Shown piece by piece: positions 1 through 64,000 of a stretch of DNA of 64,000 nucleotides. The stretch comes from Psychrobacter sp. GP33 (GTDB lineage Bacteria; Pseudomonadota; Gammaproteobacteria; Pseudomonadales; Moraxellaceae), in NCBI RefSeq assembly GCF_014119005.1, contig NZ_JACGYX010000002.1, forward strand, positions 62,001 through 126,000. The letters run 5' to 3'. Under the pieces are notes generated by a model. It saw only the letters and a program-made list of their open reading frames with translations. It had not been told where the DNA came from and ran no database searches. The position numbers were made by a program, and so were the translations under genes. Every line of letters starts with the position of its first letter. The stretch's first letter is position 1.

Positions 1-950
1 CGTACCAGTGGACCTTTTTGATAAACGGTCAATACGGCACCCGGTTTTGCGCCTTGATTGCGTCCTAGATTGATTGCCACCACACTACCGCGCGCTGCAG
101 AACTGATTGAATCCATTACCCGAACAATCATTCCGCCGCGATTAACTGTAGCGGGCGTGGGATAAAATACTGGTGGAATGGCGTTATCCAGCTCCACAAA
201 TACTCGATCGCCTTCCCGAACTTCTTTACCGTAGCTATCCGTTAATTGCAAGCTAGTCACGCCGTTACTTTCCGTCGCCGTGACTAAACCTGTAGCGACT
301 TGAGTCACCTCTAAACCAATGATCTTATTGGTTTTTGGTTCAACGTATAATTCGCCTTTACGATAAACCCCGTAACGCTGACCAACAATAAGTGGAATAC
401 CTTTGGCATAGACTTTATCACCGCTACCGGTAATCAAATTGCGCTTTTTCGAGGCTAAAATGTAAGGTGTAGTGTCAAAATCTTTTGGATTCACAATCAG
501 CGTTTTATCAAGCCAATGTTGAATCGCTGACATCGGAATGGCTGGGATACTATTTAGCGTTGAAGTGACTGCAACCGTATTTACTGCCACATTAGTCGAA
601 AGTTGTTTTTCTACCCCAGCACAGCCCTCACCGGTATCCACGCCAATCAAGGTTTTACCCTTAATCACGCATAGGATAAGAATGTCATTAGGATAAATCA
701 GGTTAGGGTTTTTAATTTGCTTATTGGTCGCCCAAATCTCTTTCCAGCGCCATGGACTGTCCAAATAGCGACCTGAGATGTCCCATAAAGTATCCCCTTT
801 TTTAACGATGTAGCGATTGGGTGCATCTGCTTTAATGGTTGGTGGTGGGTTGTTAGCGTGAGCGGCACTCATCAACAGCACACCACTTAAGACTGACAAG
901 AATGCTGCTTTTGCCAGTCCACAATGTTTTACTTTCATAACTTTATCCAT
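1..950 (-). CDS. LysM-domain secreted protein (3' end outside window)
   Basis: The reading frame runs off the left edge, so the C-terminus is missing. A basic N-terminus and hydrophobic stretch (FLSVLSGVLLMSAAHA) make a signal peptide. A LysM domain follows at about residues 47-95 (YIVKKGDTLWDISGRYL, then NPNLIYPNDIL), which binds peptidoglycan glycan chains. The remainder, about 220 residues, has no motif I recognise. Translation can start at 950 or at a second ATG at 938; neither has a strong ribosome site. In related Moraxellaceae a LysM protein of this kind sits near def and dprA (recalled, not checked). The role is probably cell-wall associated; the exact function is unknown. Confidence 0.85.
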   Translation of the reverse strand, partial: MDKVMKVKHCGLAKAAFLSVLSGVLLMSAAHANNPPPTIKADAPNRYIVKKGDTLWDISGRYLDSPWRWKEIWATNKQIKNPNLIYPNDILILCVIKGKTLIGVDTGEGCAGVEKQLSTNVAVNTVAVTSTLNSIPAIPMSAIQHWLDKTLIVNPKDFDTTPYILASKKRNLITGSGDKVYAKGIPLIVGQRYGVYRKGELYVEPKTNKIIGLEVTQVATGLVTATESNGVTSLQLTDSYGKEVREGDRVFVELDNAIPPVFYPTPATVNRGGMIVRVMDSISSAARGSVVAINLGRNQGAKPGAVLTVYQKGPLV

Positions 951-999
951 TAAAGGGTAGATATACTGCTATATACACCATAAAGATTATTAAAACGAT

Positions 1000-1015
1000 T
1001 GTTTCACGTGAAACA
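1000..1015. promoter_or_regulatory. parS site 1
   Basis: TGTTTCACGTGAAACA, the perfect 16-bp parS consensus, between thrC and the LysM gene. ParB would bind here. Confidence 0.9.
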
Positions 1016-1047
1016 AATAAAATAATATTATAGATGTACTATATTAT

Positions 1048-2469
1048 TTATGCAGCATTTGCTTCGATATGTTGACGAATTTGCTCAGCAACCAATTCAG
1101 CATCATTATCTAACACCACGACACGCTGTGGTAATGCTTCTAAACCTTCGGTATGCGCAGGGCGAGCAATATCAATTTGTCCAATAGCTTCGACGATAGT
1201 TTCGGCAAATTTAACAGGCAATGCAGTCTCAGCGCAGATGATTACTTCGCCTTCTTGCTGTAATTCTTTAGCAACTTTAATACCGTCAGCCGTGTGCGGA
1301 TCGACTAGTTCACCATATTGGTCATACAGTGATTTGATGGTCTGTAGGCGGTCACTATGCGTAGACTTGCCCGCAGCAAAGCCATAACGGGTGTTTACTG
1401 CTTGCATTAAATCTGCTAAATCAAAACCTTGACCTGATTTTACCCCTTCAAACAATTCATGAACGCGCGCACTATCTTTCTCCAGCAGCAAATATACAAA
1501 ACGCTCAAAGTTAGAGGCTTTGGAGATATCCATAGACGGGCTAGAGGTAATGTAAGTTTTAGCAGTCGGGCGTGGTTGATAAGCGCCTTTATTAAAGAAG
1601 TCATTAAGCACGTCATTTTCATTGGTCGCAACGATTAAGCGTCCAATTGGTAAGCCCATTTCACGAGCAATGTGTCCAGCACAAATATTACCAAAATTCC
1701 CTGATGGAATGCTAAAACTTACCTGCTCATCATTGCTAGTGGTCACAGCAAAGTAGGCTTTAAAATAATAGACTATTTGCGCGAGGATACGACCCCAGTT
1801 AATGGAGTTGACAGTACCTAAATTATAAGCGGCTTTAAATTCAGCATCTTGTTGTAACGCTTTGACGATATCTTGGCAATCATCAAACATACCGTCAATG
1901 GCAATATTATGAATATTAGCATCGGTCAAGCTGTACATCTGGGCGCGCTGAAACTCGCTCATTTTGCCATGTGGTGACAGCATAAAGACTTCGATATTGT
2001 CTTTACCGCGTAATGCGTATTCTGCTGCACTACCGGTATCGCCACTGGTGGCACCAATAATCGTTATGCGTGCGTCTTTCTTTTTAAGGACATATTCAAA
2101 GGCATTACCCAAGAATTGCATCGCCACATCTTTAAAAGCTAAGGTTGGACCATTAGATAAACCTAAAATATAGATATTGTCTTCAAGTTTACGCACTGGA
2201 ACAATATCGGCACTACCGAATACTTCAGTCGTATAAGTGCGCTCAATAATATCTTGTAGGTCTTCTGCTGGAATATCAGTGGCAAAACGCTGCATAATCG
2301 CCATCGCAAGCTGCGGGTAGCTTAGCGCACGCCATTCATCAAGCGTTGCATTATCAATTTGCGGATAATGCTCAGGCAGCATCAAGCCGCCATCAGGCGC
2401 AAGCCCCATTAATAGCACATCACTAAAATCCATCGGCGCTGTCTGACCACGAGTACTGATATATTTCAT
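1048..2469 (-). CDS. thrC: Threonine synthase
   Basis: This PLP enzyme converts O-phospho-L-homoserine to L-threonine, the last step of threonine synthesis, in the cytoplasm. The N-terminus (MKYISTRGQTAPMDFSDVLL) is typical of the family. The PLP-binding lysine is K113 in the motif NGPTLAFKD. The phosphate-binding serine/glycine loops GATSGDTGSAA and PSGNFGNICAG are intact. Length (473 aa) is normal. The ATG is preceded by AGGGAAG at good spacing. A perfect parS site lies just beyond the stop codon. The homoserine dehydrogenase gene hom, often next door, is not seen in the window. Confidence 0.97.
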   Translation of the reverse strand: MKYISTRGQTAPMDFSDVLLMGLAPDGGLMLPEHYPQIDNATLDEWRALSYPQLAMAIMQRFATDIPAEDLQDIIERTYTTEVFGSADIVPVRKLEDNIYILGLSNGPTLAFKDVAMQFLGNAFEYVLKKKDARITIIGATSGDTGSAAEYALRGKDNIEVFMLSPHGKMSEFQRAQMYSLTDANIHNIAIDGMFDDCQDIVKALQQDAEFKAAYNLGTVNSINWGRILAQIVYYFKAYFAVTTSNDEQVSFSIPSGNFGNICAGHIAREMGLPIGRLIVATNENDVLNDFFNKGAYQPRPTAKTYITSSPSMDISKASNFERFVYLLLEKDSARVHELFEGVKSGQGFDLADLMQAVNTRYGFAAGKSTHSDRLQTIKSLYDQYGELVDPHTADGIKVAKELQQEGEVIICAETALPVKFAETIVEAIGQIDIARPAHTEGLEALPQRVVVLDNDAELVAEQIRQHIEANAA

Positions 2470-2556
2470 AAGCTTCCCTACCTACAATGATTTTTTAATA
2501 TTTAACGGTGGTTATTAAATAACGTTGATGAAACAGTATTGACTAAGCAGTATTAA

Positions 2557-4146
2557 TTACGCCGTTTTTTGTAGCAGCGCATAATAAAAGCCATCACCGC
2601 TTTCGCTGTCTATTGGCAGACATTGGCGACCCACTTCTTGCGCAATGCCCCAACTACAGGCTTCGGTAAATTCAATCGCCGTGGCATTGGTATGATGACG
2701 TAAAAAGTCCTGCATTTGCTCGACATTTTCTTGTTTTAATATGGAACAAGTAACGTACAACAAATAACCGCCAACTTTTAGCTGTGCCCACAGATTGTCT
2801 AAAATTTCTGCCTGTAACGACACAGTTTGTTCCACGTCTTCTTCAGCACGTAGCAGACTGATATCTGGGTGGCGACGAATCACACCGGTAGCGGTACAAG
2901 GAGAATCCAATAATATAGCGTCAAATACTGGTTCATTCTTATCGACTTTTTGGTTTTTAGATTGAGCGATGCCTTGCCATCTAGTGGCATCAGCGCAAAC
3001 AATATTTAGATTAATGAGTTCCGATTGTTCTAAATTTAAGCGCGCTAAATTTTCATGGATGCGGGTAATACGCGGCGCTTCATTATCTATAGCCGTAAAG
3101 TTAATAACACGGCTGTCTGTTACCTCATCTTTATTGTCACTATCAGTACGTTTCACATGAAACAATTCAGATTGTTTATCTGCATTTAACAGCTCTAGCC
3201 AATGCGCAAGCTTGCCGCCCGGCGCAGCACAAGCATCTAAAATACGTAGCTCATTAGTATCATTATGGCCAGTATCGCTATCAGCATTTACTTTATTAAT
3301 AAGTGCTTGATGAATCAATGGTGCGGCAAGCTGAGCATGCATATCTTGTACACTAGCAGCGCCTTCTGCAAATGAAGGCAAACCTACAACGCCAGTACTT
3401 TGCTCAAGACGTAACGCTTGGGTAGTGATAGTTTTAGCGATAGTTGTAGCATCGTTACTAGCAGTCTGAGGCAGTTGTAACTCACTCACCATCTCAACCA
3501 ATTCAGCGCTAACATCTGCTTGCTCAAGTGTTTGCTGATAGCCTTCTACTGTGTTTAATGCCGTGTTGGCACGTAAAAACATCGGCGCAGGTTGGCGTAA
3601 ACCTTGCGTTAGCGCTGGATATTCTTCGCTCCAATCTTGCTTGAGCTGATACGCCAGCCAGTTCGGTAAGCTGTGGTTTTTATCACACTTTTTGTGGTAT
3701 TTATGAGTATTTTTGACCACTTTACGCAAGATGGCATTGACCAAACCCGAGGCATGAGCAAATTCAATCTCTTTAACCGCCTCGACCGTTTCATGAATGG
3801 CAGCGTGGTCAGCAACTTGTAAATATAGCAGCTGCGTCAGCCCCACTTGAATGGTAGTACGCACTTCCATCTCATCAATCGTATTGTCCGCCAAGCTGTC
3901 GAGCAAACGCTCAAGTGCGTACCACTGACGCAATGTGGTCAATAGTAGCGCATGAGCAAAGCCTTTATCGCCTTCATGCAAGCTGTTTAATAACGGGTCA
4001 AGGACACTTGATAACGACTGTCCGTTTTGGATAGCAAGTAAGGTACGAATGACGCGTGCCCGTACGCTACCGACCATCTTAAGATTACTTGATGGCTTAT
4101 TCTTATTGTTTCTAGGGCTGTTAGACGCGGTTGCGTGATGTCTCAT
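2557..4146 (-). CDS. rsmB: 16S rRNA (cytosine-967-C5)-methyltransferase RsmB
   Basis: SAM-dependent methylation of C967 in 16S rRNA. An N-terminal NusB-like RNA-binding domain (about residues 25-165) is followed by a Rossmann methyltransferase domain with SAM motif ILDACAAPGGKLAHWLEL and the two catalytic-cysteine motifs DSPCTATGVIRRHPDI and YVTCSILKQENVEQ. At 529 aa it is about 100 longer than the E. coli protein. The extra residues are polar insertions, one of which (ELFHVKRTDSDNKDE) is encoded by a parS-like site at 3149-3164. The next gene upstream is fmt, the usual fmt-rsmB order. A start at residue 24 (MVGSVRARV) is also possible. Confidence 0.95.
   Translation of the reverse strand: MRHHATASNSPRNNKNKPSSNLKMVGSVRARVIRTLLAIQNGQSLSSVLDPLLNSLHEGDKGFAHALLLTTLRQWYALERLLDSLADNTIDEMEVRTTIQVGLTQLLYLQVADHAAIHETVEAVKEIEFAHASGLVNAILRKVVKNTHKYHKKCDKNHSLPNWLAYQLKQDWSEEYPALTQGLRQPAPMFLRANTALNTVEGYQQTLEQADVSAELVEMVSELQLPQTASNDATTIAKTITTQALRLEQSTGVVGLPSFAEGAASVQDMHAQLAAPLIHQALINKVNADSDTGHNDTNELRILDACAAPGGKLAHWLELLNADKQSELFHVKRTDSDNKDEVTDSRVINFTAIDNEAPRITRIHENLARLNLEQSELINLNIVCADATRWQGIAQSKNQKVDKNEPVFDAILLDSPCTATGVIRRHPDISLLRAEEDVEQTVSLQAEILDNLWAQLKVGGYLLYVTCSILKQENVEQMQDFLRHHTNATAIEFTEACSWGIAQEVGRQCLPIDSESGDGFYYALLQKTA
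3149..3164. promoter_or_regulatory. parS-like site 2 (in rsmB)
   Basis: CGTTTCACATGAAACA; a central G-to-A change and a C at the first base. Confidence 0.6.
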
Positions 4147-4267
4147 AGTACGTAATTTCCTGTGCGCCTACTGGCAGCGTTGGCATTTCATATTGGTTTG
4201 AATATTGATTTAAATGAAACCGATAGCTTGAATGGAATAAATTTAATAAGTTGGTGCAATGACAGGG

Positions 4268-5380
4268 CTAATTGGCATCTGTTTCAGCGGTAAATCGGTC
4301 ATCATCGTTGAGCTGATTGCCATGGCAGATTTGCTCTGCGCTGACTGGTTTACCACCAGCAAACTGCAACTGGGTAATCGCTAAAGTACTGGCTTGCCTT
4401 GCTGTATTAGCACTGTCAGTATCAGGATTAGTATTAGCATCATTATCAGTACCACACGCCACCAAAATTGCCTTGCGACCTACGCTAATGACGGTACCAG
4501 AAGGTTTATCGGTTCGCTGAGAATCATTGACAGGTAAGCTGGCTAAAATCTTTACGCGTGCGCCCTTTAAGAAAGTATAAGCACCCGGCCACGGCGTTAA
4601 GCCACGAATTTGTCGCTCAATATGAGCTGCAGATTGTGCCCAATCAATTTCGCCTTCTGTTTTAATCAGCTTTTCGGCATAATTAGCCTGACTACTATCT
4701 TGAGCAGTTGCTTGTGCTTGATAATGGGGTAAATCTTGTAGTACCGTACTAATGGCTGTCGCGCCTAATTCTGCAAGATTATCATGCAAGCTAGTTGCGC
4801 TGTCATTAACTGTAATTGCGCAACTGACCTTGTAGAGCATGTCACCGGTATCAAGCCCCTTATCCATCTGCATAATGGTAATGCCCGTTTCAGTATCGCC
4901 AGCCAATAACGCACGATGAATAGGCGCAGCTCCGCGCCAGCGTGGCAATAATGAGCCATGAATATTGAGGCAACCATAAGTTGGCGTGGTTAAAACGCCA
5001 ATAGGTAAAATAAGTCCATAAGCGGCAACCACCATGATATCAGGCTGATAAGCGCTCAATATTTTTCGAGCAGCAAGTCCATCAGTGCTTGATTTTTTAA
5101 AGGTAGCAGGTTGCTCGATAGGAAGATTATGCGCCAATGCCACCTGTTTAACGGCAGAGGCAGCTAGTTTTTGTCCGCGTCCAGCCTTGCGATCAGGCTG
5201 ACTGTAAACGGCAACAATATCTATATTCAGCGCATCTTGCTGCTTAATCAAAGCCTCAAGGCTAATGGCAGCAAACTCAGGCGTACCCGCAAATATCACA
5301 CGTAATCGACTGGTAGCTGGTTGTTGAGCGTTAGCCGTAAAAGTAGGTTTAGTAACAGAATTAGAAAGGGTTATCGTCAT
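4268..5380 (-). CDS. fmt: Methionyl-tRNA formyltransferase
   Basis: Transfers a formyl group from 10-formyl-tetrahydrofolate to initiator Met-tRNA. The formyltransferase domain begins at about residue 26 (LRVIFAGTPEFAAISLEAL). The catalytic region HGSLLPRWRGAAPIHRAL and GDTETGITIMQMDKGLDTGD is complete, and the C-terminal OB-like domain (LTPWPGAYTFL) is present. It is 370 aa against about 315 in E. coli, because of a 25-residue N-terminal extension and an Asp/Asn/Thr-rich insertion near residue 320. No other Met or obvious ribosome site suggests a later start. It is co-oriented with rsmB, 121 bp away, and likely co-transcribed with it. Confidence 0.95.
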   Translation of the reverse strand: MTITLSNSVTKPTFTANAQQPATSRLRVIFAGTPEFAAISLEALIKQQDALNIDIVAVYSQPDRKAGRGQKLAASAVKQVALAHNLPIEQPATFKKSSTDGLAARKILSAYQPDIMVVAAYGLILPIGVLTTPTYGCLNIHGSLLPRWRGAAPIHRALLAGDTETGITIMQMDKGLDTGDMLYKVSCAITVNDSATSLHDNLAELGATAISTVLQDLPHYQAQATAQDSSQANYAEKLIKTEGEIDWAQSAAHIERQIRGLTPWPGAYTFLKGARVKILASLPVNDSQRTDKPSGTVISVGRKAILVACGTDNDANTNPDTDSANTARQASTLAITQLQFAGGKPVSAEQICHGNQLNDDDRFTAETDAN

Positions 5381-5743
5381 GGCAGCGTAATATCGTCAAA
5401 TGGTGTCGTTAATTAGATAAATAGTATGGTTAAATAATAGGTTTATTATAGGTGAGTTTACACGGTTGTACCATGCTGATAATAGAGCATAATCATTAGC
5501 TCTTATATCCATTGTCAAACTCAGTCTTATCATAATACTTATTACCTATAATAATTATTATTCAGTTTTATGAATAACCATAGTAATTAAAGATAAATAA
5601 TAGGGTTTAGTTTACACTACGTTCTCATAGTCGTCAGTGCCAAGTGATATTACTTTTATACAATATTTTTACATCATAATTAATGAAGACTGCTCATGTT
5701 GCGATGGGTAGATAGATAATGTACAGATACAGGATTGTAAATT
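5381..5743. other. Divergent intergenic region fmt / sensor kinase
   Basis: 363 bp of AT-rich DNA between divergently transcribed genes, so it must hold promoters for both. I see no repeat, DnaA box, parS site or convincing small gene in it. The kinase ATG at 5744 is preceded by AGGA about ten bases upstream. Confidence 0.5.
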
Positions 5744-8689
5744 ATGCAACAGTTTCAGTCATTAAGGCGCTTGCTTAGCTTTTACATCCTCACATTGTTT
5801 ATTATGTTGCTTATGTATTATGTCATGCTATTTTCAATTCTTAGAGAAAATACCAAGCAGAATACTCAACAGGTTTTTCAGATATTAAAATATGATTTAT
5901 CTAACAGTAATGTGGTTACTAATGAAAATATAAATAAGGTCTTAAAGAAACCTTTATTTCAAGATATCAGTTATCAGCTGGTATTAATGGTACGCTCAGG
6001 CCAAACTTATGTTTATAGCCATACACGTCCTAGTGAGCCTAAATTTACCACTATCAATTTCCCAGCATTATTCCGCCAAAACTCTGATGCAGTTAGCACT
6101 TATGAGATCACCAATCAAAGTTTGATGGGTACACTCAACTTTCAGAATGGGCAGCGGCTACACATTATCCTGCGCCATCAGCCACTTAATATTAATTGGC
6201 TCTCATACCAATATTGGTTACCACCAATGGTAGCAGTTATCTTATTTATTATCGCTCTATTGTATATGCTTAAACACCGTGCCAATTGGGATCAGCTTCT
6301 ACACTATACAGAAGATATTATGGCAGATGTAAAAGACGCTTATATCCCGCCCCCATTTGAAGAAGCGGAGAGCACCCTTGAGTTTTTACGTTTAGGACAT
6401 GCATTAAGTCGTATTGGCTATCAATTACATAATCAGCATCGGCACATTAAACGCCTTAATCATCGGCTTGAACGCTTGGTTGATCAAGCCCCATTACCTA
6501 TGTTGATGATTATGCGCCAAGGTCAGATTAGTTTTTCTAATCAGCGCTTTGATCAAATATTCTCGCCATCATTAGAACGGGATCAGAAATCTACTTTGAC
6601 CGATTATGTCACCGGTAGCGACGAAGCTGTTCAGCAATACTTACAAAAGCTCTCATCGCATCGAGTCACGCGCACAGTATTGGTTTATGGTTTAGAAGAC
6701 AAACAGGCTTACCAATTGCATATTACCCCATGGTTCGGAGAGCACGGTCAAGCTCATGGCTTCACCGTTTTATTTAACAATGTCAATGAGCTCATGTCGC
6801 AAAATACTGAATTACAGCAACAGAAACAGCTGCTTAATCATCGTATCTTAGAGCTTACTCAACTCAAATCCACCGTTAATAATCAACTTCGTACACCATT
6901 AAATGCCCTGATTAGTACGCTCGACTTAATAGATAGGCAAAGTTTAGACATAAAGCAACAAGACATTTTTAACACTTTATCGCAATCAAGTTATTCCATG
7001 CTGATGATGCTTAACGATATGATGGACTTAACAAAAGTTGCTAATAGTAATTTAGAAATTACTTACGAACCAATTGATATCTTTAAGCTAAGCCAACATG
7101 TCAGCAGTTTGATGGTTGGCAATGCGGGCAGACAAAATATTGAACCACTACATTTTTTTATGCCTAATTGTCCGCGCTATATTCATACGGACTATAAGCA
7201 TCTCTGTCAAATACTCCTAAATCTATTTGAAAACGCTGTAAAATATACTTTTTCAGGCTATGTTGCGCTGATTGTCGAGTCTATTTCTTATAAAGATATG
7301 CAGCCTATTATTGAAAATAGCTGGATAAAAACGCATCGTCATAAAGAAGAATTATATTCAAAATTGACAGCCCAACCTGCTACTTTATCAATCAAAACAC
7401 TACCTATTTATCGACAGTTAGATAGTATGAGTACGCAGCAGTCTTGGTTACGTTTTAGTATCCAAGACTCTGGTATTGGGATTAACAATGATATACAACG
7501 CGAAATCTCCAACTATTTCATACAAGCAAATCCGCAGGTAAGCTCACAATCCGGTAGTATGGGGCTTGGGCTTGCTATCTCTAGCAGTTTTGGTCAGCTT
7601 TTAGGCGGATTTATTCAACTTACCAGTGAAAAAGGGGTAGGTAGTACCTTTAATCTGTACTTGCCCGCTTATAAACCTAATTATCAGCCAATCTATCATT
7701 CTCATAATAGTTTCAATCATATACACCTGATTGCTATCGTCAACCAAACTGTGAGCGCTACTTACTTGCAGCGTTTGTGTCAGTATTTGAATATCAATGC
7801 CAACATTTACAGCAAGTTTAACAAAACAGTGATACAGCGGCTTACGACAGAGCTTAAGCAAAAGACTGCTGTCTTGCTGCTCGATTATGAATATTATTTG
7901 AGCAATACGACTGCGGCGGCTGACACTAATGAAAAAGAAACTAGTACCTTTGCAAACAATACTATTAATCTTGAGACGACTGTCAGCACAGATATACAAG
8001 CATTTATAAACTCAACTCCATTGCCAAAAATACTACTCAGTATGAAGCCTGAGCGTAGTCTACCGTCTACATTATTAGATGATTTTGATGGTTTTTTAAG
8101 CAAGCCTTTAGATATTGCCCGTTTATTATCAGAACTCATACGTCTTACTTTGCCCAAGCCTAGCTTATTATTAACATCAGTAAAAGTTGAACAGAATCAA
8201 GAGGCAGATAACGACAACATTATGCTTCAACCCGAGGCGATTGCCCACCCCTTAAGAACATCTATTGTGTTAGATAATTTGGAGAAGTCGGGTGACGTTG
8301 AAAATAAAGAAACATCGACTGAACCGCCACTTATCTTAGTGGTAGAGGATAATCTGACCAATCAAAAAATCACCTGTAAGTTATTAAGTAAGCTTGGTTA
8401 TGATAGTGAAGTGGTGTCAGATGGGCAACAAGCTTTAGATAAGCTTACAGCGCAGCCTCAGGCTTTTGCGCTGATTCTGATGGATTGTCGCATGCCCATA
8501 ATGGACGGTTGGCAGGCAACGCAAGCCATTCGCCAACAAGGCTGCATTGTTCCCATTATTGCGTTAACTGCAAATAACAGTGAAGAAGATCAAGAAGCTT
8601 GTCTTAGCGCAGGTATGAATGAATTTTTAACCAAGCCAGTTAATAAAGACAAGCTAAAAGATGTGTTACAACGCTTTATTAAAAGCTAA
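5744..8689 (+). CDS. Hybrid sensor kinase-like protein lacking the phospho-accepting His
   Basis: Seen in order: TM1 (about residues 11-33), a periplasmic domain of about 120 residues, TM2 (158-176), a coiled/HAMP-like linker, a PAS-like domain (about 240-350), a HisKA-type helix (370-435), an HATPase_c domain (about 460-650), a degenerate receiver-like stretch (about 680-800) and a receiver domain (865-981). ATP-binding boxes are intact (NLFENAVKYT, DSGIGI, GSMGLGLAIS). The receiver keeps E868/D869, the phospho-acceptor D914 (MDCRMP), T942 and K964. The H-box reads STVNNQLRTPLNAL, where the family has SHE-LRTPL: the His is Asn380 and the next acid is Gln381. Overall layout resembles GacS/BarA hybrids but no HPt domain follows. 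It is monocistronic. Kinase autophosphorylation at the normal site looks impossible; it may act as a phosphatase, a scaffold or an ATP-driven switch. Confidence 0.88.
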   Translation: MQQFQSLRRLLSFYILTLFIMLLMYYVMLFSILRENTKQNTQQVFQILKYDLSNSNVVTNENINKVLKKPLFQDISYQLVLMVRSGQTYVYSHTRPSEPKFTTINFPALFRQNSDAVSTYEITNQSLMGTLNFQNGQRLHIILRHQPLNINWLSYQYWLPPMVAVILFIIALLYMLKHRANWDQLLHYTEDIMADVKDAYIPPPFEEAESTLEFLRLGHALSRIGYQLHNQHRHIKRLNHRLERLVDQAPLPMLMIMRQGQISFSNQRFDQIFSPSLERDQKSTLTDYVTGSDEAVQQYLQKLSSHRVTRTVLVYGLEDKQAYQLHITPWFGEHGQAHGFTVLFNNVNELMSQNTELQQQKQLLNHRILELTQLKSTVNNQLRTPLNALISTLDLIDRQSLDIKQQDIFNTLSQSSYSMLMMLNDMMDLTKVANSNLEITYEPIDIFKLSQHVSSLMVGNAGRQNIEPLHFFMPNCPRYIHTDYKHLCQILLNLFENAVKYTFSGYVALIVESISYKDMQPIIENSWIKTHRHKEELYSKLTAQPATLSIKTLPIYRQLDSMSTQQSWLRFSIQDSGIGINNDIQREISNYFIQANPQVSSQSGSMGLGLAISSSFGQLLGGFIQLTSEKGVGSTFNLYLPAYKPNYQPIYHSHNSFNHIHLIAIVNQTVSATYLQRLCQYLNINANIYSKFNKTVIQRLTTELKQKTAVLLLDYEYYLSNTTAAADTNEKETSTFANNTINLETTVSTDIQAFINSTPLPKILLSMKPERSLPSTLLDDFDGFLSKPLDIARLLSELIRLTLPKPSLLLTSVKVEQNQEADNDNIMLQPEAIAHPLRTSIVLDNLEKSGDVENKETSTEPPLILVVEDNLTNQKITCKLLSKLGYDSEVVSDGQQALDKLTAQPQAFALILMDCRMPIMDGWQATQAIRQQGCIVPIIALTANNSEEDQEACLSAGMNEFLTKPVNKDKLKDVLQRFIKS

Positions 8690-8709
8690 ATATATTTCTA
8701 ATAACATCT

Positions 8710-9381
8710 CTATTTCATAAAGCCGTTATCCGCTAAAAAGGCTTCCGTTAACGTACTTGCAGTAGATACAGGTGCTGTATTAGGCTGAGATTTATTAAGC
8801 AGGCGCTCTAAATAACGCGCAACAATATCCACTTCAATATTGACTTTACTACCCACCAGCCAATATTCAGCAATATTAGTTAGCTGAGCAGTATGAGGAA
8901 TGATATTTAAGCAGACAATATTGTCTCGTACTACATTAGTAGTCAGACTAATGCCATCTACCGTAATTGATCCTTTAGTTGCCGTAAAATGCGCAATCTC
9001 TACTGGAACCTCAATCTCAATGTAGAGTGAGCGCGCATCTTTTTGTAGTTTGCGTACTATACCCACCCCATCAACGTGACCAGCAACGATATGACCACCA
9101 AAACGGGTCGTTGGTAACATTGCCTTTTCTAAATTCACCTTATGACCTATTTTCAAATCTTCAAGTGCAGTTCGGGATATTGTTTCACGTGAAACGTCAA
9201 CAGCATAGTAATTACTACCTAAATCAACTACGGTTAAGCAAATACCATTACAAGCAATAGAATCACCTAAAGATACATCGCTAAAATCTAATCCCTTAGA
9301 TTCAATCAATAAGCGGATATCACCGCCAATAGGCTGCATGGCTTTTACTTTGCCCATACTTTCAATAATTCCAGTAAACAT
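8710..9381 (-). CDS. ribE: Riboflavin synthase, alpha subunit
   Basis: Converts two 6,7-dimethyl-8-ribityllumazine molecules to riboflavin plus a pyrimidine. Two tandem lumazine-binding barrels are visible: the first begins MFTGIIESMGKV with the GDSIACNGICLTV motif, the second carries GGHIVAGHVDGVG and KGSITVDGISLTT. 223 aa is normal. The start has AGAGGGCG at good spacing. A parS site (9181-9196) lies inside the gene and encodes V-S-R-E-T, at a place where the family commonly has a similar V-x-x-E-T. It is in the same direction as ribD but 434 bp away, so it may have its own promoter. No FMN riboswitch was recognised upstream. Confidence 0.96.
   Translation of the reverse strand: MFTGIIESMGKVKAMQPIGGDIRLLIESKGLDFSDVSLGDSIACNGICLTVVDLGSNYYAVDVSRETISRTALEDLKIGHKVNLEKAMLPTTRFGGHIVAGHVDGVGIVRKLQKDARSLYIEIEVPVEIAHFTATKGSITVDGISLTTNVVRDNIVCLNIIPHTAQLTNIAEYWLVGSKVNIEVDIVARYLERLLNKSQPNTAPVSTASTLTEAFLADNGFMK
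9181..9196. promoter_or_regulatory. parS site 3 (in ribE)
   Basis: TGTTTCACGTGAAACG; perfect 14-bp core. Confidence 0.85.
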
Positions 9382-9648
9382 AGCGCCCTCTGCCTTTATA
9401 GATAAATATTATGATAATAAATGGTTAATTTTAAATTAAGAATACTGGGTAATAATAATGAATGGTTAGCATAAGTTGTGGATAACTTATAAATTGGTAG
9501 TAGAAAACAAGACTTTAATTAGTAATATGAATAGTTATCCACAAGTTTCACCACAATAACAACCAGATAATAATTAATGCTTATATTACATAAGTCATTG
9601 ATTTAAAATTATTTTTCTCTATTAAACTAGAAAATCTTTGATTCATAC

Positions 9649-9664
9649 TGTTTCACATGGAACC
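9649..9664. promoter_or_regulatory. Degenerate parS 4 (ribE-ribD spacer)
   Basis: TGTTTCACATGGAACC; left partner of an inverted pair with site 5. Confidence 0.5.
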
Positions 9665-9682
9665 TAATAAAAAGTTATGCAC

Positions 9683-9698
9683 AGTTCCATGTGAAACC
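9683..9698. promoter_or_regulatory. Degenerate parS 5 (ribE-ribD spacer)
   Basis: AGTTCCATGTGAAACC; its 14-bp core is the exact reverse complement of the core of site 4. Confidence 0.5.
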
Positions 9699-9815
9699 TA
9701 TTATGGTTTATTAAGTTATCTACATTGAGTAGAGCTTAGATAAATAGGAGGATAACATTATATTTATAAACAGCTTATTCCTAAAACAATAATAAAATAA
9801 GTGATTGTCTGTAAG

Positions 9816-10883
9816 TTAGTGAAGGGGTGATAAAGTAATCTTTAGATCATTGCCTACTCGTTGCTGATTCGCATATTGAAAGCGCAGCTGCTGTGCTAAT
9901 GATAACGGATTAAAATCTATCATAGCTCGCGCCTGTGTACCCAGTAAACAGGGGGCTTGATAGACAATCAGCTCATCCACTAATTGCTGACTTAAAAAAC
10001 TACCGGCAACACTTGCGCCTGCTTCCACTAAAATATCATAACACTGATAGTCGCTAACTAAAGTGGCTAGTAGCTCTGGCAGATTATCGTCACGCCAATA
10101 CAGAGTATCCGCACGGCGGCACAAGTGATACTCAGAATGTACGTCATGGTCTAAGCGTTTTCGTCTATCGAGCACCACTACTTTAGGAGCAGGAATATCT
10201 TCTAGGGCAACTCCGAGTCTGGTCGAACGCACATTTAGCTGAGGATTGTCCGCGATAACCGTGCTGCTACCGGTAATAATGGCACCGCTTTGTGCCCGTA
10301 ACTGCTGAACGTCTTCACGCGCAGCGGCTGAGGTAATCCATTTAGACTCTCCTGATGCCATAGCGGTCCGACCATCAAGGCTAGTCGCTATTTTTAGACG
10401 TACATAGGGCAATTGGGTACGCATTGCCTTTAAAAAGCCACGATTCAGTGCTTCAGCCTGCTCTGTCAGAACGCCTACTGTCACTTCAATACCTGCTTGC
10501 TCCAGTAACGTAACCCCACGTCCTGCTACTTGCGGATTGGGGTCAAGTCCAGCGATGACGACTCGTTTAATACCAGCCTTAATCAACGCTAGCGCACAAG
10601 GGGGCGTGCGTCCAGTATGACTACAAGGTTCTAGGGTGACGTAGGCCGTACCGCCTTCGGTTTTGTTACCTGTATTAATAGCATCGTTAAGTGCAAATAC
10701 TTCAGCATGCGGCTGACCAACCTTCGGGTGAAACCCTTGCCCGACGACCACCCCTGCTTGTACGATGATGCAGCCGACAGCCGGGTTTGGGCGCGTGGTA
10801 TATTGTCCACGCTGAGCCTGCTCAATAGCAAACGTCATAAAATAGCGGTCTGTGGCAGCTTGTGCATGGTCTAACAGAGACAT
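9816..10883 (-). CDS. ribD: Bifunctional riboflavin deaminase/reductase RibD
   Basis: Performs two steps of riboflavin synthesis: deamination of the diaminopyrimidine product of GTP cyclohydrolase II, then NADPH reduction of the ribosyl side chain. The N-terminal zinc deaminase has the ligands in PHAEVFAL and PCSHTGRTPPCA. The C-terminal reductase starts near residue 150 (YVRLKIATSLDGRTAMASG) and ends with the VEAGASVAGSFL region. 355 aa is typical. The ATG at 10883 has AAGGG upstream. It lies 52 bp downstream of nrdR, the common nrdR-ribD order, and is probably in one operon with it. Confidence 0.96.
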   Translation of the reverse strand: MSLLDHAQAATDRYFMTFAIEQAQRGQYTTRPNPAVGCIIVQAGVVVGQGFHPKVGQPHAEVFALNDAINTGNKTEGGTAYVTLEPCSHTGRTPPCALALIKAGIKRVVIAGLDPNPQVAGRGVTLLEQAGIEVTVGVLTEQAEALNRGFLKAMRTQLPYVRLKIATSLDGRTAMASGESKWITSAAAREDVQQLRAQSGAIITGSSTVIADNPQLNVRSTRLGVALEDIPAPKVVVLDRRKRLDHDVHSEYHLCRRADTLYWRDDNLPELLATLVSDYQCYDILVEAGASVAGSFLSQQLVDELIVYQAPCLLGTQARAMIDFNPLSLAQQLRFQYANQQRVGNDLKITLSPLH

Positions 10884-10935
10884 AGAAGACTTACCCTTTC
10901 TTAAAAAGTAAAAAAGCTTATATCAATTGATTCGT

Positions 10936-11403
10936 TTAATCGTCCTGCTTGTCTAAGGGACGAATATTGGCGATTTCTTGGTGAAAGGCATCGATATCCT
11001 GAAAATCGCGATATACACTGGCAAAACGTACATAGGCAACATCATCAAGTGTTTTTAGCTCACTCATGATAATTTCACCAAGCACCTTGCTACTGATTTC
11101 ACGCTCACCCATTTGCCGTACGCGTTTTTCCACACGGCTAATCATGGCTTCTTGCTCATCAATGGTAATCGGGCGCTTTTGCAACGGCAATTGAATAGAG
11201 CGGCGCAGTTTTTCATTATCATAAGGCTCAATTTTAGTACTTGATTTAATAATACGCGGCATCACCACTTCGACCATCTCGAAGGTAGTAAAACGCTCTT
11301 GGCAGCCACTACAAACGCGGCGGCGGCGTACTTGTGCCCCTTCCGCAGCCAAGCGAGAATCAATAACTTTCGTCTCTGACGCGTTACAATAAGGACAGTG
11401 CAT
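10936..11403 (-). CDS. nrdR: Transcriptional repressor NrdR
   Basis: ATP/dATP-sensing repressor of ribonucleotide reductase genes. The N-terminal zinc ribbon has the four cysteines (CPYC at residues 3-6, CSGC near 31-34), followed by the basic DNA-contact stretch RRRRV. An ATP-cone domain (about residues 49-139) begins VMPRIIKSSTKIEPYD. I chose the ATG at 11403, giving 155 aa: MHCPYCNAS is the family's usual start and AAAGGA sits just upstream. The open frame extends to 11490, but the extra 29 residues are hydrophobic and unlike NrdR. Confidence 0.95.
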   Translation of the reverse strand: MHCPYCNASETKVIDSRLAAEGAQVRRRRVCSGCQERFTTFEMVEVVMPRIIKSSTKIEPYDNEKLRRSIQLPLQKRPITIDEQEAMISRVEKRVRQMGEREISSKVLGEIIMSELKTLDDVAYVRFASVYRDFQDIDAFHQEIANIRPLDKQDD

Positions 11404-11474
11404 ACGCTTTTCCTTTATTAATATTAAACGCAATAATAACCAGTCGAGGCTATGTAAAAACTTGATAGCGTCTT

Positions 11475-12926
11475 TTACTTGCCAATACAAAAGCTACCAA
11501 AAATCTTACCAAGCAAATCATCGGCGCTAAATTCGCCCGTGATTTCACCCAGATATTGCTGGGCGTAGCGTAAACTTTCTGCCACCAGTTCTCCCGCTTG
11601 AAATACGGTTAATTGTTCATGAGCGTCTACCAAGCAATCAGCCGTGCGTCTGAGCGCATCCAAATGCCGGGTTCGGGCTATTAAACTGTTTTCAGGAGGA
11701 TGAAAGCCCACTTTAGCACATAATATTTCGATTAAATCTGCAATTCCAGCACCTGTTTCACATGAAACATGCACCTGCTCATAGCCGCGACTGTTCAGCT
11801 CTATTTGCGTAGCTGAAGTATGCTTATTATTATTAATATTATTTAGTAAATCACTTTTATTAGCGATAATAAGCAAACGCTTAGCGGCTGGCAGCTCGCC
11901 GAACAATTGCTCTGCCAGCTGCAATGGGGTCGCATCATCATCAATATCACGCGTAACATCATAGACCATCAGCAGCATATCTGCCTGCTCAATAGCGGTT
12001 CGCGCGCGCGCAATACCAATACGTTCAACCATATCATCGGTATCACGTATCCCTGCAGTATCAGTTAAATGTAGCGTTAAGCCATTCAGAACTACCGTTT
12101 CTTGCAACGTATCACGTGTGGTCCCTGCCACGTCGGTGACAATAGCGCGCTCTTGACCTGCGAGTCGATTTAATAAGCTAGATTTGCCCGCATTCGGTCT
12201 GCCAGCGAGTACCACATGAATGCCGTCACGCAATAGCTGACCTTGCTTTGCTGTCATTAATACCTGCTGAATTTGGCGTTGTGTCTGCTCAAGCTTGCTT
12301 TGAATCACACCATCGGATAAGAAATCCACGTCCTCTTCATCTGGAAAATCAATCGCTGCCTCAACATGCAACCGCAAATGAATCAACTGCTCTAATAAGT
12401 GGTTAATATGCTGTGAAAACTCACCACTGAGCGAGCGAATGGCACTACTAGCCGCCGCCGCACTGGTTGCATCAATGGCATCCGCGATAGCTTCAGCCTG
12501 TACCAAATCCATTTTATCATTGTCAAAAGCACGGTAAGAAAATTCACCGGGCGCCGCCTGCTTTGCTCCTAATTCAAACACCCGTGCTAACAATAGGTTT
12601 TGCAAAATCATGCCGCCATGACCTTGAAGCTCGATGACATCTTCACCGGTAAAGGAGTGCGGAGCGCGAAAATAGAGCACCAATCCTTCATCAATAACCG
12701 TACCATCCGCTTGATAAAAACGGCAGAAACTTGCCAATCTGGGAGTAAAGCCAGATTTTCCAGTTAATTGACAGGCAATGGCATAGGCTTTGGCACCTGA
12801 AAGGCGAATGATACCTACACCACCGCGACCCAATGGCGTTGCGATAGCAGCAATGGTGATCATGCCAGACGCATGAGATGGCTCAGATGACGCAATGGAG
12901 GCTAAGCCCGCTTTGACAGAATCCAC
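11475..12926 (-). CDS. mnmE: tRNA modification GTPase MnmE
   Basis: With MnmG it forms the 5-carboxymethylaminomethyl group on wobble U34 of some tRNAs. An N-terminal folate-binding domain (about residues 22-140) leads into a helical domain interrupted by a G domain (about 230-400) with [23 protein letters not shown] and NKSD. The C-terminal CIGK motif, which supplies the catalytic Cys, ends the protein. The start taken is GTG with GAGAG upstream; ATG at residue 22 ([15 protein letters not shown]) is the family-like alternative at 12863. A parS-like site (11754-11769) encodes the V-S-C-E-T-G segment. MnmG is not in the window. Confidence 0.95.
11754..11769. promoter_or_regulatory. parS-like site 6 (in mnmE)
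   Basis: TGTTTCACATGAAACA; one central change from the consensus. Confidence 0.65.
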
Positions 12927-13126
12927 ACTAACTCTCAGTAGCTAAAAACTTCATTATAGACGGCTATACACAGCCTGACAAAGCAAACTTATAATAAGGC
13001 TTATTCTGGTTCTAATTTTGACTCTAGCAGCGAGGGGTTAATTCTACCTAATAATTATAATGAGCCAATTAAACAATTAATTAATCAGCTCAGTAACGTG
13101 GTTAATAGGCTAATAGCTTACCCCAT

Positions 13127-13155
13127 AAAAAACCACCGCAAGTGCGATGGTTTCT
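13127..13155 (-). terminator. Terminator after yidC
   Basis: Read on the minus strand, AACCATCGC, a four-base loop and GCGGTGGTT are followed by a T run. It lies about 30 bp beyond the yidC stop and separates yidC from mnmE. Confidence 0.75.
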
Positions 13156-13187
13156 TTATCTTCAATATTAATTAGCTTAAATCACTG

Positions 13188-14879
13188 TTAATCAAGTACT
13201 TTAACCGTACGCAGTTTTTGTTCTTCTTCTACCTTTTTATTAACGAAATATTGATGCGTCATACTAAACAAGTTATTCACTGTCCAGTAAAGTACCAAAC
13301 CTGCTGGGAAGAACAGCATAAAGGCGGTAAAGATAATTGGCAAAAACTTCATGACTTTTGCTTGCATCGGATCAGTTGGCTGCGGATTTAACTGCTGCTG
13401 TACAAACATCGATGCACCCATCAGCAATGGCAAAATAAACCAAGGATCCATCGCTGATAAATCTTGAATCCATAGTATCCATGGCGCATGGCGCAGCTCA
13501 ATACTCTCAACCAATACCCAATATAAGGCTAAGAAGATCGGCATTTGCATTAAAATAGGCAAACAACCTGCCATTGGATTGACTTTTTCTTCCTTGTAGA
13601 TGCCCATCATTTCTTGTGACATCTTCATGCGATCGTCGCCATGTTCTTCTTTTAATGCCGCTAGACGCGGTGCAATCGCACGCATCTTCGCCATGGAGTA
13701 GTAACTCTTATTAGAGAACCATAACAAAGCAATCTTAACCAAAACCGTCAACAAGATAATAGACCAGCCCCAGTTGCCGATAATCTTATGGATACCGTCA
13801 AGAATGGCAAACAAAACTTTCGATATCGGCCATAACAAACCATAATCGACGGTTTTATTCAGACCAACTGCCACGTCTTTTAGCTCAGACTGAACTTTCG
13901 GACCGGCATATAAAGTGGCACTTAACGTGGCTTGCTTATTGGGTGCGACATTTACTGGCTGGCTATTAAAACCAATAAAATAATCATTGCCCGATTCACG
14001 GCTAAAGAATTTGCCCGTAAAGTTCTCAGGTGTCCACGCAGATACAAAATAATGCTGAACAATCCCCACCCAACCTTTATCACTGGTCGTGGTTAAAGAA
14101 CCGTCATTAAACTTACCAAATTTAAGCTTATTATAAGGATCATCAGGCGTGCCCCAAGCACCGCCAAGATAGGTTGCCATACTAAGCGCACCTTTACCCG
14201 ACATACCGGGGTCTTTACTATCGTCACGCTTTAGCTGCGCAAACAATTGACCTTGCCAGGGCTGCGCTGACGCATTTTGAATCTGATAGCTAACATCAAT
14301 AGGATATTTATCATGCGTAAAGGTGAAGGTTTTGGTGATCGTTACACCATCTTTTTGATACGTTAACGGCACAGATAAGGTTTGCTGGCCTTTTTCCATC
14401 TGATAACTGTTGGCAGTATGGCGATAGTTAGCGCGACCTTCGGCAGTATCAATACCATCTTTTCCAATGAGACCAGATTGCGCCACATAAACACGATTAC
14501 TATTATTCTCTAGTAATACAAAAGGCTGCTCGCTATTAAGCGTCGCATCGTACTGTTTAAGCGCTGCATAAACAATATCACCACCTACCGGATTAATTTT
14601 AATATCATAGCGATCGGTGGTTACCGTGATAAGTCCCGCATCCTTAGCAACAGCGTTCGTCCCGCTAGCCGCTACTGCGCTATTGGCTGGTAACGTCTGT
14701 ACCGGAATATCGCCAGCCGCACCCGTTGTCGAGGGAATATCTACACCTACTGAAACGGCAGCGTCTGATACCCCATCAACAACTGGCTCATCAGCGTAAT
14801 CATCACGCCACGCCAAAATCAGTAGATAAGCGGTGATTAGCATCGCAATGATGATCATCACCCGAAATATCTTTTGCAT
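13188..14879 (-). CDS. yidC: Membrane protein insertase YidC
   Basis: Inner-membrane insertase that works alone or with SecYEG. An N-terminal TM helix (residues 5-23) is followed by a large periplasmic beta domain (about 60-345) and the conserved five-helix insertase core (about 350-550). The core carries the family segments WGWSIILLTVLVKIAL and PMAGCLPILMQMPIFLALYW. 563 aa is normal for a Gram-negative YidC. The ATG has AGGATAGG upstream. It stands in the standard cluster rpmH-rnpA-yidD-yidC-mnmE, transcribed away from oriC. A gap of about 200 bp to yidD may hold an extra promoter. Confidence 0.97.
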   Translation of the reverse strand: MQKIFRVMIIIAMLITAYLLILAWRDDYADEPVVDGVSDAAVSVGVDIPSTTGAAGDIPVQTLPANSAVAASGTNAVAKDAGLITVTTDRYDIKINPVGGDIVYAALKQYDATLNSEQPFVLLENNSNRVYVAQSGLIGKDGIDTAEGRANYRHTANSYQMEKGQQTLSVPLTYQKDGVTITKTFTFTHDKYPIDVSYQIQNASAQPWQGQLFAQLKRDDSKDPGMSGKGALSMATYLGGAWGTPDDPYNKLKFGKFNDGSLTTTSDKGWVGIVQHYFVSAWTPENFTGKFFSRESGNDYFIGFNSQPVNVAPNKQATLSATLYAGPKVQSELKDVAVGLNKTVDYGLLWPISKVLFAILDGIHKIIGNWGWSIILLTVLVKIALLWFSNKSYYSMAKMRAIAPRLAALKEEHGDDRMKMSQEMMGIYKEEKVNPMAGCLPILMQMPIFLALYWVLVESIELRHAPWILWIQDLSAMDPWFILPLLMGASMFVQQQLNPQPTDPMQAKVMKFLPIIFTAFMLFFPAGLVLYWTVNNLFSMTHQYFVNKKVEEEQKLRTVKVLD

Positions 14880-15075
14880 AAACCTATCCTAGAGTGAAAA
14901 ATTAGGGTCTGTGTCGTAACTCAGATTCAATGGTTTATATTTAAAAAAACCATGCCATCGCTTGTCATTGACATAAAATGGTCATCATTTTACTAAAAAA
15001 CCACCTTAAATGATACCAACAGTATAACTAACCTGTTAAGCACTTTTAAATATTAATAGCTCATACCACTAAGCA

Positions 15076-15465
15076 TCATCTCAACAGATAATTTAGACGC
15101 GCCGTATAGCTATGCTTATCTCGATAAACACCCTGTCCTAATTTTTGAGGTCGGAATAAAACATGTTGGTCGTTACTCAGACCTTGTGCAGGTTCGTACC
15201 AGTAATAATAAGAGGCTAAGGGCAAAGCTACAAAATCAATGCCATGCCCACCAAAGGGCTGGCAGCGAGCAAGACGTTTTAATAACAGCCAACTGCCGGT
15301 ACGCACTCCATACCACTGTAATGCCTGTTTGCCATAATTTGAGCAGGTTGGATAATATCGACAGCGAGCTGGTATGATTGGACTGATTATCTTTTGATAA
15401 ATAACTATTATATAAATTAATAAAAAATAAAAAAATTTATTAAATTTATTTTTAATATAAGACAT
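15076..15465 (-). CDS. yidD: Membrane protein insertion efficiency factor YidD
   Basis: Small membrane-associated partner of YidC. The hallmark YQKIISPIIPARCRYYPTCSNYGKQAL occurs near the N-terminus, together with an amphipathic helix (residues 8-24) and GGHGIDFVAL. At 129 aa it is longer than the usual 70-85: a C-terminal extension of about 45 residues follows the core. The start codon comes one base after the rnpA stop, so translation is probably coupled. The 5' part is strikingly AT-rich and Lys/Phe/Ile-rich. Confidence 0.92.
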   Translation of the reverse strand: MSYIKNKFNKFFYFLLIYIIVIYQKIISPIIPARCRYYPTCSNYGKQALQWYGVRTGSWLLLKRLARCQPFGGHGIDFVALPLASYYYWYEPAQGLSNDQHVLFRPQKLGQGVYRDKHSYTARLNYLLR

Positions 15466-15466
15466 A

Positions 15467-15838
15467 TTATTTCTTTTTAATTTTTTTAAATATATTATTT
15501 ATTTCTAAATCTAGTTCTTTATTAGTTAAACCTTTAATAGATTTTTTAACAATAAATACAATATCTTTATTTTCTAGCTGGGATGCTTGTATACGAAAAT
15601 TTTCTCTTATTTTGCGTTTAATTAAATTTCGTGCAACTGCTGTTGGTACTTTTCGCTTGGTTATTGCCATCCCTATACGTGCCTGATCGCTCGTAGTGGT
15701 GCGTACAAACGCCATCAGATGGCTTTGGTGCAGTTTGCGCTCAGGTGCATCAAACACCTCACGAAAGGTAGCAGGGGTCAGTAAACGCTGGGCTTTTGTG
15801 AAACTTGCAGCAATAGTAGCTTGGATAGGAGCAGACAT
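15467..15838 (-). CDS. rnpA: Ribonuclease P protein component
   Basis: Basic protein subunit that helps the RNase P RNA cut 5' leaders from pre-tRNAs. The signature RNLIKRKIRENFR (near residues 70-83) and a preceding TKRKVPTAVARN are clear. 123 aa is normal. The N-terminal extension (MSAPIQATIAASFTKAQRLL) matches the family start LTPATFREVF. The last 120 bp are very AT-rich and encode a Lys/Ile/Asn-rich tail. It is co-oriented with rpmH, from which it is separated by about 190 bp and a hairpin. Confidence 0.95.
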   Translation of the reverse strand: MSAPIQATIAASFTKAQRLLTPATFREVFDAPERKLHQSHLMAFVRTTTSDQARIGMAITKRKVPTAVARNLIKRKIRENFRIQASQLENKDIVFIVKKSIKGLTNKELDLEINNIFKKIKKK

Positions 15839-15896
15839 AAGACAACCTAAGAGAAAGAGGGTGAAATCTAGGGATAATCAACAAAATAAAAAGACA

Positions 15897-15923
15897 AAAA
15901 AAGCGCCAATATAGGCGCTTTTG
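15897..15923 (-). terminator. Hairpin between rpmH and rnpA
   Basis: On the minus strand AAAAGCGCC, a short loop and GGCGCTTTT lead into a T run. It sits between rpmH and rnpA, so it probably reduces read-through and explains the higher need for rpmH product than RnpA. Confidence 0.7.
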
Positions 15924-16025
15924 ATATATGGCTAGTGTTTCATGTGTGGTCAATACCATGTAAGGAATAGACCGTAATGACGCACTAAAACCATGGACAT
16001 CGTGTGTATCTACTGAAAAATCAGC

Positions 16026-16160
16026 TTATACAGTAAGACGATGACGTCCTTTTGCACGACGGCGCGCAAGTACTTGACGGCCTTTTTTCGTTGCCATACG
16101 AGCACGGAAGCCGTGAGTACGCTTGCGTTTTATCACGCTTGGTTGGAATGTACGTTTCAT
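16026..16160 (-). CDS. rpmH: 50S ribosomal protein L34
   Basis: Very small basic ribosomal protein of 44 aa, exactly the family length. The translation begins [20 protein letters not shown] and ends [12 protein letters not shown], the universal L34 pattern. It is the first gene of the leftward cluster and faces dnaA across oriC. The stop is TAA at 16026-16028. Confidence 0.97.
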
Positions 16161-16735
16161 AACTCACCTATCAAATAATGGACTAAATTCGTAATAACGA
16201 AGGATTATATCATTCTCACTAATTTGGGTCAATAAACTAATTCAACTCATGTTTATATATCCAGCTTAGTAAGTTCTTACAGTGATACTAAATTTTAAGA
16301 GCCCTGTTCTTTTAGAAATAGCAACTGCCATAAGTTAGACTAGCTTATCTAAATTTTATAAAGTTATCCACAGAAATCCTGTCTTTCAATAATAATTGTA
16401 ATTTATGTATATATAGATATTGTTGTTATTGGGGAGCTTGTTTTCTGTGGTTAAGTGGTTTTTCTTCTTCAATATTAATATCTTAGACTATGGGTAAACC
16501 TGTGGATAAGCTGTGGGTTAATAGGGGGTAACTCGCTTTTATGATTTATCTAAAAAACAATCCACAGGGTTATCCACAAAAAACACCATGTTATCCACAG
16601 GTTATTTATGCTAGATTAGCAGCCTATTTCAATATCCGATTTTATAATTTTTATAAGACTAACGCTCCTCTTTGGTTACTGAACATCATAACTTGATTAG
16701 AGCATTCACTATAATTTATGAGGTTAGCGTTTTTA
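16161..16735. other. oriC: Chromosomal replication origin oriC
   Basis: Between rpmH and dnaA lie perfect DnaA boxes TTATCCACA at 16364-16372, 16570-16578 and 16591-16599 (plus) and TGTGGATAA at 16501-16509 (minus). Variants are TGTGGTTAA at 16446-16454 and TGTGGGTTA at 16512-16520. AT-rich stretches at about 16375-16440 and 16605-16650 are candidate unwinding elements. The last two boxes and their AT-rich right flank resemble the usual box/DUE arrangement before dnaA. Promoters for dnaA and rpmH must also lie here. No GATC clustering is apparent. Confidence 0.9.
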
Positions 16736-18187
16736 ATGACAGACATGCCAATGCTTTGGAATAAATGCTTAGAGGACTTGCGCTACAGTGTGAAAGATAA
16801 CGTTTTTACCATGTGGTTACGTCCTTTATCCGCGCATCAAGAGGGTCAAACCCTCGTAGTACGTGCACCTAATGATTATTTTGTCTCCTACATTCAAAAA
16901 AATCATTTACAGAATATTGAGCAATTGGTTGCTAAACACAGTCAAGGCAGCATTGAAGCCGTTGTGGTACGTGTTGATAATGCGCATCATAATGAATCGA
17001 CGGTAGATGGAAAAGAATATATTAATATCAATGACTTACGGACGATAAGCTCCAATACTAGTCCCTCCCTTATTGTGCCAGATTCCAGTATTCACCCTCA
17101 AGATATGGGAGTCAATAATTCTTACACATACTCAACTATGTTGGATGTGGCTACCGATACAAAGTCGTTAAGCTACTTGAATCCTGAGTTTACTTTTGAG
17201 ACGTTTGTAACCGGGAAATCAAATAACTTGGCTTATAAAGCCTGTTATGAGCTTAGTAAGCGCCAATCAAAAAATAGACACAATCCATTATTTATATACG
17301 GACCTTCTGGTTTGGGAAAAACACATTTAATGCATTCTGTTGCAGATCGCTATTTAAAAAATAATAAAAAGTTTTATTATTTTACTTCTGAGAATTTTAT
17401 TAATCAATTAGTTTATGCATTAAGAAATAATAAAATAGAAGATTTCAAAAAGAAAATAAAAAAGGTAGATTTATTAATTGTTGATGATATTCATGTCCTA
17501 GCCGGTAAAACAAAAAGTAGTAATGAGTTCTTAACGTTATTTGCTGACTTTACCAGTGGCGATAAACAATTGATTTTAGCGTCCGATCGTCACCCGTCAC
17601 AAATGACTGAATTCGATGAGCGTTTTCGTTCTCGTTTTTCATGGGGTTTAACGGTGGCTGTGGAACCACCTGAGATTGATACCCGTGTTCAAATTTTGCA
17701 GCGAAAAGCAGCTTCGGTTGGCATGAATTTGCCCAAAGAATGTGCGTTATTTATCGCTCAAAATGTGGTGTCTAATGTGAGGCGGCTAGAAGGAGCGCTC
17801 AATCAAGTATTCGCTAATGCTAATTTAACTGGCGCACCGATTACTTTGGAGATGGTGCAATATGCTTTGAAAGATATCGTTGCTATGCGTGTGCAAGCGG
17901 TCAATATGGATAATATCCGCAAGGTGGTCGCTGAATATTATGATGTTAGTATTAAAGATATCATGGGTCGCAAGCGCACGCGCATGATTGCTCGTCCGCG
18001 CCAAATAGCTATGGCGTTAGCACGTGAGTTGACCAACAATAGTTTTCCAGAGATTGGTCAATCATTTGGTGGGCGCGATCATACGACGGTCATGCATGCT
18101 TGTGATAAAGTAGCAGAGCTGCGCGCCCTTGATCCTGCATTTGATAAGGACTACAAGTCATTGGCAATGATGTTACAAGCGGGCTAA
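16736..18187 (+). CDS. dnaA: Chromosomal replication initiator protein DnaA
   Basis: Binds oriC boxes and opens the duplex. Domain I (MLWNKCLEDLRYSVKDNVFTMW) is followed by a variable linker (about residues 85-145), the AAA+ domain with Walker A GPSGLGKTH and Walker B LLIVDDIHVL, and domain IV with the box-contacting signature GRDHTTVMHACDKV. I prefer ATG 16736 (483 aa); the frame is open from 16718. Neither has an ideal ribosome site. The stretch 17340-17490, inside the AAA+ domain, is clearly more AT-rich and Lys/Asn-rich than the rest. Confidence 0.97.
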   Translation: MTDMPMLWNKCLEDLRYSVKDNVFTMWLRPLSAHQEGQTLVVRAPNDYFVSYIQKNHLQNIEQLVAKHSQGSIEAVVVRVDNAHHNESTVDGKEYININDLRTISSNTSPSLIVPDSSIHPQDMGVNNSYTYSTMLDVATDTKSLSYLNPEFTFETFVTGKSNNLAYKACYELSKRQSKNRHNPLFIYGPSGLGKTHLMHSVADRYLKNNKKFYYFTSENFINQLVYALRNNKIEDFKKKIKKVDLLIVDDIHVLAGKTKSSNEFLTLFADFTSGDKQLILASDRHPSQMTEFDERFRSRFSWGLTVAVEPPEIDTRVQILQRKAASVGMNLPKECALFIAQNVVSNVRRLEGALNQVFANANLTGAPITLEMVQYALKDIVAMRVQAVNMDNIRKVVAEYYDVSIKDIMGRKRTRMIARPRQIAMALARELTNNSFPEIGQSFGGRDHTTVMHACDKVAELRALDPAFDKDYKSLAMMLQAG

Positions 18188-18325
18188 ATGCCGCTTTCGG
18201 TGTTGCCGTTCGTCAATATGGTTTATAATGACGAATAATATATCGTCTACAAACCACTATACGTTATTAGCCAATCAGTAACAGATTCACTCATTTACGA
18301 GTAACTTATTTAAGAGTAACTTAGC

Positions 18326-19501
18326 ATGCAATTATCGATCAATCGAGAATCGTTTCTAAAAGCCATTAATTTGATCGCCAAGGCTGCTGATAAGCGCCAT
18401 AATATGGTGATTTTAGGTAATATTAAGCTGCAGCTGACTGAATCTGAGCTGATTTTAACGGCCTCTGATTTAGAAGTAGAGTTGACTTCAACGCTACAAT
18501 TGCCTGCAGGTGCCTGTATTGCAGCGGGTGCAATCACTTTACCAGCGGTAAAATTAAAAGACATTTGTAAATCTTTACCAGCGCAAGCACAGATTAATTT
18601 GGCGACTCAAGAAAACGAGCGTTGTTTACTTACCAGTGGTAAAAGTAGATTTACTTTAGGCACATTGCCTGCGACCGATTATCCAAGCTTGGGTAATCCT
18701 GAAAACATTACCCCGCTGACAATTAGTCGTAATCGCTTAACAGATTTGATTCATAAAACGCAATTTGCGATGGCGATACAGGATGTTCGTTATTATTTAA
18801 CGGGCATGTTGTTTGATGTGGCGCAACAGCAGCTTACAACAGTGGCGACAGATGGGCATAGATTGGCATTAGCACGTAGCGTGATTGATGTTAACGCTGA
18901 CTTAAGTATGCAAGCGATTTTGCCTCGTAAAGCGGTCATTGAACTTGAACGTTTAACCTCTGAGCTTGGTAAAATGTTGGGTGAGCAAGATAATATTGTG
19001 ACCTTAAGCTTTGGGCGTGAGTTTTTACAAGTCAGTCTGCCGTTTGGTGAAGTGGACAGCACTGGGCAAGTTAGCCAAAACTTGATGGTGACATTTACTG
19101 CTCGTTTAATCGATGGTAAATTCCCTGATTATCGCCGTGTCATGCCCAGTAATACGGATAAATTGGCGCTATTTAATCAAGAGAAAATGACTGATGTGCT
19201 GCGCCGTGTCGCTATCTTAAGTAATGAGAAATCTCGCGGTGTGGTGTTTAACTTTGCTAGTGACGGCATGGTAGAAGTACGTGCCAATAATGCTGAGCAA
19301 GATGAAGCCGTCGAGATGATACAAGCCAAATATCAAGGTGAACCAATGGAGCTATCATTTAACGCCGCTTACTTACAAGATGTACTATCAGTGACCCAAG
19401 GCGATGTTCAGATGCATATGAGCCAATCTAATGCCTCGGTACTAGTAAATCAGCTCAATGACGAGTTTCACCAATATGTCATTATGCCAATGCGCATATA
19501 G
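18326..19501 (+). CDS. dnaN: DNA polymerase III beta sliding clamp
   Basis: Ring-shaped clamp that tethers DNA polymerase III and many partners to DNA. Three repeated clamp domains cover the 391 aa. The N-terminus MQLSINRESFLKAI and the C-terminal QYVIMPMRI are family hallmarks; the latter forms part of the partner-binding pocket. It follows dnaA by about 140 bp in the universal dnaA-dnaN-recF-gyrB order and can be read from dnaA or its own promoter. Confidence 0.97.
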   Translation: MQLSINRESFLKAINLIAKAADKRHNMVILGNIKLQLTESELILTASDLEVELTSTLQLPAGACIAAGAITLPAVKLKDICKSLPAQAQINLATQENERCLLTSGKSRFTLGTLPATDYPSLGNPENITPLTISRNRLTDLIHKTQFAMAIQDVRYYLTGMLFDVAQQQLTTVATDGHRLALARSVIDVNADLSMQAILPRKAVIELERLTSELGKMLGEQDNIVTLSFGREFLQVSLPFGEVDSTGQVSQNLMVTFTARLIDGKFPDYRRVMPSNTDKLALFNQEKMTDVLRRVAILSNEKSRGVVFNFASDGMVEVRANNAEQDEAVEMIQAKYQGEPMELSFNAAYLQDVLSVTQGDVQMHMSQSNASVLVNQLNDEFHQYVIMPMRI

Positions 19502-19619
19502 TTATTATTGAGTCGATAATACGATGAATAGCTATTGGCTATTAAGTTGTTGTTAAACTCAAAGCTAACAGTTGGAAGTTAAGCAATAGTAATAATATTA
19601 AGCAGATGCGGTGAGTATT

Positions 19620-20858
19620 ATGATTGAACGTCTACAAATCTCGCATCTGCGTAATCTTCAGCAGGTTAATCTCTCGTTGGGCGCCTGTAATGTCATTATT
19701 GGTGCTAATGGGAGCGGTAAAACATCATTATTAGAGGCAGTATTTTTATTATCGCGCGGTAAAAGCTTCCGTCATAGCCAACCAAAACGCTATGTTCAAC
19801 ATCATCAGGCTGCTGCCGTGGTTCATGCCAGTTTGACGGATGGTAGCAGCTTAGCGATTCAAAAGCAGGCAGATGCTACGACTGTTTTACGCCTTAATCA
19901 AACCACGGTTTATAATCAAAGTGTCTTAACTGAACAGCTGCCAACTTTGCTCATAGACCCATCTTCAATGGATATGTTAGAGCAAGGCAGTGCCAGTCGT
20001 CGTCAGTTATTAGACTGGCTAGTGTTTCACATGAAACAAGGCTTCCATCCGCAATGGGTTGCCTATCAACGTCTACTTAAACAGCGCAATAGCTTATTAA
20101 AACAAACTAAACACCTCTCTCATAATCAGCACGCTGAGCTAAAAGCTTGGGATAAAGGGCTTGCCAATCACGCCGCTCTAATTCACCATTATCGTTTGCG
20201 TATTTTTGAAGCGTGGCAGCCTTATTTTGCAGAAAGTATTCAGCAACTATTACCGTCTTATGCCGAGCAATTAAGCTTAAGCTATACTCCTGGCTACGAT
20301 ACCAGCATACCTTTAGATGAGCAGTTAGCCGAGCGCTTGCCGCAAGATTTGCAACTGGGCTATACCCGTATCGGTAGCCACCGTGCAGATATTCATGTGC
20401 ATTGGCGCTCTCAACGTAAAGTTGTGCCAATAAGTTCCACAGAGTCAGAAGTAGGGGATAAAGAAGCTATTGATAAAGTGCAGACTCTTAAAGAGATTGA
20501 GCTCAAAGAATCAGTTATCAAAGAGCAGGCGGCAAACATACTGTCACGTGGTGAGAAAAAATTACTGATTACCGCATTACGCTTATCGCAATTACCTTTG
20601 TTACTGAATGCGGGACAGGCTGTAGACCCAGCGCAATTGTCTAATCATGCTAATGCGACCCCAATTGTATTATTGGATGACATTACAGCGGAGCTGGATG
20701 ATAGGGCGATTGATATTCTGTTATCAACTTTAGCGCAGCTGCCTTGTCAGGTTATTATGACCAGTTTGACAGCAGATATTCTTCCGCAAATTCATAATTA
20801 CTGGTTAGTATCAAAGGTGTTTCACGTGAAACAGGGTGTCGTTTCATCTCTTAAATAG
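19620..20858 (+). CDS. recF: Recombination mediator RecF
   Basis: SMC-like ATPase that helps RecOR load RecA at gaps. Walker A GANGSGKTSLLEA (near residue 33), the ABC-type signature ILSRGEKKLL and Walker B IVLLDDITAELDD are intact. A charged insertion of about 35 residues precedes the signature motif, making 412 aa against about 360. I chose ATG 19620 because GGTGAG lies just upstream; the frame also offers GTG at 19611. Two parS-like sites (20023-20038 and 20818-20833) lie inside and encode VFHMKQG and VFHVKQG, the second in the C-terminal tail. Confidence 0.94.
   Translation: MIERLQISHLRNLQQVNLSLGACNVIIGANGSGKTSLLEAVFLLSRGKSFRHSQPKRYVQHHQAAAVVHASLTDGSSLAIQKQADATTVLRLNQTTVYNQSVLTEQLPTLLIDPSSMDMLEQGSASRRQLLDWLVFHMKQGFHPQWVAYQRLLKQRNSLLKQTKHLSHNQHAELKAWDKGLANHAALIHHYRLRIFEAWQPYFAESIQQLLPSYAEQLSLSYTPGYDTSIPLDEQLAERLPQDLQLGYTRIGSHRADIHVHWRSQRKVVPISSTESEVGDKEAIDKVQTLKEIELKESVIKEQAANILSRGEKKLLITALRLSQLPLLLNAGQAVDPAQLSNHANATPIVLLDDITAELDDRAIDILLSTLAQLPCQVIMTSLTADILPQIHNYWLVSKVFHVKQGVVSSLK
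20023..20038. promoter_or_regulatory. parS-like site 7 (in recF)
   Basis: TGTTTCACATGAAACA; identical to site 6. Confidence 0.65.
20818..20833. promoter_or_regulatory. parS site 8 (recF 3' end)
   Basis: TGTTTCACGTGAAACA; perfect consensus inside the RecF C-terminal codons. Confidence 0.9.
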
Positions 20859-24014
<3,156 letters not shown>

Positions 24015-24055
24015 TTAGGATACCTAGTCTTAAACGACAATGATTATTTAAAAAC

Positions 24056-24093
24056 AAAAACCACCGCTTTGGCAATCAAGGCGGTGGTTTTTT
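24056..24093 (+). terminator. gyrB terminator
   Basis: AACCACCGC, a loop of about 13 bases and GCGGTGGTT are followed by a T run. It ends gyrB; a parS site begins 21 bp later. Confidence 0.85.
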
Positions 24094-24113
24094 AATGCAG
24101 ATAATAAGAATTT

Positions 24114-24129
24114 TGTTTCACGTGAAACT
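24114..24129. promoter_or_regulatory. parS site 9
   Basis: TGTTTCACGTGAAACT, between the gyrB terminator and mntP. Confidence 0.88.
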
Positions 24130-24146
24130 TTTGGGGATTATAAATT

Positions 24147-24749
24147 ATGTTTGAAGTGGTTTTGCTAGCGATTGCTCTAGCAATGGATGCATTTGCGGTA
24201 GCGATTGGCTTGGGCGCAAAGTCCCAAAAGCAATCGAACGCTTATATTTTACGGTTGGCTATCTATGCTGCGCTGTACTTTGGCATCGCTCAAGGTGTCA
24301 TGCCACTTATCGGGTACTTGCTGGGCGCGGCGATGTTGAGTTGGCTGGCTGCTGCCGCGCCGTGGATTGGCGGTTTGATTCTTATCGCGTTAGGCGGCAA
24401 GATGTTGTATGAAGCATTTAGCGGCGAGGTTGAAGCAAGGGTAGAAAATGCTGACGTTAGCGTAAATGCCGTTGCTACTGCTAATAGTACCAGTGATATC
24501 AATCATCGTACGATGTTTACTTTAGCCATTGCCACCAGTATCGATGCTATGGCAGCGGGATTTACTTTGAATTTATTGTCTATTAATGCGTGGCTAGCCT
24601 GTCTTATTATTGCTGTAGTGACTGCGGGTTTTAGCTTGGTTGGCGTTTATTTAGGTGAGCGTTCTGGGACTTGGCTAGAGGATAAAGCTGAGATGTTAGG
24701 TGGGCTGGTGCTGATATTAATTGGCTTGAAGGTGATGTTTTTTAGTTGA
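24147..24749 (+). CDS. mntP: Manganese efflux pump MntP
   Basis: Inner-membrane Mn(II) exporter of about six TM helices in two inverted halves. The conserved acidic motif appears twice: [16 protein letters not shown] in helix 1 and [13 protein letters not shown] in helix 4. 200 aa is close to the E. coli protein (188). The cytoplasmic loop (about residues 93-120) is longer and polar. No yybP-ykoY-type manganese riboswitch fits the short gap after the gyrB terminator; that gap is mostly a parS site. The gene is monocistronic and ended by a bidirectional hairpin. Confidence 0.93.
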
Positions 24750-24782
24750 TTAGCCTTAATATATCAGCTTATTTTCTCCATT

Positions 24783-24819
24783 AAAAAGCACCACTTTGAA
24801 TACCAGAGTGGTGCTTTTT
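24783..24819. terminator. Bidirectional terminator mntP / rlmF
   Basis: AAAAGCACCACT and AGTGGTGCTTTT form a 12-bp stem, with A and T runs on both sides, between convergent genes. A parS site starts 11 bp to the right. Confidence 0.85.
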
Positions 24820-24830
24820 AATAAGGGCTA

Positions 24831-24846
24831 TGTTTCACGTGAAACT
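24831..24846. promoter_or_regulatory. parS site 10
   Basis: TGTTTCACGTGAAACT, between the mntP terminator and rlmF. Confidence 0.88.
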
Positions 24847-24873
24847 ATAACTGCTTAAAATGTTAACTATTAC

Positions 24874-25962
24874 TTACTCGTCGTCAGTATTAAAACGCCA
24901 CGCCAGTATACGAGTGCTTTTTTGACCTTGACTCATTTCAATGATACGCATTTGAGCGACGCCAAGTTGTTTTAATAGCAATTGCAAAGGCTTTACGTTT
25001 TCTGACTTGGATACTAACGTAGTAAACCAACCAACATGCTCAGCGAAATCTTGACTCTCTTTTGCCATCTTGGTCAAAAAGGCAATTTCACCACCTTCAC
25101 TCCACAACTCTTTATGCTGACCACCAAAGTTTAGATTCTGTGCGGCATTGCCAGACTTTGTTGAGCTACGGCTGATTTGTTCGTTTTCATTCTTACCACG
25201 ATGTCGTTGCAGATTATGCTGCTTACGGCTATTGGCTTCCATCGCTTCCTCTAATGAGGCATGAAACGGAGGGTTACAGACCACCACATCAAAGTAATCT
25301 TGGCGACCGATGATATTAGCAAAAATACGCTTAGGCTCAGTTTGCAGTTTTACTTTAACAGCGCTTTTTAGCTTGGGATTGGTTTCACAAATAAGCGCTG
25401 CAGTATTGACCGATATTGGATCAATGTCTGAAGCCGTAAAGCGCCAGCCATAGCTTTGACTACCAACAATCGGATAAATTGCGCTGGCACCGGTGCCAAT
25501 ATCAAGGGCGTGGATTTCTTTGCCAGTCGGTGGCGTATTCTCTTTATTCACATGCGTGGTTTGCGCGAGCAGGTCGGCAATATAATGAATATAATCGGCA
25601 CGACCCGGAATCGGCGGACATAGATAGCCCTCCGGAATATCCCAAAATTTAACACCATAATAATGAGCCAGTAACGCCTGATTAAGTACGCGCACGGCTG
25701 CACTGTCTGAGAAATTAATCGTCGGCTCGCCATTAGGATTGGTAATCGTATGCTTGGCAAGCTCAGGCAAAGCGCGGGTCAACATGGCAAAGTCATAGCG
25801 ACCTTGGTGCGGATTGCGCGGATGCAGCTGCCCTAACTTCTTGGCAGTCTCAGGCGAGCGATTTCGGTGAGTATTGGCGGTCGGGCGACGGGTCATAGGC
25901 TTACTTGTCATGGTTTCAGGCTGCGATATGTGGATATAACCGATAAGTGTAGCAGATTTCAC
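24874..25962 (-). CDS. rlmF: 23S rRNA (adenine-1618-N6)-methyltransferase RlmF
   Basis: SAM-dependent N6-methylation of A1618 in 23S rRNA. The Rossmann motif [17 protein letters not shown] and the catalytic tetrapeptide in [14 protein letters not shown] are clear, as is the early family segment [13 protein letters not shown]. 362 aa is slightly longer than usual because of the N-terminus. The start is uncertain: the longest frame uses GTG at 25962, and ATG at 25911 ([10 protein letters not shown]) is an equally plausible choice; neither has a clear ribosome site. Confidence 0.93.
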
Positions 25963-26157
25963 GCGCGACTATTTAGATATCCTTTTAGAAATTATTGGGT
26001 AAAAGCATTAGCGATAAAAGGCTGAACGAGAGAGACAGTAAAGCACCTTGCGTTAGGTAATCTGGCTGGCTATATTAAAAAGCTGCAACGCTGTTTAAAA
26101 GACAATGTTTAAAAGACAATAGCGACTTATAAAATAACAACCAACAAGGATAACGTT

Positions 26158-26946
26158 ATGACCACTGCCATGGATCGCATCACATATAACACTCAAGACA
26201 CTATTTGTCTGATTGGGCTCAATCGCGCTGATAAACGCAATGCTTTTGACAGCACTATGATTGCGCAATTGTCTAACGCACTGACACGTTATGAAAATGA
26301 TAAAAATCTGCGCTGTGCGTTAATTTTCGCCCATGGTGAGCATTTTACCGCCGGATTAGACCTCATGGAACTGCAAGATAAATGGGATAAAGGCGCGTTT
26401 GAATTTGACTCTACACAAATCGACCCGTGGGGAATAAGTGGTAAATTACGCACCAAACCCGTCGTTGTGGCTGTGCAAGGCACGTGTTTTACCGCTGGGA
26501 TTGAGTTGATGTTAAATGCTGATGTGGTTATCGCCAGTAGCAATTGCAACTTTGCGCAAATGGAAGTACAGCGTGGTATTATGCCGTTTGGTGGCGCAAC
26601 GGTACGCTTTGTACAAGCAGCAGGCTGGCAAAAAGCCATGCCGTATCTATTAACGGGTAAAAACTTCGATGCGCAAACGGCAGATAAATTAAATCTGGTC
26701 AGTGAAGTTGTGCCAAGTGGGGAAGAATACGAACGAGCATTAGCTATTGCCAAAGAGATTTGCACGGCAGCACCACTTGGTGTGCAAGCATTAATATCTT
26801 CAGCACAAGATGCCAGCCGTAATGGTGCAAAAGTAGCCTTAACCAATATTCATAGCTATCTGCCACCGCTGTTTCATTCAGAAGATGCCAAAGAGGGTAT
26901 GATGGCGATGGTTGAGAGAAGAGTGGCTGAGTTTGTGGGACGCTAG
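26158..26946 (+). CDS. Enoyl-CoA hydratase/isomerase family protein
   Basis: Crotonase-fold protein of 262 aa, acting on an acyl-CoA thioester. The oxyanion-hole motifs are visible as HFTAGLDL (about residues 62-69) and GTCFTAGIELML (about 107-118). The usual catalytic Glu of true hydratases (GGGxE) is not obvious: the second region reads EVQRGIMPFGGATVRF, so the reaction may be isomerisation or something else. AAGGA precedes the ATG. The next gene, a MalY-type enzyme, follows by 52 bp in the same direction, but no shared pathway is evident. Confidence 0.88.
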   Translation: MTTAMDRITYNTQDTICLIGLNRADKRNAFDSTMIAQLSNALTRYENDKNLRCALIFAHGEHFTAGLDLMELQDKWDKGAFEFDSTQIDPWGISGKLRTKPVVVAVQGTCFTAGIELMLNADVVIASSNCNFAQMEVQRGIMPFGGATVRFVQAAGWQKAMPYLLTGKNFDAQTADKLNLVSEVVPSGEEYERALAIAKEICTAAPLGVQALISSAQDASRNGAKVALTNIHSYLPPLFHSEDAKEGMMAMVERRVAEFVGR

Positions 26947-26998
26947 AATTTAATTTATTTATAATGGATAATTTAAGCCACCCTTTAAGAGAGTACCT

Positions 26999-28156
26999 AT
27001 GCCATACAACTTTGATGAAATAATCGACAGACGTCATACCGGATCGCTTAAATGGCATTATAGCGACGATACCATTGCGCTTTGGGTGGCGGATATGGAT
27101 TTTAGAGCGGCACAGCCTATCTTAAATACGATTGAACGCGTGCTGCATCATGGCGTATTGGGCTATACCAAACCCACCGAGGCGCTATACGAGGCGATTA
27201 TTAATTGGCATGGCAGTCGTTATGATTTATGGCTTGAGCAGCACAATATCGTGTTTTCCCCCGGTGTCGTACCAAGTTTAGCGCTGATGATGCGAGTATG
27301 GAGTGAGATAGGTGATGCGATATTGGTCAATGATCCCATATATACACCTTTTATGTCAAAGGTTCGGGGTAATGGTCGACAGCTTATCCTCTCGCCATTA
27401 AAAGAGTTTGAAGGTAAGTATTATCTAGATTTGGCGGATATCGAAGCCAAAATAATCGAACATGACATAAAGATTTTTCTATTCTGTAATCCGCATAATC
27501 CGGGCGGACGTGTGTGGATGGCAGATGAGCTTAAGGCGCTGCTTGAGGTATGTAAAAAGCACGATGTAGCAATTGTCAGTGATGAGATTCATCAAGATTT
27601 AACCCTAAATGGTCACACCTTTACCCCTTTTTTAACGCTAGCAGAAGGCTATGAGCACAAGGTAGTCAGTATCACTGCAATGACCAAAACTTTTAATGTG
27701 GCTGGCATTAAATGCTCAATGATTTTTGCTAAAGATAAGGCTTTGATTCAAACAATCAGCCAACAGCAGCGTTTAAGTGATGAGCATGATCTTAACTTAT
27801 TTGCTTATGAAGTGATTCGCAGTGCTTATGAAGACGGCGGTGAGTGGTTGGTGCAGGCGTTAGCTTATATCGAAGCCAATATTGACTTAACGTTGCAGTT
27901 TTTAGAGGAACATCTGCCCAAGATTAAAGTCATGCGTCCAGAAGCGTCGTATTTAATATGGCTTGATTGCTCAGCGTATGGTCAAGACGATCCAGTGCTT
28001 TATGACGAGCTTAGAGCAGCTAAAGTTGAGCTAAGTGCCGGTATTCAATACGGTAATGAAGGACATCTTAAAATGCGTCTGAATGTGGCGTGTCCGCAAG
28101 CGCTACTGCTAGAAGGGTTAAAGCGTATGCAACGAGCTTTGAGTAATATCCAATAG
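26999..28156 (+). CDS. MalY/PatB-type PLP C-S lyase
   Basis: Fold-type I aminotransferase-like enzyme that usually cleaves cystathionine or other cysteine conjugates to pyruvate, ammonia and a thiol. The N-terminus (NFDEIIDRRHTGSLKWHY) and VADMDFRAAQPIL are characteristic of the MalY/PatB group. The PLP lysine lies in SITAMTKTFNVAGIKC. NPHNPGGRVW and SDEIHQDL are also conserved. 385 aa is normal. The ribosome site AAGAGAG is good. Exact substrate cannot be told; cystathionine beta-lyase is the usual annotation. Confidence 0.92.
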   Translation: MPYNFDEIIDRRHTGSLKWHYSDDTIALWVADMDFRAAQPILNTIERVLHHGVLGYTKPTEALYEAIINWHGSRYDLWLEQHNIVFSPGVVPSLALMMRVWSEIGDAILVNDPIYTPFMSKVRGNGRQLILSPLKEFEGKYYLDLADIEAKIIEHDIKIFLFCNPHNPGGRVWMADELKALLEVCKKHDVAIVSDEIHQDLTLNGHTFTPFLTLAEGYEHKVVSITAMTKTFNVAGIKCSMIFAKDKALIQTISQQQRLSDEHDLNLFAYEVIRSAYEDGGEWLVQALAYIEANIDLTLQFLEEHLPKIKVMRPEASYLIWLDCSAYGQDDPVLYDELRAAKVELSAGIQYGNEGHLKMRLNVACPQALLLEGLKRMQRALSNIQ

Positions 28157-28376
28157 CCTTGAGTGATAACAAATGCCTAAAATCAGCAAAATAAGCCCTC
28201 ACGCTGGTTATGAGAAACCTAATATTCCTAATTTATGACCGCTTATTAATCGTTAAATTTTTATCCTATTTAACGTTGCACCAAATAACTGATAATAATT
28301 CAGCATCTAATAACCATCGCCCTGCCTAAACTTGTTAAAATAGCGTACCAATTTATTTCTTGATGGACACTACTTT

Positions 28377-29984
28377 ATGACAACCGTTGCCGCCTCAAAT
28401 ACAAGCACACCTACTATTAAAGAAGATCGCATCTTAATTCTCGATTTTGGCTCGCAGTACAGCCAGCTTATCGCCCGCCGTGTACGCGATTCAGGCGTAT
28501 TTTGTGAGATGTTCCCGTTTGATATCGACACTCAACGCATCACTGATTTTGGCGCAAAAGGCATCATCTTATCCGGTGGTCCTGAGAGCGTCCATGCGGA
28601 TAACAGCCCACGCATTAACGATGCAGTATTTGACTTAGGCGTGCCTGTATTAGGTATTTGCTACGGTATGCAAGCAATGGCAGAGCGCTTCGGTGGTAAA
28701 GTCCATGCCAGTGACATCCATGAATTTGGCGCATCGATTATCAATATCGATGGCAAATCTACCCTTATAGATGGCATCGAAGACGAAGCGGGTAAGCTCA
28801 ATGTTTGGATGAGTCATGGTGATAAAGTAATCGACGCGCCACAAGGCTTCGATATCGTTGCCAGTACCCCAAGCTGTCCGATTGCAATTATGGCTGATGA
28901 TTCGCGCCACTATTATGGTCTACAGTTCCATCCTGAAGTCACTCATACCGCGCAAGGTTCTGCGCTGCTTGGTCGTTTTGTTCATGATATTTGTGGCTGT
29001 GCAGGTAGCTGGACGTCCGATAATATTATCGATATGCGTATCGAACAATTGAAAAAGCAAATCGGCGATAAGCAAGTATTGCTCGGTCTTTCAGGTGGCG
29101 TTGATAGTTCAGTCGTCGCGGCACTTTTGCATAAAGCCATTGGCGACCAATTAACCTGTGTGTTTGTTGATACTGGTCTTTTGCGTCTGCACGAAGGCGA
29201 CCAAGTGATGCAAATTTTCGCCGAAAACATGGGCGTAAAAGTCATTCGTGTCGATGCCGAAGAGTTATTCTTAACGGCATTGGCTGGCGAGTCTGATCCT
29301 GAAGCCAAACGTAAAATCATTGGCAAAACCTTTATCGACGTATTTGCCAATAGTGCGCGTGAAATCAGCGAGCAAAGCGATGGTAAAGTCATCGAATTCT
29401 TAGCGCAAGGTACGATTTATCCAGACGTCATTGAATCTGCTAAGTCGCATCAAGGTAAAGCGCACGTGATTAAGAGCCATCATAACGTTGGCGGTTTGCC
29501 AGATGATTTGGCGTTTGAATTGGTTGAGCCGTTACGTGATTTGTTTAAAGATGAAGTACGCAAATTGGGTCTGACTTTAGGTTTACCAGCGAAGATGATC
29601 AACCGTCATCCGTTCCCAGGACCAGGTTTAGGCGTACGTATCTTAGGTGAAGTCACTAAAGAGTTCGCTGATATCCTGCGTTCTGCTGATGCTATCTTTA
29701 TGGAAGAATTAGAAAAATCAGGCTGGTATGAGAAGACTGCGCAAGCGTTTGCAGTCTTCCAACCGATTAAATCGGTCGGCGTGGTTGGTGATGGTCGCCG
29801 CTATGCGTGGGTGATTGCGCTACGTGCCGTTGAAACGGTGGACTTTATGACCGCACGCTTTGCGCATCTGCCGTATGATTTGATTGAGACAGTATCGAAT
29901 CGTATTATGAATGAAATCGCTGAAGTATCACGTGTGACTTATGATGTATCGAGCAAGCCACCAGCTACTATTGAGTGGGAATAA
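28377..29984 (+). CDS. guaA: GMP synthase (glutamine-hydrolysing)
   Basis: Makes GMP from XMP, ATP and glutamine. The class-I amidotransferase domain (about residues 18-210) has the nucleophile in [12 protein letters not shown] and the His/Glu pair in FHPEVTHT. The ATP-pyrophosphatase domain has the P-loop [17 protein letters not shown]. The C-terminal dimerisation domain ends with the canonical KPPATIEWE. 535 aa is normal. guaB, its usual partner, is not adjacent. Confidence 0.98.
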
Positions 29985-30283
29985 TTCTCTACTTAGTTTT
30001 TAACTGAAATAAAAAAGCACTCAACTTGGTTGGGTGTTTTTTTTGGTTTTGATATCTTAGAGCCAATCTCGCTTGTCGCTATTATCTTGTCTACTTACTC
30101 ATGATGCGATCAAAGTCGGTCGGGTTGTTGTTACCGTGAGACCATATCTAGATGAGTTACCTTAACCACATCACATCGAACATACGCTAACAGAAACGGT
30201 CACAAATGGCGCAGTAATCAGCATTATTGTATGTTTCAATTAATTAACTGAGTTATATACTTCGGAATAAAACTGGAAAAAAT
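29985..30283. other. guaA downstream region
   Basis: 299 bp containing the guaA terminator at its left end and, presumably, the promoter of the oxidoreductase at its right end. I see nothing else supportable. Confidence 0.4.
30011..30044 (+). terminator. guaA terminator
   Basis: GCACTCAAC, TTG and GTTGGGTGT followed by eight T. Nearly the same hairpin recurs after the next gene (31785-31810). Confidence 0.85.
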
Positions 30284-31705
30284 ATGAAACAAAATAACAA
30301 GTCAGAGAATAAGAAAACAGTCCTCGTAGTCGGTGGCGGTCCAGCAGGTGTACAGGCAGCATTGCGTGCGCATGAACTTGGCGCAAAAGTGACATTGCTT
30401 GAAGCAAATAAACTGGGCGGTACCGCGTTTAATGAAGGCCCTGCGCCTGTTCGAACGCTTGCTCGAGCTGCCCGTTTGCGCACTGATGCGACGCTCTACT
30501 CTCAATTTGGACTACAAGGTGATGTGCCATCAGTCGATTTTAAAGCCGCAATTGAAAATGCCAATCGTGTTGCGGCTCATGCCAATCAGGTATGGCACCT
30601 GACAAAAGTTGTTGAACAGCAAGGTATTGAGGTAATAGATGAGGTAGGTCCAGCTCACTTTGTTAATAACAAGACCTTAGAGATTGCTGACGGACGCCAG
30701 TTTAGCGCCGATCAAATCGTTTTAACCGTCGGTGGTAAACCAAAAAAACTCTCTATTCTAGGGAATGAGTTAGCACTCTCGTTTCATGACTTATGGTCAA
30801 TGACAGAACTGCCAAAAAGGGTGACGGTAGTCGGTGGCTCGGCAACGGGTTGCCAGCTTGCCTCAATCCTCATTGATTTTGGGGCAAAGGTTGATATCAT
30901 TGAATTTGCTGACCGCTTGACTCCACCGAGCGACGTAGATATATCGCGTAAGCTTGAAGAGGCATTTAAATCACGCGGTATGAATGTCTTGACCAGTACA
31001 GGGTGTGAATCAATTGCTAAGGAAAACGGTCAATTAAAAGTCACCTATAAGCATAATGACCAAGTAGATTCACTAATGACTGATGCGGTATTCTTGATGG
31101 TGGGTTGGCCAGCGGATTTGGATGGGCTCAATCTAGAGGCAACGGATATTAAGTTAAAGGGTCCCTACATCGAAGTAGATGACTATTTGCAAACCAACGT
31201 AGAGGGTGTGTACGTTGCAGGAGACGCAAACGGTGTCAGTATGTTTGTCCAAAGTGCTGCCCATCAAGCACGAGTTGCCGCGCAAAATGCCGTATCTGAT
31301 ACCGCCGAGAAATACGCCCCGCGAGCTATTGCAACGGGAAGTTTTACGGAGCCAGAATATGCATCCGTAGGTATGACCCAAGCCCAAGCGGAAGAAGAGC
31401 ATGATTGTATCGTTGAAATTATCAATTATGAAAATTTACCCCGTGCCGTCATGGATGGGCGTACTGATGGATTTTGTAAAATTATCATTGATAAACAGAC
31501 ACAAGAACTACTGGGCGCGCACGTACTCGGTTCTTACTCTGCGGAGGTGATTCAAGTTGCGGCCACTTGTTTGGCTACAGGCATGAAAATCAATGAGATA
31601 GCTAATTTAGAACTAGCCTTTCCTACGTTCACAGAAGCCTTGGGTATGGCCGCTCAACGCATCTGTAGAAACCTGAGAATGGAAGACGAAAAAATCGAAG
31701 AGTAA
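30284..31705 (+). CDS. Lipoamide-dehydrogenase-like flavoprotein without redox cysteines
   Basis: Two-dinucleotide-binding-domain flavoprotein of 473 aa. The FAD-binding motif VVGGGPAGVQAALRA is at residues 15-29, the NAD(P)-binding GGSATGCQLASIL near 185-197, the second FAD motif VYVAGDANG near 308, and a dimerisation domain occupies the last 120 residues. Family members have a redox pair GGTCxxxxC; here the segment reads GGTAFNEGPAPVRTL, so the two Cys positions are Ala48 and Pro53. The C-terminal catalytic His-Pro-Thr is Phe446-Pro-Thr, though Glu451 remains. It cannot be a disulfide reductase; it may pass hydride to a quinone, metal or other acceptor. Its true substrate is unknown. Confidence 0.87.
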   Translation: MKQNNKSENKKTVLVVGGGPAGVQAALRAHELGAKVTLLEANKLGGTAFNEGPAPVRTLARAARLRTDATLYSQFGLQGDVPSVDFKAAIENANRVAAHANQVWHLTKVVEQQGIEVIDEVGPAHFVNNKTLEIADGRQFSADQIVLTVGGKPKKLSILGNELALSFHDLWSMTELPKRVTVVGGSATGCQLASILIDFGAKVDIIEFADRLTPPSDVDISRKLEEAFKSRGMNVLTSTGCESIAKENGQLKVTYKHNDQVDSLMTDAVFLMVGWPADLDGLNLEATDIKLKGPYIEVDDYLQTNVEGVYVAGDANGVSMFVQSAAHQARVAAQNAVSDTAEKYAPRAIATGSFTEPEYASVGMTQAQAEEEHDCIVEIINYENLPRAVMDGRTDGFCKIIIDKQTQELLGAHVLGSYSAEVIQVAATCLATGMKINEIANLELAFPTFTEALGMAAQRICRNLRMEDEKIEE

Positions 31706-31784
31706 CCGTTGTGCTTATTTAACGGTTAAGGCGCTATATGATCAGGGTGTTACCGCTGGTCTAGCGCTTTACTGTTTTTTTGGG

Positions 31785-31810
31785 AACACTCAACTTGTTG
31801 GGTGTTTTTT
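31785..31810 (+). terminator. Terminator after the flavoprotein
   Basis: AACACTCAAC, TT and GTTGGGTGTT followed by T. It is an almost exact copy of the guaA terminator 1.77 kb upstream. Confidence 0.85.
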
Positions 31811-31840
31811 AGATTTGCTGATTATTATATAAATTCTTTT

Positions 31841-33589
31841 TTAACTTCCAACTGACCATTCCTGTAAAGCAAAATCTATTAGCTTTTGCTGTCTTTGTAC
31901 AATAGAGTCAGATGACCATTTATTATTATCTAAGAAATCCTCTAACTCGTTTTGAGTCTTAAAAGGAGCTTTTAAAAAGTATCCATTATTTTTACTTTCA
32001 AAACTTAAGTTACCTTTACTTGAGTTGGAGCTTAAGGGATCAATAGTAAGGTTGCCTAAGCTATGTAAGTAATTCTCTTTAAAGTTTTCATCCATTTCAG
32101 GAAGTGTTTCTACATTACTAACAATTTTTACGCTAGGGTTTTGACTAGCTATGTGCTCAATAGATAGCTTTAATTTAGTATTGGTATTAGTTAATTCTTG
32201 TTCTGACATAGGTGACGCTTTAGGCTGTACGCTTTTTCTTAAGTAATTTTCATATTTCCAAAAGAAATAGTTTAGATCTTTTTTATTAATCCAATTATAC
32301 AGATTTGAATGAGATAAACTCTCTTTGAAAGATTTTCCACTACAATATTTAATTACTAATGATGTTAAAGAATCGAATAACTGTTCAAAATCTCCATTAA
32401 AATTATTGGCTAAGTTTAGTAAATTTGATTGACCAGTATTACTACGACTTTGGTTAATTGCATAAACCCTAAAACTATAAATATTTAAAATTTTTGCCGT
32501 TTTTTCGAAATTTATTTTACCTTCTGTTTTATCAAGCTTATAAGACTTTATCAATAGTGGCCAGAAATTTCCTAATCTGTTTAGTATGAACAGCTCTCTG
32601 ACTGAAACTGATTTAGATTTGAATATTTCATGAACAGTGTAAAAAGTTTCTTTCAATTGCTGTGTGTATTCATTTATATACTTTAAAGCTTGAGCATTAT
32701 TTCCAGAGGATATTAATGTGTTAACGTAGTTCTTAGTCCCTTGAACATGCTGTTGGTATTCTTTATTCGTCCAACGCTCATGACAAATAAAGTGATATTG
32801 TAAAATAGAATCCTCTTCTATCTTTCCATTAAACTGCTCATATTCTTTATAAATTTCACTGAATCTAGTCCTTATTTTTTTAAGCAAATCTTCTGGCAAG
32901 TCATCAGAAGCTATGTAGCTTCTGTACATCATAAAGCTTTTTATCTTTTCTAAGTTTGTCAGTCCTTTACCTCGATCATTCGTTGTTTCAAAGATTAATG
33001 TGGCTTCTGCGGTATCTTGAACTGAGTAAACTAATACGCGTGAAAATTCATCTACTTTTGACTTTAAAATGTTAAGCTCTGCTTTTGATAGTAACTCTAA
33101 TCGGTTTATGAAAAATTCTTTCGCTAAATAAAGACGACGTTGTGCTGGAGTTCTTACAAAGTTTTCACCATCTTTATCTTCAAGAATATAGCTATGGAAA
33201 AAGTCATTATCTTCTTCTAAAGCACGTAATTTATATTGCTTATGATATTTAACGTATGTTTCATATAGAAGATTTAAGTTATCTTCATCTTCTTCTGATG
33301 AACTAAGCTTCCTCATACGATTAATAAGACAGCTCATAAAAATTATTATTGTAGTTAATCTCTGCTGTCCATCAACAATATCAATTATTTCATGGTTACC
33401 TTCGAGCCCTTTTTCTTCGAATAATACTGTGCCAAGAAAATAACTACGGTTGAGCTTCTGATTGTTTAGATCGTCTAAGAACTCACGCAGTTGTACGTCT
33501 GACCATGCGTATGCTCTTTGATATTCGGGAATATTGAATATTGTGCGACCACTAAAAAGACTAGATATTTTTTTCTCACCATTATCCAT
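31841..33589 (-). CDS. DUF262/DUF1524 protein (GmrSD/SspE-like), defence candidate
   Basis: 582-aa protein with two recognisable ends. The N-terminal DUF262 (ParB/sulfiredoxin-like NTPase) domain has IPEYQRAYAW at residues 20-29, YFLGTVLF at 50-57 and the nucleotide-binding DGQQR at 73-77. The C-terminal DUF1524 HNH-type nuclease region has SIEHIASQNP (Glu478-His479) and LGNLTIDPLSSNSSKGN (about 511-527), preserving His and Asn. This two-domain layout is shared with GmrSD type IV restriction enzymes and SspE-type phage defence. Its DNA is visibly more AT-rich than the flanks, and it stands alone between core genes, suggesting horizontal gain. No partner restriction, modification or phosphorothioation genes are nearby. 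Nuclease activity is inferred. Confidence 0.82.
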   Translation of the reverse strand: MDNGEKKISSLFSGRTIFNIPEYQRAYAWSDVQLREFLDDLNNQKLNRSYFLGTVLFEEKGLEGNHEIIDIVDGQQRLTTIIIFMSCLINRMRKLSSSEEDEDNLNLLYETYVKYHKQYKLRALEEDNDFFHSYILEDKDGENFVRTPAQRRLYLAKEFFINRLELLSKAELNILKSKVDEFSRVLVYSVQDTAEATLIFETTNDRGKGLTNLEKIKSFMMYRSYIASDDLPEDLLKKIRTRFSEIYKEYEQFNGKIEEDSILQYHFICHERWTNKEYQQHVQGTKNYVNTLISSGNNAQALKYINEYTQQLKETFYTVHEIFKSKSVSVRELFILNRLGNFWPLLIKSYKLDKTEGKINFEKTAKILNIYSFRVYAINQSRSNTGQSNLLNLANNFNGDFEQLFDSLTSLVIKYCSGKSFKESLSHSNLYNWINKKDLNYFFWKYENYLRKSVQPKASPMSEQELTNTNTKLKLSIEHIASQNPSVKIVSNVETLPEMDENFKENYLHSLGNLTIDPLSSNSSKGNLSFESKNNGYFLKAPFKTQNELEDFLDNNKWSSDSIVQRQQKLIDFALQEWSVGS

Positions 33590-33757
33590 TGCTTAAGTCC
33601 TGTTTATATTTATTTATATATCACTTTAGACAGTATTATAATGCCAATAGTATTTGTAAATACAAGATTCTTAGGTATCCTCAATACCCTTAAATAAATA
33701 TTAAGTATGAATTAAAAAGTCATATAAAGTTATTGATTTTTTAATATACAGTACTAA

Positions 33758-34735
33758 TTAAGGCTTCAACAACACCTTACCTTTCTTCTCAGCCTGCATT
33801 TTCCCATCAACCGCTTTTAAGATATCCGCCAAATCAAACGTCGCTTCCGTTGGTAGTTTTAATTGACCACTAACGGCGCCATCAATCAGCTCATTGACCA
33901 AGCGCTGTTTATTCTCAACGCTCATTTCTTGGCTGATTTTACTACCCCAAAAGCCTTTTAATACAGCTTGTTTAAATATCATATCCGTCGGATTTAGCAT
34001 CATCGGCTTACCTGACATCGCACCAAATACCGCAAATACACCACCATGACCGAGTAATGATAATAAAGCACCACTGTCTTCACCGCCGACAGAATCGACG
34101 GCAGCACTAATTTGCTCGTCACCAAGGAGTGATTTTACTTGGTCTTTCCAATCTTCGTTTTCGGTATTGATACTGTTTTTAATATCGAGTGCTTCTAGCT
34201 CTTCTAGCGCATCTTCACTACGTACGAGATTAATGGTTTTTATACCACGCGCTGCTGCAAGCATAGCGAGAGATTTACCGACTGCGCCATTTGCTGCATT
34301 GTGGATGACCCATTGACCACTTCGCGTCTCAAGGAATTCAAGCAACATTAACGCGCTGAGTGGCATCGCAATCAATTGTGCCGCCATTTCATCGTCTAAG
34401 CTATCCGGTACGGGGAATACCATGTGATCAGGCGCAACGAAATATTCTGCCCACGTCGCTTGCACACTAGCTGCGGCGACACGTTGACCAACTTTTAAAT
34501 TTTTTACATCGCTACCAACGGCATCAATGATACCAACAGCTTCACTACCACCGATGGCGGGCATTTCGGGTTTAAAGCCATATTTACCGCGAATGGTGAG
34601 CAAGTCGTGATTATGAATCGAGGCTAAAATCGTTTTGACACGTACTTCATTTGCTTTGGGTTCTGGAGTAGGACGCTCGCCGAGGCTAAGGACGTCAGTA
34701 GGTTTGCCAAAATGGTCGTAAGTTGCACTACGCAT
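33758..34735 (-). CDS. Zinc-independent MDR-family oxidoreductase
   Basis: Medium-chain dehydrogenase/reductase of 325 aa. The N-terminal GroES-like domain includes GGSEAVGIIDAVG (about residues 60-72). The Rossmann domain has a nucleotide-binding motif around NAANGAVGKSLAMLAAARG (about 145-163). The zinc-binding Cys and His residues of alcohol dehydrogenases are absent, pointing to the quinone-oxidoreductase or 2-enoyl-thioester-reductase branch, using NADPH. AAGGA precedes the ATG. It is monocistronic; the substrate is unknown. Confidence 0.88.
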   Translation of the reverse strand: MRSATYDHFGKPTDVLSLGERPTPEPKANEVRVKTILASIHNHDLLTIRGKYGFKPEMPAIGGSEAVGIIDAVGSDVKNLKVGQRVAAASVQATWAEYFVAPDHMVFPVPDSLDDEMAAQLIAMPLSALMLLEFLETRSGQWVIHNAANGAVGKSLAMLAAARGIKTINLVRSEDALEELEALDIKNSINTENEDWKDQVKSLLGDEQISAAVDSVGGEDSGALLSLLGHGGVFAVFGAMSGKPMMLNPTDMIFKQAVLKGFWGSKISQEMSVENKQRLVNELIDGAVSGQLKLPTEATFDLADILKAVDGKMQAEKKGKVLLKP

Positions 34736-34908
34736 AATAATTCCTTAATTGTTTTATACTTTAATCGTTTTTAAATGAATGGGTGCATAGATAGGTAAAG
34801 CTGACAATCAACCATAACAACTCAGATACGACACGCGCAATATCAGTTTGGTTAAGCAAATCTAAAGTTTATAGGAATAATCGCTTTCGATTTGCGCTTG
34901 CAACATGC

Positions 34909-35580
34909 TTAAGGGTTAAGTGTATCGGTAGGGTCAGCTTTACCTTTAATCACCTGAAAATTCTCATTTACCATCTCAGTTAATAATGGCGCGCCTTTAT
35001 CATTCACCCGAAATAAACCATATTTTGCCGTTTCAAAAGACTTGGCATGACCTTCTTGAAAAAAGAATGCATTGGTTGCAAGGCGCACTCTGTTATCACG
35101 AATACGGTAATAAATCGGCAGCTCGTTGGTAGCCAAACCGGCACGACTATTATCATCGGCTAAGCGCACAAAATGCCCGACCTTATGTGCATCCACTTTG
35201 ACAATCACATAGCCATCTCTTGGCTGAGTGATAGTCTGATCTGATTCAAAATTAATGGCATCTGGATTTGCTTCTATATTCGCTTCTAGATTGGTTATTG
35301 GCTCTATGTTTTCCGTAGCTATATTATCCGACTCTATAGCGTTGATAATATCTCGCTCTAAGGCATAACTAAGCGCCATATAATCGCCCTGCATAAAGCC
35401 GCGTGGATCAACGGGTGCAAGCTCTAACAGTACCGTAGCGCCTGTCGTTAGGTGGTTTTCATGCTTTATAATATTGGCATTTACAGTGATTAACACGGCG
35501 AGCAAGCCTAATATTGCTATGGTTAGCGTTATAGCGCGTTTTTGCCACCATGATAATACGTGCATAGTAGAGTGTTTCAT
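34909..35580 (-). CDS. GDYXXLXY-domain protein
   Basis: 223-aa protein with one N-terminal TM helix (about residues 15-34) and an extracytoplasmic part. The name-giving motif is GDYMALSYAL (about residues 64-73). The family is defined mainly by genomic neighbourhood with DUF4401 and DUF2157 membrane proteins, as seen here. Compared with a minimal member it carries an acidic insertion of about 50 residues (IENIEPITNLEANIEANPDA region). Its ATG overlaps the DUF4401 stop by four bases (ATGA), so it is translationally coupled. Molecular function is unknown. Confidence 0.9.
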   Translation of the reverse strand: MKHSTMHVLSWWQKRAITLTIAILGLLAVLITVNANIIKHENHLTTGATVLLELAPVDPRGFMQGDYMALSYALERDIINAIESDNIATENIEPITNLEANIEANPDAINFESDQTITQPRDGYVIVKVDAHKVGHFVRLADDNSRAGLATNELPIYYRIRDNRVRLATNAFFFQEGHAKSFETAKYGLFRVNDKGAPLLTEMVNENFQVIKGKADPTDTLNP

Positions 35581-36743
35581 AACAATGCCGCCTTAGGTAT
35601 GTTGAAGCGTTTTAATAACTCACGCAGCAGCAAAACCACCAATCCAATGATGAGCATAGAGCCGGATTTTATTAATAAAGACGTATCAAGCTGATAGTAA
35701 TACCAAAAGATATAGCTAACCAATGCAACTACGCCAAGCCCTAACAGCACGCGCTGGCTATTGGCAAAAGCAATGGCAATCACCAAACTGGTGGCTAATA
35801 AACCGGATACATAAACCGATAATATGCCCAAAATAATCACGATACTCATGACGATGAGGCTGGGTTTGGCGAGTGGGGTAATGTGATAGCGCTTAAGAAT
35901 TAGATACGTCGCATATAAGCTGGCAAGTATAAGCAGCCCTTGCGCGAGGGTATAGTTATAGCTAAATGCCTGACCGTCATTGATAAAACTACGACCGTAT
36001 TCAGCACTAATTAAATACACTGAAATACCCAGTAATATAATGGCACTGGCGTAGCTCAGCGCTTTACTGATATCAAAAGCCGCTATTTGTCCTTTAGTTA
36101 TTTTTCTTTGAGCATATAAGCGACTTAGCAGCGGATAACGTTGTACATTTGCCATAATAGTAATGAATGCCAGTAGCCCCATGCTCAGCTCAGGTAGCTG
36201 ATAGAAGTTGAGCAGATACACCAGACCACCCAGCGTAGCCATGCTACTGAGTAATCGATAGACAAAATTGGGCATGATTAACGTCATGATGATTTGTAGC
36301 AATACAAATAACCAAATTTTAGAAAGGTCTGTCAGTGCACTACTGAATAAGGCAAATAACAAGTACATCTGACCTGCACCACTAATCGCAAAAGCCAAGC
36401 TGTTCCAAAAGGTATTTTGCCGCGTCTTTTTGTGTGTGAAGGCGGCAAAGGCGACCACACTTAACGCAATACCAATAATTAACTGCAAGCCTGCGTGCTC
36501 AAAAATGCCGATTTGAGTCAGTAGTAGCGTTAAAAAACCCACCAAAAATACACTGGATACCACACCACTAAAACCAAAAAACAGATGAATAAACCACGGT
36601 GTATTATCAGGCTGATTGTCAGTGTTAGTAGTATCAATTTTGGTAGTACCAGTTTTACCAGTAGTGCTATCGTTTGCGGTTGGTGCTAGAAGCCCAAGCT
36701 GTTGCAACTTCGCATGCGCTTGATATGGGTCATGGTTATTCAT
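35577..36743 (-). CDS. DUF4401 membrane protein
   Basis: Polytopic inner-membrane protein of 388 aa with about ten TM helices after a 50-residue polar N-terminus. The sequence between helices 1 and 2 (FFGFSGVVSSVFLVGFL) and the general pattern match DUF4401. I chose ATG 36743 because GAGGTG lies five bases upstream; the frame also opens at GTG 36749. It overlaps the upstream DUF2157 gene by a few bases and the downstream GDYXXLXY gene by four. Function is unknown; the three proteins probably form one membrane complex. Confidence 0.88.
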   Translation of the reverse strand: MNNHDPYQAHAKLQQLGLLAPTANDSTTGKTGTTKIDTTNTDNQPDNTPWFIHLFFGFSGVVSSVFLVGFLTLLLTQIGIFEHAGLQLIIGIALSVVAFAAFTHKKTRQNTFWNSLAFAISGAGQMYLLFALFSSALTDLSKIWLFVLLQIIMTLIMPNFVYRLLSSMATLGGLVYLLNFYQLPELSMGLLAFITIMANVQRYPLLSRLYAQRKITKGQIAAFDISKALSYASAIILLGISVYLISAEYGRSFINDGQAFSYNYTLAQGLLILASLYATYLILKRYHITPLAKPSLIVMSIVIILGILSVYVSGLLATSLVIAIAFANSQRVLLGLGVVALVSYIFWYYYQLDTSLLIKSGSMLIIGLVVLLLRELLKRFNIPKAALL

Positions 36744-37818
36744 AATCACCTCGCGCTATCAACGGAGCCTCATTATCCCTATTGGCAAGACTGCGCAGCC
36801 AAAGTACTGCGACTGAACTGGTTGCAATCAGTAGCACGGCTAACATTAAGTAAGAAAATGCATTATCGCCTTGCAATAGCCATTCTCCTGCCCAAAACAT
36901 CATCACCGCAATCACAGAGCCACATAAATAAGTGAGCATGAGCACATCTAACTGGCGTTTATAAAAGCGCCAAAACATAAATCCGCACCAGCCTGCCCAT
37001 AATAATAAGCTGCTGATAGTGATTGGCGCAGTAATGGTGTTCGCATCGGTATTAATAAAGATATGAGCAATGGCAAGGTAAGTGATTAAATAGGTGCTGA
37101 GCAGCCCAACGACATACGTGCTCCAATGCAACTTTGTTTTAGAGGTATGTGGCGCAGTTTTTGGCGTGCTATTAGATGTGCTATCAATAGTGGCTAGCCA
37201 TAGATTTAAAGCAATAAAATTCACGAGGGCTAGAATGGCAATTTGGACACTGTCTTGATAAAAGTAATTATCGGCGATAAAAGCCGGTGCATTCAGATAC
37301 AGAAAAGTATCTAGGTAAGACACAATAAAAGCATTCACCAGTCCCAGCCATAATAGCCAAAGCGCGGGCAAGCGCGCAATAATGACCCACGGAGTAATCA
37401 GCAACGCCCAAGCAAAAAATAGCTGCCACGTATCCGCGCCTGTCTGATACACCTGCCCAAATAGCGCCAATAAGCTGCCGGTAATAATACTGGCAACCAG
37501 AAGCAATAATTGCTGAATAAGCTTAAATTTTTGGACAAATGCAAGATAAGCATAGGCAATGATGGTGATGACCAAGGCGCCTTCAACTAAGGCGAACTTG
37601 CCCAGTTTGCCCATATGCAGCCAGTTGTAGGCGATAAAAAACACCAGTGACAGTGCTAGCGCGACCACGCCAATAACGAGAGCAGCAGTATCAAAGAATA
37701 CTCGCCATGAACGATTTGAGGGATAAACTTCTAGCGCGAGTGCTGCGCTTTCAGCATGCTCTATAGGGAGTTGCCCTTGCTGTATTAAGATTTCAATGGT
37801 ACGCCGAGATTTGCTCAT
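36736..37818 (-). CDS. DUF2157 membrane protein
   Basis: First gene of the three-gene membrane operon. The N-terminal cytoplasmic helix region (about residues 1-35, LIQQGQLPIEHAESAALAL) is typical of DUF2157, and eight or nine TM helices follow, starting near residue 40. 360 aa. The ribosome site GAGAGGG is strong. Family function is unknown; the fixed association with DUF4401 and GDYXXLXY is established by co-occurrence only. Confidence 0.88.
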   Translation of the reverse strand: MSKSRRTIEILIQQGQLPIEHAESAALALEVYPSNRSWRVFFDTAALVIGVVALALSLVFFIAYNWLHMGKLGKFALVEGALVITIIAYAYLAFVQKFKLIQQLLLLVASIITGSLLALFGQVYQTGADTWQLFFAWALLITPWVIIARLPALWLLWLGLVNAFIVSYLDTFLYLNAPAFIADNYFYQDSVQIAILALVNFIALNLWLATIDSTSNSTPKTAPHTSKTKLHWSTYVVGLLSTYLITYLAIAHIFINTDANTITAPITISSLLLWAGWCGFMFWRFYKRQLDVLMLTYLCGSVIAVMMFWAGEWLLQGDNAFSYLMLAVLLIATSSVAVLWLRSLANRDNEAPLIARGDYE

Positions 37819-38012
37819 AGCGCCCTCTCATTAACCGGCCATTTATTAATTATCAGGTCATTAAGTGTCAGGTCATTAATTATTAATCATAACTTATCTT
37901 AGCTGTTTTTCTCGGGCGTGGGTGTATCAGGGGTGTATTAAAGTGATGAAGGATATTCATTAATATAGAGGTAGAATTTAGTGATATAGAGTTTACTAGT
38001 ACTTGTTATCGA

Positions 38013-38552
38013 TTAGACATTATCAATAAGCATTAGTAAGTCTGTCTCGCCAATATCAATATTCATTTGGCTCAGCAAGGTGGTTATTTGCCCACGGTGA
38101 TGCGTTTGATGATTAAAAAAATGCTGTAATAACATAGAGAATGGTTTGTTAAAAAGCATCCCTTTGGTATTAATGTAAGTTAAGTTTTTTGAAAAATCGT
38201 TCTCTGTTGTTTCTTCGATAAACTGAATAATGATGCTATTTAATACTTGTCTGTTACTAATAAAGGCTGCTTTATTATCGTATACAATTTGCGTAAGTGC
38301 GTTGGGTATTGGAAAACCTGATAACTGCTCTAGCGCCTTGAATTTGCCGCTACCACTTGGATGGTTCTTAAAACGATGCAGCCAAATTAAATCGCCCACT
38401 ATAAGGTGGTTTAATGTACCTAATATTGAACCGAAAAATGCCTTTTTATCTTCCCATAAAATGGCTTCAGGAAGGTTTGCGATACTGTCACATATTTTTT
38501 GATTCATAGTGGCGTTGTAATATGCCATCAGCTCAAAATGAGGTTTTATCAT
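38013..38552 (-). CDS. DinB-family protein
   Basis: Four-helix-bundle protein of 179 aa. Three histidines in the positions expected for the DinB metal site are visible: one in LGTLNHLIVGDLIW (helix 2) and two in FNHQTHHRGQITTLL (helix 3-4). Family members include bacillithiol and mycothiol transferases and many uncharacterised metal-dependent enzymes. The gene product has no partner that would tell the substrate. Confidence 0.85.
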   Translation of the reverse strand: MIKPHFELMAYYNATMNQKICDSIANLPEAILWEDKKAFFGSILGTLNHLIVGDLIWLHRFKNHPSGSGKFKALEQLSGFPIPNALTQIVYDNKAAFISNRQVLNSIIIQFIEETTENDFSKNLTYINTKGMLFNKPFSMLLQHFFNHQTHHRGQITTLLSQMNIDIGETDLLMLIDNV

Positions 38553-38582
38553 AGATTTTAAAAGCCTTAAGCTTTATCTGTT

Positions 38583-38837
38583 TTAATAAAACTCAATGCG
38601 ACTCAACACATGCTCTTGCACAAAATAGGCGCAAACATACGCGCTTGGCCATGCAAACACAAACGCCAATCCCCAAGATTGTAGTAGCGTCATAAAAAAC
38701 CCTTCATGAATCCCCGTTTTTACGATGATTAAAGCCGCAGAGATAATGAGCGACATCATCATTGCCATCAGTCCAGTGAATATCAGGCGATAATAGCGTT
38801 GGCGGGTACGGATTTTAAAGGTTTGGATGTCAGTCAT
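38583..38837 (-). CDS. DUF2798 membrane protein
   Basis: 84-aa protein with two predicted TM helices (about residues 18-40 and 50-72). The segment LLQSWGLAFVFAWPSAY is characteristic of DUF2798. Function is unknown. It is followed closely by the DinB-family gene on the same strand (30 bp) and may be co-transcribed with it. Confidence 0.8.
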   Translation of the reverse strand: MTDIQTFKIRTRQRYYRLIFTGLMAMMMSLIISAALIIVKTGIHEGFFMTLLQSWGLAFVFAWPSAYVCAYFVQEHVLSRIEFY

Positions 38838-38997
38838 GGTTTACTCAGTGCAGCATTATGATAATTAATATTATAGTAACTAGCATTATAGTAATTAGGA
38901 TTATGGTTAATCATCATATAGCGTATTTATCCATTGGTAAAATGGTTATTATCGATGTTAAGGTCGTAAAATAACGATAAGGATGAAAGGAAATAAC

Positions 38998-39735
38998 ATG
39001 CCAGCACAGCAACGAGCATCAGCAAACAAGACTTTAGGCATCATCGGTGGTATGAGCTGGGAGAGTACGCAAAGCTATTATCGGCTGATTAATCAAGGTA
39101 TCAAGGAAAGATTGGGCGGACTACATTCAGCGGATATATTGCTGCATAGTATTGATTTGGCACCGATTGCCACTTTGCAAGCCCAAGGCGAATGGGAAGA
39201 GTTGGGCGATATTATGGCAAGTAGCGGCAAACGCTTGCAAGCTGGCGGTGCAGATGCAGTATTAATCGCTACTAACACCATGCATAAAGTCGCAGAGCAG
39301 GTACAAGCGGCGACCAATTTGCCACTAATTCACATTGCTGATGTCACTGCAGACGCTATTAAGCAGCAAGGTTTAACCAAGGTAGCGCTACTTGGTACAC
39401 AGTTCACCATGACTGAGGACTTTTATAAACAGCGTTTGATTGATGCGGGCTTGCAAGTGCTGATACCAGACACCGATGCGCGCGCCGAAGTTCATCGTAT
39501 TATCTATGAGGAACTGTGCCGAGGACAATTGCTAGATAGCTCACGCCAATATTATCGACAAGCCATTCAAGATTTAGTGGAACAAGGCGCTGAGGGTGTG
39601 ATACTAGGCTGTACTGAAATTGGATTGCTCATTAGCCAAAATGATAGCCCTGTTCCTGTATTCGATACCACTGCTATTCATGCGGCAGCAGCGGTGGACT
39701 TTTTATTAAGTGATGCAACGTCTAGTCCAAGGTAA
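38998..39735 (+). CDS. Aspartate/glutamate racemase family protein
   Basis: Cofactor-independent amino-acid racemase of 245 aa. N-terminal LGIIGGMSWESTQSYYRLIN and the C-terminal catalytic LGCTEIGLLI are clear. At the first catalytic position most racemases have Cys; here it is Thr92 in ATNTMHK, the Thr/Cys pair known from the E. coli YgeA (L/D-glutamate-specific) branch. So one-directional or broad amino-acid racemisation is likely. I chose ATG 38998 because AAAGGA lies six bases upstream, not the ATG at 38983. Confidence 0.9.
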   Translation: MPAQQRASANKTLGIIGGMSWESTQSYYRLINQGIKERLGGLHSADILLHSIDLAPIATLQAQGEWEELGDIMASSGKRLQAGGADAVLIATNTMHKVAEQVQAATNLPLIHIADVTADAIKQQGLTKVALLGTQFTMTEDFYKQRLIDAGLQVLIPDTDARAEVHRIIYEELCRGQLLDSSRQYYRQAIQDLVEQGAEGVILGCTEIGLLISQNDSPVPVFDTTAIHAAAAVDFLLSDATSSPR

Positions 39736-39841
39736 AACTAGGTTCGGTACTGGCATTAGCAGGCAAGTATTATCAACAATTTACTCGCCAATCTAATGAG
39801 CGAAAGTCGCTCGGTTAAGCGTATATATAGAAATTACGCTA

Positions 39842-41407
39842 TTACCGTTTATTATTTTTTATCATACGAAGTCTATGAAGTCGTCTACGAAGTCGTCGAT
39901 GCAACCTTGTAATACGGCGCAAAGGTAAACGCTTCCATACCGTCGTCGGTACAATATCACGAAACGACGCACTGGTGCCTGTCTGCGCGCGAAACTCTTC
40001 AGACCTTTGCGCGGCTTCTTCTGCGGGCATGTTTTTACCCTGACGCCAGCCGCCGTACCAATATAATCCTATTCCCATCACAGCGGTTGCCACCATGCCT
40101 GCCGGAAACGACAGCCAAAGCGCATCTTCTCCAAGTAAGGGATAAAGCCCAAAAGCAAAGCCAAGACGCACTGGGTACATTGAAATTATCATGACAATCA
40201 GTGGCCAAATCACATAGCCATTTGCCCGCATGGTGCCGAACAGCACCTGCGCTACCCCAAAAAAGATAAAGCCCCATGTCGCCATTAACTGAATATGACG
40301 CCCAATTGGCACCGCTGCACTGTCACTACCGAGGAAAAACTCTAAAATAGTTTCATCAAAAACGGTCAGCAGCACGATAATAAAGCCGGTTAATACCAGA
40401 TTAAAAATAAGCCCCCAACGTGTGATTCCTGCAATCCTGTGCCATTGATTGGCGCCAATGTTCTGTGCCACCATCGCACTAGCCGCGGCACTTAGCGCCA
40501 TCGCAGGCATCTGTACGTATGTCCAAAGCTGCTGGGTTGCACTATAAGCTGCTGTCGTCTGTACACCCTCGCGGTTAATCAGCGACAGCATCGTCAACGC
40601 TGCTGAAGAGATGACAATCATCTGTAGCCCCATCGGCAAGCCTTTTGAGAACATAGACCTCAGGATTTCTCGATCTACTCGCAGAAAGCGCAGCTCCGGC
40701 AAATTAAGGGTCAGCACCGAGCCACGCAGATACATGGTAATGACCATACCAATAAGCGCTAACGTGTTTGCGATGGCTGTTGCGAAAGCCGCGCCAAATA
40801 TACCCCATTCGGGAAATGGTCCTAGACCCAAAATAAGCGTTGGCGTCAAAATCAGGTCAATAACGACCGATATAATGATAAACCAAAGCGGCGTTGTGGA
40901 ATCGCCCGTCCCGCGCAGTGCCATCATGATCAGCGTAAACGTCAGTGTGGTGGGCATCGCAATAAAAATCATGCGCAGATAAGTCAGAGCAAGGTCTGCA
41001 GCGCTTGCCGGTGTACCAAGCAGATCAAGTAACGTTGGTGCAAATAGCCACCCTAAAACCGCCACCACGATACTTATCGGGATAATGCTACCCAACGCCG
41101 TTCCCATGGTTTTTTTCACCATGCCATCGTTGCGCTGACCCATTGCCTGACCAATCAAAATAGTAGATGCCATACCGAAACCGAACACGAATGAAATCAG
41201 TATAAACATGAGAATGTTGCCATTCGCGGTCGCTGCTAACGCTTCCTCACCCAAAAATCGACCTACCCAGACCGCATTGATCGAGCCATTTAACGACTGT
41301 AATGCCGATGACCCAAGCGTTGGTAATGCAAATAACAGCATTGTTTTAGGAATCGACCCTGTGGTGAGGTCACGCCGTTTACGAGTAGAAATGCCTGTAT
41401 CACTCAA
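39842..41407 (-). CDS. MATE-family efflux transporter
   Basis: Polytopic inner-membrane drug/sodium or proton antiporter with twelve TM helices in two MatE halves. The start of the first half (LTTGSIPKTMLLFALPTL, NAVWVGRFLGEEALAATANG) is typical. A basic C-terminal tail (RRITRLHRRLRRRLHRLR) follows the last helix. I place the start at TTG 41407, since AAAGGA lies seven bases upstream; the frame is open to a GTG at 41512 without any ribosome site. Length is then about 521 aa. Substrate cannot be told. Confidence 0.88.
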   Translation of the reverse strand: MSDTGISTRKRRDLTTGSIPKTMLLFALPTLGSSALQSLNGSINAVWVGRFLGEEALAATANGNILMFILISFVFGFGMASTILIGQAMGQRNDGMVKKTMGTALGSIIPISIVVAVLGWLFAPTLLDLLGTPASAADLALTYLRMIFIAMPTTLTFTLIMMALRGTGDSTTPLWFIIISVVIDLILTPTLILGLGPFPEWGIFGAAFATAIANTLALIGMVITMYLRGSVLTLNLPELRFLRVDREILRSMFSKGLPMGLQMIVISSAALTMLSLINREGVQTTAAYSATQQLWTYVQMPAMALSAAASAMVAQNIGANQWHRIAGITRWGLIFNLVLTGFIIVLLTVFDETILEFFLGSDSAAVPIGRHIQLMATWGFIFFGVAQVLFGTMRANGYVIWPLIVMIISMYPVRLGFAFGLYPLLGEDALWLSFPAGMVATAVMGIGLYWYGGWRQGKNMPAEEAAQRSEEFRAQTGTSASFRDIVPTTVWKRLPLRRITRLHRRLRRRLHRLRMIKNNKR

Positions 41408-41595
41408 TATTTTTCCTTTTGCGCTATCTGAACTGTTAATTTTGGTGATGGTAGAAAAGCGTCCTACAAAAGAGACCAAACTGTTAACTTTGGATTGATT
41501 ATATGAAAACACTTATTATAAATGACAATTCTCGTGCCCTCTGAATTAGAAGTGTAATCAGACAATGCTAAATCTATACGCCTAAGCCAATAAAT

Positions 41596-42639
41596 TTATA
41601 ACCCCTGTACCAAGCGCTCTAAAAGCTCAATCGTACTTTCCTGTTTGACCAATGCCACACCTTGACCTGCCCATAGCGACTGATATTCAGCATCTTTACG
41701 CTGCACAGCTTCAGCACGCATAGTTTTGGTCATCGCATTAAGCTGCGGATAAGGCGGCAACGTATCTGTATCATCAAAAGCTGTAAAATCGCGCAGATAA
41801 TCATTGATCAAGGCACGGGCAGGCTTGCCGGAAAATAGCCGTGTCAGGCGTGTCTCCGTACTGCGCTTACCGTGACTGGCATCAAGCAAGGCTTGTTTAT
41901 AGCTGTCATTAATCGCGCATTTATCGGTGGTCAAAAATGCCGTGCCAACTTGCGCCAACTGCGCACCAGCGGTTTGTATCGCTTTAATATCTTGCCCGGT
42001 CATAATACCGCCTGCTGCTATCAGCGGAATATCGGTGCAAGCGCGCGTTTGACCAATTAAAGTCAGTAATCCCAACGGATCAGCAACCCCTTGCGCCAGC
42101 CAGCCGCCACGATGACCGCCAGCTTCCATCCCTTGCAGACATACTGCGTCTGCGCCAACTTCCGCCCACGCTTGCGCCTCTAAAGGATGATTTGCTGTGC
42201 CAATCACGCACGTGCCAAGCTGCTGTAAGCGTTGCACGTGTTCGGCGCTAATAATACCAAAGGTAAAGCTGGCAACCGGCACTGGATTGTCATACAGCAC
42301 CTGTAATTGCTCCGCAAAATTTTGCGCCGGTCGTTTGGGTAAGTCTATGTCTATATCTTTTTCTTGATAATATTGGCTCAACCACGCAGGAACGGCACTG
42401 TCCAAAGTAGTACAGTCGTGCTCAGACAACACCATCAAATTAATCATAAAAGGGCGGTCAGTGAGTGTTTTCATCGTATTAATTTGATTGCTTAAAGCAT
42501 CTGGTGTTGTCATGCCAGCTCCTAATGAGCCAAGCCCGCCAAAGTTACTGACCGTCGCTGCCAGCTCAGGCGTCGTTGCTCCTGCCATGGGCGCTTGAAT
42601 GATAGGATAGGTAAGTCCAAGGGTTTGTAATAATGTCAT
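41596..42639 (-). CDS. Nitronate monooxygenase family protein
   Basis: FMN-dependent TIM-barrel enzyme that oxidises nitroalkanes or propionate-3-nitronate. The N-terminus (LGLTYPIIQAPMAGATTPELA), FGIISAEHV and the phosphate-binding segment QGMEAGGHRGG and LIAAGGIMTGQD are intact, including the catalytic-region His. I chose ATG 42639 (347 aa), where AAGGA is eight bases upstream; the frame opens at 42681. It is divergent from the hydrolase gene. Confidence 0.92.
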   Translation of the reverse strand: MTLLQTLGLTYPIIQAPMAGATTPELAATVSNFGGLGSLGAGMTTPDALSNQINTMKTLTDRPFMINLMVLSEHDCTTLDSAVPAWLSQYYQEKDIDIDLPKRPAQNFAEQLQVLYDNPVPVASFTFGIISAEHVQRLQQLGTCVIGTANHPLEAQAWAEVGADAVCLQGMEAGGHRGGWLAQGVADPLGLLTLIGQTRACTDIPLIAAGGIMTGQDIKAIQTAGAQLAQVGTAFLTTDKCAINDSYKQALLDASHGKRSTETRLTRLFSGKPARALINDYLRDFTAFDDTDTLPPYPQLNAMTKTMRAEAVQRKDAEYQSLWAGQGVALVKQESTIELLERLVQGL

Positions 42640-42892
42640 CGCTTGTGTCCTTTTTTCATTGTCCATATGGGTGGTGTGCACTTTACTCTAGCAGCGCATG
42701 CCAAATGGGGCAATGTCTATAATGACTTAAGTTTAAGCACAAGATGCGCTTGTGCTAAGATTGCTCCCTTAAGTATTACCCCTTTTAAATAATCTCGGTA
42801 ACCTTAATAAAAGCGACCACAATGACACCAACCACAACGGTAAAAGATTGCTTGCCGTTATTTTTTGCCGCTTTAGCACAAGGAAAAGTTTT

Positions 42893-43840
42893 ATGTTATT
42901 AGCGCGTACCGGAATCGCTGCTCTACTCACCCTATCTATTGTCGCCTGTACTACGCCCAATACGGTCACGGTCGCCACTACCCAGCACTTGGTACAACAT
43001 GAACGCTTTAAATCCAGCTTGAAAACCAAAGCGTTGACTCTGACATCTGGTGAAAAAATCACTTATTTAGAAGGCGGCAACCTAGCTGGCGAGCCTTTAT
43101 TATTGATTCATGGCTTTGGCGGTAATAAAGATAACTTTACCCGAATTGCTGCGCGACTAGGCGACTATCATTTGATTATTCCCGACTTGCTCGGCTTTGG
43201 TCAGTCGAGTAAACCGCTAGAGGCTGACTATCGTGCTGATGCCCAAGCTGAGCGTTTACACGAGTTTTTACAGTCCAAACAGCTCGCATCCAATATTCAT
43301 ATCGGTGGTAATTCGATGGGCGGTGCCATCAGTGTCGCTTATGCCGCCATGTATCCTGACAGCGTTAAAAGCTTGTGGTTATTGGACAGCGCCGGTTTTT
43401 GGTCGGCAGGGCTGTATGATAGATATCAAAATGCTACCGCGGATAATAATCCACTCGTCGTCGCCAATACTAAGGAGTATTTTAAACTGTATAAATTAGT
43501 GATGAATAAGCCGCCTTTTATTCCAAAAACCGTGCAAGCGGTTTTTGCACAAGAGAATATCGCCAATCGCAATTTACAAACCAAAATCATCGAACAAATC
43601 GTGGAAGATAATGTGGAGACACGCGCCAAAATCGTCGCTGAATATAATATTCCCACTTTAATTGTTTGGGGACAAAAGGACCAAGTGATAAAGCTTGAAA
43701 CTGTGAATTTGATGGCTACATTGATGCCAACAGCGCAAATCATTACGATGCCGAAAATTGGTCATGTACCGATGATAGAGGCGGTAAAAGAGACGGCGAA
43801 GGATTATAAAAAGTTTCGGGCGGGGATTGAGTGTGAGTAG
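42893..43840 (+). CDS. Alpha/beta-hydrolase lipoprotein
   Basis: 315-aa hydrolase with a lipoprotein signal: a hydrophobic run followed by LSIVAC, so Cys is at about residue 19. The hydrolase core has HGFGGNKDN (oxyanion hole), the nucleophile elbow GGNSMGGAIS, an acid in VWGQKDQ and the catalytic His in IGHVPMIE. ATG 42893 has AAGGA upstream; the frame also opens at 42848. Lipid-anchored extracytoplasmic location suggests a lipase or esterase; substrate unknown. Confidence 0.9.
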   Translation: MLLARTGIAALLTLSIVACTTPNTVTVATTQHLVQHERFKSSLKTKALTLTSGEKITYLEGGNLAGEPLLLIHGFGGNKDNFTRIAARLGDYHLIIPDLLGFGQSSKPLEADYRADAQAERLHEFLQSKQLASNIHIGGNSMGGAISVAYAAMYPDSVKSLWLLDSAGFWSAGLYDRYQNATADNNPLVVANTKEYFKLYKLVMNKPPFIPKTVQAVFAQENIANRNLQTKIIEQIVEDNVETRAKIVAEYNIPTLIVWGQKDQVIKLETVNLMATLMPTAQIITMPKIGHVPMIEAVKETAKDYKKFRAGIECE

Positions 43841-43958
43841 TATGTGTTAGTTAAAATAAGCGTCTTTACTCTCATAGCTAAGCGATTCGACTTCATTCTA
43901 ATGTAGAATACAATGGTAAGATTTATTTATTTAATTAAACTATGTAACGAGCTATGAA

Positions 43959-44930
43959 ATGGATAAAATTCTACAAGAATATGATGAAGCGAAAAAACTA
44001 TTAGATAATATGGATAAAACTCTTAACTCTCTCATTGTTTCTTTACTTGAACAAAGAAACATTAAAGCACATCAAGTCCAAACTAGAGTTAAAGATAGAA
44101 AAAGTCTAGAAAATAAAATTATAAAAAAAAGCCAAAAATATAAAGCTTTAGATGAGATAACAGATATAGTTGGCGTTCGTATAATCACCTACTTTGAAGA
44201 TGAAGTTGATCAAATTGCTACTATGATTGAAGAAGAGTTCACGATAGATCAAGAAAATTCTGTTGATAAACGCAAAGTAGATAGTGATAAATTTGGCTAT
44301 AGAAGCTTACATTATGTCGCTAGTCTGAAAAAAGATAGGACTGAGCTAGCAGAATATTCTAATTATAAAGAACGAAAATTTGAGTTTCAAATTAGGAGTA
44401 TTTTGCAGCATTCATGGGCAGAGATTGAACATGATTTGGGTTATAAAGGAGAGTTTGAAATTCCTTCTACTGCAAAACGTACATTTTATAGAGTTGCAGC
44501 TCTCCTAGAGCAAGCAGATATTGAATTTGTAAAACTAAAGTTAACTATAGCAGAATATGAAAATAGTTTGAGTGAGGATATTAAAGTAAAGCCTAGTCAA
44601 ATTGAAATAAACAAAGCTTCATTAACTTCATTTATGAGAACAAATAATAATGTGATTAATTTTGAAGACAATGTATTTGTTAATGAATATGGTTTTGTTA
44701 TCACAGAGTTTGATGTTGATAGCTTTGCTCATGACAGACTAATAAACACAATCAAAGGCTTAGGTATTGAAAATATAAAACAGTTGGAAGAATTTTATTT
44801 AGAAAATGAAAGCTTGCTTAGAGAAAGTCTCAAATCTCTTTTTCAATCGATAAGTAATACTATCAGACGAGGTGATTCTGTGTTGATACTAATAAATTAT
44901 GCACTTCCTAAAGATATAATTCAGAAGTAG
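43959..44930 (+). CDS. Stand-alone RelA/SpoT synthetase-domain protein
   Basis: 323-aa protein whose first 170 residues form a RelA/SpoT nucleotidyltransferase domain. Visible motifs are VGVRIITYFEDE (71-82), the G-loop FGYRSLHYV (112-120), FEFQIRSILQ (141-150) and HSWAEIEHDLGYK (151-163). No hydrolase, TGS or ACT domain is present. The C-terminal 150 residues are mostly helical and not recognised. It may make (p)ppGpp or act as a toxic small alarmone synthetase or tRNA-CCA pyrophosphorylase, as some single-domain members do. It is clearly AT-rich relative to its flanks, with no evident antitoxin beside it, suggesting recent gain. Function is inferred. Confidence 0.82.
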   Translation: MDKILQEYDEAKKLLDNMDKTLNSLIVSLLEQRNIKAHQVQTRVKDRKSLENKIIKKSQKYKALDEITDIVGVRIITYFEDEVDQIATMIEEEFTIDQENSVDKRKVDSDKFGYRSLHYVASLKKDRTELAEYSNYKERKFEFQIRSILQHSWAEIEHDLGYKGEFEIPSTAKRTFYRVAALLEQADIEFVKLKLTIAEYENSLSEDIKVKPSQIEINKASLTSFMRTNNNVINFEDNVFVNEYGFVITEFDVDSFAHDRLINTIKGLGIENIKQLEEFYLENESLLRESLKSLFQSISNTIRRGDSVLILINYALPKDIIQK

Positions 44931-45033
44931 TACGATAAAAATATTAATACTCTTTCAAGTACAAAGCTTTTATCAAAGTTGTTCTGCTAATTATTAAAGA
45001 TTGTAACTCTACTTCGTCGCTACCTAATAGTTC

Positions 45034-45111
45034 GAAAATTGATCTACTATACAAAATAGATCAGTTTTCTCAACCATCAAAAAGATGCTACAGAAAGCTG
45101 ACCTATTTTTT
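45034..45111 (+). terminator. Terminator with an alternative hairpin
   Basis: TAGATCAGTTTTC (45057-45069) can pair with GAAAGCTGACCTA (45093-45105), which is followed by TTTTTT: a Rho-independent terminator for the RelA-like gene. The same middle arm also pairs with GAAAATTGATCTA (45034-45046). The two hairpins exclude each other, like an attenuator. Confidence 0.6.
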
Positions 45112-45189
45112 ATAAGGCTAACTGCTTAGCTTAACTACTCAATTCAACTGCAACAACCCTTTCGCATTCATCAACAGCTCAACCACACC

Positions 45190-45732
45190 TTAACCCATCG
45201 GCGGCCACGGACGATCTTTATCGCCATCTATCCATTCAGCCACATAGCCAGTCGGTGGCAATTCCCAATCTGCTTTACCTAAAGCCGCAAATACCCGAGC
45301 AGTCTCAATTACTTTTCCGCGCTCAGTCACGCCTGTTCGTAGTAACGCCGATGAGCACGGTTTGCCTTTAACCCACATCGACTGTTCAACATATATCCAG
45401 CGCGTATCAAATCCGACGATATGCGTTTTCATGATGACCTTATCAAAGGCGCGAATCCGCTTGCGATACTGAATAGTGCTGCCAGCGACCACCAATCCCC
45501 AACGCTGCTTTAACAGCTGTGTCCCAAGTCCGCTTCGAACCGCAAAATCCGTGCGCCCCAAGTCATAAAGGGTTAGCACCCGCCCGTTATTCATCTCTAA
45601 AAAATTATCAATGTCTGTCAAATGACAGCGTAATGTAATCTCACTGACCGCATCAACGGCAAGCGTATTGCCTTTTTTAGCTTGTAGTGCAGCGTGGGTA
45701 ATGGTCGTGGCATAACGAAGAAAAGGATACAT
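45190..45732 (-). CDS. Hotdog-fold acyl-CoA thioesterase family protein
   Basis: 180-aa single-domain hotdog protein: MYPFLRYATTITHAAL at the N-terminus, TDIDNFLEMNNGRVLTLYDLGR (containing the conserved D-x-x-x-x-N/H-NN motif) and the beta strands typical of thioesterases. The family member resembles THEM6-like proteins. I chose ATG 45732 over the longer frame to 45816, because the family start is MYPF. It follows the YheT-like hydrolase gene by about 65 bp on the same strand. Substrate unknown. Confidence 0.82.
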   Translation of the reverse strand: MYPFLRYATTITHAALQAKKGNTLAVDAVSEITLRCHLTDIDNFLEMNNGRVLTLYDLGRTDFAVRSGLGTQLLKQRWGLVVAGSTIQYRKRIRAFDKVIMKTHIVGFDTRWIYVEQSMWVKGKPCSSALLRTGVTERGKVIETARVFAALGKADWELPPTGYVAEWIDGDKDRPWPPMG

Positions 45733-45796
45733 AGCAACTCTCTTTTTTATACTTATATTTCTGGATGATTCAATAACGATATCTTGTCTGTATTTT

Positions 45797-46780
45797 TTAA
45801 TACTGTGAAGCGACATCTTTAAAAAAACGTATTGCCGTTTTTGGTAGCCACTCTAAGTTAAACTTACGATCTTGATAATCTAAAAAGCCAATATGTCCTC
45901 CATGCTGAGTATTTAGCAACGTAACGTTGTCAGACACATCGCCCGGCGTTGCCACTGCACCCAAAAACGGGTCATCTTTGGCACTGATTACTAAGGTCGG
46001 CTTGGCAATATGAATCAGGTGCGGTAGGGCAGAGGCTTTATTATAATAGTCATTTTTGGAGCGATAGCCATGGCGCGGTGCGGTAAAAATATTGTCGAAC
46101 TCGCTGATAAGATTGGTCGCTTTAACGGCTTTAATTTCCTCTTCAGTGAGGTTGTTATCAATGGCTTTTTGGATAATCGGGTGCAGCAGATAAGGGGTGT
46201 AAATACGCCTACCGACAAAACGCTCCATCGCCAGTGATGAAGACAGTAAATCAACCGGCGCTGAGACCACAACCGCCGCAGCGCAAACAGCTTTTTCGTT
46301 ATAATCGCTCATATATTTCGCCAGCGCATTGCCACCTAATGAGACGCCAATACCGTAGATCGTGCTGTATTTGCGCGCTAAATATTGCAATGAGTGCTCA
46401 AGCTCTTTGGTATCACCCGCATCATAAAATACTGAGCCTTTAATGGGTACGCCGCCACAACTGCGGAAATGAGCGACTACAAAATGCCAGCCTTGCGCAT
46501 GCGCGGCATAGGCAAGCGTGCGCGCATAATGGCTATTACTACTGCCTTCCATCCCATGAAACACCACCACCAGCGGCTTATGATATTTATCATCGGACAG
46601 CACAATATCGTTGGTATCATAAAAATCATAAGCGACCTCGCTTTCATTTAGCGAGTCTTTGACCAGTTCGCGCCGATATAGAGGAACATCAGGGGCGATA
46701 AATTTAGGTAAAATCGTTTGTAAATGCGCGTTCGCCAGCCAAAAAGGTGGCTTAAATTCAGTATAAGTAAAGATAGTCAT
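45797..46780 (-). CDS. YheT-family alpha/beta hydrolase
   Basis: 327-aa hydrolase: N-terminal FKPPFWLANAHLQTILPKF is the YheT hallmark, FHGMEGSSNSHYARTLAYAA the oxyanion region, IGVSLGGNALAKY the nucleophile elbow, SAKDDPFLG the acid and GGHIGFLDY the catalytic His. Family members are esterases of poorly known substrate. It is probably co-transcribed with the following thioesterase gene. Confidence 0.9.
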   Translation of the reverse strand: MTIFTYTEFKPPFWLANAHLQTILPKFIAPDVPLYRRELVKDSLNESEVAYDFYDTNDIVLSDDKYHKPLVVVFHGMEGSSNSHYARTLAYAAHAQGWHFVVAHFRSCGGVPIKGSVFYDAGDTKELEHSLQYLARKYSTIYGIGVSLGGNALAKYMSDYNEKAVCAAAVVVSAPVDLLSSSLAMERFVGRRIYTPYLLHPIIQKAIDNNLTEEEIKAVKATNLISEFDNIFTAPRHGYRSKNDYYNKASALPHLIHIAKPTLVISAKDDPFLGAVATPGDVSDNVTLLNTQHGGHIGFLDYQDRKFNLEWLPKTAIRFFKDVASQY

Positions 46781-46894
46781 AACAAAGCATCAAATAGTAT
46801 TAAGTAGTTAGAAATGGGAGTAAGTGCATCAATTAACAAGTATTATGTACATTTAAACGTTAATAGTCACCAACACTATCAACCATAAATGATA

Positions 46895-46910
46895 AGTTTC
46901 ACGTGAAACG
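46895..46910. promoter_or_regulatory. parS site 11
   Basis: AGTTTCACGTGAAACG, between yigZ and the YheT-like gene; perfect core. Confidence 0.85.
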
Positions 46911-46944
46911 TAAGTTTAATGTTTAAAGACCTAATTAGAATTAA

Positions 46945-47544
46945 TTACTCCTCAGCTGACAAGACTTTACCAGCCATCGCCAATTCAGTTTTCAATAGGT
47001 CAATGTCTCGCTTGGCGATGGTAACGGTTAACAGCACTTGCTTATCATAAGCCACGTTATCAATCGTCCCGTTTAAACGCTCAACTACATAGCGGCACTG
47101 CGCTTCGGTCGCGAACTCTGCTTGAATATTTACTTGGGTCATTGGTACATAAGGGCATAAAATCATCTGATCAACTGCCGCTTGCGCAGAACCGGCATAG
47201 GCGCGCGTCAGTCCACCTGCACCCAACTTAATGCCACCAAAGTAGCGCACCACAATGATAATAATATTACCAATCGATTTGTGTTGCAGCACATTTAATA
47301 TCGGGCGACCTGCCGTGCCGTTTGGCTCACCATCATCATCAAAGCCAGCACTGGTGGTATTATTAGGGTCACCAATGATATACGCCCAGCACCAATGACG
47401 GGCATCAGCATATTGTCCGCGCAATTGTTCCACGTGAAACATTGCTTGCTCTCTCGAAGTGACAGGATAAGCATAAGCAATAAATGCTGACTTTTTAATC
47501 TCAAGACGGGCGCTAACGGGCTGTTGTAAGGTTTGATAACTCAT
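46945..47544 (-). CDS. yigZ: YigZ/IMPACT family protein
   Basis: 199-aa protein with an N-terminal IMPACT domain (IKKSAFIAYAYPVTSREQA; HWCWAYIIGDP; DDGEPNGTAGRPIL) and a C-terminal ferredoxin-like domain. This family may affect translation or ribosome function; its biochemical activity is not firmly known. Its DNA contains a parS site (47426-47441) that encodes A-M-F-H-V-E-Q-L. Confidence 0.92.
   Translation of the reverse strand: MSYQTLQQPVSARLEIKKSAFIAYAYPVTSREQAMFHVEQLRGQYADARHWCWAYIIGDPNNTTSAGFDDDGEPNGTAGRPILNVLQHKSIGNIIIIVVRYFGGIKLGAGGLTRAYAGSAQAAVDQMILCPYVPMTQVNIQAEFATEAQCRYVVERLNGTIDNVAYDKQVLLTVTIAKRDIDLLKTELAMAGKVLSAEE
47426..47441. promoter_or_regulatory. parS site 12 (in yigZ)
   Basis: TGTTCCACGTGAAACA; fits TGTTNCACGTGAAACA. 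Confidence 0.85.
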
Positions 47545-47697
47545 AGGTCATTTAGGATCTAGTAATTTATTTAGAATCTAGTAATTCGTTTAGGGTCTAG
47601 GTGGAATATGCTAAACTTATAGCCATATCACTGCTTGCCATATTGGACGCAGTGCTCACCGTATTCTCCACTATAGCAATTGATGGTAGCAAATAGC

Positions 47698-48402
47698 ATG
47701 CGTTTAGATAAATTTATTAGTAAAGCCACTGAACTTTCCCGTAAAGAAGCCAAAAAAATCCTGCACGCGGGCGAAGTCACCGTCAACGATAGCGTGACTA
47801 AAGACGTCGGCTTGCACGTTGATATCGAAAACGATGACATCGTTTGGGCAGGCGAGCCGCTATCGGTCGCCACTGGCAATCGTTATATTTTATTGCATAA
47901 GCCAGAAGGCTTTGAATGTACCCTAAAAGTAAAAGAGCACCCAATCGTTACCGAACTGATTGCCGTACCTGAGCTTGGCAACTTACGTATCGCCGGTCGG
48001 TTGGACGTCGATACCACAGGCGCACTGTTAATCAGTGATGATGGCAAATGGTTGCACCGCGTAACCAGCCCTAAGCATGAACACGCCAAAATCTATGAAC
48101 TGACGTTAGCAGATGCGATGGATGAAACGAAGCAAGCCAATGCTGTTGCAGAAGTTGCTCAAGGTATTTTGCTAGAAGGCGACCATGAAGAAACCAAGCC
48201 TGCCGTATTAGAATTTATTGATGCAACCCATGCTCGTTTAACGTTAGAGCAAGGCAAATACCATCAAGTCAAACGTATGATGGGTTATTTTGGCAACCGT
48301 GTTACTGAGCTGCATCGTGCTAGTGTTGGTCATATTACTTTAGACGGCTTAGAGAAGGGCGACAGTCGCTTTTTAACCCCAGAAGAAGTGGCGAAATTTT
48401 AG
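47698..48402 (+). CDS. rsuA: RsuA-family 16S rRNA pseudouridine synthase
   Basis: 234 aa. An S4 RNA-binding domain (MRLDKFISKATELSRKEAKK, about residues 1-55) precedes the catalytic domain with the conserved Asp in GRLDVDTTGALLISDDG. HQVKRMMGYFGNRV is the family's C-terminal motif. RsuA makes pseudouridine 516 in 16S rRNA; RluB/E/F-like specificities cannot be wholly excluded. I chose ATG 47698, the family start, over TTG 47680. A strong terminator follows. Confidence 0.9.
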   Translation: MRLDKFISKATELSRKEAKKILHAGEVTVNDSVTKDVGLHVDIENDDIVWAGEPLSVATGNRYILLHKPEGFECTLKVKEHPIVTELIAVPELGNLRIAGRLDVDTTGALLISDDGKWLHRVTSPKHEHAKIYELTLADAMDETKQANAVAEVAQGILLEGDHEETKPAVLEFIDATHARLTLEQGKYHQVKRMMGYFGNRVTELHRASVGHITLDGLEKGDSRFLTPEEVAKF

Positions 48403-48451
48403 TCATTTAAATATTAAGAACAAGCAAAGCTAATGCAGTGCGTTTAATATC

Positions 48452-48499
48452 AAAAATTAGTATAAAAATTAGTATAAAAATTAGTATAAAAATTAGTAT
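48452..48499. repeat. 12-bp tandem repeat, four copies
   Basis: Four exact head-to-tail copies of AAAAATTAGTAT directly in front of the rsuA terminator hairpin. Confidence 0.95.
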
Positions 48500-48502
48500 A
48501 AA

Positions 48503-48551
48503 AATAGCGGTAGCCATTTTCTAATCTGAATAATGGCTACCGTTATTTTTT
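48503..48551 (+). terminator. rsuA terminator
   Basis: AATAGCGGTAGCCATT and AATGGCTACCGTTATT make a stem of about 15 bp with a 13-base loop, followed by a T run. Confidence 0.9.
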
Positions 48552-48738
48552 TATCTATTAATAGTATTGGTCTTAATTTTTTAAAGTTTTATAAATTGGC
48601 TCTGTTGCCTGTCTCTTAAACTTAAGTAGCAGTTTTGCAAAATTAATGCCTTATCCCGACCGACCATTTCATGATGTGATACAGTCGCTCTCAAATTACT
48701 TAATCTACTTTTTTACATACTATTCTAAATTTATTGCT

Positions 48739-48790
48739 GAAACTGAAACTGAAACTGAAACTGAAACTGAAACTGAAACTGAAACTGAAA
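48739..48790. repeat. Hexanucleotide repeat GAAACT, eight copies
   Basis: Eight uninterrupted GAAACT units (48739-48786) plus GAAA. The tract lies about 60 bp before the start codon of the DsbC-like gene, in its promoter/leader zone, so slippage could alter promoter spacing. Confidence 0.95.
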
Positions 48791-48846
48791 ATAGTAACTG
48801 AAGCTAAAGATTTTTAAAATAGTATAAAAATGATAGGACTGTTGTT

Positions 48847-49935
48847 GTGAAATTATCTGTATCGAATTCTTCTGTATTAAATCTGCCTATATTAAAGGCT
48901 GCCAGTATTATTAGCGCCATTTTATTTGCAACCACGGCTTGTGCGCAGTCGCCGCAAACAGTGAATGTGAGTAAAACTCAAAGCGTTCAAAGTAGTGCTG
49001 TAGCCACTAAATTAAGCGCGAACGTTGATAGCAAATTGCGCCAAGTCTTAAAGCAAGCCGGTATCAAAGCGCAGATTACCTCTATTGTGGCATCAAATTT
49101 ACCAAATATGTATCAAGTCAATTTGGTGGGGCAGCCACCGCTGCATATTAGCGCTGATGGCAAATACGTCATTCAAGGTAACTTGCAAAAAAACCCAAGT
49201 AAGCGCCAAGTGACTAAAATACCCGCACGTAGTACCAGCGCGCAAATCGGTATGCCAGTGAGCACCGTAGTTAAATCTGACATGCTTGCCAATATGAGTG
49301 CACTCAAAAACATGAGTGCCAAAACACCGTTTTTCTATACCGCCATTCCGGGGGTGATTTGGGGTGCAACGCTTGAGGGTGTACCATTTTTAATATCGGA
49401 TGACGCGCAATATGTGACTGATGGCGAAATATCAGTGATTGAAAACGGTCAATTTACCGGACTCGATACTAATTTTGAAAAACGTAAAAACCAATCGGTA
49501 TTTAAGAGTTTAGATGAATCGCAGCTTATTACTTATCCAGCAACCAGCCCTGAAAAAGCAGTTATTTATGTGGCAACCGATGTTAACTGTCCTTATTGCC
49601 GCATGTTACACAAGCAAATGAGCGCGCTAAATAAAAAGGGCGTGACCGTCAAGACGATTGGCTATCCTATCTATGAGCAATCGCCTGAGCAAATGCGTGG
49701 TATCTGGTGCCAAACTAGTGATGCCAGCCGTCGTAATGCCTTAGATAAGGCGATGCTCAGCGGACAAATGACAGCGGCTCCAGCAAGCTGTAAAGCCAAT
49801 CATGTGACTCCGAACCGCGAAAAAGCGGCCGGGCTTGCCGTGGTTGCGACCCCAGCTATTTTCCGTGATGATGGTGTGTTATTTCAAGCCAGCTTTGAGA
49901 GTCCTGAATTTTTAGAGTTTTTAGGGCTACAATAG
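48847..49935 (+). CDS. DsbC-like periplasmic thiol-disulfide protein
   Basis: 362-aa exported protein. After an N-terminal signal peptide (LKAASIISAILFATTACA) come two related N-terminal segments (about residues 45-105 and 160-200, each with an I-x-x-x-G-x-Y-V-x-x-G pattern typical of the DsbC dimerisation domain). The C-terminal thioredoxin fold has the active site C248-PY-C251 (NCPYCRML) and the cis-Pro TPAIF. DsbC isomerases are about 230 aa; the extra length is in the duplicated N-terminal part. GTG start with AGGA upstream. DsbB is also in this window (60.3 kb). Confidence 0.85.
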   Translation: MKLSVSNSSVLNLPILKAASIISAILFATTACAQSPQTVNVSKTQSVQSSAVATKLSANVDSKLRQVLKQAGIKAQITSIVASNLPNMYQVNLVGQPPLHISADGKYVIQGNLQKNPSKRQVTKIPARSTSAQIGMPVSTVVKSDMLANMSALKNMSAKTPFFYTAIPGVIWGATLEGVPFLISDDAQYVTDGEISVIENGQFTGLDTNFEKRKNQSVFKSLDESQLITYPATSPEKAVIYVATDVNCPYCRMLHKQMSALNKKGVTVKTIGYPIYEQSPEQMRGIWCQTSDASRRNALDKAMLSGQMTAAPASCKANHVTPNREKAAGLAVVATPAIFRDDGVLFQASFESPEFLEFLGLQ

Positions 49936-49985
49936 GCATTTATTGGTAAGTATTTATTAAATAGATATTAAGCTCGCTCTAAACG

Positions 49986-50026
49986 AAAACCGCCGGGTCA
50001 ATTCTCATTGATGCAGCGGTTTTTTA
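49986..50026 (+). terminator. Terminator after the DsbC-like gene
   Basis: AAAACCGC and GCGGTTTTTT with a loop of about 20 bases. Confidence 0.7.
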
Positions 50027-50084
50027 ATGGCTGATAGGTGGTAATTCATAGCAGGGTTTAGGACAAAGGCTTTTAGCAAAAGAT

Positions 50085-50744
50085 TTAAGGCAAAATAACA
50101 TCGACGATTTTCCAATCGATTAATCCTTGGCGCTGCATCTCAATGGTAAGCGGATAGCCTTTAACTTGCCCACTAATCGTAAAGCAATTGATACCACAAT
50201 AGCTCAGTGTTGGCTTGGCACTGTCCGTACCTTTAGCAACGTGTTGTTCTAACTCGTCCGCTTGCTTGGTCATCATATTTTGAATCTGATTTTTTACCAC
50301 CGCATTGACGTCGCCGCGCTGTACGATCATATCGCGAATCAGTATTTTTAAATCAATTTGATTACTGGCAATTGCCCATGCTGCGGCAAGCTCTTTGGTT
50401 GCCGTATTAGCTTGCCCTTGGGTATCGATTAATTGTTCTATATTCTCTGGCGTAATGGCACCCGCAACCGCTTGGTTAATAAACTCATCAGCTGCTTGGG
50501 TTAGCGCGTCCCCGCCCAATTCCGCAATACCAGGATATTGACTCATGGTGGTGGCAAAGTTATCCGTCAGCTGTTTATTGATACTCGGGCGCAGCTGCTC
50601 ATAATCAATTGCTGCTGCAATGGTCGCGCCATCTTTAGCATCATAGGCAGCTTTTAACTGATAGGCACGATAGTAGGGTGAGCCTGCAACAACGACAATT
50701 GCGATAACAATCATTAATAAGAGTAAGGTGGACAGCTTTTTCAT
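50085..50744 (-). CDS. DUF2939 protein
   Basis: 219-aa protein with a signal-anchor (about residues 3-21) and a mostly alpha-helical extracytoplasmic part. The segment SPYYRAYQLKAAYDAKDGATIAAAIDYEQLRPSIN is characteristic of DUF2939. A Cys pair near the C-terminus (YCGINCF) may form a disulfide. Function unknown. It faces the DsbC-like gene convergently. Confidence 0.85.
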   Translation of the reverse strand: MKKLSTLLLLMIVIAIVVVAGSPYYRAYQLKAAYDAKDGATIAAAIDYEQLRPSINKQLTDNFATTMSQYPGIAELGGDALTQAADEFINQAVAGAITPENIEQLIDTQGQANTATKELAAAWAIASNQIDLKILIRDMIVQRGDVNAVVKNQIQNMMTKQADELEQHVAKGTDSAKPTLSYCGINCFTISGQVKGYPLTIEMQRQGLIDWKIVDVILP

Positions 50745-50900
50745 AAATATAGGTACTCTAATAAGGTACTCTGACCAAAAGTTGCAAACGGCTATATGCG
50801 GTTTATAAGGCGATAAATAGTAGCACGACTATCGGCATTATAGTCATGAAAAATAGGTATGGAAATGTGATGTAAATTTTCTGTATAAGTAAGGAAATAG

Positions 50901-50990
50901 TTGCTGCCGCTGTTAGCATTTTTGGCTGTGCTTATGCCTGTGATATTAGCTTTGATTGTGGTTATGATTAACTTGGGAACGGGGCTTTAG
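50901..50990 (+). CDS. Candidate 29-aa single-helix membrane peptide
   Basis: A TTG-started frame with AAGGA six bases upstream encodes a 29-residue, almost wholly hydrophobic peptide beginning MLPLLAFLAVLMPVILALI and ending in a short polar tail, with a TAG stop. It would be one TM helix, like many known small membrane proteins. No homologue is recognised, and a chance frame is possible. Confidence 0.35.
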   Translation: MLPLLAFLAVLMPVILALIVVMINLGTGL

Positions 50991-51160
50991 ATTTGATTTA
51001 AATATGCCAAAAATTGTATTTAAAATAGGGTCACTCTCTAAAGCTAACGAGTAGCTAAGCAATTTACCCAACAACAAGCTTGATAAATCAGCCTGCCATC
51101 TCCATTAATAGCGCAAACTTTTATTAATTGATGTGGTTAAACAGCATTGTGCCATATTGG

Positions 51161-51190
51161 CTTGCAACCGCTTGTTATGTGTCCCCCTTT
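51161..51190 (+). promoter_or_regulatory. RpoH (sigma-32)-type promoter of dnaJ
   Basis: CTTGCAA (51161-51167) and CCCCCTTT (51183-51190), spaced by 15 bp, match the heat-shock consensus CTTGAAA-N-CCCCATNT with one mismatch per element. Transcription would start near 51197, so the parS site falls in the leader. Confidence 0.6.
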
Positions 51191-51207
51191 TAGTGCCTCA
51201 TTTATGC

Positions 51208-51223
51208 AGTTTCACGTGAAACA
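51208..51223. promoter_or_regulatory. parS site 13 (dnaJ leader)
   Basis: AGTTTCACGTGAAACA, just downstream of the sigma-32-type promoter. Confidence 0.85.
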
Positions 51224-51296
51224 TTAGGGTACTAGTTAAAGGCAATAACTGACAAGTTTCCAAGCAGGCAGGGCTGTGAAAACGATAGGAGAGCCC

Positions 51297-52424
51297 ATGA
51301 GTAAGCGCGATTTTTATGAGATATTAGGCGTCAGTAAAACTGCCGATAGCAAAGAGATTAAACGATCTTATCGCAAGCTGGCGATGAAATATCATCCCGA
51401 TCGTAACTCAGATGACCCAAAAGCGGACGAGAAGTTTAAAGAAGCCTCGATGGCATATGAAGTGCTCAGTGATGCCAATAAGCGTTCGGCATACGATCGC
51501 ATGGGTCACGCTGCGTTTGAAAATGGCATGGGCGGTGGCGGTGGTGGCGGTGGCAATTTCCAAGATATCTTTGGTGATATCTTTGGCAATTTTGGCGATA
51601 TCTTTGGTCAGTCGCGTGGTGGTGGTGGTTCGCGCTCACGTCGCGGCTCCGATTTGCGCTATGTGATTGAGCTTACTTTAGAAGAAGCCGTGCGTGGCTG
51701 CAAAAAAGAGATTAGTTTTACTGCGCCTGCCCCTTGTGGTACATGCGATGGTAGAGGCGCTAAAAATGCCTCGGATGTGGTCACTTGCCAAATGTGTCAC
51801 GGGCATGGACAAGTGCGCATGCAGCAAGGCTTTTTTCAAGTCCAACAAGCCTGCCCTCAATGTGGCGGTAGTGGTCAACAAATCAAAAACCCTTGCCCCG
51901 ACTGTCATGGTAAAGGCGTTAAAGACCGGTCGCGCAATTTGGAAGTCTCTATCCCAGCGGGCGTCGATGACGGTGACCGTGTTCGCTTAGCGGGCGAAGG
52001 CGAGGCGGGCGGCGCAGGCGTCCAAAATGGCGATTTATATGTTGAAGTACGGGTTAAAAAGCATGACGTCTTTAACCGTCAAGGTGCCGACCTCTATATG
52101 GACGTCCCTGTCAGTATCACCGATGCAGCTTTGGGTAAAGAAGTGGAAATCCCAACCCTTGATGGTAAAGTTAAAATCAAAATTGCCGAAGGCACGCAAA
52201 GTGGCAAACTGCTCCGCGTACGTGGACGTGGTGTTACACCTGTGCGTGCTTCTATGAAAGGCGACTTGATATGTCGCGTGGTTATTGAAACGCCAGTTGA
52301 TTTGACTCGTGAACAAAAAGACTTGCTGCGTCAGTTCCAAGATACGCTCGATGGCGACAGCAATCATCAGCAATCGCCACACAAAAAATCTTTCTTTAAG
52401 AAAATTGGCGATTTATTCGATTAA
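51297..52424 (+). CDS. dnaJ: Chaperone DnaJ
   Basis: Hsp40 co-chaperone of DnaK. A J domain (residues 3-68, with the catalytic YHPDRN) precedes a Gly/Phe linker rich in GGGGG and [10 protein letters not shown]. The zinc-finger domain has four CxxCxGxG repeats ([32 protein letters not shown]), followed by the C-terminal substrate-binding domain. 375 aa is normal. ATG 51297 follows AGGAGAG; the frame also opens at 51276. dnaK is not in the window. Confidence 0.97.
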
Positions 52425-52476
52425 TTATTATTGATGAATAATAGCAATCTTTTGGTTGCAGTATAACCTTAATATT

Positions 52477-52514
52477 AAGCCTAATAGTTTCACGTGAAAC
52501 GATTGGGCTTTTTT
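52477..52514 (+). terminator. dnaJ terminator built around a parS site
   Basis: AAGCCTAAT and ATTGGGCTT flank the parS palindrome, and a T run follows the right arm. Together they make a stem of about 16 pairs with one G-T pair and one mismatch (A52486 opposite G52501). Confidence 0.75.
52486..52501. promoter_or_regulatory. parS site 14 (core of dnaJ terminator)
   Basis: AGTTTCACGTGAAACG; perfect core, embedded in the terminator stem. Confidence 0.85.
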
Positions 52515-52639
52515 GTACCCTTGACTAAGATAAAATAAACGCAACCTTTGCTAAAGGTCAAAAAATAAATTCATGCTATGATATTACAACCTTTTAACAA
52601 CCATTATCAGTACAAAAAATAAAAATATAGGGCAAAAAT

Positions 52640-53482
52640 ATGAATCAACAAGTAACTAGTCAAACAGATAATAAAAACATTAAAGTCGGTGTTATCGGCG
52701 CTGGTGGGCGTATGGGACGCATGCTTATTGAAGCCTTACAGGACAATCCACAAACTAAATTAAGCGCGGCAATTGAGCGTCAAGGTTCGAGCCTCGTTGG
52801 CGCGGATGCTGGCGAAGTGGCAGCGATAGGACGTATTGATGTGTCAATCGTCGATAATTTAGTTAGTGTTATTAATGATATTGATGTGCTGATTGACTTT
52901 AGCTTGCCAGAAGCCACTGAACAAAATATGCAAATCTGTGCTGAGCACAACGTTGCCATGGTCATTGGTACAACTGGTTTTAACGAACAGCAAGAAACGG
53001 CATTGGCAGCAGCTAGTCAAAAAGTTGCTATTGTCTATGCTGGGAATTATTCAACAGGCGTTAATTTGTCCCTAAAATTGCTTGAAATGGCAGCCAAAGC
53101 CTTCGGTACTGAAGCTGATGTTGAAGTGATTGAAGCGCACCATAAGCATAAAATTGATGCACCATCTGGCACTGCTTATATGATGGCAGAAGCCGTTGCC
53201 AAAGGACGCGGGCAAAACCTAAAAGACGTAGCAGTATATGGGCGCGAAGGGCAAACCGGAGCGCGCAAAACTGGCACTATCGGTATTCATGCCATTCGAG
53301 GTGGTGAAATCGTCGGCGACCATACGGTGATGTTTATCGCTGATGGGGAAGTCGTTGAAATTACTCACCGCGCGCGCGTCCGCATGACCTTTGCTGCTGG
53401 TGCTGTGCGTGCAGCTACTTGGATAGTGCAGCAACCTGTTGGACAATATGATATGCAAGATGTGTTGGGATTAAATGATTAG
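52640..53482 (+). CDS. dapB: 4-hydroxy-tetrahydrodipicolinate reductase
   Basis: NAD(P)H-dependent reductase of the lysine/diaminopimelate pathway. Nucleotide-binding [18 protein letters not shown] opens the protein. The DapB signature [19 protein letters not shown] includes the catalytic His and Lys. [17 protein letters not shown] follows. 280 aa is normal. AGGG precedes the ATG. dnaJ-dapB is the usual order in this group (recalled). Confidence 0.97.
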
Positions 53483-53526
53483 GTTGCTCTAAAGTACATT
53501 TGGTTATTTACGATAAGGAGCTGGTC

Positions 53527-54432
53527 ATGGGTACTAGAAAAACCCTTGTTTTCCTAGCGGATACTTTATTTTATGTGCGCTGGCTAATAATAAGCATTAT
53601 TCTATTTTCCGTAACTTCCCAAGCAGCGCCTTATAACACCTACGTTATTGCCACCTATGGTGGTAATGCTCTGTTACCGACTGTCCGCCAGCAGCTGAAC
53701 GCCAGCCCTGATGGTGGGACGGTCACCACTTACCAAGATAAACTGGTACTAAATACCACAGCGACCAATTATCAAGCCGTTCAACAGTTGCTCACGCGCA
53801 TTGACACCCAACCACAAGCGTTAGTAATCGCTGTACGCGTAGGTAGTAATAGCAATAGCCAAGCCAATATTCGCCAAGGTCAGATAAGTATCACTAACCG
53901 AGGTATTCAAGGCAGTGGCATCATCAATCAAAGTCGTAATGAGCAGCAGAGCAATAGTATATATCAAGTACAAACGCTGTCAGGTAGCGCCGCGAGTATC
54001 AGTACCGGCACGCTTTGGTCATTGACCCACAATTCCACTCCTAATTATTACCCATCAACCAATCGACCATCAGGACAAATAATTATTCAGCAGCAGGTAT
54101 TATTGCCAACGACCCAAGGCATTACAGTTATGCCAAGACTGTTACCAAACGGACAGGTCGAAGTGAAGTTATTTCAAGTTGAAGAAAAATTTGTATCGTC
54201 AAAGTCACCTTATTATCAGAAAAATAACGTCAATAACGTTATTCAAGGGCAACGTTTTCAGGCGCAGCGTTTAGATACGACTATTATTGTAGCGCGTGGG
54301 CAATGGGTCACTATCGGACAGATAACGCAGAATTCACAAAACCAGCTTTCAAGCTATAATAATGATAGTGTCATGACTGGTAGCACAATGACTGGTAATA
54401 ACAGTGTACCTATACAATTATTAGTACAGTAA
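53527..54432 (+). CDS. Exported secretin-N-domain-like protein
   Basis: 301-aa protein with an N-terminal signal/anchor (LFYVRWLIISIILFSVTSQA). Residues about 40-110 (VVTTYQDKLVLNTTA, NYQAVQQLLTRIDTQPQALVIAVRVG) look like the N-terminal domain of type II/III secretins, where D-x-x-P-x-x-V-x-I is typical. The rest is Ser/Asn/Gln-rich without secretin pore repeats, and it ends with QLLVQ. So it is probably a secretin-related periplasmic or outer-membrane protein that cannot form a full channel. I chose ATG 53527, as AAGGAG lies upstream. Function unknown. Confidence 0.8.
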   Translation: MGTRKTLVFLADTLFYVRWLIISIILFSVTSQAAPYNTYVIATYGGNALLPTVRQQLNASPDGGTVTTYQDKLVLNTTATNYQAVQQLLTRIDTQPQALVIAVRVGSNSNSQANIRQGQISITNRGIQGSGIINQSRNEQQSNSIYQVQTLSGSAASISTGTLWSLTHNSTPNYYPSTNRPSGQIIIQQQVLLPTTQGITVMPRLLPNGQVEVKLFQVEEKFVSSKSPYYQKNNVNNVIQGQRFQAQRLDTTIIVARGQWVTIGQITQNSQNQLSSYNNDSVMTGSTMTGNNSVPIQLLVQ

Positions 54433-54450
54433 ATTAGCATCGAAATAAGA

Positions 54451-54513
54451 TTTGTGCTCATAAAAAAGCGCGGCACTGCAAATCACAGTACCGCGCTTTT
54501 TTATGAGCACAAA
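54451..54513. terminator. Very strong bidirectional terminator
   Basis: A 23-bp perfect inverted repeat (54451-54473 and 54491-54513; core AAAAAAGCGCGG / CCGCGCTTTTTT), extended by an ACTG/CAGT step inside. It separates the convergent secretin-like and decarboxylase genes. Confidence 0.95.
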
Positions 54514-54524
54514 TTTATTGTAAA

Positions 54525-55706
54525 TTAATCAACATAAACCACGTCCAATGGCGGAAAGCCATTAAACTCAATAGACGAATAAGAGTTGGTATAAGCACCA
54601 GTGGTTAGCCAATAAATTTTATCGCCAATCTCAAGGTCTAACGGCAACTGATAGCCCGTTTCTTCATACATGATATCCGCTGAATCACAGGTTGGACCTG
54701 CCAATACTACCATGCCTTGACTGGTTGAGGTTTCCATTTTAGGCGTATAAATAGGATACTTAATAGCCTCACCCAAGGTTTCAATCAAGCCTTGGAATAA
54801 GCCGACATCGGTATACACCCAGCGCTTCAAATCGGTCTGCGATTTACGTGATATCAGTACCACATCACTGACTAGCACCCCTGAACCACCCACTAATGAG
54901 CGACCCGGCTCAAGAATAATCTCTGGCATGTCATCGTCATCATAATCATCGGTCAGATAACGTTTTACTTCTTCTGCATACACTTGTATCGGATTGACTT
55001 CACTTAGATAGTTAGCCGGAAAGCCGCCACCCAAATTAATCATCTGTAGCTTAATTTGCTCTTCATTCAGCATCCAGTCAAACATATATTTTACTTTAGC
55101 AAGCGCATCATCCCATGCTGCCACGTCTCTTTGCTGACTGCCCACATGGAAAGAAATACCATACGGTACAAGCCCTAAATCACGCGCCTGAATCAATAAG
55201 TCAATCGCCATATTTGGATGGCAACCGAACTTGCGTGACAATGGCCACTCAGCAGTATCCGAACCTTCTACCAAAATACGTACGAAGATATTAGAGCCAG
55301 GTGCATATGTGGCAATATTTTTTAAATCCGCTTCAGAATCAGTGGCATATAAACGTACGCCTTTTTCATACGCATACTTAACATCTTTGGCTTTTTTGAT
55401 AGTATTACCATAAGAAATACGCTCAGCCGTCACTCCGCAATCAAGCACACGATCAAGCTCATAAACTGAGGCGCAATCAAAGTTGGAGCCCAAATCAGCA
55501 AGGAGGTTAATCACCTCTACCGCAGGGCTGGCTTTCATGGCGTAATGAATCTTGGCAGTTGGAAAAAGACTGACCATCTCATTGAATTTGGTTTTAATAC
55601 GGTTAAGATCAACCACTAAAAAAGGAGTCTCACGACCTTCGGCAGCTTGAGTGAATTTCTGCCAACCGGCAGGGTCAAAATATTGGTCAATTTTGATCAT
55701 GGTCAT
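54525..55706 (-). CDS. Ornithine/lysine decarboxylase (alanine-racemase fold)
   Basis: PLP-dependent type IV decarboxylase, probably of ornithine to putrescine. Key motifs: PLP lysine in YAMKASPAVEV (near residue 47), FHVGSQQ, GGGFPANY, EPGRSLVG and the catalytic cysteine in GPTCDSADIM. 393 aa matches bacterial eukaryotic-type ODCs. I chose ATG 55706 (AAGG upstream); the frame opens at 55778 with a long hydrophobic N-terminus not seen in the family. Substrate specificity is inferred. Confidence 0.9.
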   Translation of the reverse strand: MTMIKIDQYFDPAGWQKFTQAAEGRETPFLVVDLNRIKTKFNEMVSLFPTAKIHYAMKASPAVEVINLLADLGSNFDCASVYELDRVLDCGVTAERISYGNTIKKAKDVKYAYEKGVRLYATDSEADLKNIATYAPGSNIFVRILVEGSDTAEWPLSRKFGCHPNMAIDLLIQARDLGLVPYGISFHVGSQQRDVAAWDDALAKVKYMFDWMLNEEQIKLQMINLGGGFPANYLSEVNPIQVYAEEVKRYLTDDYDDDDMPEIILEPGRSLVGGSGVLVSDVVLISRKSQTDLKRWVYTDVGLFQGLIETLGEAIKYPIYTPKMETSTSQGMVVLAGPTCDSADIMYEETGYQLPLDLEIGDKIYWLTTGAYTNSYSSIEFNGFPPLDVVYVD

Positions 55707-55854
55707 GATAGGAAACCTTTTATATAAATAATAAGCTATTTGTTGCAGTGCAAGCAGGACACAAAACAGATTAAGCAATACTAACGATTTAATAATCTAA
55801 AGCAGCATACTCTTAACATAGTAAGCAATAGTAGCGTTTAGCATTAGCCTTAAA

Positions 55855-56415
55855 TTAAACAGGAGTAGCTTGCGCTTCTTTAACTTTTCTATCGTGATCT
55901 AGCTGCTGTTTGTCACGCACTTTTAATACTTTACGGACTTTATCACGTGCACGAGTTTGCTTAAGATGGGATAAATAATCTACAAAGATAACCCCATTTA
56001 AGTGATCCATTTCATGCTGGATACAGACGGCAAGTAAGCCTTCTACTTCCATATCAATAACATTACCATTCTCATCTAAAGCTTCAATGCGAACCTTATT
56101 AGGGCGATCAACCTTGTCATAGACGTCAGGCACCGACAGACAACCTTCTTCATAAGGTTGTTTTTCTTCTACTAATGGCGTGACTTTAGGATTGATAAAT
56201 ACCATTGGTGCGTCTTTATCTTCAGACAAATCCATGACAATCAGCTGCACATGCTTATCTACTTGCGTAGCAGCAAGACCAATACCCTGCGCGTCATACA
56301 TGGTCTCAATCATATCAGCGGCTAACGTCTTAATATCCGCAGTGATGGTTTTGATGGGCGCAGCAATAGTGCGCAGACGCGGGTCGGGATAGCTCAATAT
56401 CGGGAGTAGTGCCAT
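55855..56415 (-). CDS. def: Peptide deformylase
   Basis: Removes the formyl group from nascent N-terminal methionine. The three hallmark motifs are present: [17 protein letters not shown] and [10 protein letters not shown] (metal ligands Cys, His, His). 186 aa. The start is ATG 56415 with GAGG upstream; a GTG at 56424 gives three more residues. In many genomes def lies with fmt, but here fmt is 50 kb away. Confidence 0.96.
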
Positions 56416-56713
56416 GCAGCTCACCTCAGGAATAGGGATAGAATAGGCGGATTATTATAAGTTATATGGAGATAAAAGTAACGATTATCAATGACTTTCA
56501 CTGTTTGACTGTGTAACTGATGCTCTAATTGGTGCACAAATTAACGTCTTAATTAAAATTTAACAACCTAAATATAGGTTTGTCGCTAACAGCAAATTTT
56601 AAAGGAGATATCTTACTATTTTTCAAAAGAATCACACATAAAAAGAGACCTTATATATAAGGTCTCTTTATTCATCCTAGTGTTAATTATCTTTATAGAT
56701 AAACTAACCTCTA
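56416..56713. other. Region between def and the GlsB-like gene
   Basis: 298 bp with the terminator of the GlsB/YeaQ-like gene (56642-56669) and, to its left, the def promoter region. Nothing else is supportable. Confidence 0.4.
56642..56669 (-). terminator. Perfect-palindrome terminator of the GlsB-like gene
   Basis: A 28-bp perfect palindrome, AAAGAGACCTTATA followed by its complement, with T-run on the minus strand. Confidence 0.85.
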
Positions 56714-56968
56714 TTATAGACGACGTTTGCTCATAATCATCTCATAGATAAATAGTACGATAATAGCACCAACTACTGAGAAGATAAGTCCAGTAAATCC
56801 GCCATCGGCATCAATACCTACTAATCCTGCGATAAATCCACCAAGCAGTGCACCTACAATACCTAAAATAATGGTCATAATCCAACCCATAGGGTCACTA
56901 CCAGGCTTAATCGCACGAGCCAATAAACCAGCAACCAGACCTACAATAATCATCCAAATAAAACCCAT
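56714..56968 (-). CDS. GlsB/YeaQ/YmgE-family stress membrane protein
   Basis: 84 aa, two or three TM helices and Gly-rich (GLVAGLLARAIKPGSDPMGW, ILGIVGALLGGFIAG). These are the family hallmarks. YeaQ/YmgE proteins are induced by general stress in enterobacteria; function is poorly known. AGGAGAG precedes the ATG. Confidence 0.9.
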   Translation of the reverse strand: MGFIWMIIVGLVAGLLARAIKPGSDPMGWIMTIILGIVGALLGGFIAGLVGIDADGGFTGLIFSVVGAIIVLFIYEMIMSKRRL

Positions 56969-57386
56969 TATTTCTCTCCTAAATTTATTAATAGTTATTT
57001 ATATTTTTATAAATTGAGCGACTGCTTATTTAATGAGCTTATTGTAAGCAATAGTACTAATAAAAAATAAGCGCAAAATGTTATCTGTGTAGGCACTATG
57101 TGAGGAAAATGAGAAAATTGCTATTATGCAGAGTGTTTAGGTAAATGGCAGGTTAATAAGGTAGGTTTAACGATAACGCTAACGAGAGCAGATTGTGATA
57201 TGTGGTTTAACGATAAAAAGTTATAAAAAAGCGCCATCCTCAAATAGAGAGTGACGCTAGCTTTAGTGTTTAAAGATAGTTTTTTTACAGTGAATTTTGT
57301 TGTAATACGAAGAGCAGTACGATTTAGTAATATCCTGCCTGTAGATATATAAACTAAACGGTAGTAGGCATTAAGGCATTAAGGCA
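56969..57386. other. Region between the GlsB-like gene and mpl
   Basis: 418 bp. It contains the mpl terminator (57224-57263) and the start of an octamer repeat that overlaps the mpl stop. The promoter of the GlsB-like gene must lie left of centre. No gene is supported. Confidence 0.4.
57224..57263 (-). terminator. mpl terminator
   Basis: On the minus strand GCGTCACTCTC, loop and GAGGATGGCGC, with wobble pairs and one mismatch, run into TTTTTT. Confidence 0.6.
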
Positions 57387-57398
57387 TTAAGGCATTAA
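57367..57398. repeat. Octamer repeat at the mpl 3' end
   Basis: Four exact copies of GGCATTAA plus GGCA. The mpl stop codon lies inside the third copy in plus-strand order; the unit is not a multiple of three. Confidence 0.95.
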
Positions 57399-58928
57399 GG
57401 CAGTCAGCAGGCGCTGATGGATATTTTCGAAGCCACCATTAGACATGATAATAATCGCGTCACCTGCTTGAGCATGCACTTTAAGATGCTCAATAATGGC
57501 ATCGACACTTGGCATGACTTGCTGTGGATTTAGGAGTGAGGTCGCTGCTGTGCTGTTACCCAGATTGGTGGCGCGCTCGATCACTTCTTGTAAGCCCCAC
57601 TCAAGACCTGCTGGCTCATACCAAATTGTATGGTCAGCCAACGCTGCTGATGACGCCAAGCTGTCTTGATGAATACCCATTTTCATCGTATTACTACGTG
57701 GTTCAATCACTGCCCAAATGCGTCTACCCGCCAGTTTCTTTTTTGCACCATCTAAAGTGGTGGTAATAGCAGTCGGATGATGAGCAAAATCATCAAAGAC
57801 AAGTATATCGTTGACTTCACCAATCAGTTCCATACGTCGTTTGATACCGGCAAATGCGGATAGCGCTGCACAAGCAGTATGAATATCCACGCCAACATTA
57901 TAAGCCGCTGCCACAGCTACGAGGGCATTATTGACATTATGCATGCCGCTCATTGACCAATCGACCGTCGCACTTACATCTCTATGATCAGAAAAATATA
58001 TATTAAATTGGCTACCATCAGCACTTAGCAGCTCTGCTTGCCAGTCACTGCTCATTGATTTAGTTGTGTCATCAATGACATTATTATTTATATTATGAGT
58101 GTTATCTTTGGTATTAGATAAAGCATTATCTGTGACTGAGGTACGCCAAACTGGTGTCCAAACGCCTTTTGCCAGTGTCTCTTCTAAGCTTGCGGTTGCC
58201 GCTGGCATGATAATTTTGCCCGTACTTGGAATCATACGCACCATATGGTGAAACTGAGTTTGAATGGCATTTAAATCGGCAAAAATATCGGCATGATCAA
58301 ATTCAAGATTATTTAAAATAGCCGTGCGCGGGCGATAATGAACGAACTTTGAACGTTTATCAAAAAATGCCGAATCGTATTCATCCGCTTCAATAACGAA
58401 GTAGCCTAATTTTGTCTCGCCTGTCTCTATATCCTCAATCATATCAGCACCCAAATAACTGCTATGGGCAAAAACTTGCTGCAAGCGAGCGTCAGTTGTA
58501 TCTACTAACGGCACACCGCCAATTAAGAACCCAGCATCGATACCAGCATACTGCAGTATCCAAGCCAGCATTGTTGTCGTCGTCGTTTTACCATGAGTCC
58601 CAGCAACGGCTAGAACATGGCGCGACTGTAGCACTTCTTCTGATAAGAACTGTGGTCCTGACGTATAGCGCAAGCCTTGATCCAGCATATATTCAATGAC
58701 ATCCATTCCGCGCTTCATAGCATTGCCAACAACGACCAGATCTGGTGCTGGCTGTAAATGCTGCGGCAAGTAACCCTCACTAATCGTCACGCCTGCCTTC
58801 TCAAGCTGGGTTGACATGGGCGGATACACATTGGTATCGGAGCCAGTCACCGTATGTCCAAGTGCACGCGCCAGCAATGCAAGAGAACCCATAAATGTGC
58901 CACAAATACCAAGGATATGAATATGCAT
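57387..58928 (-). CDS. mpl: UDP-MurNAc:L-Ala-gamma-D-Glu-mDAP ligase
   Basis: Murein-recycling ligase that joins UDP-MurNAc to recovered tripeptide. The N-terminal Rossmann part starts MHIHILGICGTFMGSLA. The ATP P-loop is AVAGTHGKTTTTTML. The central domain has NNLEFDHADIFADL and the C-terminal domain DDFAHHPTAI. At 513 aa it is about 55 longer than E. coli Mpl; an Asn/Asp/Thr-rich insertion near residue 280 explains most. The C-terminus (LLTALMP) is set by the octamer repeat. Confidence 0.95.
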   Translation of the reverse strand: MHIHILGICGTFMGSLALLARALGHTVTGSDTNVYPPMSTQLEKAGVTISEGYLPQHLQPAPDLVVVGNAMKRGMDVIEYMLDQGLRYTSGPQFLSEEVLQSRHVLAVAGTHGKTTTTTMLAWILQYAGIDAGFLIGGVPLVDTTDARLQQVFAHSSYLGADMIEDIETGETKLGYFVIEADEYDSAFFDKRSKFVHYRPRTAILNNLEFDHADIFADLNAIQTQFHHMVRMIPSTGKIIMPAATASLEETLAKGVWTPVWRTSVTDNALSNTKDNTHNINNNVIDDTTKSMSSDWQAELLSADGSQFNIYFSDHRDVSATVDWSMSGMHNVNNALVAVAAAYNVGVDIHTACAALSAFAGIKRRMELIGEVNDILVFDDFAHHPTAITTTLDGAKKKLAGRRIWAVIEPRSNTMKMGIHQDSLASSAALADHTIWYEPAGLEWGLQEVIERATNLGNSTAATSLLNPQQVMPSVDAIIEHLKVHAQAGDAIIIMSNGGFENIHQRLLTALMP

Positions 58929-59010
58929 AGACGTTCCGCGCTAGATAAGAGAAGGGAAGAAGTTAAAAATCAATGGAAGTTATTGTAAAGTAAAGGCAGA
59001 TAGATAACCA

Positions 59011-59037
59011 ATAAAAAACGCCTGAGAAGTAGGCGTT
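59011..59037 (-). terminator. Terminator of the NlpE-like gene
   Basis: AACGCCT, loop and AGGCGTT; on the minus strand the right arm is followed by a T run. Confidence 0.75.
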
Positions 59038-59066
59038 AATAAGGTGGCATGACCTGAGCTATCGTT

Positions 59067-59834
59067 TTACTTACGCGACAGCGTATAATCGGGATTTGGC
59101 TTTTTATTTTCATCCAACATTATTAAATGATTGTTTTCAATGCGGTACATTTCAATATTTTTATCGTCATAAACCACAATAATGGTGTGGTTATCCTGAC
59201 GATATACCCCAGATTCTATCAGGGGCGCTGTTGGCATCTCAGGATTTTCATAAATACTGGTTTTTAATACTGAACCATCAGACAATAAGTTTAGGGTCAT
59301 GTTAATCCCATCACAAAATTTGCACGGTAACATGCCTTTATAGTCGCCAATCAAGGTTGCCTGCAATGTACTGTCCGTACCGCCCTCTGATATCATAGGT
59401 GTACGCTGCACGTCCGCCCCATTATCTATTTTTGAAGCGCTCATTAAGGACTGTCCTCTGGCTGAATCATTCACTTGACTGTTGTTGCTAGAATCAGAGG
59501 TATTCGAGGTGTGTAAGTCTGTAACGGCATGCTGTTCGATTGATGCAGCATTTTTTACTGAAAGATTCGTAGTGTTGCTGGTGGCTTGCTTATCCATACC
59601 CACGGAAGAGGTAGCAGACCCACTGTCACAGCCGGTAAGTAACAGACACAGCGAAGTTAATACGCATAATGAGTGTTTACTTAAAGAGAACTTACATAAA
59701 GAAAATGCTAAACCATGCTCATATCTATCGCATTGCGACGATAAAGGAGCACTTAAGCGTGAATGTAAAAGTGCAGAATGTCTCATCATCATACTAACCA
59801 CAAATAACCTTATTGTTGCAATAACGGCAAGCAT
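59067..59834 (-). CDS. NlpE-like copper/surface-stress lipoprotein
   Basis: 255 aa. The C-terminal NlpE N-type barrel (about residues 158-255) has GDYKGMLPCKFCDGINMTL, whose CxxC is C171/C174; in E. coli NlpE this region senses surface attachment and misfolded lipoproteins via Cpx. A lipobox LLLTGC puts the acylated Cys at about residue 69, so the frame's N-terminus would be an unusually long 50-residue n-region. No closer start codon exists in frame (other ATGs at residues 15-18). A polar Ser/Asn-rich linker follows the Cys. Confidence 0.8.
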   Translation of the reverse strand: MLAVIATIRLFVVSMMMRHSALLHSRLSAPLSSQCDRYEHGLAFSLCKFSLSKHSLCVLTSLCLLLTGCDSGSATSSVGMDKQATSNTTNLSVKNAASIEQHAVTDLHTSNTSDSSNNSQVNDSARGQSLMSASKIDNGADVQRTPMISEGGTDSTLQATLIGDYKGMLPCKFCDGINMTLNLLSDGSVLKTSIYENPEMPTAPLIESGVYRQDNHTIIVVYDDKNIEMYRIENNHLIMLDENKKPNPDYTLSRK

Positions 59835-60266
59835 TTAAGCTGCCTATATCATCATGATGATAAGGCGCATTATTGAAGCGTATCCATCGCTAAAGGGTGT
59901 CTAACAACGTAAGCGCACTTACTAAATTAACCCTTATTTTTTTATGAATTCCCTACAGTTAGTCTCGCTCAACATACTGTCAATCCATATAGCTATGAGC
60001 AAGCACCTAAAGTGTGATAAAAGAAGGGCGATAAAAGCCTATAAGATAACAAAGGTTAATGGGGACACTGTAAGCTTTTTGTTATCATTATGACATTATC
60101 ATGACAAGGGTATGCAAACCACTAACTAAATAGACCAGCCAGTTAGTGATTAAAGAAATATTAATGAGAAATCATATGGGAGAAGGGAATAAAAAAGTGA
60201 TGACGCTATAAAGCCAGATTAAGGAAAAAAATAGTGATTAAGTTATCTTAATAATAAATAATTTTA
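59835..60266. other. Region between the NlpE-like gene and dsbB
   Basis: 432 bp without a supported gene. A 49-codon plus-strand frame at about 59944 has no ribosome site. It presumably holds the promoter of the NlpE-like gene and the dsbB terminator zone; no clear hairpin was seen. Confidence 0.4.
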
Positions 60267-60788
60267 TTAGCGCGTGGTTGGTTGCGGGCGCAAAATACGC
60301 CAAAGTAGCAATCCATGAACCAGCAATAACACACTAAAAAATATCAGTGACTGTTCAGGAATACTCATGCCTAAAAAACGCCATTCAACCGAGGCACATT
60401 CGCCAGAGCCTGCCAAAACTTCGTTAAGCACTTGCTGCATCGGTAAGGTATCTATCCAGTAATCCAAACCCGGACCACATGACGGCACTTGATCAGCGGG
60501 TAAATGCTGTAGCCAAACGTGCCGCGCTGCCACTCCAGTTGCCCATACAATACCTAGCAGACTACCAAGCCATAAGCCCAATTTGATAAGAGTAGATTTG
60601 GGATGCCACAATGCAGCTATCAAGGCAAAACCGCCCATTACCATCAACCCAATACGTTGGAAGATACAGAGCGGACAAGGGGTAAAGCCCATATAGCGCT
60701 GTAAAAACAACAGTGCAAAACTCATCCCAAGTACAGACATGAATACCAAAAACAGCTGTAAATAACGATAAGTGGTCAATCGTTGCAT
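60267..60788 (-). CDS. dsbB: Disulfide bond formation protein DsbB
   Basis: Four-TM quinone reductase that reoxidises DsbA. The first periplasmic loop has C38-PL-C41 (TPCPLCIFQR). The second has C104 (PSCGPG) and C131 (GECASVEW), the usual pair. 173 aa is normal. It complements the DsbC-like gene at 48.8 kb. Confidence 0.95.
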   Translation of the reverse strand: MQRLTTYRYLQLFLVFMSVLGMSFALLFLQRYMGFTPCPLCIFQRIGLMVMGGFALIAALWHPKSTLIKLGLWLGSLLGIVWATGVAARHVWLQHLPADQVPSCGPGLDYWIDTLPMQQVLNEVLAGSGECASVEWRFLGMSIPEQSLIFFSVLLLVHGLLLWRILRPQPTTR

Positions 60789-60926
60789 CGGGCAATTACT
60801 CTTATAAATGGGTTTGGCAGAATATTATGAGATTAAAAATCAAGTTTTACTTTTAAAGGCATCATGATCAATCTGATTTACGGATAATGGATTGATTGAC
60901 TCATAAGGCTTAAACACCCTTAACGA

Positions 60927-62528
60927 TTAGCGATATTGCTGTAGGTACTTCATAAAATCTTCGGTTTCAGCTGCTTCAAGTTCTTCTTGCTGTAATATGG
61001 ATTTTTCTGCCAGTACTTCATACTTTGCCTGAGTATTTGGGCTAAGCGTTTGCTGTAATAGTGAATCACGGTGCTGCTGGGCTAAGGTAAAGCCAAGCTG
61101 CCACAAGCTGCCTAAGCGTTCACTATCTGCGTTCACTTGCGCTGAAATAGTCGACTCCGAATGACCCGCTTTGCCTTGCATCAATGCTACCGCCGCCCGA
61201 TAATCGTTGCCGCCATAATGTGCATCAAGCAATCCTGCTAATGGGCGCATACCTTCTAAATGCTCAAGCATCCAGCTTTGCAGAGGTTGCTCAATACCAT
61301 TATTCAAAATATTTAAGCCATTAACGCGACCTTCATTGACCACACGCTCAAGATTAACTGCTAGCTCTTCTTCTTCTATAGGCAACAAATCAGGAGAGTC
61401 ATTAAGCAGACAATAAAGCGCCATCACCTCTAAAAAACAAGAGCTCGATAAGCGTATACCAACATCACTATAAGGATCTAAATCAATTGCGCGAAATTCA
61501 ACATAGGCAATACCACGGCGCTCCAATGCCTCAGTTGGCGTTTCACCACTGGCAGCGATTTGTTTAGGGCGAATAGGGCTATAGTATTCATTTTCTATTT
61601 GTAGAATATGATCATTAATTTGAATCGGGTTGCCCGCCTCATCATTTAAGCCCAGTTTTTGGAAGCTCTCATGTGGCGTTTGAATAGCGCGGCGCAGACC
61701 GGCGACATATTCTGGCAGGTAGTTATAGCGGATATCAAGATGCTCTTGCACACTATTGGTATAGCCAAGTTTACCCATACGTAGACTGGTAGCCGCAGGC
61801 TTATAATAGGTGGCATCGTTTAGCAGCTCTAGATCATGCTCGCGACCCGCAAGGAAGCACGGGCAAACGCTTGGGCTTGCTCCTAGTAAATACAAGACTA
61901 AACTGGTCAGACGTTTAAAGTTACGAATCAGACCTAAGTACTTTGCGTTTTTAAAATCGGCAAGGGATTGCGCTTCTGCTTGCTTGTCCGTTTGCACTTG
62001 CAACGTATGCGCTTGCCATGCGGCAAACAGCGTATCGCCAAAAGATAAATTGTAGTGCAACCCTGCAATAGTTTGCATCCGGCGACCATAACGAATACCC
62101 AGTCCGCTACGGTATAAGGTTTTAAGCTTGCCCGTATTTGAGCTGCCATAATCGGCAAGCGGAATGTCTTTATCGTCCGATGACAGCATACAAGGCATGG
62201 ACAGCGGCCACATCAGCTCGTCTTCAGGTAAACCTTGATAAACCAAAACATGAAGCTGACGCAACATATTAAGCGTCTCTTTTGGCGATTTTTTGGGGTC
62301 AGTAATGAGCTCAAGTAGACTCTCTGAATAGTCAGTGGTGATAAAAGGGTGAGTCAGTTTTGAGCCCAGCTTTGCCGGATGCGGTGTTTGTGCCAGATAG
62401 CCGTCGGGTCGTACGCGTAGACCTTCTTTTTCGATGCCGCGTAGCATGCCCACTAAAAGCTCGCTGTTAAACCAGCTTGGGATTTCAAAATTAGCAAAGG
62501 TTGGGGCAAAATTACTCATAATAGTCAT
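60927..62528 (-). CDS. gshA: Glutamate-cysteine ligase
   Basis: First step of glutathione synthesis. Family hallmarks: RGIEKEGLRV near the N-terminus, TDYSESLLELIT, SGLGIRYGRRMQTIAGLHYN and YVEFRAIDLDPYSDVGI. 533 aa is close to E. coli GshA (518). An ATG at residue 4 (62519) is an alternative start; neither has a clear ribosome site. Confidence 0.96.
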   Translation of the reverse strand: MTIMSNFAPTFANFEIPSWFNSELLVGMLRGIEKEGLRVRPDGYLAQTPHPAKLGSKLTHPFITTDYSESLLELITDPKKSPKETLNMLRQLHVLVYQGLPEDELMWPLSMPCMLSSDDKDIPLADYGSSNTGKLKTLYRSGLGIRYGRRMQTIAGLHYNLSFGDTLFAAWQAHTLQVQTDKQAEAQSLADFKNAKYLGLIRNFKRLTSLVLYLLGASPSVCPCFLAGREHDLELLNDATYYKPAATSLRMGKLGYTNSVQEHLDIRYNYLPEYVAGLRRAIQTPHESFQKLGLNDEAGNPIQINDHILQIENEYYSPIRPKQIAASGETPTEALERRGIAYVEFRAIDLDPYSDVGIRLSSSCFLEVMALYCLLNDSPDLLPIEEEELAVNLERVVNEGRVNGLNILNNGIEQPLQSWMLEHLEGMRPLAGLLDAHYGGNDYRAAVALMQGKAGHSESTISAQVNADSERLGSLWQLGFTLAQQHRDSLLQQTLSPNTQAKYEVLAEKSILQQEELEAAETEDFMKYLQQYR

Positions 62529-62827
62529 CTATTGTTATTCATTATGGCTGGGCAAAAACGGGCAAACTTGCTCAGAAGTGACTGAAACTTAGAGTCAGTA
62601 ATGCCGTCAGTTTAGCCCAAAGCCCATTTAAAAACTATCCACGATTACAAAACCAGTAACCTTTGATAGTCCATATCTTTATGAACTTTAAGCATAAGGT
62701 TTAAGATAAAAATGCATACTAGGTGTTTTCTAAATATTGAGATAAAAAAAGCATCTACCCTTAGATAAATGCTTTTAAAAAAATACGTGTTTCTATTTAT
62801 AGTTTAAGTAGTGGTTTAAAAATAAAT
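62529..62827. other. Region between gshA and erpA
   Basis: 299 bp. Contains the erpA terminator at its right side and, at its left, the gshA promoter region. Nothing else stands out. Confidence 0.4.
62744..62776 (-). terminator. erpA terminator
   Basis: AAAAGCAT and ATGCTTTT with a 14-base loop; T run on the minus strand. Confidence 0.65.
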
Positions 62828-63208
62828 TTAAATCGAAAACGATGAACCACAGCCACAAGTGGTGGTGGCATTCGGATTTTGGACGATAAAACGCGCGCCT
62901 TCTAGCCCTTCAGTATAATCAACGGTCGACCCTTGTAAATACTGATAACTTAACGAATCAACCACAAGAGTCACATCATTATTATCAAAATTAGCATCGT
63001 CTTCATTTAACTCATTGGCAAAGTTAAAGCCATAAGAAAAACCTGAACAGCCGCCACCTGTGACATACACACGTAGCATAAGGTTACTGTCGCCTTCTTC
63101 TTCACGCAAACGGCGAACTTTTTGCGCAGCGCTATCAGTAAGGTTCAATACTGTCGGATCTACAGGCTGGCTGGCACTGGGGTTGTATTGGTTGGTTGCT
63201 GTGCTCAT
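62828..63208 (-). CDS. erpA: Iron-sulfur cluster insertion protein ErpA
   Basis: A-type carrier that delivers [4Fe-4S] clusters to apoproteins. The three cluster cysteines are C54 ([10 protein letters not shown]), C118 and C120 ([11 protein letters not shown]). 126 aa, with a 20-residue polar N-terminal extension before [18 protein letters not shown] precedes the ATG. IscA cannot be excluded by sequence alone, but no isc genes are near. Confidence 0.92.
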
Positions 63209-63693
63209 ATCTACCTCAATGGCTAAAATTGAATATTTTGGTTGTTATTGTTTGGGAAAATAGGATCACTATTGCTCAAAAATATTCATAATAATGATAG
63301 AGTCACTGTTAAATAATGACTTTTAATGAGACAAAAATGCCTTACTAATACAAAGGGTATTAGTACTTATGTGATTGATGTCAATAGTGTTTTGCTAGTA
63401 TACCATAATTGGGGTCATGATTGATTTGTCAAGTGCCCTGATGCTATTTAAAGAGAATGATGCCATTGGGGTAAAAAATAAGGTAGATATAAAAAATCCA
63501 GCGTAAACGGTGGATATCGCCCACTATTAAGCGTCATTAATCGCTTAATTATGAAATACTTATTTAATTGTTTGCCTATCTGTTGGGCGTTTGAAATAAT
63601 AGCGCGCAGTTGGTATGCGTAGTGCGTGCTTTGCTTATCCTTTTATTAGTGTTAATGATACTTTTTACAAAACCCTTGAGATGAAAAAACCCT
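63209..63693. other. Divergent region erpA / ABC-F gene
   Basis: 485 bp of moderately AT-rich DNA between divergent genes, expected to hold both promoters. No repeat, parS site, DnaA box or small gene was recognised. Confidence 0.4.
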
Positions 63694-64000
63694 ATGATCG
63701 AATTTAAAGACGTTGGTGTTCGCCGTGATGGTCGTGAATTATTTGCTGGTGCTAGCTTTCAGCTACATCCAGGTCACAAAGTAGGCTTGACGGGCAACAA
63801 CGGAACCGGAAAATCAACCTTATTTGCCTTGTTATTAACGCGGATGGGCACAGGTGATACGGAAGTTACCGTCGATCGCGGAGAAGTGAGTATTCCGGAT
63901 AGCTGGCATGTGGCGCACATGGCGCAGGAAGTGGGCGCAAGCGCGCAGACGGCGATTGATTATGTACTGAGCGGTGATGAACAGTGGTATAAAATCAATG
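63694..64000 (+). CDS. ABC-F family ATPase (3' end outside window)
   Basis: The first 102 residues of a soluble ABC-F-type ATPase. The opening MIEFKDVGVRRDGRELFAGA and Walker A GNNGTGKST (near residue 38) are clear. The pattern resembles YheS/Uup ribosome-associated ABC-F proteins. The C-terminal part is outside the window, so the subgroup is uncertain. The ribosome site is weak. Confidence 0.85.
   Translation, partial: MIEFKDVGVRRDGRELFAGASFQLHPGHKVGLTGNNGTGKSTLFALLLTRMGTGDTEVTVDRGEVSIPDSWHVAHMAQEVGASAQTAIDYVLSGDEQWYKIN

Follow-up and report, generated by a model that had tools for sequence, protein, structure and literature searches.

The intergenic spacer between ribD and ribE of Psychrobacter sp. 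GP33 carries a compact arrangement of DnaA boxes, parS-like sites and an IHF-like site, and is described here as a candidate DnaA/parS-like site, situated 7 kb from oriC, whose conservation extends well outside this strain. Each of the 61 Psychrobacter spacers compared, that of the window among them, retains the layout, and this is decisive for the reality of the observation. The window, which is the whole stretch of 64,000 nucleotides analysed, is part of contig C12 of a genome of 2.87 Mb in 29 contigs. A preliminary description of the same DNA had proposed an accessory DnaA/ParB locus in the spacer and had named conservation of the boxes in relatives with ribE-ribD among the checks to be made; this comparison was carried out and its outcome agrees with the proposal.

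The spacer (9382–9815, 434 bp, 26% GC) was delimited by the ends of the two neighbouring open reading frames, which are outside the element and were identified by their protein families as ribE, riboflavin synthase (8710–9381, minus strand), and ribD (9816–10883, minus strand). Pattern matching located an inverted pair of TTATCCACA boxes, the outer partner at 9477–9485 (–) and the inner one, in the same direction as the core box, at 9535–9543 (+), with 49 bp between them, in agreement with the two perfect inverted boxes about 50 bp apart previously noted. The third box, said to fit TTWTNCACA, is the core box TTATGCACA (9675–9683, +), and the weaker fourth one was recovered by pattern as TTATCTACA (9716–9724, +). 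The core box is enclosed by two parS-like sites, GTTTCACATGGAAC with a CA centre (9650–9663, +; pattern match) and GTTCCATGTGAAAC (9684–9697, +), the exact reverse complement of GTTTCACATGGAAC, and abuts the latter with zero gap. Between the inner box and the core lies an IHF-like site missed by the preliminary description, AATCAATGACTTA (9591–9603, –), which matches WATCARNNNNTTR, taken here to be the IHF consensus. A CG-centre parS, GTTTCACGTGAAAC, is present near the element within ribE (9182–9195). The four TTATCCACA boxes of oriC, upstream of dnaA (16364–16599), were used as reference and place oriC at the distance of 7 kb first reported.

The two parS-like sites had been described as a 14-bp parS inverted repeat enclosing the third box. 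Both sites are present and enclose that box, but the hairpin is not conserved, because the repeat consists of two copies of a near-palindrome that most of the 60 relatives carry in the same direction. An RNA element was considered and rejected, as relatives do not preserve the inverted repeat in hairpin form and no Rfam match at the gathering threshold was obtained in the window.

Single boxes mean little, since TTWTNCACA has 239 sites genome-wide, versus 195 for the reversed control, and is not enriched across the 64-kb window (10 matches versus 8.7 expected; 38 of 100 shuffles reach 10). The presence of at least three TTWTNCACA in 434 bp has a Poisson P of ~8e-6 at the genome mean rate, a value that ignores the 26% GC of the spacer. 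Only 0.016 pairs of TTATCCACA within 58 bp are expected genome-wide, and the 28 TTATCCACA sites of the genome are found within 250 bp of another only at oriC (four), in the spacer pair and in one pair on contig C25. For the parS family GTTYCAYRTGRAAC, 16 sites were counted genome-wide, every one within C12:58639–127378, that is, in one 68-kb stretch round oriC, and the reversed-pattern control of GTTYCAYRTGRAAC has no genome site. Five of these 16 sites, both spacer sites included, have a CA/TG centre.

A scan for ribE over the genome contigs yielded the best 80 of 339 loci, L001–L062 being those of Psychrobacter. A ribD match was present in 60 of these 62 loci (none in L001; L016 has 252 bp before ribE), which together with the window gave the 61 spacers. 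All of them contain two parS-like sites, a core box between these sites (at most one mismatch; exact TTATNCACA in 59) and the inverted box pair (at most one mismatch to TTATNCACA per box; both boxes exact in 59). The 59 exact core boxes are TTATACACA in 42 cases, TTATGCACA in 15 and TTATCCACA in two, so that the core box is rarely TTATCCACA. The IHF consensus WATCARNNNNTTR is found at a narrow position between the second parS-like site (as counted on the ribE strand) and the inner box in 50 of the 61 spacers, with a chance expectation by shuffling of ~2% per locus; the remaining 11 lack the strict consensus. On the far side of the core, an exact plus box (ribE strand) is present in 28 of 61 spacers and an exact minus box (ribE strand) in 39; the latter, found somewhere on that side, have the direction of TTATCTACA. 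The weak fourth box of the window is probably a decayed version of a conserved box, since exact boxes occur on this side in relatives.

Mean column identity was 93.6% in the named motifs, which were picked on the same alignment, and 58.1% elsewhere. The 61 spacers form 31 groups at 80% identity, and the element is therefore not one recent copy. A close parS pair was detected in 104 of 105 Psychrobacter genomes, the exception being a genome 83% complete; the pair sequences are those of the matches listed, which run to G276, and some of the pairs may be situated at other places. In 94 of the 105, a DnaA box in core orientation has a parS-like site no more than 25 bp away, at whatever place in the genome. 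In 47 loci, 7.2–8.7 kb separate ribE from the start of the dnaA match.

Additional parS pairs were also observed. At G265:C2:61450–61517 there is a tandem parS-box-parS-box-parS, the core being duplicated like an iteron, and at least two close parS pairs are present in 34 of 105 Psychrobacter genomes. Among the matches listed (to G276; e.g. L093, L100), the second pairs lie ~12–19 kb from the core, apart from that of G274, on another contig, and measure 49–56 bp end to end, the G265 tandem excepted. No DnaA box occurs within 1.5 kb of the second pair in the two loci inspected.

The inverted pair measures 57–59 bp start to start in 61 of 61 Psychrobacter spacers, and 47–48 or 57–60 bp in Moraxella. 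Core to inner box distances in Psychrobacter are 129–135 bp (55 loci) or 140–145 bp (6 loci), those from parS to core box 14 bp (59 loci) or 24 bp (2 loci), and those from core box to parS 13 bp (56 loci) or 20, 22 and 23 bp (5 loci), the window, with 20 bp, being among the less regular cases. The IHF consensus is located 43–47 bp past the second parS-like site in the 50 spacers that have it. The internal spacings shift mostly by about one helical turn. The length of the element is 209–237 bp, its distance to the ribE start 64–401 bp and that to the ribD stop 42–327 bp. Given these mostly turn-sized shifts and a freely variable distance to ribE, the element looks like an autonomous, self-contained nucleoprotein site and not like a ribE promoter. 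When the six distinct pair spacings of Moraxella were tested for helical phasing, p was ~0.004 against a crude, uniform null, with phylogeny ignored; the test does not fix the period, since periods of 11 to 12 gave a slightly larger resultant than 10.5.

In Psychrobacter, core box and parS-like site adjoin with zero gap in 57 of 61 spacers; in Moraxella, a box adjoins a parS-like site equally closely in 10 of 19. The parS consensus of B. subtilis is given as 16 bp long (PMC7022226), and a parS of 16 bp would overlap the core box, since no gap separates it from the parS-like site.

The parS-like sites of the spacer match the degenerate parS family and are located near oriC, with a CA/TG centre instead of CG; across L001–L062, 121 of the 122 sites in the spacer have a non-CG centre. 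The parS inside ribE recurs at its position in 32 of the 62 loci of relatives, with a CG centre in 32/32. Together with a core box that is rarely TTATCCACA, the off-CG centres might be read as a tuned balance between two proteins, which is one reading of the data. A deliberate weakening of the sites was considered and is uncertain, because non-CG centres are found outside the spacer too, at 14 of 71 other sites and at all 57 of those in trmE. A match of parS strength to box strength (a CG-centre parS with TTATCCACA, in G240 and G321) was rejected, being seen in two genomes and contradicted by Moraxella, in which CG-centre parS sites stand beside TTTTCCACA.

The trmE site of the window is a parS-like site at 11755–11768 (TG centre on the ribE strand), within a gene which we take to be trmE by gene order. 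Of the 62 loci of relatives, 57 have such a site at this position, also with a TG centre, and the five others contain <2.5 kb of sequence on that side; the site may reflect coding constraint or parS function.

The genome encodes one ParB_N protein, with a ParA-like gene just upstream. The ParA-like protein has ParA_partition as its best NCBIfam match, below the cut-off. The ParB_N protein passes the cut-off of parB_part, and its best NCBIfam model by E-value is Noc (182.8 bits versus a cut-off of 315). The separate Noc-like competitor proposed in the preliminary description is not supported, as the sole ParB_N protein fails the Noc cut-off, passes parB_part and follows a ParA-like gene. IhfA and IhfB are present and pass their cut-offs, and an HU-like protein is also encoded. 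Binding of ParB to the half-sites GTTCCAC/GTTTCAC is reported for P. aeruginosa, whereas the same source describes none for B. subtilis ParB and weak binding for Caulobacter ParB (PMC10419367).

Outside Psychrobacter, 20 of 22 Moraxella genomes were queried, and 19 of them yielded ribE together with ribD. Of these 19 spacers, 17 contain three or more TTWTNCACA boxes, 17 the inverted pair (at most one mismatch per box) and 13 at least one parS-like site, with none matched in the other six. Six of the 19 have an IHF consensus 47–49 bp past a box, placed on the strand opposite to that of Psychrobacter. The Moraxella arrangement is, to judge from these motifs, a looser variant of the element. In genus g8, two exact boxes and two parS-like sites occur in three of four queried loci, and the layout differs, the close-parS-pair and parS-box patterns of Psychrobacter matching none of six genomes. 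The remaining loci queried contain no parS-like site and a single TTATTCACA (L146); they have a spacer of 0–151 bp, or ribE 0.9–1.3 kb from ribD, or a flank with no ribD match. The putative element is not in the other genera sampled apart from g8. In genus g2, ribE lies ~214–287 kb from dnaA in three genomes. Among 369 genomes sampled across the class, the parS-plus-box pattern is found in the genome of the window and one other.

The Moraxella genome G223 has the same gene order and lacks the element. In G193, of genus g8, ribE is located ~34 kb from dnaA with no ribD adjoining, and such a cluster is absent both from the 450 bp preceding ribE and from the 17 kb of sequence examined ahead of dnaA, although these stretches do contain box pairs at 13 and 30 bp from each other. 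The element is dispensable in evolution, since it is absent from G223 and was not found in G193.

Among the genomes searched, the only parS within 25 bp of a DnaA box outside Psychrobacter and Moraxella are at L169 (G444) and L179 (G177), between relatives of the window ORFs 19620–20858 and 21390–24014, presumably recF and gyrB by gene order. At G240:C1:2018836–2020297, dnaA matches in two pieces, one of them with two internal stops, which may represent a sequencing error or a real disruption.

For comparison, datA, DARS1 and DARS2 of E. coli K-12 were measured as yardsticks, at the positions that we assume for them in that genome. The E. coli datA region (L207) has a plus box at 2745, an IHF site at 2810 (–) and a plus box at 2907, with 65 and 97 bp between starts. 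The Psychrobacter arrangement consists likewise of a plus box, an IHF-like site on the minus strand and a plus box, with 55–58 (one 67) and 74–88 bp between starts; in the window the three start at 9535 (+), 9591 (–) and 9675 (+), and 50 of 61 spacers share this arrangement of two same-direction boxes flanking one IHF site. By position and span, the E. coli boxes at 2745 and 2907 would be datA boxes 2 and 3, and TTGTAAACA at 2733 of L207 would be box 7. The stretch 2733–2915 spans 183 bp, and the minimal size of datA is published as 183 bp, 262 bp being also given (PMC5742627).

Both datA and the Psychrobacter element are non-coding, lie on the oriC side and have two strong same-direction boxes flanking one IHF site in the same orientation (PMC5742627). 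They differ in that the Psychrobacter element is 7 kb from oriC versus about 0.47 Mb for E. coli datA, is placed at ribD-ribE and not at glyVXY-queG, and has an extra inverted box. It also has parS-like sites built in, which the account of datA consulted does not describe (PMC5742627). A counterpart of box 7, the essential low-affinity box that lies 12 bp from the first box of E. coli datA, was sought, and no conserved block occurs 12 bp from the inner box in the 61 spacers. The element resembles datA in layout and is not called datA, because the low-affinity box counterpart and the shared neighbourhood are absent.

The best reading of the element is, tentatively and with somewhat less than an even chance, an autonomous, oriC-proximal, datA-like cis site that lowers DnaA activity and that ParB can gate. 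From the observed conservation we infer protein binding, looping, hydrolysis and gating as follows. DnaA would bind the inverted pair and the core box, and IHF would bend the DNA between the same-direction boxes at 9535 and 9675, bringing them together as at E. coli datA. Soon after duplication of the site, DnaA would be held there or its ATP hydrolysed, discouraging re-initiation. ParB bound to the enclosing and abutting parS-like sites would exclude or remodel DnaA at the core box, and the state of the partition complex would gate the amount of DnaA removed by the site. A ParB-gated datA in the full sense, a single conserved site where ParB and DnaA compete for touching sequences and where assembly of the segregation complex on the freshly replicated origin sets the speed of DnaA switch-off, is possible and is put forward with distinctly less confidence. 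Titration of DnaA, and competition between DnaA and ParB, both first suggested for the spacer, are compatible with the abutting box and parS-like site, binding itself being a prediction from these sequences.

This datA-like, ParB-gated reading is supported by the joint retention of boxes, parS-like sites and IHF-like site at nearly fixed spacing in Psychrobacter, by the ParA-like, ParB-like, IhfA and IhfB proteins encoded, and by the restriction of the parS-like family to the surroundings of oriC. Against it stand the low-affinity box with no conserved counterpart, the 11 of 61 spacers without the strict IHF consensus, the non-CG centres of 121 of 122 spacer parS-like sites, half-site binding that differs among ParB proteins (PMC10419367), and Moraxella, where 6 of 19 spacers lack a parS-like match and the IHF consensus, present in 6 of 19, is on the other strand. 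The datA model moreover assigns no role to the inverted box pair, which counts against this reading, as do G223, which lacks the element, and G193, in which it was not found.

Further related systems are described in two other organisms. In Caulobacter, parS and DnaA binding occur together ~7–8 kb from the origin (PMC6399470, PMC4468827), but this bacterium belongs to another class, and the Psychrobacter element has an IHF-like site, stepwise spacing and CA-centre parS-like sites touching a DnaA box. At rctA/parS2 and the 39-mers of Vibrio cholerae chromosome II, a partition protein and an initiator share or compete for sites near the origin (PMC3688505, PMC6399470), the initiator being RctB at 39-mers on a secondary chromosome versus DnaA at 9-mers in Psychrobacter. 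An opposition of ParB2 to RctB (PMC3688505), a ParB1-DnaA interaction (PMC7022226), both in Vibrio, and half-parS binding in Pseudomonas (PMC10419367) are reported. Most of what is known of the coupling between origin firing and origin segregation comes from Caulobacter, from chromosome II of Vibrio and from the action of ParA/Soj on DnaA (PMC6399470, PMC7022226, PMC4468827). No description of a ribD-ribE DnaA/parS site was found in the titles and abstract openings of the open-access literature among the matches listed. The conserved site suggests a switch linking chromosome copying to chromosome sorting. If true, a ParB-gated datA would be a direct, DNA-level coupling of segregation and re-initiation on a primary, DnaA-driven gammaproteobacterial chromosome. 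The element is kept across >100 Psychrobacter genomes, one per species, and the likely DnaA and ParB sites touch, so that point mutations can address the coupling.

Among the alternatives, a segregation trigger, in which DnaA at a centromere-like cluster would signal ParABS to start origin movement and would not lower DnaA, is rather unlikely but the best of them. In Caulobacter, parS lies less than ~8 kb from Cori and a DnaA site is reported as needed for DnaA-dependent partitioning (PMC6399470, PMC4468827); the distance to the origin is similar here, and parS-like sites abut DnaA boxes in two genera. Such a trigger leaves unexplained, however, the IHF-like site, the flanking same-direction boxes and the stepwise-spaced inverted pair, and the parS-like sites are off-consensus although a CG-centre parS is nearby in 32 of 62 loci.

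Plain titration, by which strong boxes duplicated early would soak up DnaA while the parS-like sites serve partition independently, is unlikely. It agrees with the up to six exact TTATNCACA boxes per spacer (L002, L003) near oriC, and an oriC-proximal enrichment of boxes has been proposed as a titration device in E. coli (PMC12371093), but it needs neither the fixed spacing nor the zero-gap abutment of box and parS-like site.

Regulation of ribE by DnaA and ParB, tying riboflavin synthesis to the cell cycle, is improbable. The element lies between ribD and ribE, and ribE would need a promoter there if the gap is not read through; yet the distances to both genes vary widely while the element is nearly fixed, and there is no conserved promoter block. 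A ribE promoter was accordingly rejected, promoter-like matches being at the shuffled level (4 versus 4.2) and the distance variable.

The second part of a split oriC, as also suggested for the spacer, is disfavoured and very improbable. DnaA boxes with an IHF-like site, a 26% GC content and a low stability could be taken in its favour: among the 15 least stable 60-bp stretches in the window, three fall in the spacer and none in oriC. Against this, the 61 ribE-ribD spacers have no conserved AT-rich block adjoining any box, the cumulative GC-skew minimum over 96 kb is at ~15 kb and not at 9.5 kb, and the spacer between dnaA and its neighbour, named rpmH on the assumption of gene order, shows in 45 aligned rows several conserved DnaA boxes and AT-rich blocks, forming an oriC-like region.

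The weakest alternative, a reactivation site of the DARS type, can hardly apply and is rejected by geometry: DnaA boxes, some oppositely directed, and an IHF-like site are present and DARS2 needs IHF (PMC5742627), but the three-box core that DARS1 and DARS2 of E. coli have in common (one box opposed to the two that follow; 14 and 12 bp), whose measured geometry agrees with the published description (PMC5742627), is missing both from the window and from each of the 61 spacers, and is present upstream of recA.

This last site (G000:C25:200669–200703; L176, 4670–4704), upstream of a recA-like gene, is a candidate Psychrobacter DARS. It consists of TTATCCACA-NNN-TTATCCACA followed by an opposite one-mismatch box, at 12 and 14 bp, as in the DARS core, and an IHF-like site is located at a distance of 98 bp. 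Psychrobacter may hold a datA-like plus a DARS-like site, which suggests that control of these two types may extend beyond near relatives of E. coli. The pair pattern of the C25 site occurs in 42 of 105 Psychrobacter genomes. Eleven of the 12 loci fetched have an opposite third box (1–2 mismatches) at 14 bp and an IHF-like site at 98–99 bp, the 12-bp step being set by the search pattern; the twelfth (L199) is oriC. A RecA match, named as such from its sequence, lies beside 9 of the 11.
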